DNA of 32,826 nt from Candidatus Symbiothrix sp. (GTDB lineage Bacteria > Bacteroidota > Bacteroidia > Bacteroidales > Azobacteroidaceae): positions 1 through 32,826 of the forward strand of contig JAISKM010000088.1 in the NCBI GenBank assembly GCA_031261285.1, in the 5' to 3' direction. This document shows positions 1 through 32,826 of this stretch, in pieces (within the stretch, counting starts at the first letter, position 1; each line of letters begins with the position of its first letter). Position numbers and translations under genes: made by a program. Below the pieces are notes generated by a model. It had not been told where the DNA came from, made no database searches, and saw only the letters and a program-made list of their open reading frames with translations.

Positions 1-529
1 CTGTCTCATCCAAAATAGCTAATTTCGGCTCGAGCATCGCCATTTGGAATATCTCGTTGCGCTTTTTTTCGCCGCCGGAAAAGCCTTCGTTTACCGACCG
101 GTTGACCAAATTCGTATCCAACTCGACCAATGCCTGTTTTCCGCGCATCAGTTTCAGAAATTCGCCTGCCGTCAAAGCCTGTTCGCCGTTGTGCTTACGG
201 CGTTCATTGACCGCCGCCCGCATGAAATTGACCATGCTCACGCCCGGAATTTCCACCGGATATTGAAAACTCAAAAAAAGACCTGCCCAAGAGCGTTCCT
301 CAGGCAATAGTTCCAAGAGATTTTTGCCCAAAAACGAGACCGTACCTTGTGTCACCTCAAAAGCCGGATTGCCCACCAATACGGACGACAATGTACTTTT
401 TCCCGACCCATTGGGACCCATAATCGCATGTGTTTCGCCTGCCTTGACCTGCAAATTGATTCCTTTCAGAATTTCTTTGCCGTTGACAGACGCATATAAA
501 TTTTTTATATCTAAAAGTTCAGCACTCAT
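1..529 (-). CDS. sufC: SufC, Fe-S cluster assembly ATPase (3' end cut by window edge)
   Basis: ABC-type ATPase of the SUF system, which works with SufB and SufD to build Fe-S clusters in the cytoplasm. Reading leftward from the ATG at 527-529, the 176 visible codons show Walker A (GPNGSGKST, about residue 38), a Q-loop (LSFQYPVEIPG), the SufC-type signature FSGGEKKRNE and the start of Walker B (LAILDE). The family is about 250 residues, so roughly the last third is missing. A TATCTTTG box at 554-561 lies 24 bases upstream, so sufC starts its own transcript here. sufB, which often precedes sufC, is not upstream; the next gene on this strand is an unrelated RhuM-like gene. Identity is secure from motifs. 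Confidence 0.95.
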   Translation of the reverse strand, partial: MSAELLDIKNLYASVNGKEILKGINLQVKAGETHAIMGPNGSGKSTLSSVLVGNPAFEVTQGTVSFLGKNLLELLPEERSWAGLFLSFQYPVEIPGVSMVNFMRAAVNERRKHNGEQALTAGEFLKLMRGKQALVELDTNLVNRSVNEGFSGGEKKRNEIFQMAMLEPKLAILDET

Positions 530-553
530 ATTTTTAATTTCCTTTTGCGAGTG

Positions 554-561
554 CAAAGATA
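554..561 (-). promoter_or_regulatory. Bacteroidota -7 promoter box of sufC
   Basis: The minus strand reads TATCTTTG, matching the TAnnTTTG -7 consensus of Bacteroidota, 24 bases before the sufC start. No clear -33 TTTG is seen at 19-21 bases spacing. Confidence 0.6.
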
Positions 562-567
562 CAAAAT

Positions 568-595
568 AGTTATGAGTTATGGGTTATGAATCATG
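568..595. repeat. Seven-base tandem repeat, AGTTATG type (4 units)
   Basis: Units are AGTTATG, AGTTATG, GGTTATG, AATCATG. The array lies just upstream of the sufC promoter. The rest of 596-765 holds no gene or convincing signal that I can see. Confidence 0.7.
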
Positions 596-765
596 AATTT
601 TTTTTGATTAATTTGTGAAAGTCAGATGTCGCCACTAAGTGATTTTTGGTTTAGCCACATCGTTCCCATATAGGGAGCGGAGAGCCGATAAAAAGTTAAT
701 TTATTAACATTTTGATGCGGTTGACATAAACTAAAATAAGAAAAATAAATATTTAAGATTGGCTA

Positions 766-1608
766 TTAGATAATATATCGCAACATCTCTTTGGAGTTCA
801 GCCTGATTTTTGAAAAAGCGAACCATTTTTTGCCTAAATCTTTCAGTGAGGCACCGATATGATAGACTTCGTCATCAATAATCAGAAAACGATCGTGTGA
901 GTGCGTGAATATTTCGACGGTAATTGGTGGATATTGCTCGTGATGCTTAGTCAAATCCAGTTGAAATTGAGAAGACAGTTGTTTCGTATAAATAGTTGCA
1001 GATACGTCTTCAACACGTTTAGACAGTAACAGCAACACGCTTTCATCAATGTAGTTATCAATTAAAACAATCGATTGTTTGGCAGATTTTATCAAATCAG
1101 CAACAAACGCGTAAGCGTCGAACACTTGTCCGTCGTAAAAGATCCCTTCTAATGCCGGCAAAGATTTTTGAACAAAAAAATCAATTTTCTTTTCGGTTTC
1201 TGTTACACGATATTCCAGTCGTTCAAATCGCTGGTTAGCGGCGTATCCTTTTAGAAAGTAATCTTTTAGAACGTTATTTGCCCATTGACGAAATAAAATA
1301 CCACGCTGAGATTTAACACGATAACCGACAGAAAGTATCACATCAAGACTATAATACTCAATGTTGCGTTCGACTCTTCTATTGCCTTCATATTGAACTG
1401 TCGCAAAATTTGCGACAGTTGGAATCCCTGCCAATTCTTCTTTTAACGCATTATTGATATGTTTACCAATGGTTTTGACATCTCTATCAAAAAGCATAGA
1501 CATTTGTTGTCTGTTCAGCCAAACAGTTTCATTTTCCACTTTCACTTCTAATTGCAGCACATTATCCGGCTGATACCATACGATTTCGTTTTTCGCGTTC
1601 ATAATCAA
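766..1608 (-). CDS. RhuM-like virulence family protein with PLD-like C-terminal part
   Basis: A 280-residue protein. Residues 1-130 (DNVLQLEVKVENETVWLNRQ, then MLFDRDVKTIGKHINNAL, then YYSLDVILSVGYRVKSQRG, then FRQWANNVLKDY) match the RhuM core found in many bacteria, often near mobile or defence genes. Residues about 160-265 (FVADLIKSAKQSIVLIDNYI ... HDRFLIIDDEVYHIGASLKD) look like a single phospholipase-D-like half site with an HxxxxxxD-type motif. Molecular function is not established; DNA or nucleic-acid binding is only an inference from family context. A second ATG six bases downstream is an alternative start. It is a single gene with its own promoter box at 1662-1669 and no partner gene on this strand within 100 bases. 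Confidence 0.75.
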   Translation of the reverse strand: MIMNAKNEIVWYQPDNVLQLEVKVENETVWLNRQQMSMLFDRDVKTIGKHINNALKEELAGIPTVANFATVQYEGNRRVERNIEYYSLDVILSVGYRVKSQRGILFRQWANNVLKDYFLKGYAANQRFERLEYRVTETEKKIDFFVQKSLPALEGIFYDGQVFDAYAFVADLIKSAKQSIVLIDNYIDESVLLLLSKRVEDVSATIYTKQLSSQFQLDLTKHHEQYPPITVEIFTHSHDRFLIIDDEVYHIGASLKDLGKKWFAFSKIRLNSKEMLRYII

Positions 1609-1661
1609 GTATTTATGTTATTTATTTGCGTTTTAGTTGTTAATATATCGCAAATATTATG

Positions 1662-1669
1662 CAAAGATA
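1662..1669 (-). promoter_or_regulatory. -7 promoter box of the RhuM-like gene
   Basis: The minus strand reads TATCTTTG, 53 bases before the start at 1608, leaving a leader of about 45 bases. Confidence 0.55.
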
Positions 1670-1715
1670 TAAATATTTTTTTGATTTACCAAACGTTTTT
1701 TTGAAAATATATTAA

Positions 1716-2474
1716 TTATAGATTGGTTTTGATTCGTTCCAGATCTTCCGGGGTGTCGATGCCGATGGTTTCTTCGTGGGTGATGCCTACTTGGATGGTG
1801 TAGCCGTTTTCGAGCCAGCGCAGTTGTTCGAGCGATTCTGCCAGTTCCAATGGCGACTGTGGCAGGGCTGTGATGGCTTTCAGGATGTTCGGACGGTAGG
1901 CGTATAGCCCGATGTGTTTGTAATACGTGGGAGCGTTGCGCGCAACACCCTTACACCATTCCGACGGATCAATTCCTCTGAAAAAAGGAATAATTGAGCG
2001 GCTGAAGTACATTGCTTGCTGTTTCGCATTCAACACGACCTTTGGTGAATTAACATTGGCAAGTTGCTCAAACGTATCCGTTGGTAAAAACGGTTTGACT
2101 AAGGTGGCGATTTGCGTGCCGGAGGTTTGAAAACAGTCCTTAATCAGCTGTATCTGGGTGGGTTTGATAAACGGTTCATCACCCTGAATGTTCACGACCA
2201 CATCGTACGATTTTCCTAAGTTGGTGTAGGCTTCAAAACAGCGGTCAGTGCCGCTACGATGGTCAGATGAAGTCATTACGACCTTACCGCCGAACGCTTC
2301 AACGGCTTGAAAAATGCGGTCGTCGTCCGTCGCCACTACGGCATCGTCCAAAACGTCCACCACTTGTTCATAAACCCGCTGTATCATGGGTTTTCCGCCA
2401 ATATCTGCCAACGGTTTGCCGGGGAAACGGGTCGACGCATAGCGCGCAGGAATAATTCCAACAAAAGTCATCAT
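1716..2474 (-). CDS. kdsB: 3-deoxy-manno-octulosonate cytidylyltransferase (CMP-KDO synthetase)
   Basis: Makes CMP-KDO from CTP and KDO in the cytoplasm for the inner core of lipopolysaccharide. The 252 residues match the usual length of about 250. The N-terminal nucleotide-binding motif IPARYASTRFPGKPL (residues 8-22) and the metal/substrate motif VVNIQGDEPFI (about 92-102) are intact, and the C-terminal HEETIGIDTPEDLERI is typical. The start could be the first or second of two adjacent ATGs (2474 or 2471); the second gives the commoner MTFVGIIPARY beginning. It lies 53 bases downstream of the antiporter gene on the same strand with no promoter box between, so the two are probably co-transcribed. 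Confidence 0.95.
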   Translation of the reverse strand: MMTFVGIIPARYASTRFPGKPLADIGGKPMIQRVYEQVVDVLDDAVVATDDDRIFQAVEAFGGKVVMTSSDHRSGTDRCFEAYTNLGKSYDVVVNIQGDEPFIKPTQIQLIKDCFQTSGTQIATLVKPFLPTDTFEQLANVNSPKVVLNAKQQAMYFSRSIIPFFRGIDPSEWCKGVARNAPTYYKHIGLYAYRPNILKAITALPQSPLELAESLEQLRWLENGYTIQVGITHEETIGIDTPEDLERIKTNL

Positions 2475-2519
2475 AATTAGTAACTATCAACGTGAATTGG
2501 CTAACGCCAAACGCTGTTT

Positions 2520-2540
2520 CGTAATTTTTAATTCGTAATT
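2520..2540. repeat. Seven-base tandem repeat, CGTAATT type, overlapping the antiporter stop codon
   Basis: Units CGTAATT, TTTAATT, CGTAATT. The TAA stop (2528-2530, minus) and the last codons (TITN) of the antiporter gene lie inside the array. A small TTGGC-TAAC-GCCAA hairpin is at 2497-2510. Confidence 0.6.
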
Positions 2541-4801
2541 GTTTTAAGAGCGTGCAGTTGTTTGATTTTTTCTTTTTCGCCCACTAACCAAAGAATATCG
2601 CCCGCTTCAAATACCAAATCCAGGCCGGGATTCATGATTGACCAGCCTTCGCGCTCAACACCGACCAACAGACAATCGTGGTCGTCCTGCATGCGCGAAG
2701 TCAAGGCAGTTTGTCCAATCAAAGCCGAATCGGTCTCCAATTCTATTTGCCGAATTTGCACAGCCGGATAATAATGTTGTTCGTGGTCGGCATATTTCGC
2801 CTGTTTATCCTCGATGCGCGCCTGAAATTGCTCCATTTGTTTGTCGGTTCCCAACACAATCAGGTGGTCGTTCGGATAAATGCGTTCATCACCGTTCGGG
2901 ATATTGATTCGAATACCGTTACGCATAATCGTGACTACATTTACACCAAAATATTGACGGAATTTCAACTGCTTCAAACTTTGTCCCACAATGGAATAAT
3001 GCGGCTGAATTAAAAAGTCCGACAAGTGCATATCGCGTTGCAACACGTGTTTCACAAATCCCTTAGGGATAAGGGCTTGCGACTCTTCATATTTTTCTTT
3101 TTCGTTGAAATTTTCATGGAAGCGTTCGTGGAGATGTTGACTTGATTTTTTCAACCGGCGCGAAGTCATAAACAGGATAACCAGCACCATGCCCACAGAA
3201 AATCCGAGCAATAAACCCACCTCAAACAGGCGATGCAAAATATACATAATCAGCACGACGCACATCAGAATACGCACTACAATCGTAAAAATAAGCGGTC
3301 CGCGGTTCGCTTTATTGTGCTCCCAGAGTTGCAAAAATTCCTTGGAGTGGTCTTTATTGATGACAATAACGAGCAAAAACGGCGAAATCAGCAAAATAGT
3401 GACCACCGCACCCACTATATCGGCCTGCATGGCAGATAAGTATTTCTGTAGCAGCGGAATACCAAGTGCAAACGAGAAATACACAATCACGATACAGATA
3501 AAATAGTACATCACAACGGAGGTAATCATGCTCTTCAAAAAGCGTTTCCAGAGATTTTCCTCGTTCATAACCGGCGCACCGGTTGCCCCTGAAGAATTTC
3601 GATTGAGCCAATTGAGCCATTTTTTCGGCAGTTTACGTGCCAATACCACATAAGCAGGATCGGCCGACTTCATCACATAAGGCGTCACAAAAATCGTAAC
3701 AATCGAAGCGCCCACAATCGTCTGATACAGAGCACCTTCTATCACGCCCAAACCCAGTCCGAGATTACCAATGATAAAGGAAAATTCACCGATTTGCGTC
3801 AACGAAAACCCTGCCGAAACCGCCGTTTTCAAATTTTGACCCGACAACAGCACGCCACCGGTGGCAAACAGCATCTGACCAAAAATCACAACCACGCTAA
3901 TCACCAAAATCGGCACAATATTCACACCAAGCGCCGGCAACGACACCATCATCCCTACCGACACAAAAAATATCGCTCCAAAAAAGTTTTTGATGGGCAA
4001 AATCAGTTTTTCAATCCGTTCGGCATCCAGCGTTTCCGCCAAAATCGAACCCATGATAAACGCTCCCAAAGCATCCGAAAAGCCTGCTTGAGTAGCCAAA
4101 TAAACCATACCCAAACACATTCCTATCGACACAATCAACAGCGTTTCATCGTTGAGAAAACGTTTCATTTTGCGTAAAAAAGTCGGCAGCAGATACGTCC
4201 CCAATAAAAACCAAAACAGCAAGAAAGCCAGCAATTTGAACAGGCTAAACAGCAAGTCCTGACCCACCCCAACGTTTTTACTGACAGCCACTGTCGAGAG
4301 CAAAACCATCAGCAATACCGCCACCAAATCCTCTATAATCAGGATTCCAAGGACAATCGACGCAAAACTTTTATTCGTTAAATTAAGTTCTTCAAACACC
4401 TTGAGAATAATCATCGTGGACGACATACAAATCATGGCACCCAGAAACAGGCTTGTCATGTGCGACCAACCAAAACTCAGCCCCGTCATATAGCCCAAGC
4501 CAATCATCGAAATCACAATAAAAATCGTCGATACAAACGCTGTAGGACCTACCTGCATCAATTTTTTGAAACTAAATTCAAGTCCCAGTCCAAACAAAAG
4601 AAAAATAATCCCGATGTCTGCCCAAGTCTCAATGTGTTCATACTGAGGCGATTCCTTCACAATAAAAAATGTCATCACAATTCCTGCAACGATGTAAGCC
4701 AGCACCACAGGCTGTTTGAGCCACTTAAAAAGCACCGAAAAGCTACCCGCCAACACGAGTATCAGTGCTAAATCAATAATAAGTGGCGATAGTGCTTCCA
4801 T
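2528..4801 (-). CDS. CPA2-family cation/proton antiporter with RCK_C domains
   Basis: A 757-residue inner-membrane transporter expected to exchange K+ or Na+ for protons. Residues 1 to about 395 are the Na+/H+ exchanger domain with 12-13 hydrophobic segments, including the GIIFLLFGLGLEFSFKKL and SSTMIILKVFEELN regions typical of KefB-like proteins. About 425-560 adds four more membrane segments. Two RCK_C (TrkA_C) domains follow, at about 610-680 (YSIVGQSLKQLKFRQYFGVN...DHLIVLGT) and 690-757 (ALIGQTALTSRM...GDILWLVGEKEKI). There is no full TrkA_N Rossmann domain. This arrangement is common in Bacteroidales. A TAACTTTG box at 4819-4826 is only 17 bases before the start, so the leader is very short. 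kdsB follows in the same direction. Ion specificity cannot be read from the sequence. Confidence 0.88.
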   Translation of the reverse strand: MEALSPLIIDLALILVLAGSFSVLFKWLKQPVVLAYIVAGIVMTFFIVKESPQYEHIETWADIGIIFLLFGLGLEFSFKKLMQVGPTAFVSTIFIVISMIGLGYMTGLSFGWSHMTSLFLGAMICMSSTMIILKVFEELNLTNKSFASIVLGILIIEDLVAVLLMVLLSTVAVSKNVGVGQDLLFSLFKLLAFLLFWFLLGTYLLPTFLRKMKRFLNDETLLIVSIGMCLGMVYLATQAGFSDALGAFIMGSILAETLDAERIEKLILPIKNFFGAIFFVSVGMMVSLPALGVNIVPILVISVVVIFGQMLFATGGVLLSGQNLKTAVSAGFSLTQIGEFSFIIGNLGLGLGVIEGALYQTIVGASIVTIFVTPYVMKSADPAYVVLARKLPKKWLNWLNRNSSGATGAPVMNEENLWKRFLKSMITSVVMYYFICIVIVYFSFALGIPLLQKYLSAMQADIVGAVVTILLISPFLLVIVINKDHSKEFLQLWEHNKANRGPLIFTIVVRILMCVVLIMYILHRLFEVGLLLGFSVGMVLVILFMTSRRLKKSSQHLHERFHENFNEKEKYEESQALIPKGFVKHVLQRDMHLSDFLIQPHYSIVGQSLKQLKFRQYFGVNVVTIMRNGIRINIPNGDERIYPNDHLIVLGTDKQMEQFQARIEDKQAKYADHEQHYYPAVQIRQIELETDSALIGQTALTSRMQDDHDCLLVGVEREGWSIMNPGLDLVFEAGDILWLVGEKEKIKQLHALKTITN

Positions 4802-4818
4802 AAATTTTTATTTTGGCG

Positions 4819-4826
4819 CAAAGTTA
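4819..4826 (-). promoter_or_regulatory. -7 promoter box of the antiporter gene
   Basis: The minus strand reads TAACTTTG, 17 bases before the start at 4801. It is divergent from the ftsB-like promoter boxes. Confidence 0.6.
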
Positions 4827-4838
4827 AAAAAAAATATC

Positions 4839-4889
4839 TATATTTGCAACCGAATAGGATAAAAATGCGCTATTTATTTTGTACCTTTG
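4839..4889 (+). promoter_or_regulatory. Two possible -7 promoter boxes of the ftsB-trmH-hemW cluster
   Basis: TATATTTG at 4839-4846 and TACCTTTG at 4882-4889 both fit TAnnTTTG. The second is closest to consensus and lies 14 bases before the ATG at 4904. It falls inside the longer open frame from 4844, which argues that translation starts at 4904. Confidence 0.55.
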
Positions 4890-4903
4890 TCGAAAATATT
4901 TTT

Positions 4904-5248
4904 ATGAAACAGGTAGAGCAACTAACAAAAAAGGCGCAAGGCATTTGGAAGCATGCCAAAGGCGTTGCACAAGTGGCAAAAAGCCGGCTCAATAAATATT
5001 GGGTCGCAGTAGGGGTATTCTTGCTGTTGTTTTTATTTTTTAATGAAAACACCTTATTCAAACGTATTGCTTATGACCGGCAAATCAAGCAGTTAGAAAG
5101 TGAAATAACCTTTTATACTGCCGAAAAGAAAGCTAATCAGACAAAATTGAAGGTACTCAATTCCGACAAAGAAACGTTGGAAAAGATTGCTCGCGAACAG
5201 TACAAAATGGTGAAGCCGGACGAAGAGTTGTTCATTATCAATGAATAA
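4904..5248 (+). CDS. FtsB/DivIC-type septum formation initiator protein
   Basis: A 114-residue bitopic membrane protein of the FtsB/DivIC family, which in other bacteria forms a complex with FtsL and FtsQ at the division site. It has a short cytoplasmic N-terminus, one membrane segment (YWVAVGVFLLLFLFF, about residues 30-45) and a periplasmic coiled coil (IKQLESEITFYTAEKKANQT..., about 60-98), then the family's short end motif IAREQYKMVKPDEELFII. The open frame extends upstream to 4844, but the start at 4904 is chosen because a strong promoter box lies at 4882-4889 and the family begins near MKQ. The SpoU methyltransferase gene follows after 11 bases. Confidence 0.85.
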   Translation: MKQVEQLTKKAQGIWKHAKGVAQVAKSRLNKYWVAVGVFLLLFLFFNENTLFKRIAYDRQIKQLESEITFYTAEKKANQTKLKVLNSDKETLEKIAREQYKMVKPDEELFIINE

Positions 5249-5259
5249 GCGACCGCCTT

Positions 5260-6117
5260 ATGGAACTGATTACCAGTCTGCAAAATAGCCGCATCAAAAA
5301 CGTTTGTCTACTTAGTTCAAAAGCCTCCGAACGCAAGCAGCAGCAACTTTTTGTGCTCGAAGGGGCACGCGAAATTAGCCTCGCAATCGCTGGAAACTAT
5401 CAATTTGAATCGGTTTTTATTTGTCCGGAATTGTTTGATTGTCATTCCCGCGAAGGTGGGAATCCCCTGATAGGAATTGTTTCTCGGGATTCCCGCCTTC
5501 GCGGGAATGACAGTGCGGACAGCCTGTGCGGGAATAATAAAGGAAGCATTTTTGAAGTTAGCGAAGCCGTTTTTCAAAAAATCGCCTACCGCGAGGGTTC
5601 CGACGGAATTTTAGCTGTGGCTCGTCCAAAATCGCACAACTTGTCGGATTTGCAACTGCCTGACAATCCATTCGTTATCGTGCTGGAAGCCGTCGAAAAG
5701 CCCGGCAATCTGGGTGCCATTTTGCGCACAGCCGACGCTGCCAAAGCCGATGCCGTCATCGTTTGCGACCCCACAACGGATATTTACAATCCCAACGTGG
5801 TGCGTTCGAGTGTAGGCTGCCTGTTTACAGTGCCTGTCGCCGTGTGCAGCAATGCCGGTGCACTGACATTTCTCAAAAACAAACACATTCGCACTTTTGC
5901 TGCCGAACTAACCGCCGCACAGTGGTATCAGGACACGGATTTCACGACACCGTCAGCCGTGATTATGGGCACGGAAGCCGACGGATTAACTGATTTTTGG
6001 CTCAAAAACGCCGATGCCCGCATCAAAATTCCCATGCGAGGCGTCATCGACTCGCTCAATGTGTCCGTCTCCACAGCAATTTTAACCTTTGAAGCCATGC
6101 GCCAACGGGGCTTTTAA
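5260..6117 (+). CDS. SpoU/TrmH-family RNA 2'-O-methyltransferase carrying an in-frame palindromic repeat
   Basis: A SPOUT methyltransferase expected to transfer methyl from S-adenosylmethionine to a ribose 2'-OH in rRNA or tRNA. The N-terminal substrate-binding region (LITSLQNSRIKNVCLLSSKA) is followed by the SpoU domain: motif 1 ALEAVEKPGNLGAILRTADA-like (NLGAILRTADA), motif 2 IMGTEADGL and motif 3 IPMRGVIDSLNVSVSTAI. At 285 residues it is about 35 longer than I expect. The extra part, about residues 61-92 (CHSREGGNP ... SRLRGNDS), is encoded by a palindromic repeat at 5440-5512 inserted between the N-terminal domain and the SpoU domain without breaking the frame. It sits between the ftsB-like gene and hemW, probably in one operon. 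The target RNA is unknown. Confidence 0.88.
   Translation: MELITSLQNSRIKNVCLLSSKASERKQQQLFVLEGAREISLAIAGNYQFESVFICPELFDCHSREGGNPLIGIVSRDSRLRGNDSADSLCGNNKGSIFEVSEAVFQKIAYREGSDGILAVARPKSHNLSDLQLPDNPFVIVLEAVEKPGNLGAILRTADAAKADAVIVCDPTTDIYNPNVVRSSVGCLFTVPVAVCSNAGALTFLKNKHIRTFAAELTAAQWYQDTDFTTPSAVIMGTEADGLTDFWLKNADARIKIPMRGVIDSLNVSVSTAILTFEAMRQRGF
5440..5512. repeat. Palindromic repeat with 27-base arms inside the SpoU gene
   Basis: The arm 5440-5466 pairs with 5486-5512 over 27 bases with one G-T pair, around a 19-base loop. It is read in frame as CHSREGGNP (left arm) and DSRLRGND (right arm), amino-acid strings that recur in unrelated proteins of many bacteria as repeat-derived sequence. Confidence 0.9.
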
Positions 6118-6136
6118 TTGGCTTAATTGACACATT

Positions 6137-7417
6137 ATGGCAGGCATCTATTTTCATATTCCGTTTTGCAAAACGCGCTGCATGTATTGCGACTTTTTTT
6201 CAACAATTACCAATGATCAATTAGCAATGACCAACTACGTTAATGCGCTCTGTCAGGAATTACAACAGCGCAAAGATTATCTGCAAAATCAGCCCATCGA
6301 AACGATTTATTTTGGTGGCGGCACTCCCTCACAACTCCCTCCTGCCGCCTTTGAAAAAATATTTATTGCGCTCTCTTCCGTCATGTTAAACAATCACGCA
6401 CCCGTCATGTCGACCGGAGCAGAATGGGCTTTAGCGCGCTCTGCGAAGTGGAGACACCTCATGCCAACAAGCACCATCGAAATCACTCTCGAAGCCAATC
6501 CCGATGACCTCACCGACGCCTACCTCGAAAGCATCAGTCATTTGCCTTTCAACCGTTTGAGCATCGGCATTCAAAGTTTTGACGACAAAGAATTACGCTT
6601 TCTTAACCGCCGGCACACTGCTCAAGAAGCCATACAAGCCGTCGAACGCGCACAAAAATACGGTTTTGACAACATTAGCATTGATCTGATGTACGGTTTG
6701 CCCAATCAGACACTCGAAACGTGGCAAGCGACTCTTAATCAAGCGATTAAATTGGGTGTGCAACACATTTCCGCCTATCATTTAATCTATGAGGAAGGAA
6801 CGGCATTGCATCAATTATTAGAACAAGGAAAAATCGCACCGGTAGATGAAGACACCAGCATCGAACTATTTGAAATGCTGATTGATACGCTCGCAGCAGC
6901 CGGCTTTCAACAGTATGAGATTTCTAATTTTGCACAACCGGGTTACGAATCGCGACACAATTCCGCCTATTGGTCGGGCAAACATTACCTCGGCATCGGT
7001 GCTTCCGCCCACTCCTACAACGGCGTCAGTCGGCAGTGGAACAGTTATCAGTTACCAGTTACCAGTTACCAGTTACCAGTTACCAGTTACCAGTTACCAG
7101 TTACCAAATGTCATTCCCACGCAGGCGGGAAACAACGTTCGGCAGTAGCCAATCCCCTTCATTATGCTCCTGAAATTGAAATGATTGATGAGAAAACGGC
7201 TTATAACGATTTTATTATTACGCGTCTGCGTACGATGAAAGGGATTAATTTGGATGAACTCGTTGCTCTTTTTGGCGAAAAGCAGAAAACCAACTGCCTT
7301 CTACAGGCTCAACGCTCTTTAGATCGCGGGCTTTTGACCATCTCCGACAACCATTTACGCCTCACACGCGCCGGTATTTTTATTTCCGACACCCTTATGA
7401 CGGATTTGATGCGCTAA
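6137..7417 (+). CDS. hemW: HemW-like radical SAM heme chaperone with two repeat-derived insertions
   Basis: Radical SAM protein related to coproporphyrinogen III dehydrogenase but of the HemW type, thought to bind and deliver heme. The 4Fe-4S motif is C11, C15, C18 (CKTRCMYCDF) without the extra cysteine of true HemN. YFGGGTPS, EANPDDL, LSIGIQSF and SIDLMYGLPNQT follow, and the HemW motif RHNSAYW is present. At 426 residues it is about 50 longer than usual. Two unusual stretches account for this: about 86-110 (repeat-like DNA at 6402-6462) and about 303-335, encoded by nine seven-base units plus half of a palindromic repeat (7042-7130). The frame is kept through both. It starts 19 bases after the SpoU gene. 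Whether the insertions harm function is unknown; the second follows the conserved HNSAYW and GASAHS segments. Confidence 0.9.
   Translation: MAGIYFHIPFCKTRCMYCDFFSTITNDQLAMTNYVNALCQELQQRKDYLQNQPIETIYFGGGTPSQLPPAAFEKIFIALSSVMLNNHAPVMSTGAEWALARSAKWRHLMPTSTIEITLEANPDDLTDAYLESISHLPFNRLSIGIQSFDDKELRFLNRRHTAQEAIQAVERAQKYGFDNISIDLMYGLPNQTLETWQATLNQAIKLGVQHISAYHLIYEEGTALHQLLEQGKIAPVDEDTSIELFEMLIDTLAAAGFQQYEISNFAQPGYESRHNSAYWSGKHYLGIGASAHSYNGVSRQWNSYQLPVTSYQLPVTSYQLPVTKCHSHAGGKQRSAVANPLHYAPEIEMIDEKTAYNDFIITRLRTMKGINLDELVALFGEKQKTNCLLQAQRSLDRGLLTISDNHLRLTRAGIFISDTLMTDLMR
6402..6462. repeat. Repeat-like insertion in hemW (GTCGACCGGAGC ... GAAGTGGAGACACCTC)
   Basis: From memory, the start and end resemble a short dispersed repeat seen in many genomes (GTCGACCGGAGC joined to GGAGTGGAGAC). 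It encodes hemW residues that have no counterpart between the GGGTPS and EANPDD motifs of the family. No second copy is in this window, so the call rests on recall and the protein comparison. Confidence 0.45.
7042..7104. repeat. Seven-base tandem repeat CAGTTAC x9 in the hemW coding sequence
   Basis: One CAGTTAT unit followed by eight perfect CAGTTAC units, 63 bases in all. Because 63 is divisible by both 7 and 3, the tract encodes three copies of a seven-residue string (SYQLPVT type) and keeps the frame. Gain or loss of one unit would shift the frame. Confidence 0.95.
7107..7130. repeat. Single arm of the palindromic repeat in hemW
   Basis: Resembles the left arm of the repeat at 5440-5466 (TGTCATTCCC then GC-rich) and is read in the same frame: CHSHAGG here, CHSREGG in the SpoU gene. 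It abuts the seven-base array. Confidence 0.75.
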
Positions 7418-7443
7418 AATTTGCGTATTTCTCTGCTTTTTTA

Positions 7444-7451
7444 TACCTTTG
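7444..7451 (+). promoter_or_regulatory. -7 promoter box of ffh
   Basis: TACCTTTG, 65 bases before the ffh start. The inferred leader of about 60 bases contains two seven-base arrays: AATTACA x2 at 7464-7477 and GTAATTC x2 at 7488-7501. Confidence 0.6.
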
Positions 7452-7463
7452 TGCCCATAAAAT

Positions 7464-7501
7464 AATTACAAATTACAGTATTTGTGTGTAATTCGTAATT
7501 C
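7464..7501. repeat. Seven-base repeats in the ffh leader
   Basis: AATTACA repeated twice at 7464-7477 and GTAATTC twice at 7488-7501, followed by a partial unit. Confidence 0.6.
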
Positions 7502-7516
7502 GTATATTGATAAATC

Positions 7517-8833
7517 ATGTTTGAAAATTTAAGTGATAGATTAGAACGCTCGTTTAAGTTGCTGAAAGGCGAAGGTCGGATTACCGAAATTAACGTAGCA
7601 GAGACCCTGAAAGACGTGCGTAAGGCTCTTTTGGATGCCGACGTGAACTATAAAGTAGCGAAGACGTTTACCGACACCGTCAAAGAAAAAGCCCTCGGGC
7701 AAAACGTGTTGACCGCCGTCAAACCGAGCGAACTCATGGTCAAAATTGTCCATGACGAACTCGTGGCGTTGATGGGCGGCGAAACAGCCGAACTCAATCT
7801 CAAAAATAGTCCGGCCATCATTTTGATGTCCGGTTTGCAAGGTTCGGGAAAGACGACTTTCTCCGGCAAACTCGCCAAAATGCTCAAGGACAAGAAAAGC
7901 AAAAAGCCGTTGCTCGTGGCTGACGACATCTATCGTCCGGCTGCTATTGACCAGTTAAAGGTGCTTGGCGAACAAATCGGCGTACCTGTTTATTCCGAAG
8001 AAGGGAATAAAAATCCGGTCGAAATCGCGCAAAACGCCATCAAACAAGCCAAACAAAACGGCAACGACGTGATTATCATTGATACCGCCGGACGCTTAGC
8101 CGTCGACGAACAGATGATGACCGAAATTGCAGCCATCAAAAAAGCCGTCAACCCCAACGAAATCCTCTTTGTGGTGGATTCGATGACCGGTCAGGATGCT
8201 GTGAACACCGCCAAAGAATTTAACAACCGCCTCGATTTCACGGGCGTGGTGCTCACTAAATTGGACGGCGACACCCGCGGTGGGGCAGCCTTGTCTATCC
8301 GTACAGTGGTTGATAAGCCTATTAAATTCGTCGGAACAGGCGAAAAAATGGATGCCATTGACCCCTTTCACCCGGCACGTATGGCCGACCGTATTCTCGG
8401 AATGGGCGACATCGTTTCATTGGTTGAAAAGGCACAAGAACAGTTTGACGAAGAAGAAGCAAAACGCCTGCAACGGAAAATCGCGAAAAATCAGTTCGAT
8501 TTTAACGATTTTCTCGGTCAAATCAACCAAATCAAGAAAATGGGGAACATGAAAGACCTCGTTTCCATGATTCCCGGACTTGGTAAAGCCATGAAAGACG
8601 TGGACATCAAAGACGACGCGTTCAAACCCGTCGAAGCCATCATCCACTCCATGACGCCGGAAGAACGTGCGCATCCCGAAATTCTGAACGGAAACCGTAA
8701 AGCGCGCATCGCCAAAGGAAGCGGCACCAACCTCGCGGAAGTCAACAAACTCATCAAACAGTTTGAAGAAACCCGAAAAATGATGAAACTCATGGGTTCA
8801 AAAAAATTACCCGGAATGAAAGGGAAACGATAA
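7517..8833 (+). CDS. ffh: Signal recognition particle protein Ffh
   Basis: GTPase that binds signal sequences of nascent inner-membrane and secreted proteins together with SRP RNA and hands them to FtsY. 438 residues, normal length. The N domain (1-85) is followed by the G domain with G1 GLQGSGKTTFSGKLA (about 105-119), RPAAIDQL, DTAGRLAVDEQ, TKLDGDTRGGAAL and the GTGEKMDAIDPFHPARMADR closing loop. The M domain from about 325 contains MIPGLGK and the RNA/signal-binding helices (KGSGTNLAEVNKLIKQFEE), ending in a basic tail (KKLPGMKGKR). folD follows in the same direction after a repeat-containing gap. No SRP RNA gene was recognised in this window. Confidence 0.97.
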   Translation: MFENLSDRLERSFKLLKGEGRITEINVAETLKDVRKALLDADVNYKVAKTFTDTVKEKALGQNVLTAVKPSELMVKIVHDELVALMGGETAELNLKNSPAIILMSGLQGSGKTTFSGKLAKMLKDKKSKKPLLVADDIYRPAAIDQLKVLGEQIGVPVYSEEGNKNPVEIAQNAIKQAKQNGNDVIIIDTAGRLAVDEQMMTEIAAIKKAVNPNEILFVVDSMTGQDAVNTAKEFNNRLDFTGVVLTKLDGDTRGGAALSIRTVVDKPIKFVGTGEKMDAIDPFHPARMADRILGMGDIVSLVEKAQEQFDEEEAKRLQRKIAKNQFDFNDFLGQINQIKKMGNMKDLVSMIPGLGKAMKDVDIKDDAFKPVEAIIHSMTPEERAHPEILNGNRKARIAKGSGTNLAEVNKLIKQFEETRKMMKLMGSKKLPGMKGKR

Positions 8834-8843
8834 ATAAGAAGAG

Positions 8844-8943
8844 TGTCATTGCGGGCTTGACCCGCAATCCCATGAACCGGAGAGCAGACTTACGATGAGG
8901 GGATTGCGGGTATCCTGAACTTGATTCAGGACCTTCAATGACA
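8844..8943. repeat. Composite palindromic repeat between ffh and folD
   Basis: The outer arms TGTCATTG (from 8844) and CAATGACA (ending 8943) are inverted. Nested CAATCCC/GGGATTG arms and a small TCCTGAA-CTTGA-TTCAGGA hairpin lie inside. It belongs to the same general class as the repeats in uxaC. It could act as a weak terminator but has no T tract. Confidence 0.7.
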
Positions 8944-8959
8944 ATTAATATTAAAAACA

Positions 8960-9841
8960 ATGCAAATAATCGACGGAAAAGCAGTTAGTGCTCAAATAAA
9001 ATTGGAAATCGCTGCGGAAGTAGCGGCAATCATCGCTACGGGCGGCAAACGTCCGCACCTCGCCGCCATTCTGGTGGGACACGACGGCGGAAGCGAAACG
9101 TATGTTGCCAACAAAGTGCGCACCTGCGAAGAAGTAGGCTTCAAATCGTCACTCATTCGCTACGAAAGCGACGTGACCGAAGACGAACTCCTCGCTAAAG
9201 TCGTTGCCCTCAACAACGATCCCGACGTAGACGGATTTATCGTCCAACTGCCGCTTCCGAAGCATATTTCCGAACAAAAAGTCATTGAAACCATCGACTA
9301 TCGCAAAGATGTTGACGGCTTTCATCCGGTCAATGTCGGACGCATGTCCATTGGGTTGCCGTGCTTTGTTTCGGCAACGCCTGCCGGCATTTTAGAACTT
9401 CTCAAACGTTACGAGATCCCTACCGCCGGGAAACATTGCGTCGTGTTGGGTCGCAGCAATATTGTGGGCAAACCGGTTGCCGCGCTGATGATGCAAAAAG
9501 CCTATCCGGGCGATTGCACCGTGACCGTGTGCCACAGTCGCACAAAAAATATCGGCGACTATTGCCGTGAAGCCGACATTATCATCGCCGCACTCGGATC
9601 GCCTGAATTTTTGAAAGGCGACATGGTCAAAGACGGCGTGGTAGTCATTGACGTGGGCACCACGCGTGTGCCGTCCACAGAAACCAAATCGGGATTTAAA
9701 CTCAAGGGCGACGTCGCTTTTGACGAAGTCGCCCCCAGATGCAGTTATATTACCCCTGTGCCCGGTGGCGTGGGACCAATGACGATTATTTCATTGATGC
9801 GCAACACGTTGCTGGCAGGCAAAAAGGCGATTTATAACTAG
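8960..9841 (+). CDS. folD: Bifunctional methylenetetrahydrofolate dehydrogenase/cyclohydrolase
   Basis: Interconverts 5,10-methylene- and 10-formyl-tetrahydrofolate using NADP, supplying one-carbon units for purines and initiator formyl-Met-tRNA. 293 residues, normal length. The catalytic lysine motif [13 protein letters not shown] (K about 56), [24 protein letters not shown], the dinucleotide-binding [17 protein letters not shown], and the C-terminal [12 protein letters not shown] are all present. It is next to ffh with 126 bases between, and ends 7 bases before the convergent lipoprotein gene. Confidence 0.97.
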
Positions 9842-9848
9842 AAAAATC

Positions 9849-10259
9849 TTATTTCCCGAACACAATTTTCCACTTACCGTCCCGTTTCACATACTTGGTG
9901 GTTTGTGTGTCCTCAGAACCGTCACCGGCGATGATTTTGGTCTTCACCGTTGCTGTTTCACCATCTTCGGCAATCGTTTCTTCCAGAATTTCAAAGCTTT
10001 TAATGCCCTCTTTCTTTTCAAAACCTTGCGTTGCACTTGCCTTTATTTTTTCGGCAACGGCTTTCACTTGTTCTTTGTCTGTTTCACCTTCACCGGTGTC
10101 AATGTTGGCAAAATAAATATCCAGACCCCTTTCGTAGTTTCCTTTTTGAAACTGAGTGTAGATACTTTTTTCGATGTCGGCAGGACTTTTACCGCCGCCA
10201 CAACTACTTACAGCCAATACTGCGATTGCTGCAACGAATAAACTCATTACTTTTTTCAT
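9849..10259 (-). CDS. Small lipoprotein, DUF4878-like
   Basis: 136 residues. A short signal peptide (MKKVMSLFVAAIAVLAVSS) ends in a lipobox with Cys20 (AVSSCGGG), so the mature protein should be lipid-anchored. The remainder (DIEKSIYTQFQKGNYERGLD ... ATVKTKIIAGDGSEDTQTTK ... YVKRDGKWKIVFGK) resembles the small NTF2-like fold of DUF4878 lipoproteins common in Bacteroidales; the closing V-KRDGKWKI pattern is typical. Function unknown. It is convergent with folD and upstream of the S9 peptidase gene on the same strand but separated from it by a repeat arm; no clear promoter box was found. Confidence 0.8.
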   Translation of the reverse strand: MKKVMSLFVAAIAVLAVSSCGGGKSPADIEKSIYTQFQKGNYERGLDIYFANIDTGEGETDKEQVKAVAEKIKASATQGFEKKEGIKSFEILEETIAEDGETATVKTKIIAGDGSEDTQTTKYVKRDGKWKIVFGK

Positions 10260-10294
10260 ACTTTTTTATTTAAAATTTATATTACCAATTTCGT

Positions 10295-10345
10295 TGTCAT
10301 TGCGTTGTGGGCTACGACCCGCGATCTCACCCGTAAGCCCCTGAT
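10295..10345. repeat. Degenerate arm of a palindromic repeat in the gap before the S9 peptidase end
   Basis: Starts TGTCATTGCG and contains a degenerate CCCGCGATC arm, resembling the repeat at 8844-8943. It lies between the lipoprotein and peptidase genes and has no coding content. Confidence 0.5.
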
Positions 10346-10355
10346 ATTAAATTCA

Positions 10356-12920
10356 TTAGCGTTCGGGATACAGTGCTTCCCACCATTGAGGTTGCTCTTT
10401 GAGCCATTTGGCAAACCACGCGTAGATGGTTTTGTTCCACTCAATACGGTGTTCGTAGCCCGTGATGCCGTGATTTTCGTCTTTCACTGTGACAAATTCA
10501 ACGTTTTTCCCGAGCACTTTCAGGGCATTGTACATCTGAATACTTTCGCCGATGGGGACGTTGGTATCGACCGTTCCGTGCAATAACAGCAACGGCGTAT
10601 TGATTTTGTCGGCTTGAAACAGCGGACTTTGTTTGACATACAAACCGGGATTGTTCCACGGATAACTGTCCGCACTCGCCACTCCACTGTAACCCACGCC
10701 CCAGTAGCCCTCACCCCAATAACTGGAGATGGCACTGATGCCGGCATGCGAAACAGCGGCCGCAAAAAGTTGGGTTTGTGTTTGCAAATATTGCGTCATA
10801 AATCCACCGTATGAAGCACCGATACAACCGATTTTGAGTGTGTCTACAAACGGGTGTTCGCTTGCAAATTTCCGCGTGCCTTCGATGATTTCGCCGGCTG
10901 TTCGCTTGCCCCACGCATTGACGTGACGGGCGGCAAATTCTTGTCCGTAACCTGTTGTGCCGGAAGGATTTAGCGTATAAACGACATAGCCTTGTGCAGC
11001 ATAACATTGCAACGGATACGATGCCTCAAATGTGCGTGCCGTAGGCGATGTGCCACCATAATAGTAAACAATCATCGGGTATTTTTTCGCCGGATCAAAA
11101 TTGGGGGGTAACAAGTAGCGTCCTTCAATCGTAGAGCCGTCTTGTGCCGTGAAATTCCACGATTCCACAGGCGACAAAGCCAATTCGTCCAACTGACCGG
11201 CAAACGGGTCGTCCAGCAACGTTGATTTTTTTGTATTCAAATCATAAGAATACAAGCGGTAAGCATTCGTTGCTTTTTCGCCTTGAAACAGTGCAACCGG
11301 CTGCGTATCAGCCACTTGAAATGTTTTAATTAAATCTTCCGGTAAGTCCAACAGCGTGTAGACTGCTGTTTTCGGATTGTATTGATAAATCCGCATACAA
11401 TCCTTGTCCTCCGCTTTGAAATAAATTTTATTGTCGTAAGCCGACCATTCCGCGTCCTCGATGCTTGGATTAAAATCCTTCGTAACCGGCTCAATATGTT
11501 TCGTTTGCAAGTTGTAAATATACGCCTGCGCGTCGTAATCGTTGGAAATTTGTTCGTCCGGCAAATTTTCACCTAATTTATTAAATGCTGCAGCCGCGCC
11601 TGTAATCAAAATTTCGTTTCGGCCGGGCGAATAATTCGCGCCCTTGATAAACGCGTCTGTCAACAAACTGTCGAGTTGCAATGTTTTTAAATCCAGTTCA
11701 TAAATTGTTTCGACTGAAAATGGACGCTTGGTGTAATCTTCCTCTCGCTGCAACAGCAACGCTTTTTGACTGTCGCGACTGATGTCGACAATGTAAATGC
11801 TGCTGCGCCCAAACAAAATTTGCTGCATCGTACGGTCGACAAGTGAATAAACATACAGCGCATTGCGTCCGCGAAACGCCCCGGAACGGTCGCTGGGCGA
11901 CAATACACGTTTCAAATCGCCTGTATCTTCCGGAATTTCCTCCCGCCGCGAAATGAGAATCGATTGCGCATCCGGCGTCACCTGATACGAATCAAACGGA
12001 ATGTCTTCCACCCAAACCGTTTCTTTCAAACTTGGAATATCGATTAACACTAAATCCTTATCAGTCTTGCCTTTACGTGAATAAATCAGCTGATTTTTCC
12101 CTTTCATCCAGCGCGGATTTACGTCTGACGGCAGGCGCGTAATCAGCTTGTTGGTTTTCAGTTCGCGCACTTCTTGAGCCAATACCGTATTTTTTCCGCC
12201 CGGGTAAAGATTTTTTGTATTAACCACATAATATTGTCCGGTAGGCGACAATGAAGCACCTGTCAGACGGTTGCCTTCCAAAATATCATTGATAAAAATG
12301 CGTCGTTTGGAGTCTGTAGAAAGGACTATTTGTGCCAGACTATCCTTTTTATCGGGAGTAATCGCTGCTTTAAGTTCGGAAGGTTGATCCGATGTTGCCA
12401 ATCGTTTGATAATCACCTCGTAGCGATGCGGCTCCAGCGTCAAATCAATCGAAAGTTTTTTTGCTTTTTGCAGACTGTCTTCCACCGTTTCTTTTGCTTT
12501 TTCGCGCTTACCATTAATATACACTTCCAACATATCGGTCGCAGAAATGTCAAGTTTTGCCTCACAATAGCGGTCGGCATCCATATTAAACGCCAGCAGT
12601 TGCACCGTATAGTCGCCGGTAGACGTATTGTTTAAAATATGATTTGAAGTAGTATTTGTACCATTGCTTAGCGTCAAAACACTATCTGCCGCCGCAGTCA
12701 AAATCGTCTGACTTTCGCGCACTTCACCGGCACTCACAATCGTCTGAAGCAATTTCTTGTCCTCAAATGCTTTTTTATTCACATCCGTACTGTCCAGCAA
12801 AATCGGCTTATGCACCGAAATCGCCGGCGATGCCTTGACTTTCAACACAGGAATAGCCGTTTGAGCAAAGCCATTCAAACTCATGCACAAACACACAACA
12901 AAAAGGGTTAGCTGTTTCAT
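10356..12920 (-). CDS. Exported S9-family prolyl oligopeptidase / DPP-IV-like peptidase
   Basis: An 854-residue serine peptidase expected in the periplasm or outside the cell, cleaving short peptides. The signal peptide is MKQLTLFVVCLCMSLNGFAQ. Residues about 150-590 form a beta-propeller-like region (GASLSPTGQYYVVNTKNLYP, IYIVDISRDSQKALLL). The C-terminal alpha/beta hydrolase domain carries the nucleophile motif GASYGGFM, the acid in LLLHGTVDTNVP and the histidine in DENHGITGYEHR. The open frame extends to 13004, but the start at 12920 is preferred because it gives a signal peptide and a TATCTTTG box lies at 12941-12948, inside the longer version. Exact substrate preference cannot be read. 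Confidence 0.93.
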   Translation of the reverse strand: MKQLTLFVVCLCMSLNGFAQTAIPVLKVKASPAISVHKPILLDSTDVNKKAFEDKKLLQTIVSAGEVRESQTILTAAADSVLTLSNGTNTTSNHILNNTSTGDYTVQLLAFNMDADRYCEAKLDISATDMLEVYINGKREKAKETVEDSLQKAKKLSIDLTLEPHRYEVIIKRLATSDQPSELKAAITPDKKDSLAQIVLSTDSKRRIFINDILEGNRLTGASLSPTGQYYVVNTKNLYPGGKNTVLAQEVRELKTNKLITRLPSDVNPRWMKGKNQLIYSRKGKTDKDLVLIDIPSLKETVWVEDIPFDSYQVTPDAQSILISRREEIPEDTGDLKRVLSPSDRSGAFRGRNALYVYSLVDRTMQQILFGRSSIYIVDISRDSQKALLLQREEDYTKRPFSVETIYELDLKTLQLDSLLTDAFIKGANYSPGRNEILITGAAAAFNKLGENLPDEQISNDYDAQAYIYNLQTKHIEPVTKDFNPSIEDAEWSAYDNKIYFKAEDKDCMRIYQYNPKTAVYTLLDLPEDLIKTFQVADTQPVALFQGEKATNAYRLYSYDLNTKKSTLLDDPFAGQLDELALSPVESWNFTAQDGSTIEGRYLLPPNFDPAKKYPMIVYYYGGTSPTARTFEASYPLQCYAAQGYVVYTLNPSGTTGYGQEFAARHVNAWGKRTAGEIIEGTRKFASEHPFVDTLKIGCIGASYGGFMTQYLQTQTQLFAAAVSHAGISAISSYWGEGYWGVGYSGVASADSYPWNNPGLYVKQSPLFQADKINTPLLLLHGTVDTNVPIGESIQMYNALKVLGKNVEFVTVKDENHGITGYEHRIEWNKTIYAWFAKWLKEQPQWWEALYPER

Positions 12921-12940
12921 CTCGCTTATTTTAATTTTTG

Positions 12941-12948
12941 CAAAGATA
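12941..12948 (-). promoter_or_regulatory. -7 promoter box of the S9 peptidase gene
   Basis: The minus strand reads TATCTTTG, 20 bases before the chosen start at 12920. It excludes the longer open frame as the translated product. Confidence 0.65.
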
Positions 12949-13128
12949 CTAATTTTTTTTTTCAAACCTCTGAAAAACAAAATTTTATCTACAAAAGTTT
13001 CCACAATGGGTAACGATATAGAAACGAGCGAACTACTTTGCTCTGCTGCGTTTTACCTGTATTTCAAATAACTCACGACAAAATTACAAATAATTCAAAA
13101 CTCCCGCACCGGGATTGTTTATTAAAAA

Positions 13129-13192
13129 GAAAGAGACCCGCTCAGGAAAAACGAAACGAAACTATGTACAAAAACCCTGCGGGCTCTCTTTC
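13129..13192. terminator. Long inverted repeat, probable terminator of the FISUMP protein operon
   Basis: Arms 13129-13141 and 13179-13192 pair over 13 bases (GAAAGAGACCCGC with its complement plus one bulge) around a 37-base loop. On the minus strand the stem is followed by a T-rich stretch, so it can end transcription from the gene at 13287-14921. The rest of 12949-13286 holds nothing else that I can identify. Confidence 0.6.
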
Positions 13193-13286
13193 TTATTAGG
13201 ATGTATTATGGTTGTCGACGTCACATCAGTTGCCGTTTGATATAATTGCAAACATAATCAAAGTCAAATTGAGTTTGCATGGTTTA

Positions 13287-14921
13287 TTATTTCGCACAGC
13301 GAACGCTTCGACGAAAATATTTATAATTCCAGCAGCAGCCTGTGGTGTCAACTTGAACAGCGTGCTGGCCATTGCCATAAATATATGCGGGATACATATA
13401 TGTTCCATTAGAGCTACTCGCTGTTATATAAACTGCACTTTGGGCGACCATCGCTTTATCAATAGTTTCCGGTGATGAACTTTGCCCCACTAAAAGCATA
13501 TTCATTCCATGGCCCGCGGCAAATGAGACACCAGGTAGCCCATAAGTTCCAAAACCAACGGACGTCACTGTAGAAATCAGGGCGTTGGCGGCATTTTGGT
13601 CTTTACTCCCCCAAGTATTATTGCCGGGGTTAGCAGTACTAAATTGGTTAGCATGTTCATTGAGATAAGTGATCATCGTCTTCCACTCAGTTCTTGTAGG
13701 TATATGCCAGCCATCGGGACATATACCTTGTTGATTCACAAGATCTACATTAGCGTATGACGCTCCATCGGTTACCTTCATCGCAGCAGCCCAGTTGTAT
13801 AGATAGCCTATCCGGCCGCCGGCATATATCGGATTTTTAACCTGGTCATCTGTAAGACCACCCGGCCGGCAATATGCCGGAGTAGTCGCTGCTGTTTCAC
13901 TTTGTGTGTAAGCGATACCACTTTCCGTAGCTTGCGGTTTGTAAGCCAAATTCTCAGCCATCCATTTCACGCCATCAATCTCTATGGTTTTATATACCTG
14001 ACCATCACGCGAGTCGTACAGGGTATTGTCGCTAACATTAACAACGAAAATATTAGACGTAACATGATTGCCATCCGTTGATTTAGCTGTGATAGTCGTA
14101 CTACCTATATTATCTACAAGACTTGTAGTTGTAACCAAACCGGAAGAATTAACAGTAGCCACACTTTCATCGCTACTAAACCAATCAACCGTTTTAATAC
14201 TGGCACCATCCGGAAGAACCGTTGGCGTTAGTTGATACGTATCGCCCAAAGACAAGTTAGCAGGAGAGGCAGCATTTGAAGGACCAGCGATGGTAATTGT
14301 CTGAACCGGAATCCCTACTTGAATAGTAAAGGGATCGCTTGAAACACCATCCAAAGAAGCAGTGACAGTCGTAATACCGTTATGGATACCGGTGACTGTG
14401 GCGGTATTGACACTACCTTCGAGTTGATCAACTATGGCTACCGAAGGATTGTTTCCTCCCCAGTTGACTGTGGTCCAACCGGCGTTGACAGGAAGGACGG
14501 TCGCTGTTAGGGTCTGTGTGCCATCAACAACGACATGCCCCGCAGGATCGGCAGAAATAGTGATACTTTCAGGAACCGGACCGCTACCACCTCCTGCATT
14601 AGCCAATGCCCAACCATTAGTGCCTTGCCAAATATAAACACCGGATTCCAAACCGGCACCACCGAGGTTGTAGACCATCAAACCCGATTCCAATAAGTCA
14701 GTATTTTCTACAATATCAATCCATTCATTAGGAAGTGCGTCCGCCACTGTCAAAGTGACTTGAGGTAGAAGAAGGCCACCGGATGTGGAAGAACTTAAGT
14801 CAAGCACAGCGCCCGGCGTGATTGGATCATCGGCATTGCCGCCGATTTTGACTTGTGCCTTTGTTTGTGAACTTACCAACAATGTGGCAACCAACAGAAC
14901 GAATAATTTTGTTTGTTTCAT
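13287..14921 (-). CDS. Secreted multidomain protein: N-terminal module, two Big_2 domains, FISUMP domain
   Basis: 544 residues. A signal peptide (MKQTKLFVLLVATLLVSSQTKA) leads into a module of about 90 residues (VKIGG...GAVLDLSSSTSGGLLLPQV ... GVYIWQGTNGWALA) that is shared with the neighbouring 116-residue protein. Two bacterial Ig-like Big_2 domains follow, about 118-203 and 208-297 (TLTATVLPVNAGWTTVNW; TYQLTPTVLPDGASIKTVDW). The C-terminal part, about 303-544, is a Fibrobacter succinogenes major paralogous (FISUMP) domain: DGQVYKTIEIDGVKWMAENL, CPDGWHIPTRTEWKTM and the final RRSVRCAK. Such proteins are surface or extracellular in Bacteroidota; the ligand is unknown. It lies 69 bases downstream of the 116-residue gene with no promoter box between, so it is probably co-transcribed behind the leader RNA at 15390-15660. 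Confidence 0.85.
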   Translation of the reverse strand: MKQTKLFVLLVATLLVSSQTKAQVKIGGNADDPITPGAVLDLSSSTSGGLLLPQVTLTVADALPNEWIDIVENTDLLESGLMVYNLGGAGLESGVYIWQGTNGWALANAGGGSGPVPESITISADPAGHVVVDGTQTLTATVLPVNAGWTTVNWGGNNPSVAIVDQLEGSVNTATVTGIHNGITTVTASLDGVSSDPFTIQVGIPVQTITIAGPSNAASPANLSLGDTYQLTPTVLPDGASIKTVDWFSSDESVATVNSSGLVTTTSLVDNIGSTTITAKSTDGNHVTSNIFVVNVSDNTLYDSRDGQVYKTIEIDGVKWMAENLAYKPQATESGIAYTQSETAATTPAYCRPGGLTDDQVKNPIYAGGRIGYLYNWAAAMKVTDGASYANVDLVNQQGICPDGWHIPTRTEWKTMITYLNEHANQFSTANPGNNTWGSKDQNAANALISTVTSVGFGTYGLPGVSFAAGHGMNMLLVGQSSSPETIDKAMVAQSAVYITASSSNGTYMYPAYIYGNGQHAVQVDTTGCCWNYKYFRRSVRCAK

Positions 14922-14990
14922 CTTGCTAATTTTTTAAATTTGTAATTTTTTTTAATCATGTCTATCACTAAAATCATCATAAATCATAAT

Positions 14991-15341
14991 TTAAGACACT
15001 TCAGCCAACAATTTCCACCCGGCCGATGACCAATAATAAACCCCGATAAGAATATCGGTAGAAGTAGTTTCATCAACTGCTGCTGTTTTATTATAAACCA
15101 AGAGACCAACAACGGCGTGGGGATCGGTTTCACTGGGAAAATCAACAGGCAAAGCCGTGAGTTGGGTGATTTCTACTTGCGGCAGGAGCAAGCCGCCTTT
15201 TGTGCCATCCAACTGAAGGATGATACCAGTATTGGCACTCGGGGCATCACCATCACCAATGGAAACTTGAGCAGTGATTGGCAACCAATTACCGGTTACT
15301 AAAAGAGTGGTAACCAGCAAAAATAAAAATGTTTTTTTCAT
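14991..15341 (-). CDS. Small exported protein equal to the N-terminal module of its neighbour
   Basis: 116 residues from the ATG at 15341 (MKKTFLFLLVTTLLVTGNWL...). The signal peptide is followed by a module (VSIGDGDAPSANTGIILQLD, KGGLLLPQVEITQLTALP, VVGLLVYNKTA, GVYYWSSAGWKLL) that aligns with residues 23-110 of the 544-residue protein downstream. It has no Big_2 or FISUMP part, so it is a stand-alone module or a cut-down duplicate. The longer open frame to 15443 is rejected because it would run back through the hairpin and T tract of the upstream RNA. The signal-peptide codons for LVTGNWLP contain seven-base periodic sequence (AGTAACC GGTAATT GGTTGCC, minus strand). Function unknown. Confidence 0.75.
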   Translation of the reverse strand: MKKTFLFLLVTTLLVTGNWLPITAQVSIGDGDAPSANTGIILQLDGTKGGLLLPQVEITQLTALPVDFPSETDPHAVVGLLVYNKTAAVDETTSTDILIGVYYWSSAGWKLLAEVS

Positions 15342-15380
15342 TTGAATATAATTTTTCGCCTCCCTGTCCCCTCCGTTCGG

Positions 15381-15388
15381 CAAATTTA
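15381..15388 (-). promoter_or_regulatory. Possible internal -7 box before the 116-residue protein gene
   Basis: The minus strand reads TAAATTTG, just past the T tract of the leader RNA. No matching -33 box is seen, and the homologous position in the second copy (near 32685) lacks it, so read-through from the leader promoter is an alternative. Confidence 0.35.
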
Positions 15389-15389
15389 A

Positions 15390-15660
15390 ACATAAAAAAA
15401 GCGCAGGAACTGTTAAACTTATCCAATTATCAGGTTCTCGCAAAACCCCAGAAACAGATAAGCAACAGACCTACGCTCTATTGTATATAACAAATTATAC
15501 ACAAATAGAACGCAAGCATTTTGTTAACTACCCTGTTTCCTTTCAAAACTTTGCGAGATTTGATAATTAGGATAATATTTTAAACGCTTTCGTTTAATCC
15601 AAAAAGTCTTTCTAAACACTACTAACAACGCTTTGTCAACATTTTGTGGTTTAGAAGTTG
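15390..15660 (-). ncRNA. Structured leader RNA, copy A (about 270 bases), before the FISUMP protein operon
   Basis: Homologous to 32414-32683 (+). Over about 95 bases from the -33 box through the 5' hairpin the two copies are roughly 80% identical by eye. 5' hairpin: 15650-15657 with 15608-15616, plus an inner seven-pair stem (TGTTGAC with GTTAGTA, allowing G-T pairs). A TAAACG-AAAG-CGTTTA hairpin follows. A long pairing joins 15551-15575 to 15421-15444, enclosing GAAACAG/CTGTTTC and an apical stem 15473-15490/15496-15513. A 3' hairpin (15464-15476 with 15401-15414) precedes a run of seven T. The 3' hairpin and the long pairing cross, so they probably exclude each other, as in an attenuator. 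The family is not one I recognise. Confidence 0.75.
15394..15476 (-). terminator. 3' hairpin and T tract of leader RNA copy A
   Basis: GCGTAGG/CCTGCGC (with one T-G pair) and CTGTT/AACAG on the minus strand, followed by TTTTTTT (15394-15400). Copy B has GCGTGAG/CTCACGC and CTATT/AATAG at the same place: different bases, same pairing. Confidence 0.65.
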
Positions 15661-15663
15661 GTG

Positions 15664-15695
15664 CAAAGGAAAGCATTTTTTTTCAAACTACCAAA
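15664..15695 (-). promoter_or_regulatory. Promoter of leader RNA copy A
   Basis: -33 box TTTG (15692-15695), exactly 20 bases, then -7 box TTCCTTTG (15664-15671). Copy B has TTTG, 20 bases, TTACTTTG. Both have a run of eight A between the boxes. Confidence 0.75.
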
Positions 15696-15745
15696 TAATT
15701 TGACAAAAAATGCAAAAAAAATTTAACCGCTGAAAGCCTTGTAAG

Positions 15746-15780
15746 TTAAAAACCCTGCATCATTTCAAGATGCAGGGTTT
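15746..15780 (-). terminator. Terminator of the str cluster (after fusA)
   Basis: A 12-base stem, 15750-15761 with 15769-15780, around a 7-base loop, followed on the minus strand by a T run (15748-15752). It lies 55 bases downstream of the fusA stop. Confidence 0.85.
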
Positions 15781-15785
15781 ATTTG

Positions 15786-15806
15786 TAGGGGCGTATTGTA
15801 CACGCC
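15786..15806. repeat. Small palindromic repeat GGGCGT-ATTGT-ACACGCCC
   Basis: A short hairpin between the fusA stop and its terminator. I recall the GGGGCGTATTG...CGCCC type as a common dispersed repeat in Bacteroidota genomes. Confidence 0.5.
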
Positions 15807-15835
15807 CTTTACGATGACGGGTATACCACCCGGAA

Positions 15836-17965
15836 TTATTTTATCAAATCTACGCGACCTTTCACTTCTTCGAGGACGCTTCTTGCTACTGACGGCGAAA
15901 CTTCTTCATAGTGATCGAACGACATTGTGCTGGTGGCACGACCGGAAGTGATTGTACGTAAAGCGGTTACGTAACCGAACATTTCTGACAGAGGCACCAT
16001 CGCTTTCACGATTTTAGCACCCGTACGGCTGTCGTCCATGCCTTCGATTTGTCCGCGACGTTTGTTCAAGTCACCGATTACATCACCCATAGATTCTTCC
16101 GGAGTGATGACTTCGATTTTCATGATTGGCTCTTTCAATACCGGACGCGCTTTTTCAGACGCGCTCTTGAAGGCTGAAATAGCTGCAATCTCAAACGATA
16201 ATTGATCCGAATCGACCGGGTGATAGGAACCATCCAATACCACTACTTTCAATTTATCCACATTGTAGCCCGCCAATACACCATTTTTCATGGCGCGTTG
16301 GAATCCTTTTTGGATAGATGGGATGTATTCTTTCGGGATGTTACCACCTTTTACTTCGTCCACAAATTGCAAATCGCCTTCAAAGTCGGCATCAGCCGGT
16401 CCGACGCGAACAATCATGTCGGCAAACTTACCGCGACCACCCGTTTGTTTCTTATACACTTCACGCAATTCAACCGTATCGGTGATTGCTTCTTTGTAAG
16501 ATACTTGCGGACGACCCTGGTTACATTCTACCTTGAACTCACGTTTCAAACGGTCGATAATGATTTCCAAGTGCAACTCACCCATACCGGAAATCACAGT
16601 CTGACCTGTTTCTTCGTCGGTTTTCACCGTGAACGTCGGATCTTCCTCAGCCAATTTGCCAAGTCCGATACCCAATTTATCCAAGTCTTTTTGCGTTTTA
16701 GGCTCAATCGCGATCCCGATCACAGGAGCCGGGAAATCCATAGACTCCAACACGATGGGGTGATTTTCATCACACAACGTGTCACCTGTACGAATATCTT
16801 TGAAACCTACCCCTGCACCGATGTCACCACAACCGATAAATTCTTTCGGATTTTGTTTGTTGGAGTGCATTTGGAACAGGCGAGAGATACGTTCTTTTTT
16901 ACCTGAACGCGAATTGTAAATGTAAGAACCGGCTTCCAATTCACCTGAATAGATACGGAAGAAGCACAGACGACCTACGAATGGGTCGGTTGCAATCTTA
17001 AATGCCAATGCACAGAACGGTTCGTCAGAACTTGGTTTGCGAATTTCGATTTTTTCAGGATCGTCAGGGTTGTAACCTTCCGTTGCAGGCGTATCCAATG
17101 GGCTTGGCAAATAGGCGCAAGCAGCATCCAAAAGCGGTTGTACCCCTTTGTTTTTGAATGAAGAACCGAGCAACATCGGGTTGATTTGCATCGCAAGCGT
17201 CCCTTTACGGATAGCTACACGAATTTCATCTTCCGTGATGGTAGCCGGATCTTCAAAATATTTTTCCATCAACGTGTCGTCACATTCTGCTAATGTTTCA
17301 AGCATTTTGTCGCGCCATTCTTTGGCTTCTTCCAACACATCTGCCGGAATTTCTTCTTCAACATAGTCGGCACCCATTGTTTCATCGTGCCAGAACAATG
17401 CTTTCATCTTGATCAAATCCACGATACCGCGAAATTTTTCTTCTGCACCTACCGGAATTTGGATCGGACATGGATTAGCGCCCAACACTTCTTTGATTTG
17501 GCGAACCACATCAAAGTAGTTAGCGCCTGAACGGTCCATTTTGTTCACGTAAAGAATACGTGGCACATTGTATTTATCTGCTTGACGCCAAACGGTTTCC
17601 GATTGCGGCTCTACACCACCTACGGCACAAAGTGTCATGATGGCGCCGTCCAAAATACGGAGTGAGCGTTCCACTTCGACGGTAAAATCGACGTGTCCCG
17701 GAGTGTCAATCAAGTTGATTTTGAATGTTTCGTTGTTGTATTTCCAGTTCGTGGTGGTGGCAGCAGACGTGATCGTAATCCCACGTTCCTGCTCCTGCTC
17801 CATCCAGTCCATGGTTGCAGCACCGTCGTGAACCTCTCCGATTTTATGGGTCAAACCCGTATAAAACAGGATACGTTCCGACGTAGTTGTTTTCCCGGCA
17901 TCGATGTGAGCCATGATACCGAGGTTGCGAGTATATTTCAGTTGATTATCTGAACCTTTTGCCAT
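15836..17965 (-). CDS. fusA: Elongation factor G
   Basis: GTPase that drives ribosomal translocation. 709 residues, normal length. The G domain shows [20 protein letters not shown] (G1), RGITI (G2), DTPGHVDFT (G3) and NKMDRSGA (G4). Domain II is followed by [20 protein letters not shown] and [18 protein letters not shown] (domain III), domain IV from about 480 ([37 protein letters not shown]) and domain V ([21 protein letters not shown]). It is last in the rpsL-rpsG-fusA cluster, 112 bases after rpsG, and followed by a terminator; rpsJ, which commonly follows fusA in related bacteria, is not the next gene. Confidence 0.98.
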
Positions 17966-17976
17966 AATATTTATTC

Positions 17977-18077
17977 AGCCCCCAAACCCCCTCAGGGGGC
18001 TTAAGGATTTGCTGATGTTTTTAATTTGTTATTAAAATGTTTTTGCTCTCTATTCCCCCTGAGGGGGTTAGGGGGCT
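17977..18077. repeat. Inverted G/C-run repeats between rpsG and fusA
   Basis: The arm 17977-17999 (AGCCCCCAAACCCCC...) and the arm 18055-18077 are inverted copies over 23 bases with two mismatches, separated by a 55-base AT-rich stretch. Each arm is also a small hairpin (CCCCCTCAGGGGG). The right arm ends at the base next to the rpsG stop codon. I recall similar strings as dispersed intergenic repeats in Bacteroidota. Confidence 0.8.
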
Positions 18078-18554
18078 TTAAAATCTGAAATGAGCGAATG
18101 CACGGTTGGCTTCTGCCATGCGGTGCATATCTTCTTTTCGTTTGTACGCGCCACCCTGGTTGTTGAAAGCGTCCACGATTTCGGCAGACAATTTGTCTGA
18201 CATTGATTTTCCGCCTCTTTTGCGCGAGTAGAGAATCAAATTTTTCATTGACACGGATTCTTTACGGTCGGCACGGATTTCAGTTGGCACCTGAAAAGTG
18301 GCTCCACCGATACGGCGCGATTTTACTTCCACGAGTGGGGTAATGTTGTCTAATGCTTGTTTCCAAACATCGAGCGGGGATTTTTCTTCGTTAGGCAATT
18401 TTGTTTTTACCTTATCCAAAGCGGAATAAAAGATGTCGAAAGCGGTAGATTTTTTACCGTCGTACATCAAATGGTTAACGAATTTCGTTACTTTTTGATC
18501 ACCAAAGACGGGATCCGGCAGGATCTGTCTTTTCTTTGGCTTAGACTTTCTCAT
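18078..18554 (-). CDS. rpsG: 30S ribosomal protein S7
   Basis: Primary 16S rRNA-binding protein of the small-subunit head, contacting the E-site tRNA. 158 residues, normal length for this phylum. The N-terminus [19 protein letters not shown] and the helices [38 protein letters not shown] and [38 protein letters not shown] are typical. It is the middle gene of the str cluster. The gap to rpsL (225 bases) is filled with small palindromic repeats. Confidence 0.98.
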
Positions 18555-18674
18555 TTTTTTACAATTTTTTAATTGGGTTGTTTAACTTGGGCAACCACAA
18601 GGGTAGCCCCTACATTTGGTCTTCAACAAATTCCACTGAACTTATTTACTCAACCGTTTTAATTACGTTGCGTT

Positions 18675-18769
18675 CAACCCCTACGGGGTTGTGATGGATA
18701 GAGATAGTTCATTGCCGTAAGCTGCGCTTCGCTTGCATACGGTTATGCAAATCTCGTCCCTCCGGGACG
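18675..18769. repeat. Cluster of small hairpin repeats between rpsL and rpsG
   Basis: Three separate palindromes: CAACCCC-TAC-GGGGTTG (18675-18691), TTGCATA-CGGT-TATGCAA (18733-18750) and CGTCCC-TCC-GGGACG (18755-18769). None is followed by a T tract, so read-through into rpsG is expected. Confidence 0.7.
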
Positions 18770-18779
18770 CTGTTTGTAA

Positions 18780-19181
18780 TTATTTTTTCTTTGCGGGAGC
18801 TGCTGCACCTGCTTTGGGTCGTTTCGCACCATATTTGGAACGGCGTTGGGTGCGGGAGGCAACTCCTGCGGTATCCAATGTTCCGCGTACGATGTGGTAA
18901 CGAACACCCGGAAGGTCTTTTACACGACCGCCTCTCACCATCACGATACTGTGTTCTTGCAAGTTGTGACCTTCTCCCGGAATGTAAGCATTCACTTCTT
19001 TTCCGCTGGTCAAACGCACACGAGCCACTTTACGCATAGCAGAGTTAGGTTTCTTTGGCGTAGTCGTGTAAACGCGCACACAAACACCACGTCTTTGCGG
19101 ACAGGTATCCAATGCAGGCGATTTACTTTTGTCGACCAAAGTTGCCCTTCCTTTTCTTACTAATTGTTGAATTGTAGGCAT
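18780..19181 (-). CDS. rpsL: 30S ribosomal protein S12
   Basis: Decoding-centre protein of the small subunit. 133 residues. The conserved N-terminus [32 protein letters not shown] and [17 protein letters not shown] (with the streptomycin-site lysine in TPKKPNSA) and the loop [19 protein letters not shown] are intact, so no resistance-type change is visible at these sites. The Ala/Lys-rich C-terminus is usual. First gene of the str cluster, with promoter box at 19244-19251 and a small leader hairpin at 19218-19234. Confidence 0.98.
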
Positions 19182-19217
19182 TTTTTACTAAATTTCTTTT
19201 AATTATTTATTGTGTAA

Positions 19218-19251
19218 ACGGATTTTTTATCCGTAAAACGCGACAAAGGTA
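19218..19251 (-). promoter_or_regulatory. Promoter box and leader hairpin of the str cluster
   Basis: TACCTTTG on the minus strand (19244-19251), with a TTGG about 18 bases upstream as a possible -33 element. The leader contains the hairpin ACGGAT-5 bases-ATCCGT (19218-19234), which could be a site for leader control; that is an inference. Confidence 0.6.
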
Positions 19252-19326
19252 CGACATTTTTTTGATTTTCCAAGCATTTCTGTAAAAAAAAATCAAAATT
19301 ATCACTCCTAATTCAAAAAATCTTTT

Positions 19327-19334
19327 TACCTTTG
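19327..19334 (+). promoter_or_regulatory. -7 promoter box of tRNA-Thr
   Basis: TACCTTTG, 19 bases before the first base of the tRNA. It is probably also the main promoter for the hexuronate operon downstream. Confidence 0.6.
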
Positions 19335-19353
19335 CGCCGTATTTGAAAAATAC

Positions 19354-19426
19354 GCCACTGTAGCTCAGTCGGTAGAGCAACGCATTCGTAACGCGTAGGT
19401 CACCAGTTCGAATCTGGTCAGTGGCT
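19354..19426 (+). tRNA. tRNA-Thr (anticodon CGU)
   Basis: A 73-base cloverleaf: acceptor stem GCCACTG/CAGTGGC, D arm GCTC/GAGC with an 8-base loop, anticodon loop TTCGTAA with anticodon CGT (reads ACG), and T arm ACCAG-TTCGAAT-CTGGT. CCA is not encoded. The last pair of the anticodon stem (positions 31-39) is an A-C mismatch; the rest is fully paired. uxaC starts 14 bases after the tRNA end. Confidence 0.95.
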
Positions 19427-19440
19427 CTAAATTTGAATAT

Positions 19441-20892
19441 ATGAAAGCATTTATGGACGATAATTTTGTGTTGCAGACGGATACGGCGCAACAACTTTAT
19501 CATGGACACGCGAAAAAACTTCCCATCATCGATTATCATTGCCATCTTGACCCGCGTCAGATTGCTGAAAATCGACGTTTTGACAACCTCGGACAACTTT
19601 GGCTCGAAGGCGACCACTACAAATGGCGCGCGATGCGCACCAATGGCATCGACGAACGTTTCATTACAGGTAAAGAAACTTCCGATTGGGAAAAGTTTGA
19701 AAAATGGGCGGAAACTGTGCCTTACACGATGCGCAACCCATTGTATCATTGGACGCATCTGGAATTGAAAACAGGTTTTGGCGTGAATAAACTCCTCAAA
19801 CCATCCACTGCACAGGCGATTTATGACGACTGTTCAGCAAAATTGCAGCGGGAGGATTTCCGTGCCCGCGGCTTGATGCAACATTATAATGTAGAGGTGG
19901 TTTGCACAACCGACGACCCGATTGACTCGTTGGAGTATCATATTGCATTGCGGGATTCCCGCCTGAGCGGGAATGACAATTTTTCCGTCAAGGTGTTGCC
20001 TACTTGGCGTCCCGACAAAGCGATGGCGGTGGAGAATCCGGCAGTATTCCGCACTTACGTCGAAAAATTATCGGACGTTTCGGGTGTTTCAATCAGCCGG
20101 TTTGCCGATTTGTTGCAGGCATTGCAGGTGCGTCACGATTTTTTTGCGTCTGTGGGCTGTAAATTGTCTGACCATGGTATTGAGGCATTTTATGCTGAAA
20201 AGTATACTCAATCTGAAATTGATGCTATATTTAATAAGGTGTGGGGATTGCGAGTCAAGCCCGCAATGACAGGGGAATCGGAATTGACGGATTTGGAAAT
20301 CAGCAAATTCAAGTCGGCAATGATGTACGAATTTGCCAAAATGGATGCTGCCAAAGACTGGACGCAGCAATTTCACTATGGCGTGATTCGCAACAATAAC
20401 GAACGGATGTTCAAAAAATTAGGTCCGGACACCGGCTTCGATTCCATTGGCGATTTTCAGGTGGCCAAAGCGTTAGCTGCTTTCTTGGGTCGTTTGGATG
20501 CGGAAGGAAAGTTGGCAAAGACGATTTTATACAATATTAATCCGAGCGACAATGATATGATCGCGACGATGATTGGGAATTTTCAGGACGGTTCGGTTGC
20601 CGGAAAGATCCAGTTTGGTTCCGGCTGGTGGTTTTTAGACCAGATGCCGGGCATGCAGGCACAAATGAATTCACTATCAACACTTGGATTGCTGAGCCGG
20701 TTTGTGGGCATGCTGACGGATTCGCGCAGTTTTATTTCTTATCCGCGCCACGAATATTTCCGCCGGATACTCTGTAATTTGATTGGCAATGATGTCGAAA
20801 ACGGCTTGTTGCCGTCTTCCGAATTGCCTTTCTTGGGTCAGTTGGTCGAAAATGTGAGTTATTATAATGCAAAAAAATTCTTTAACTTCTAA
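19441..20892 (+). CDS. uxaC: Uronate isomerase with two repeat-derived insertions
   Basis: Converts D-glucuronate to D-fructuronate and D-galacturonate to D-tagaturonate, the first step of hexuronate breakdown. It has an amidohydrolase-type barrel with the N-terminal metal motif DYHCHLDP (about residue 31), VVCTTDDP and VKVLPTWRPDKA, then NERMFKKLGPDTGFDSIGD, and SGWWFLDQMPGMQAQM and FVGMLTDSRSFISYPRHEYFRR. At 483 residues it is about 15 longer than usual. Two stretches have no family counterpart: about 171-180 (RDSRLSGNDN, DNA 19948-19979) and about 268-280 (WGLRVKPAMTGES, DNA 20243-20271). Both are encoded by palindromic repeat arms. It is first in the operon uxaC-kdgK-eda-transporter-fusion. 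The next steps (uxuB/uxaB, uxuA/uxaA) are not in the window. Confidence 0.95.
   Translation: MKAFMDDNFVLQTDTAQQLYHGHAKKLPIIDYHCHLDPRQIAENRRFDNLGQLWLEGDHYKWRAMRTNGIDERFITGKETSDWEKFEKWAETVPYTMRNPLYHWTHLELKTGFGVNKLLKPSTAQAIYDDCSAKLQREDFRARGLMQHYNVEVVCTTDDPIDSLEYHIALRDSRLSGNDNFSVKVLPTWRPDKAMAVENPAVFRTYVEKLSDVSGVSISRFADLLQALQVRHDFFASVGCKLSDHGIEAFYAEKYTQSEIDAIFNKVWGLRVKPAMTGESELTDLEISKFKSAMMYEFAKMDAAKDWTQQFHYGVIRNNNERMFKKLGPDTGFDSIGDFQVAKALAAFLGRLDAEGKLAKTILYNINPSDNDMIATMIGNFQDGSVAGKIQFGSGWWFLDQMPGMQAQMNSLSTLGLLSRFVGMLTDSRSFISYPRHEYFRRILCNLIGNDVENGLLPSSELPFLGQLVENVSYYNAKKFFNF
19948..19979. repeat. Palindromic repeat arm in uxaC (first)
   Basis: Contains the hairpin TCCCGC-CTGA-GCGGGA and ends GGAATGACA, like the right arm in the SpoU gene. 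It is read in the same frame there and here: DSRLRGND and DSRLSGND. Confidence 0.85.
20243..20271. repeat. Palindromic repeat arm in uxaC (second)
   Basis: GGATTGCG ... CCCGCAATGACA, a hairpin with a short loop. It is read as LRVKPAMTG; the repeat at 32756-32776 is read in the same frame as LRIQSAMTV. Confidence 0.85.
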
Positions 20893-20898
20893 ATAATA

Positions 20899-21939
20899 AT
20901 GAAAAAGGTAGTTACTTTTGGTGAGATCATGTTGCGCTTGGCAACGCCTGATTATCAACGGTTTATTCAATCCACGAATCTGAATGCCACGTTTGGCGGT
21001 GGGGAAGCGAATGTCGCTGTGTCGCTGTCTAACTATGGTATTCCGACGGATTTTGTGACGCGTTTGCCGGAAAATGACATTGCGAATTGGTGTATTTCAG
21101 ATTTGCGCAAATACAATGTTGGCACGTCGAATATCGTGCGTGGCGGCGATCGTGTAGGCATCTACTTTCTTGAAACAGGGGCGATTGCACGTGCTTCCAA
21201 AGTGGTTTATGACCGCGCCAATTCAGCGATTGCCGACATCAAACCCGGCATGGTAAACTGGAAAGAAGTGTTCAAAGACGCCCAATGGTTTCACTGGACG
21301 GGCATCACGCCGGCACTCTCGCAAGGGGCTGCCGATGCTTGCTTGGAAGCGATTAAAGTCGCCAACGAATTGGGCATTACCGTTTCAACCGACTTAAACT
21401 ACCGCAAAAATTTGTGGAAATACGGCAAAACAGCCTCCGAAGTGATGCCTGCCTTGGTCGAAGGTTGCGACATCATCCTCGGCAACGAAGAAGACGCCGA
21501 AAAAGTATTCGGAATCAAACCGGCGAATTTCGACGCTGCCGGTACGAAAGGCGAAGTCAACGCTGCCGAATTTGAATCCGTTTGCACACAAATGATGCAA
21601 AAGTTTCCACGCGCCAAAAAAGTAATTATCACGTTGCGCGGCTCCATCAATGCCAATCACAACACCTGGGGCGGCTGTTTGTACGCCAACGGCAAGCTGT
21701 ATCAATCCAAACGTTACGACCTCACGCACATCGTAGATCGTGTAGGCGGCGGCGACTCTTTCATGGGCGGATTAGTTTACGGGCTTATCTCCTACCCTGC
21801 CGACGACCAGCGCGCATTGGATTTTGCAGTGGCAGCCTCAGCGCTGAAACACACTGTGTATGGCGATTTCAATTTGGTAACAGCCAAAGAAGTAGAGCAA
21901 TTGATGGGTGGTGATGGTTCCGGACGAGTAAGCAGATAA
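20899..21939 (+). CDS. kdgK: 2-keto-3-deoxygluconate kinase (PfkB family)
   Basis: Phosphorylates 2-keto-3-deoxygluconate to KDPG with ATP, the fourth step of hexuronate catabolism. 346 residues. The PfkB features are the N-terminal GEIMLRLATPDYQRF and FGGGEANVAVSLSNYG (sugar site), VGIYFLETG, and the ATP/catalytic motif DRVGGGDSFMGGLVYG (about 279-294) with the base Asp. Substrate assignment comes from the operon context (uxaC before, eda after) as much as from sequence; other PfkB sugar kinases look similar. It starts 6 bases after uxaC, indicating co-transcription. It is followed by a seven-base array at 21948-22007. Confidence 0.92.
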   Translation: MKKVVTFGEIMLRLATPDYQRFIQSTNLNATFGGGEANVAVSLSNYGIPTDFVTRLPENDIANWCISDLRKYNVGTSNIVRGGDRVGIYFLETGAIARASKVVYDRANSAIADIKPGMVNWKEVFKDAQWFHWTGITPALSQGAADACLEAIKVANELGITVSTDLNYRKNLWKYGKTASEVMPALVEGCDIILGNEEDAEKVFGIKPANFDAAGTKGEVNAAEFESVCTQMMQKFPRAKKVIITLRGSINANHNTWGGCLYANGKLYQSKRYDLTHIVDRVGGGDSFMGGLVYGLISYPADDQRALDFAVAASALKHTVYGDFNLVTAKEVEQLMGGDGSGRVSR

Positions 21940-21947
21940 CAATGATA

Positions 21948-22007
21948 AATGGTTAATGGTTAATGAAAAACCAATTAACAATTAACAATTAACAATTAAC
22001 AATTAAC
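21948..22007. repeat. Seven-base tandem repeats between kdgK and eda
   Basis: AATGGTT x2 (21948-21961), then after a short gap AATTAAC x5 (21973-22007). The first part (GGTTAATGG) is inverted relative to AACCATTAA after the second, so the array can fold back on itself within the operon mRNA. Confidence 0.9.
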
Positions 22008-22020
22008 CATTAATAATTTC

Positions 22021-22695
22021 ATGAATATGGCAAGATTTAATAAAGTACAAGTAATAAGCACAATGTCGGCAACCGGAATGGTGCCGGTGTTTTACCATGC
22101 AGACGTAGAAACCGCTAAGCTGGTGGTCAAAGCGTGCTATGCAGGCGGTGTGCGTGCATTTGAATTTACCAACCGGGGCGAATTTGCGCACGAAGTGTTT
22201 GGCGAATTGAGTAAATTCGTGGCTAAGGAATGTCCGGATTTGATTTTGGGCGTTGGGTCGATTGTGGATGCGCCGACGGCATCGCTCTACATTCAGTTGG
22301 GTGCGAATTTCTTGGTGGGTCCACTGTTCAATCCCGATGTGGCGAAAGTGGCCAATCGCCGTTTGGTGCCTTACACGCCCGGATGCGGTTCGGTGTCGGA
22401 AGTGGGATTTGCGCAGGAGTCAGGTTGCGACTTGTGTAAGGTGTTCCCGGGCGACGTGCTTGGACCAAACTTTGTGAAAGGTCTGAAGGCGCCGATGCCA
22501 TGGTCACTACTGATGGTGACAGGTGGCGTGAAACCCGAAGAAGCCAACCTTAAATCGTGGTTTGATGCCGGTGTGACGTGCGTTGGCATGGGTTCAAACC
22601 TATTTCCAAAAGAAGTCATTGCCGCCAAAGAGTGGACAACAATCACCGGTTTATGTAACAATGCGTTAGGCATTATTAAAACGATAAAAAAATAA
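22021..22695 (+). CDS. eda: KDPG / 2-keto-4-hydroxyglutarate aldolase
   Basis: Splits KDPG into pyruvate and glyceraldehyde 3-phosphate, the final step of the hexuronate route. 224 residues, normal length. A class I aldolase barrel: the catalytic Glu lies in [14 protein letters not shown] (about 47), followed by the [25 protein letters not shown] segment, the Schiff-base Lys in [23 protein letters not shown], and the phosphate-binding [10 protein letters not shown] and VGMGSNLFP. Start at MNMARF or, six bases later, MARF. It sits between kdgK and the hexuronate transporter gene in the same direction. Confidence 0.95.
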
Positions 22696-22704
22696 AAAAA
22701 TACC

Positions 22705-24147
22705 ATGAATACACAAACACAAAAAATGACAAATTACAGGTGGATGATATGCGCCATGCTGTTTTTTGCGACGACTATCAACTATTTGGACCGGCAAGTA
22801 TTGTCCTTGACGTTCCCCGGTTTTATTGGTCCCGAATTTGGATGGACAAATGACGATTATGGTAATATTACCTCGTTGTTTTCTATTATTTATGCCGCTT
22901 GTATGTTGTTTGCAGGAGGTCTTGTAGATAAATTAGATACAAAAAAAGGGTTCCTTTGGGCTATCGGAATCTGGTCGGTCGGTGCTTGTATGCACGCTTT
23001 CAGCGGAATAGTAACTGCCGGAATCACCTCCGGAACTTGGGTGTTCAGTTTTGAAGGTGCTAAAGAATTAATTCAACATGTGGGAGATACCGGCAAAGTG
23101 GTCAATATCAGCGTGATGATATTTGTTATGTGCCGGTGCGTACTTGCTCTCGGAGAAGCCGGAAACTTCCCGGCAGCCATTAAAGCGACTGCGGAATATT
23201 TTCCGAAAAAAGACAGAGGATTTTCCACCAGTATTTTCAATTCCGGTGCTACTATCGGCGCCATGATTGCGCCTTTCTGTATCCTCAAATTGGCAGAGGC
23301 TTATGGTTGGGAATCTTCTTTCCTCATTATCGGTGCGTTTGGCTTTATCTGGATGGGATTTTGGGTGTTTATATATAAAAAACCGGAAGTACATCCGAAA
23401 GTGAACAAGGCTGAATTGGCTTATATTCAACAAGATAGCCAAACGGATGCTCAAGTTGCCAATTCGGACGGTACGCCGGCAAAAAAACTGTCATACCTTG
23501 ATTGTTTCAAATACAAACAAACATGGGCGTTCGCTTTCGGTAAATTTATGACCGATGGCGTGTGGTGGTTTTACTTGTTTTGGATGCCGAAATATCTACA
23601 ATCGGTGTTCGGGATAACCGGTTCTCAACAGATTTTACCGTTGACCGTTCTGTATACCATTGTGATGATATCTATCGTAGGTGGTTGGTTACCAACTTAT
23701 TACGTAGAGAAAAAAGGAATGAATCCGTATGCTGGACGCATGAAAGCCATGTTGATTTTTGCATTCTTCCCGTTGTTGGCACTGTTTGCGCAGCCTTTGG
23801 GTGGTTACTCTTATTGGTTGCCGGTGATTATTATCGGTATTGCCGGTGCGGCGCATCAAGCATGGTCGGCAAATATTTTCTCTACCGTTGGCGATATGTT
23901 CCCCAAAGCGGCTATTGCCACTGTTACCGGTATCGGCGGTATGGCCGGTGGTGTAGGTTCGTATATCATCAACAAAGGTTCGGGCAAATTGTTTGACTAT
24001 AGCGGTGCCACTCAAATGGAATTTCTGGGATTTAAAGGCGAACCGGCAGGCTATTTTATCATATTCATTGTGTGTGCCGTTGCTTATCTCATTGGCTGGA
24101 CAGTGATGAAAACGTTGGTTCCTAAATATAAGCCGATAACCGTGTAA
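22705..24147 (+). CDS. MFS hexuronate transporter, ExuT-like
   Basis: A 480-residue inner-membrane symporter of the anion:cation symporter branch of the major facilitator superfamily, predicted to import glucuronate/galacturonate. Twelve hydrophobic segments. The first is followed by NYLDRQVLSLTFPGF, typical of ExuT/GudP relatives, and by ALGEAGNFPAAIKATAEYFPKKDRGFSTSIFNSGATIGA, the family's conserved substrate-region loop. GAAHQAWSANIFSTVGDMFPKAAIATVTGIGGMAGGVG is the C-half counterpart. The central loop (residues about 230-265) is cytoplasmic. Substrate is inferred from the surrounding uxaC-kdgK-eda operon. The next gene starts one base after its stop. Confidence 0.9.
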   Translation: MNTQTQKMTNYRWMICAMLFFATTINYLDRQVLSLTFPGFIGPEFGWTNDDYGNITSLFSIIYAACMLFAGGLVDKLDTKKGFLWAIGIWSVGACMHAFSGIVTAGITSGTWVFSFEGAKELIQHVGDTGKVVNISVMIFVMCRCVLALGEAGNFPAAIKATAEYFPKKDRGFSTSIFNSGATIGAMIAPFCILKLAEAYGWESSFLIIGAFGFIWMGFWVFIYKKPEVHPKVNKAELAYIQQDSQTDAQVANSDGTPAKKLSYLDCFKYKQTWAFAFGKFMTDGVWWFYLFWMPKYLQSVFGITGSQQILPLTVLYTIVMISIVGGWLPTYYVEKKGMNPYAGRMKAMLIFAFFPLLALFAQPLGGYSYWLPVIIIGIAGAAHQAWSANIFSTVGDMFPKAAIATVTGIGGMAGGVGSYIINKGSGKLFDYSGATQMEFLGFKGEPAGYFIIFIVCAVAYLIGWTVMKTLVPKYKPITV

Positions 24148-24148
24148 A

Positions 24149-25282
24149 ATGAAGGTGTTTGTCAGCGGATGTTACGATATGCTGCACAGCGGTCACGTTG
24201 CCTTTTTTGAAGAGGCGGCTCAGCACGGCGATGTGTATGTCGGAATTGGCTCGGATAAGACGTTACACGAACTGAAAGCGCGCGTGCCGTTCAACAACGA
24301 GCAGGAACGATTGTATATGGTGAAGTCACTGCGCGCGGTGAAAGAGGCGTGGATCAATCGCGGCAATGGCTTGTTGGACTTCCGTGACGAGGTTATCGCC
24401 CTGAAACCGGACATTTTCTTTGTCAACAGCGATGGACATAGCAACCTGAAAGAGCAGTTTTGCAAAGAGCAGGGCATTCACTATGTTATCAGCCGGCGGG
24501 TGCCGCACGGCAATCTGCCCACCCGCTCCACTACGTCGTTGCGTTCGGAGTGCCGGATTCCGTATCGCTTGGACATCGCCGGCGGTTGGCTCGACCAGCC
24601 GAATGTCAGCAGTTTGTATCCCGGTCCAGTGCTCACTATCTCTATTGAGCCGGATTATGATTTCAACGACCGAAGCGGCATGTCCACCAGTTCGCGTAAA
24701 AAAGCGATTGAACTCTGGACGGTGGATATTCCCGTGGGCGATAAAGAAAAACAGGCAAAAATGCTGTTTTGCTTTGAAAATCCGCCGGGAACGGATATAG
24801 ATTACGTCAGTGGTTCACAAGACGCATTGGGCATCGTGATGCCGGGACTGAATCGCTTGTACTATGACGGCGAATTTTGGCCGGGCAACATCGACAGCGT
24901 GCTTGACAAAACTATCCTGGAATGGCTCGAACAACGCCTGTGGTTAGTTCCGCTCTATCCTCGTCCGTCAGAATACGACGTGCTTGCCGGCACACATATC
25001 ACGGCAACCGAAGCCAAACGCTTGAGCGAAGCGGCGACTGACTGTTGGGATGCCATCCTCGCAAAAGATGTACACAAATTCGGCGCAGCCTGCACACGCA
25101 GTTTTGAAGCACAAGTTGCGATGTATCCGAATATGGTGTCTCCCGACATTTTGGAAGTGCTGAACAAACACAAATCGCAGGCACTCGGATGGAAACTAAG
25201 TGGCGCAGGCGGCGGTGGTTACTTAGTTTTTGTGAGCGAACAGCCCATCTCCAATGCGATTCAAATTCGGATCCGGGCGTAA
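24149..25282 (+). CDS. Fusion of HxGH cytidylyltransferase-like domain and GHMP sugar kinase-like domain
   Basis: 377 residues. Residues 1-130 are a nucleotidyltransferase of the TagD/glycerol-3-phosphate cytidylyltransferase type: GCYDMLHSGHVAFFEEA (HSGH), GSDKT, RLYMVKSLRAV, and RSTTSLR in the position of the RTxGISTT signature. Residues about 135-377 are GHMP kinase-like: RIPYRLDIAGGWLDQP (motif 1), DRSGMSTSSRKKAIEL (motif 2, a divergent GLSSS) and LSGAGGGGYLVFV (motif 3). The kinase half is shorter than a usual 300-340-residue GHMP kinase. A sugar 1-kinase plus nucleotidyltransferase would make a nucleotide sugar, but the gene sits one base after a hexuronate transporter as the last gene of a catabolic operon. 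Substrate unknown; a uronic acid is an inference. Confidence 0.8.
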   Translation: MKVFVSGCYDMLHSGHVAFFEEAAQHGDVYVGIGSDKTLHELKARVPFNNEQERLYMVKSLRAVKEAWINRGNGLLDFRDEVIALKPDIFFVNSDGHSNLKEQFCKEQGIHYVISRRVPHGNLPTRSTTSLRSECRIPYRLDIAGGWLDQPNVSSLYPGPVLTISIEPDYDFNDRSGMSTSSRKKAIELWTVDIPVGDKEKQAKMLFCFENPPGTDIDYVSGSQDALGIVMPGLNRLYYDGEFWPGNIDSVLDKTILEWLEQRLWLVPLYPRPSEYDVLAGTHITATEAKRLSEAATDCWDAILAKDVHKFGAACTRSFEAQVAMYPNMVSPDILEVLNKHKSQALGWKLSGAGGGGYLVFVSEQPISNAIQIRIRA

Positions 25283-25323
25283 ATAAATTTCTCTTTTTTG
25301 AACGTTTATTCAAATAAAAGCAG

Positions 25324-25331
25324 TACATTTG
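25324..25331 (+). promoter_or_regulatory. -7 promoter box of mlaE-mlaF
   Basis: TACATTTG, 20 bases before the mlaE-like start. TTTG at 25297-25300 is a possible -33 box, though the spacing of 23 is long. Confidence 0.55.
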
Positions 25332-25350
25332 TAGCCTATTTGAGATTTGT

Positions 25351-26097
25351 ATGTGGGTTATTAAGTGGTTGATGCAATTTGGGAGATATGTGCTGTTGAT
25401 GCAACGGGTTTTTGCCGTGCCGCAACGGTGGAGCATGTTTTTCAAGCAAGTCGTCCAAGAAATTTATAAATTAGGCGTCGATTCGGTTGGCATTGTGATT
25501 TTCATCTCCGTTTTTATTGGAGCGGTAATCACGATGCAGGTATCGTTGAATATTAACTCGCCCTTAATTCCCTCATTCACAGTGGGTTTCATCACGCGCG
25601 AAGTGATTTTGCTGGAATTTTCGTCGAGTATCATGTGTCTGATTTTGGCGGGGAAAGTAGGGTCAAATATCGCTTCGGAATTGGGAACCATGCGCGTGAC
25701 CGAACAAATTGATGCATTGGAAATTATGGGTGTCAATTCGGCTAACTACCTGATACTTCCCAAGATAGTTGCTTTTGTACTTTTTGTGCCGGTATTAGTC
25801 TTTTTCAGTATGTTTTTTGGCATATTGGGAGGTTATTTCATTGGCTGGTTCACCAGCATTATTTCAGCGGAAACCTATGAATATGGTCTCCAATATTGGT
25901 TTAGTGCAAAATATATTGGCTATTCGATTTTGAAATCCATGGTTTTTGCCTACATCATCACCTCGATCGCATCTTTTTTTGGATACAATGTGAGGGGAGG
26001 TGCCTTGCAAGTGGGCAAAGCGAGCACGAAATCGGTTGTAAACAGCAGCGTACTGATTTTGGCTGCCGACGTATTAATCACCTTATTATTAGTCTAA
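25351..26097 (+). CDS. MlaE-family lipid ABC transporter permease
   Basis: A 248-residue inner-membrane permease of the MlaE/YrbE family, which with MlaF moves phospholipids between the membranes of Gram-negative bacteria. Five or so hydrophobic segments. The family core is present: FIGAVITMQVSLNINSP, FITREVILLEFSSSIMCLILAGKVGSNIASELGTMRVTEQIDALEIMGVN (the GxxGSxxAAELGTMxxxEQIDAL motif) and AFVLFVPVLVFFSMFFGILGGYF. The stop codon abuts the ATG of the ATPase gene, so the two are translationally linked. No MlaD-like substrate-binding protein gene is next to the pair here. Confidence 0.93.
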   Translation: MWVIKWLMQFGRYVLLMQRVFAVPQRWSMFFKQVVQEIYKLGVDSVGIVIFISVFIGAVITMQVSLNINSPLIPSFTVGFITREVILLEFSSSIMCLILAGKVGSNIASELGTMRVTEQIDALEIMGVNSANYLILPKIVAFVLFVPVLVFFSMFFGILGGYFIGWFTSIISAETYEYGLQYWFSAKYIGYSILKSMVFAYIITSIASFFGYNVRGGALQVGKASTKSVVNSSVLILAADVLITLLLV

Positions 26098-26853
26098 ATG
26101 ATTGAAGCAAAACATCTTATAAAATCGTTTGATGGCAAAAAAATCATCAAAGACGTTTCCGCCACCTTTGAAAAAGGAAAAACAAACCTCGTCATCGGGC
26201 GCAGTGGCTCCGGCAAAACGGTTTTTATGAAATTGTTGATTGGCTTGCTGGCTCCCGATTCTGGAGAAATCCTCTACGACGGACGCAATTTGCCTTCCAT
26301 GAATAAAAACGAATTGAATGCCCTGCGGCAGGAAATGGGCATGCTGTTTCAAGGTTCAGCCCTGTTTGATTCGATGACCGTGATGGAAAATGTGATGTTT
26401 CCGCTCACCATGTTCACGCGAGAAACACGCCAAAAGCAAGAAAAACGCGCCAAATTTTGCCTCGAACGGGTGCAATTGAAGGATGCCGCCGACCTCTACC
26501 CCGGCGAAATCAGTGGTGGCATGATGAAACGCACGGCCATTGCACGGGCGATTGCGCTGAATCCGCAATACCTGTTTTGTGATGAGCCGAACTCCGGTTT
26601 AGACCCCAAAACATCCCTGTTGATTGATGATTTGATTCACGACATCACGCAGGAATATAATATGACGACGGTGATTAACACCCACGATATGAATTCGGTC
26701 ATGAATATCGGTGATAAAATCATCTTTATCTACGAGGGCAAAAAAGAGTGGGAAGGCACCAAAGATGAAATTATGAGTTCTGAAAACAAAAAACTCAACG
26801 ATTTCTTATTCGCGTCCGACCTCTTCCGAAAAGTCCGGGAATTAGAACAATGA
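26098..26853 (+). CDS. MlaF-family lipid ABC transporter ATPase
   Basis: 251-residue cytoplasmic ATPase partner of the preceding permease. Walker A GRSGSGKTVFMKLLIG (about 35-50), Q-loop MLFQGSALFDSMTVMENV, signature ISGGMMKRTAIARAI, Walker B YLFCDEPNSGLDPKTS and the switch His in NTHDMNSVMNIGDKI are all intact. QGSALFDSMTV and SGGMMKR are typical of the MlaF subgroup. It begins immediately after the permease stop codon and is followed by 94 bases holding a seven-base array and the promoter of the next gene. Confidence 0.94.
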   Translation: MIEAKHLIKSFDGKKIIKDVSATFEKGKTNLVIGRSGSGKTVFMKLLIGLLAPDSGEILYDGRNLPSMNKNELNALRQEMGMLFQGSALFDSMTVMENVMFPLTMFTRETRQKQEKRAKFCLERVQLKDAADLYPGEISGGMMKRTAIARAIALNPQYLFCDEPNSGLDPKTSLLIDDLIHDITQEYNMTTVINTHDMNSVMNIGDKIIFIYEGKKEWEGTKDEIMSSENKKLNDFLFASDLFRKVRELEQ

Positions 26854-26886
26854 TTTGTGCCTCACGGGACAAATTACAAAAAAAAA

Positions 26887-26907
26887 TCGTAATTCGTAAT
26901 TCGTAAT
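26887..26907. repeat. Seven-base tandem repeat CGTAATT x3
   Basis: Three perfect units just upstream of the promoter box at 26914-26921. The same unit occurs at 2520-2540, and in another phase at 7488-7501. Confidence 0.8.
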
Positions 26908-26913
26908 TAATTA

Positions 26914-26921
26914 TTATCTTT
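26914..26921 (+). promoter_or_regulatory. -7 promoter box of the C1B peptidase gene
   Basis: TATCTTTG, 26 bases before the start codon. Confidence 0.65.
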
Positions 26922-26947
26922 GTCGCATAAATAAATTTGACAAGATT

Positions 26948-28129
26948 ATGAAACAGTTTTTTATTGCAATAGCAGTTCTCTGCCTGTGTTTTTCGGTTGG
27001 GGCAAAACCAAAGGTAACGCCGGTTGACACATTCGCGTTCAAAACCCTGAAAGAAATTCCGGTGACGCCGGTGAAAAATCAGGCAAGTTCAGGCACTTGT
27101 TGGAGTTTTTCGGGCTTGGGATTGATTGAAGCCGAATTGCTGCGTCAAGGGAAAGGCGAACAAGATTTGTCGGAAATGTTTATTGTGTGGCACAATTACG
27201 ACGATAAAGCAAAGAAATACGTCCGCATGAACGGCACGCTGAATTTTGCTGCCGGCGGCTCGTTTCAAGATGTTCTCGACAACATTAAAGACTATGGCAT
27301 CGTGCCGAATGAGGTCATGACAGGTCTAAATTACGGCGAAGAATCGCACAAACACGGCGAATTAGACGATGTGCTGACAGCCTACTTAAACGTCATTGTA
27401 AAAAATCCGAACAAACGGCTTTCTACCGCTTGGCAACAGGGTTTTGACGGCATTTTGGATGCCTATTTGGGCAAATTACCTGAAAAGTTCACCTACAACG
27501 GACAAGATTATACGCCACAAAGTTATGCCAAGTCGTTGGGTATTCAACCTGCTGATTATGTGAGTATTACATCGTTTACGCACCAGCCGTTCTACACGTC
27601 TTTTCCGTTAGAAATTCCGGATAATTGGCGTTGGTCAAATTCGTATAATGTGCCGGTGAACGAACTGATTTCAATCATCGATCAAGCACTTGACAAAGGA
27701 CACACGGTGGCTTGGGCAGCGGATGTCAGCGAAAAAGGTTTCACACGCACAGGCATTGCAGTGGTTCCGGATGCTAAAGCTACGCAAGGGGTTGGCTCCG
27801 ATCAGGCACGCTGGGTGGGCATTTCGCAGGCTGATCGCGACAGTTTGGCAAAGAATTTGACCGGTCCGGTACCGGAAAAAACCATCACGCAAGAAATGCG
27901 TCAAGAGGCGTTTGACCGTTACGAAACGACCGACGACCATGGTATGTTGATTTATGGCATTGCGCAAGATCAAAACGGCACGCGCTATTACAAAGTAAAA
28001 AATTCATGGGCAGAAAGTTCAGGCTATCAGGGTACTTGGTACGTTTCTGTGCCTTTTGTGCAGTACAAAACGACGAGCATTACACTCAACAAAGACGCTT
28101 TGTCGCCCGAATTGAAAAGCAAATTTTGA
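26948..28129 (+). CDS. Secreted C1B cysteine peptidase (bleomycin hydrolase / PepC-like)
   Basis: 393 residues. A signal peptide (MKQFFIAIAVLCLCFSVGAK) sends it out of the cytoplasm, unlike classic cytoplasmic PepC. The papain-fold catalytic set is complete: oxyanion Gln45 and nucleophile Cys51 in NQASSGTCWSFSG, His331 in DDHGMLIYGI and Asn352 in KVKNSWAESSG. The long middle part (KDYGIVPNEVMTGLNYGEE ... LGKLPEKFTYNGQDYTPQSY) is typical of the C1B family. It probably acts as an aminopeptidase on peptides in the periplasm or outside. It is a single gene with its own promoter; its 3' end lies in a short direct duplication shared with the next gene's start. Confidence 0.93.
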   Translation: MKQFFIAIAVLCLCFSVGAKPKVTPVDTFAFKTLKEIPVTPVKNQASSGTCWSFSGLGLIEAELLRQGKGEQDLSEMFIVWHNYDDKAKKYVRMNGTLNFAAGGSFQDVLDNIKDYGIVPNEVMTGLNYGEESHKHGELDDVLTAYLNVIVKNPNKRLSTAWQQGFDGILDAYLGKLPEKFTYNGQDYTPQSYAKSLGIQPADYVSITSFTHQPFYTSFPLEIPDNWRWSNSYNVPVNELISIIDQALDKGHTVAWAADVSEKGFTRTGIAVVPDAKATQGVGSDQARWVGISQADRDSLAKNLTGPVPEKTITQEMRQEAFDRYETTDDHGMLIYGIAQDQNGTRYYKVKNSWAESSGYQGTWYVSVPFVQYKTTSITLNKDALSPELKSKF

Positions 28130-28152
28130 TTAGTTACGAATTTTGATTAGTT
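28122..28152. repeat. Direct duplication spanning the C1B peptidase stop and the lolD-like start
   Basis: AATTTTGATTAGTT occurs twice with a period of 17 bases. The first copy holds the TGA stop of the peptidase gene, the second the TTG start of the next gene. Confidence 0.75.
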
Positions 28153-28796
28153 GTAAAAACATAACCAAAAGTTTTGGCACGTTGAACGTGCTGAAAGGTA
28201 TTGACCTGACGATTGAGAAGGGTGAAGTGGTGTCTATTGTCGGTCCGAGCGGTGCCGGAAAGACAACCTTACTACAAATTCTCGGCACGTTAGACAAACC
28301 GGATACGGGGATTGTCCACTACGGCGACATCAATGTCAACCAATTGAAGGAGAAAGATTTAGCTGCTTTTCGCAATAAGAATATCGGCTTTGTCTTTCAA
28401 TTTCACCAACTGCTGCCCGAATTTACGGCATTGGAAAACGTGATGATTCCGGCATTGATTGGTCGCGTCCGTTCGTCTGAAGCTGAAAAGAAAGCGAAAG
28501 AAATTTTGGATTTCTTAGGATTGTCCGACCGTATCACCCATAAGCCTGCCGAACTGAGTGGTGGCGAAAAACAACGTGTGGCGGTCGCTCGTGCCTTAGT
28601 CAATCAACCTGAGGTAATTTTTGCCGACGAACCCTCCGGCAGTCTCGACACCCAAAACAAAGCCGAACTCCACCAGCTGTTTTTTGACCTGCGCGACCAA
28701 TTCAACCAAACATTCGTCATCGTCACCCACGACGAAGCACTTGCCAAGTTGACAGATCGCACGATCTCCATGAAAGATGGGCAGCTCGCTATATAA
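28143..28796 (+). CDS. LolD-like ABC transporter ATPase, TTG start
   Basis: 217-residue ATPase of the LolD/MacB group; LolD powers release of lipoproteins from the inner membrane with LolC/E. Walker [21 protein letters not shown] (about 35-54), Q-loop [21 protein letters not shown], signature [15 protein letters not shown], Walker [13 protein letters not shown] and the switch His in VTHDEAL are intact; [16 protein letters not shown] is typical of LolD. The only usable start in frame is TTG at 28143, because TAG at 28131-28133 closes the frame upstream and no ATG lies near the N-terminus; [12 protein letters not shown] then aligns with the family start. No permease gene is adjacent, so the partner is elsewhere. 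Confidence 0.9.
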
Positions 28797-28846
28797 ACTT
28801 TCTCTACGAGAGCACATTTTAATATAAATTTAATAAATTTTGACCA

Positions 28847-29596
28847 ATGTTTAAAGATTTTTTTTATTTCTCGAAGCGTGAACGCCAAGGGATCGTGATT
28901 TTAGCCGTGCTCATTGTGGGCGTTTTAGTTGGCAAATGGTTCTTTTCTGTGCCGAGATCGGAGGCGTTGGAGGAAACACAAGCGATTGAAGTGCTTGACA
29001 ATCAAGGAAATGCAACAGGCAACTATGTGCCTTTGCCACAAAATGCCCCAAAACACAACGGTACGGGCGCACCCTTGCGGTCGCCCTCATCGCATACACC
29101 CGTACAAACGCGAACATTTTATGCCCACGATCGCGACACCATTATGCGCCCAACACCGCATATCAATGTGCCGAAAGCAGAGAAATTCGCCAAAGGCGAA
29201 ACGCTCGAACTCAACGCTGCCGACACTCTGGAATTGAAAAAAATCCCCGGCGTGGGGTCGTCTTTTGCCAAACGAATTGTGGCGTATCGAAACATGCTGG
29301 GCGGCTATCATCGCGTGGAACAACTGCAAGAAGTGTACGGCATGTATGTCGAACTGTTTGAGCAACTGTCACCTTATATTAAGGTAGATGATGCCTCAAT
29401 CACACGCATTGAGGTAAATAAAGCCGGAATCGACAAACTGCGAAATCACCCCTACCTCAATTTTTATCAGGCAAAAGCCATCATTGAAACCCGCAAAAAG
29501 CGAGGCAAACTGCAAGGAATTGAAGATTTGCAACTGCTGGAAGAATTTACCGCCGACGATTGGCTACGAATCACGCCATACTTGGATTTCCAATAA
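28847..29596 (+). CDS. Membrane-anchored helix-hairpin-helix (ComEA-like) protein
   Basis: 249 residues. An N-terminal membrane segment (IVILAVLIVGVLVGKWFF, about 16-33) is followed by a low-complexity linker to about 115. Then come two helix-hairpin-helix units: ELNAADTLELKKIPGVGSSF (about 122-141) continuing AKRIVAYRNMLGG, and EVNKAGIDKLRNHPYLNFYQ (about 190-209) continuing AKAIIETRKKRG. The fold binds DNA non-specifically in ComEA. The layout (short N-tail MFKDFFYFSKRERQGI, anchor, repeated HhH) is common in Bacteroidota, where its role in DNA uptake is unproven. No clear promoter box was found, though TAATAAATTTTG lies just before the start. Confidence 0.85.
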   Translation: MFKDFFYFSKRERQGIVILAVLIVGVLVGKWFFSVPRSEALEETQAIEVLDNQGNATGNYVPLPQNAPKHNGTGAPLRSPSSHTPVQTRTFYAHDRDTIMRPTPHINVPKAEKFAKGETLELNAADTLELKKIPGVGSSFAKRIVAYRNMLGGYHRVEQLQEVYGMYVELFEQLSPYIKVDDASITRIEVNKAGIDKLRNHPYLNFYQAKAIIETRKKRGKLQGIEDLQLLEEFTADDWLRITPYLDFQ

Positions 29597-29603
29597 AATT
29601 GTG

Positions 29604-29611
29604 TACCTTTG
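29604..29611 (+). promoter_or_regulatory. -7 promoter box of porX
   Basis: TACCTTTG, 91 bases before the porX start. The leader it implies contains the large seven-base inverted repeat at 29620-29691. Confidence 0.65.
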
Positions 29612-29619
29612 CGCAAATT

Positions 29620-29691
29620 AGAGTGTAGAGTATAGAGTGTAGTCAAAACAACTAAGCTCTAATAACTACACTCTAAACTCTACACTCTAAT
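29620..29691. repeat. Seven-base repeats forming a 23-base inverted repeat in the porX leader
   Basis: Left: AGAGTGT, AGAGTAT, AGAGTGT (29620-29640). Right: units of CTCTAAA/CTCTACA/CTCTAAT type (29657-29691). The stretches 29620-29642 and 29666-29688 pair over 23 bases with one mismatch around a 23-base loop. It lies wholly between the porX promoter box and start codon. Confidence 0.92.
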
Positions 29692-29702
29692 AACTATTTT
29701 GT

Positions 29703-31253
29703 ATGAAGAAAGACCGCCTCTTGTGGGCTGATGATGAGATAGATTTGTTGAAACCGCATGTCCTTTTTTTGGAGGATAAGGGTTATGAAGTTGTGACTGT
29801 TTGTAGTGGGCAGGACGCGATTGACGCCGTGCGTGAAGCAACGTTTGATTTGATTTTGTTGGACGAAAACATGCCCGGATTGAGTGGTTTGGAAACATTG
29901 GCGATGATTAAAGAGGCGTATCCGACCGTGCCGGTAGTGATGATTACCAAAAGTGAGGACGAAGGCATTATGAATCAGGCGATTGGCAGCAAAATTGCCG
30001 ACTATTTGATCAAGCCCGTCAATCCGAATCAAATTTTGTTGTCGCTCAAAAAAAATCTGCATAAAAATCAGATTGTCACGGAAACAACCACATCCGGTTA
30101 CCGGCAAGAATTTATGAAAATCGGGATGCAGATTGGCGATTCACTCACAACCGAAGATTGGAAAGAACTCTATAAAAAGTTGGTGCACTGGGAGTTAGAA
30201 TTGGCATCGTCACAAACGGGGATGACGGATTTACTCAATACTCAAAAGACGGAAGCCAATCAAGTGTTTAGTAAATTCATCAAGAAACATTATGAAGACT
30301 GGTTGACGCAACCCGAAAAATCCGGTCGCCCGTTGATGAGTCCGGAACTGTTCAAAAATAAGCTATTCCCGTTGCTGGATCAAGGCGAAAAAGTGTTTTT
30401 TATTTTGATTGACAATTTTCGTTGGGATCAATGGCAGGCGGTGAAAGACCTGCTTGCGGATGCGTTCACGTTTCAGGAGGACTTGTATTATTCCATTTTG
30501 CCGACGGCAACACAGTATGCACGCAACGCGATTTTTTCGGGTTTGATGCCAATTCAAATTGAGAAAATGTTTCCCGAATTTTGGGTCGATGAAGACTCCG
30601 AAGAGGGGAAAAATCTGAATGAAGCCCCGCTGATTCAAACGCAAATCGAGCGTTTTCGCAAAAAATACACGTTTTCTTACCATAAAATTAATGAGTCGGC
30701 TTATGGCGAAAAACTGTTGCAAAATTTCAATCAATTTGACAATTCCCAACTGAACGTGATTGTCTTTAACTTTGTGGATATGCTGTCGCACGCACGCACA
30801 GAGTCGAAAATGGTGCGCGAACTGGCATCTAACGAGGCGGCTTACCGGTCGTTGACGCGCTCATGGTTTGAACACTCGACGGCTCTCGAATTTTTCCGAA
30901 AAATTGCCGAAAAAGGCGGCAAAATCGTGTTGACAACCGACCATGGCACCATTCGTGTCAACAATGCCATCAAAGTGGCAGGCGAGAAAAGTGTCAACTC
31001 TAATTTGCGCTATAAATTAGGTAAAACAATGACTTACAATCCGAAAGAAGTGTTCGAAATGACCAATCCGTCGAAATTCGGCTTGCCGTCGCCCAATGTC
31101 AGCACACGCTATATTTTTGCACTGAACGCCGACTTTTTTGCCTACCCCAACAATTACAATTATTACGTGTCCTACTACACCGACACGTTTCAGCACGGCG
31201 GCATCTCGATGGAGGAAATGATGATTCCGCTCATCACGCTGGACGCAAAATAA
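29703..31253 (+). CDS. porX: PorX, response regulator with PglZ domain (type IX secretion control)
   Basis: 516 residues. Residues 1-120 are a receiver domain: acidic pair D10-D11, phosphoacceptor Asp54 (LILLDENMPGLSG), switch residues VMITKS and Lys in YLIKPVNP. A helical linker leads to the PglZ alkaline-phosphatase-fold domain, about 220-516: ILIDNFRWDQWQ, SILPTATQYARNAIFSGLMP, NFVDMLSHAR, VLTTDHGTIRVNNA and DTFQHGGISMEEMMIPLI supply the expected Asp, Thr and His metal ligands. In Porphyromonas and Flavobacterium, PorX works with PorY and SigP to control type IX secretion genes; PglZ activity on nucleotides has been reported for the family. porY is not in the window. Its promoter (29604-29611) and start are separated by a hairpin-forming repeat. 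Confidence 0.96.
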   Translation: MKKDRLLWADDEIDLLKPHVLFLEDKGYEVVTVCSGQDAIDAVREATFDLILLDENMPGLSGLETLAMIKEAYPTVPVVMITKSEDEGIMNQAIGSKIADYLIKPVNPNQILLSLKKNLHKNQIVTETTTSGYRQEFMKIGMQIGDSLTTEDWKELYKKLVHWELELASSQTGMTDLLNTQKTEANQVFSKFIKKHYEDWLTQPEKSGRPLMSPELFKNKLFPLLDQGEKVFFILIDNFRWDQWQAVKDLLADAFTFQEDLYYSILPTATQYARNAIFSGLMPIQIEKMFPEFWVDEDSEEGKNLNEAPLIQTQIERFRKKYTFSYHKINESAYGEKLLQNFNQFDNSQLNVIVFNFVDMLSHARTESKMVRELASNEAAYRSLTRSWFEHSTALEFFRKIAEKGGKIVLTTDHGTIRVNNAIKVAGEKSVNSNLRYKLGKTMTYNPKEVFEMTNPSKFGLPSPNVSTRYIFALNADFFAYPNNYNYYVSYYTDTFQHGGISMEEMMIPLITLDAK

Positions 31254-31289
31254 TTAGTCATTTAGCTTAGGCGATGCAAAGGCAGTGCA

Positions 31290-31324
31290 AAAACTAAAAA
31301 CCCCGCATCAGTGAAGGTGCGGGG
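31290..31324 (-). terminator. Intrinsic terminator reading leftward, downstream of hicB and the RNA candidate
   Basis: Stem 31301-31307 with 31318-31324 (CCCCGCA/TGCGGGG). On the minus strand it is followed by TTTTTAGTTTTT, a strong T tract. On the plus strand the following bases are not T-rich, so it serves the minus strand more than porX. Confidence 0.8.
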
Positions 31325-31562
31325 CATAAAATTGACTACCAAAACTGACTTTATCAGGTATCTTGCTGTAACCAAAATATTTGTCTTCCGTATGCAACGG
31401 ATGTTCTTTTATTTACTGACATTGTCAACGGTTTCCCGTACCAATACTTTGAGCTTCACACACCATTAGAGAGTTGATTCTTACGAATTATCCTTAGTGT
31501 GTACCCTTGCGACAACGCTCTCCCGGCTTGTCAGTTATCATCGCTTAATTTGGTAGTCTGTC
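31325..31562 (-). ncRNA. Structured RNA candidate between porX and hicB
   Basis: No open frame of note. A 10-base closing stem joins 31334-31343 to 31549-31558 (GACTACCAAA with its exact complement), and a second stem 31344-31349/31530-31535 lies just inside. On the minus strand there are hairpins ATTC-GTAA-GAAT and ACGG-GAAA-CCGT, both with GNRA loops, TCCGT-TGCAT-ACGGA, and an ACACAC/GTGTGT stem. A strong leftward terminator follows. The length, about 225 bases between closing arms, would suit a 6S-type RNA, but I could not confirm any family. It could also be the structured 3' end of the hicAB transcript. No convincing -7 box was found. Confidence 0.5.
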
Positions 31563-31582
31563 AAGCATTTGATGAAGTGTAA

Positions 31583-31990
31583 TTAATCAATAAATGCTAC
31601 TTGACTTAAATCGTTTGCAAATTGGCGTAACCCTGTTTGTATTTTTTCTCTTGTTTTTGGCTTTGGCCGTTTTGTTCCTGATGAATAATGCCACAACTGC
31701 TTTTGACTGATTCCGGTAACTTTTTCTAATCCTGATTTGGAAAGAATACCGGAATAATAATTCAGAAATGAACTGACATCATATTCAAAATCAAATTCCA
31801 AGACTGGTGTTTCTTTTCCTTCCAAAGCATTCATTTTTTTTGCTTCTTCGTAGCACTCATAGAAATCCAACAAAGCTTCTTTTGCGGAATTTCCAAAACC
31901 GGATAAACCAAAATCAAAATCATAACAATCCATATTTGCGCTGAATTTTCCGTCAGTACCACGTTCTACAATTACTTTTACCTTTTTCAT
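31583..31990 (-). CDS. hicB: HicB-type antitoxin
   Basis: 135 residues. The N-terminal HicB fold (KVIVERGTDGKFSANMDCYD, FGLSGFGNSAKEALLDFYEC, about 3-50) is a partial RNase-H-like domain that binds HicA. The C-terminal half (SGILSKSGLEKVTGISQKQLWHYSSGTKRPKPKTREKIQ, about 80-120) is a helix-turn-helix that should bind the operon promoter. The gene follows hicA after 27 bases in the same direction, the usual toxin-first order. Together they form a type II toxin-antitoxin module, often found in accessory DNA. Confidence 0.88.
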   Translation of the reverse strand: MKKVKVIVERGTDGKFSANMDCYDFDFGLSGFGNSAKEALLDFYECYEEAKKMNALEGKETPVLEFDFEYDVSSFLNYYSGILSKSGLEKVTGISQKQLWHYSSGTKRPKPKTREKIQTGLRQFANDLSQVAFID

Positions 31991-32017
31991 ATTTTTATTG
32001 CTTTAGAAATTCAAGGA

Positions 32018-32206
32018 TTAGAGTTTAACCCCTGAATAAAATTCGATACTCTTTTTTGTTTTAGGAGTAAGCTCCTGCGTTTGATGCCGTGGAACTTGAA
32101 ACCTCTTGTCTGTTATCGGACTGTACCACCAATCATGATTTGTTCCGTGTTCCAAGAAGTAACATCCTGATTTGTTTAATTTCCTGATAGCTTCACTAAT
32201 TTTCAT
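32018..32206 (-). CDS. hicA: HicA-type mRNA interferase toxin
   Basis: 62 residues, typical of HicA, with a double-stranded-RNA-binding-like fold. It begins MKISEAIRKLNKSGCYFLEHGTNHDWWYSP; the catalytic histidine is one of those in EHGTNHDWWY, followed by FQVPRHQTQELTPKTKKSI, the usual VPRHxxxELxxxT core. It is expected to cleave mRNA when free of HicB. First gene of the hicAB pair. TACCTTTG on the minus strand (32237-32244) lies 30 bases upstream. Confidence 0.9.
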   Translation of the reverse strand: MKISEAIRKLNKSGCYFLEHGTNHDWWYSPITDKRFQVPRHQTQELTPKTKKSIEFYSGVKL

Positions 32207-32236
32207 TTCAAATAGATTTATTAATTAATTACACCA

Positions 32237-32244
32237 CAAAGGTA
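32237..32244 (-). promoter_or_regulatory. -7 promoter box of hicAB
   Basis: The minus strand reads TACCTTTG, 30 bases before the hicA start. Confidence 0.65.
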
Positions 32245-32378
32245 ACTATTTTTCCAACATTTACCAAATAAAAAAGCAACTATTTCCACAAAAACGCAAA
32301 AATTTAACATTTAAACGTCATAAGCATCCCCCCAAAGGCAACTATAAAGCGCATCTAAAAAATATTTTTTCATTTTTA

Positions 32379-32410
32379 TTTGGCAGTCTCAAAAAAAATG
32401 CGTTACTTTG
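32379..32410 (+). promoter_or_regulatory. Promoter of leader RNA copy B
   Basis: -33 TTTG (32379-32382), exactly 20 bases, then TTACTTTG (32403-32410), with eight consecutive A between. The layout and flanking bases match the promoter of copy A at 15664-15695. Confidence 0.8.
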
Positions 32411-32413
32411 CAA

Positions 32414-32683
32414 CCTCTCTAAATCCCAAAACTGTTGGTAAAGCGTTGCCAATAGTGTTTAGAGAGGCTTTTATCATATCTCGATTCAGAATGTGGAAAT
32501 TCAATTTACTGCGGGATATGAGCAAAAAGCGATCACGTTTTTTTCTGTATATAATTTTGAATTCTATGAATTCTACTTTATATGGGATTGACGCGTGAGT
32601 AGCTATTGCTCTCTGCAGTATGGGCTTTCCACAGCCTTGAATCAAGAGAGCGTATAATAGTTCCTCACGCTCTTTTCTTTTTA
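32414..32683 (+). ncRNA. Structured leader RNA, copy B (about 270 bases), before a secreted-protein gene
   Basis: Homologous to 15390-15660 (-). The 5' hairpin has a 10-base stem (32414-32423 with 32458-32467, CCTCTCTAAA) and an inner stem CTGTTGG/CCAATAG (32432-32438 with 32449-32455). A second stem is 32475-32483 with 32512-32520. A third region has GAATTC-TAT-GAATTC. The 3' hairpin has three stems: 32593-32599/32664-32670, 32603-32607/32656-32660 and 32608-32614/32645-32651, then TCTTTTCTTTTT. TCTCGATTCA (32480-32489) can also pair with TGAATCAAGAGA (32638-32649), which overlaps the 3' hairpin. About 50 bases later a secreted-protein gene starts, and this spacer also aligns with that of copy A. 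Confidence 0.78.
32593..32682 (+). terminator. 3' hairpin and T tract of leader RNA copy B
   Basis: GCGTGAG/CTCACGC, CTATT/AATAG and GCTCTCT/AGAGAGC stacked with small internal loops, then TCTTTTCTTTTT. It is placed before a gene, as in an attenuator. Confidence 0.7.
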
Positions 32684-32732
32684 TAAATTGCCGAACTTGA
32701 GGACGGAGAGGCGAAAAAAACATTATGTACAA

Positions 32733-32826
32733 ATGAAAACATTTAATTTCAGAAGATTGCGGATCCAGTCCGCAATGACAGTTGCGTTAGCGATTGCCTG
32801 TGTTCTGGTAACCGGTAACTGTTCAC
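32733..32826 (+). CDS. Start of an exported protein gene (cut by window edge)
   Basis: The ATG at 32733 opens a frame of 31 codons to the window end: MKTFNFRRLRIQSAM followed by TVALAIACVLVTGNCS, a basic start and a hydrophobic core like a signal peptide. The region before the ATG (GCCGAAC ... GAGAGGCGAAAAA ... CAAATGAAAA) aligns with the region before the 116-residue protein gene at 15341, which also continues LLVTGN in its signal peptide. Codons 9-16 are encoded by a palindromic repeat (32756-32776) and the VTGN codons by seven-base periodic sequence. The mature protein is outside the window; a relative of the 13287-15341 proteins is an inference. Confidence 0.6.
   Translation, partial: MKTFNFRRLRIQSAMTVALAIACVLVTGNCS
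32756..32776. repeat. Palindromic repeat ATTGCGGA-TCCAG-TCCGCAAT
   Basis: A hairpin followed by GACA, of the same class as 20243-20271. It is read in frame in the signal peptide region of the gene starting at 32733. Confidence 0.8.

Follow-up and report, generated by a model that had tools for sequence, protein, structure and literature searches.

A widespread candidate leader RNA of Bacteroidota with two mutually exclusive folds and copy-specific complementary segments

Introduction

The window analysed here, a stretch of 32,826 nucleotides from Candidatus Symbiothrix sp., contains two related noncoding sequences, copy A and copy B, each standing before a gene for an exported protein. The question raised by this locus is what kind of RNA is encoded there, and what it might do for the gene behind it. 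The initial annotation, made from the letters of the window, had described two homologous RNAs and proposed either a new cis-acting leader RNA of surface-protein (FISUMP-type) genes or a duplicated sRNA. Here, we followed these copies through the source genome, its relatives and the phylum.

Results

Our reading of the two copies (Table 1) revealed the same order of parts in both. The promoter is followed by a hairpin at the 5' end, a long middle part rich in structure, and then, towards the 3' end, a GC-rich hairpin with its T-rich tract; a conserved spacer leads on to the start codons at 15341 (copy A) and 32733 (copy B). The proposed homology is borne out by a mean column identity of 77% between A and B over the promoter, the RNA and the spacer to the start codon, with an RNA of about 280 nt; the promoter, TTTG-20 nt-TTnCTTTG, and the likeness of the spacer up to the next ATG were also found in both copies. 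Between A and B, bases are replaced on both arms of the 5' hairpin and of the 3' stems, as the initial annotation had claimed. The 3' stem (GCGTGAG/CTCACGC in B, GCGTAGG/CCTGCGC in A) is indeed compensatory, and is more correctly described as the base of a terminator-like hairpin before the T-rich tract; its 5' arm also has a second, upstream partner, which had been missed. Folding compared with dinucleotide shuffles gave z = -9.2 for copy B and -6.8 for copy A, and none of 200 shuffles was as good.

Table 1. Positions of the elements, their parts and the genes behind them in the window
Feature	Position	Strand	Basis
Copy A, whole element	15695-15383	minus	read directly
Copy A promoter: TTTG (15695-15692), 20 nt, TTCCTTTG (15671-15664)	15664..15695	minus	
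Copy A leader RNA	15383..15663	minus	R1 144.7 bits; R2 126 bits
Copy A rod 5' strand: X5 AATTATCA (15568-15561), Y5 TCTCGCAAAGTTTT (15558-15545)	15504..15568	minus	
Copy A GCTTGCGTTCTATT, in rod 5' strand, pairs with terminator 5' arm	15517-15504	minus	
Copy A terminator hairpin: GCGTAGG (15476-15470) to CCTGCGC (15407-15401)	15401..15476	minus	
Copy A terminator loop: Y3 GGGGTTTTGCGAGA; X3 TGATAATT	15449-15436; 15432-15425	minus	
Copy A T-rich tract	15392..15400	minus	read directly
Copy A, first gene of unit: 116-aa exported protein	14991..15341	minus	no Pfam family
Copy A, second gene: 544 aa, Big_2 and Fib_succ_major (FISUMP) domains	13287..14921	minus	
Copy B, whole element	32379-32688	plus	read directly
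Copy B promoter: TTTG (32379-32382), 20 nt, TTACTTTG (32403-32410)	32379..32410	plus	read directly
Copy B leader RNA, transcription start region to T-rich tract	32411..32688	plus	alignment A2 (23 copies); R1 283 bits; R2 82.6 bits
Copy B hairpin P1	32414..32467	plus	fold; A2 helices 2-3 covary
Copy B hairpin P2 (CATATCTC/GGGATATG), alternative to the rod	32475..32520	plus	OFF structure covaries in A4
Copy B P2 loop: X5 GATTCAG; Y5 TGTGGAAA; Z5 ACTGC	32483-32489; 32492-32499; 32508-32512	plus	
Copy B GAGCAA (32520-32525) and TCACGT (32533-32538), rod partners of terminator 5' arm	32520..32538	plus	A4 ON helix 5; three-way covariation
Copy B terminator hairpin P4: GCGTGAG (32593-32599) to CTCACGC (32664-32670)	32593..32670	plus	
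Copy B P4 loop: Z3 GCAGT; Y3 TTTCCACA; X3 TTGAATC	32615-32619; 32626-32633; 32637-32643	plus	
Copy B T-rich tract after terminator stem	32671..32684	plus	read directly
Copy B post-terminator spacer GCCGAACTTGAGGACGGAGAGGCGAAAAA	32689..32732	plus	almost identical across 23 copies
Copy B, start of exported-protein gene (MKTFNFRRLRIQSAMTVALAIACVLVTGNCS...), truncated by contig end	32733..32826	plus	

Copies A and B are real, and the count of two was a large underestimate. A BLAST search of the genome with copy B returned 23 copies, A and B included, referred to here as type 1, and a covariance model built from them (R1, 280 positions) found about 60 in the 2.83-Mb genome. Among the additional copies is a second type that differs in sequence but is laid out in the same way. 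R1 matches occurred in 32 of 61 genomes, comprising the source genome and its relatives, with at least 67 copies in G002 and at least 37 in G014, both of the same genus. No R1 match was found in G003 and G023, nearly complete genomes of 1.0-1.2 Mb in few contigs from the same genus; absence from such small genomes would fit a loss in reduced endosymbionts. When the second-type sequence pattern was compared with named genomes, nine records were obtained, including Candidatus Symbiothrix Hs463_bin62, 'Prevotellaceae' MAGs and Bacteroidia MS495-7, MS499-65 and PG1894_40, which we take to be termite-gut lineages, as the isolate names and Symbiothrix suggest. Three contigs of a viral collection carry exact matches to a sequence pattern. 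Downstream of four type-1 copies, a second, lower-scoring element (L013:2276-2484, L015:817-1025, L016:275-482 and L019:2261-2472) follows a few hundred bases on, apparently in the interval that separates the first short gene from the one after it.

A compact covariance model (R2) extended the distribution much further. R2 matches were found in at least 118 of 295 Bacteroidales genomes and at least 84 of 183 genera, the counts being lower bounds from a survey that scored eight candidates per genome. In a sample of 296 genomes drawn from across Bacteroidota, 33 matched at E up to 1e-7, and some of these belong to other orders and classes. A copy with 73% identity resides on a plasmid of Chryseobacterium shandongense, a named species of Flavobacteriia. 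False positives from long hairpins are a genuine concern with such models. Matches were therefore read directly, and a sample of distant R2 matches was seen to keep the promoter, hairpins, rod and terminator. R2 was also specific: over 102 kb, the copies scored 54-147 bits, and no other sequence exceeded 24 bits. The covariance-model search suggested in the initial annotation has in this way yielded further homologs across the phylum.

The order of promoter, leader, terminator with T-rich tract, and gene is the same in type-1 copies and in distant Bacteroidota. The Bacteroidota-type promoter TTTG...TnnCTTTG is present in most type-1 copies, and TAnnTTTG-like boxes in most distant ones. A GC-rich stem directly before a T-rich tract recurs across the phylum, the tract being interrupted in several groups (CTTCGTATTTTT in G014); long hairpins of the P4 type were not flagged by a simple terminator scan. 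For the type-1 copies, 18 of 18 testable cases have the start of an ORF of 80 aa or more no further than 60 nt downstream on the same strand, compared with 3 of 23 on the reverse side. Among all testable copies, 72 of 125 have a start codon within 150 nt, at a median of 42-50 nt. No ORF was found within 150 nt of 17 of 39 distant copies, some copies in other orders having no close ORF, and in G002 and G014 the gene begins 200-500 nt further on. The TAnnTTTG promoter was not found in the aligned type-1 spacer of 40-50 nt, so that expression probably depends on read-through. Between the terminator and the start codon, there is a small hairpin with a GGGAC/GGAAC loop. Pairing of this loop with GTCCC/GTTCC in the 3' arm of the terminator is possible, the complementarity being moderately above that of shuffles.

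The genes behind the 23 copies encode exported proteins of two related classes (...AQVAIGGDGTVTPGALLDLSQATDAGGLLLPQ... and ...AQVSIGDGDAPSA..LDGTKGGLLLPQV...), and at the level of the genus most downstream genes encode GGLLLP-type exported proteins, of which some carry Fib_succ_major. Among the products in relatives are a family-8 glycosyltransferase, HlyD, DUF805, and lipoprotein-like and SusC-like proteins, the last two called by eye. Downstream genes are FISUMP-type in the source genus and diverse elsewhere. At several sites on other contigs (L024-L030; e.g., L026:1501-1600), the leader is missing, and its promoter leads directly into a short inverted repeat (TGTCATTCCCGCGTAGGCGGGAATCCCATAA-like), perhaps a second leader type under this promoter. 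An inverted repeat (GATTGCGGATCCAGTCCGCAATGACA) also lies at 32755-32782, in the signal-peptide coding region, and is found again in the majority of class-i paralogues; it looks as though a REP-like repeat had turned coding.

Folding indicated two alternative structures, both possible in 23 of 23 BLAST-found copies. In the long rod, X, Y and Z, which lie on the 5' side, bind complementary segments close to the 3' end; further in, a strand that reads TCACG (or CTCGCG, TTACG and others) pairs with GCGTGAG. The latter sequence doubles as the terminator's 5' arm, so that the rod and the terminator are mutually exclusive. When the X/Y/Z pairs were forbidden, the hairpin P2 (e.g., TATTCTTG/CAAGAATA) and the terminator formed; the P2 sequence is TATTACTTTG/CAAAGTGATA in one set of copies and CATATCCC/GGGATGTG in another. 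The computed energies favour the rod over the P2-plus-terminator fold by 6-15 kcal/mol, and G-U pairs are frequent in the helices of both. A small hairpin in the P2 loop presents Y, another in the terminator loop presents the Y complement, and a kissing contact through Y is possible in the P2-plus-terminator state. A full pseudoknot combining P2, the terminator and all of X, Y and Z is geometrically implausible, as about 25 bp would have to form between two closed loops without linkers; within this state, only the short Y contact would fit the geometry. For the rod state, pairing of the T-tract with a short A-rich 5' strand is conceivable, a match of a kind that A/T runs give by chance.

Covariation was examined in MAFFT alignments of the 23 copies (A2) and of 41 diverse cores (A4). 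In A2, 37 pairs of the rod changed on both sides, with a covariation of 0.310 against 0.06-0.09 for slid partners, and the terminator reached 0.218 against 0.07-0.10. In A4, covariation was 0.412 for the rod (slid controls at most 0.13) and 0.295 for the P2-plus-terminator fold (slid at most 0.125), and 0 of 500 shuffles reached the score in either case; the percentage of paired positions is inflated, because the structures were derived from the same sequences. More telling than these simple scores is the three-way test on columns shared by both folds. Columns 146 and 144 pair with 75 and 76 in the rod and with 233 and 234 in the terminator: triplet 75/146/233 is C-G-C in 26 copies and U-A-U in 10, and triplet 76/144/234 is A-U-A in 25 and G-C-G in 9, these being counts of related sequences and not of independent events. 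Over 13 columns of this kind, pairing is kept in both folds in 447 of 515 cells.

The sequences of X, Y and Z differ almost at random from one copy to another, with complementarity retained inside each copy. In G014 and G002, columns outside these segments are mostly 80-99% identical between copies, as against about 20-50% within them. Strands were then swapped within each group, so that every 5' strand was paired with all 3' strands of the group. Own pairs averaged -31 to -34 kcal/mol, against -11 to -13 for swapped ones (overall, -32 and -12 kcal/mol), and the own partner was best in 110 of 111 cases. Covariance models favour self-complementary matches; the type-1 copies, which were found by sequence alone, also gave the own partner as best in 23 of 23, and the copies sampled across the phylum in 38 of 39. 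Copy B (L001) and L003 are young duplicates, about 99% identical in the promoter and P1 and 98-100% in the coding start, and their X and Y segments are almost wholly different, with complementarity kept within each. As L001 has the same X and Y as L002, the segments are exchangeable between copies. A unique code in every copy is ruled out by this sharing and by the limited repertoire of Y, with 28 types in 58 copies of the source genome; X and Z vary more freely.

Comparison with Rfam, as the initial annotation had suggested with Bacteroidales-1 and 6S in mind, returned no family over the element: Rfam 15 gave no match for either window copy, and in cmscan of the window and 60 further loci no family reached its gathering score over the rod or terminator. 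The same scans found none of Bacteroidales-1 (RF01693), 6S-flavo (RF01685), Flavo-1 (RF01705), Termite-flg (RF01729) and Termite-leu (RF01730). A known Rfam family is thus ruled out for the element itself, and only DUF805b (RF02914) was found adjacent to it. DUF805b had no match in the window copies even at E up to 10. In L223, a scanned relative, one match lies 3' of the element, in the interval between terminator and start codon; in G186, each of the seven matches has a rod element 22-33 nt to its 5' side on the same strand, whereas G057 and the source genome have one match each, 13 nt 3' of the rod. At the sites of other DUF805b matches no rod was detected. At L226 (matches at G014:C112:1547-1581 and 4464-4499, minus), one match stands directly before a gene that resembles that of a DNA-binding HU protein, and no rod was found upstream. 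Like the candidate leader, DUF805b (clan CL00115) is a cis-regulatory motif near start codons, but it comprises only 35 nt and lies outside the switch.

A retron or DGR RNA was also considered and ruled out, as none of the five RVT_1 ORFs (371-473 aa; G000 contigs C96, C138, C170, C114 and C82) adjoins an RNA copy. Fib_succ_major proteins are plentiful in the source genome alongside RVT_1 ORFs, and DGR action on them would be worth checking.

Discussion

The element has the parts of a transcription attenuator: an upstream promoter, a terminator-like hairpin with a T-rich tract, an exclusive covarying candidate antiterminator and a close same-strand gene. From these sequence features, we consider that it is probably a cis-acting leader RNA that attenuates transcription of envelope and surface genes. 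Transcription would start at the conserved promoter and produce a leader with two exclusive folds. In the OFF state, P2 would hold the upstream strand while GCGTGGG..CTTATT pairs with its downstream partner; the resulting hairpin, P4, stands just before the T-rich tract, some 40-50 nt short of the start codon, and would terminate transcription. When the leader is ON, X, Y and Z would zip with their complements, and the long rod would take the terminator 5' arm and act as an antiterminator, allowing polymerase to read into the gene. A signal, such as a protein, a small molecule or the speed of transcription, may set the balance. Given the greater computed stability of the rod, the terminated state would need kinetic trapping or a factor; P2 emerges first during transcription and is able to capture the upstream strand, so that the outcome may be set kinetically or by a factor. 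This proposal builds on what the sequences bear out directly, namely the conservation and covariation of both folds, their exclusivity, the position before genes and the copy-specific complementarity. The idea of a new leader RNA of FISUMP-type genes is supported by the 18 of 18 same-strand ORFs, by Fib_succ_major behind copy A and by the lack of an Rfam match. Of the two options originally offered, a leader fits better than a duplicated sRNA, and the link to FISUMP-type genes holds in the source genus, with diverse genes elsewhere. The two exclusive folds, the copy-specific codes and the spread through the phylum had escaped the initial annotation.

An alternative is that the copies form a family of free-standing trans-acting sRNAs with their own promoter and terminator, and that the neighbouring gene is independently controlled. 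The bracketing of the RNA by promoter and terminator, the distant copies without a nearby ORF, and the existence of multi-copy sRNA families in Bacteroides (FopS, PMC11697453) would agree with this, but it leaves unexplained why the terminator 5' arm is conserved with two partners and why a conserved spacer of 40-50 nt leads to the start codon, and we regard it as unlikely. Quite unlikely, in our assessment, is a leader acting on translation or mRNA stability, for instance through an RNase III-cut rod or a hidden start region, with the T-rich tract as a mere spacer. The loop beside the start codon that can pair with the terminator 3' arm would suit such a leader, as would the occupation of the same place by DUF805b in some copies. 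However, that loop complementarity is just moderately above shuffles, and the recurrence phylum-wide of a GC-rich stem with an immediate T-rich tract argues against a mere spacer.

The high copy number and the flanks common to young copies could also point to a mobile or recombinogenic repeat, either MITE-like or a gene-shuffling DNA cruciform, that carries the promoter along, and L001, with X and Y as in L002 and flanks as in L003, looks as gene conversion would predict. The orientation and distance of the copies relative to genes, the absence of copies beside the five RT matches and the frequent G-U helix pairs, which suit RNA better than DNA, make this very improbable. All three of these explanations account for less of the three-way covariation and the pre-gene position than does the attenuator.

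Bistable leaders are a known kind of regulator; the family and its copy-specific codes appear to be new. The proposed attenuator resembles riboswitch and T-box attenuators in its promoter, leader, mutually exclusive antiterminator and terminator, and same-strand gene. It differs from both in having no recognisable conserved ligand pocket or specifier loop, and in having three hypervariable, copy-specific complementary segments and tens of copies per genome; compared with riboswitches, it also has no candidate ligand, and its downstream genes are heterogeneous. Plasmid copy-control antisense RNAs combine a conserved scaffold with diverging complementary loops that avoid cross-talk, but their partners are two RNAs, whereas here they are two halves of one leader. 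To our knowledge, the copy numbers are among the highest for any cis-regulatory RNA. FopS comprises paralogous multi-copy sRNAs of Bacteroides, about 65-70 nt long, which act in trans by a conserved seed (R1') (PMC11697453). The likeness extends to a multi-copy Bacteroidales RNA family, sigma-ABfr type promoters and a link to envelope genes, but the new element is 150-280 nt long and stands before genes, and by length and layout, rather than by seed sequence, it falls outside FopS. Bacteroidales-1, 6S-flavo, Flavo-1, Termite-flg and Termite-leu are structured RNAs of Bacteroidetes or the termite gut (PMC2864571), all of them in Rfam, unlike the new element. We found no description of the element in the open-access literature; it may be described elsewhere.

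The strangest feature is the copy-specific code, which has changed in one young duplicate pair with flanks 98-100% identical. X, Y and Z have partners in the rod only, and thus only their complementarity is constrained, whereas strands with two partners keep their sequence; if X, Y and Z indeed have a single partner, part of their variability would simply follow. The contrast with the near-identical flanks suggests more than neutral drift. We tentatively raise the possibility that X, Y and Z serve each leader as a recognition code of its own. Diversifying selection or the swapping of codes would keep paralogous leaders apart, and tens of leaders expressed together might then fold, or pair in trans, only with themselves. 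This would amount to RNA self versus non-self discrimination inside one regulon.

If our reading is correct, the element represents a phylum-wide and apparently unannotated class of leader RNAs that controls surface and envelope genes in Bacteroidota. The copy on the plasmid of C. shandongense makes testing possible outside the uncultured termite-gut symbionts. The codes, in turn, raise a testable question: whether paralogous structured RNAs in one cell must be orthogonal in order to fold correctly.
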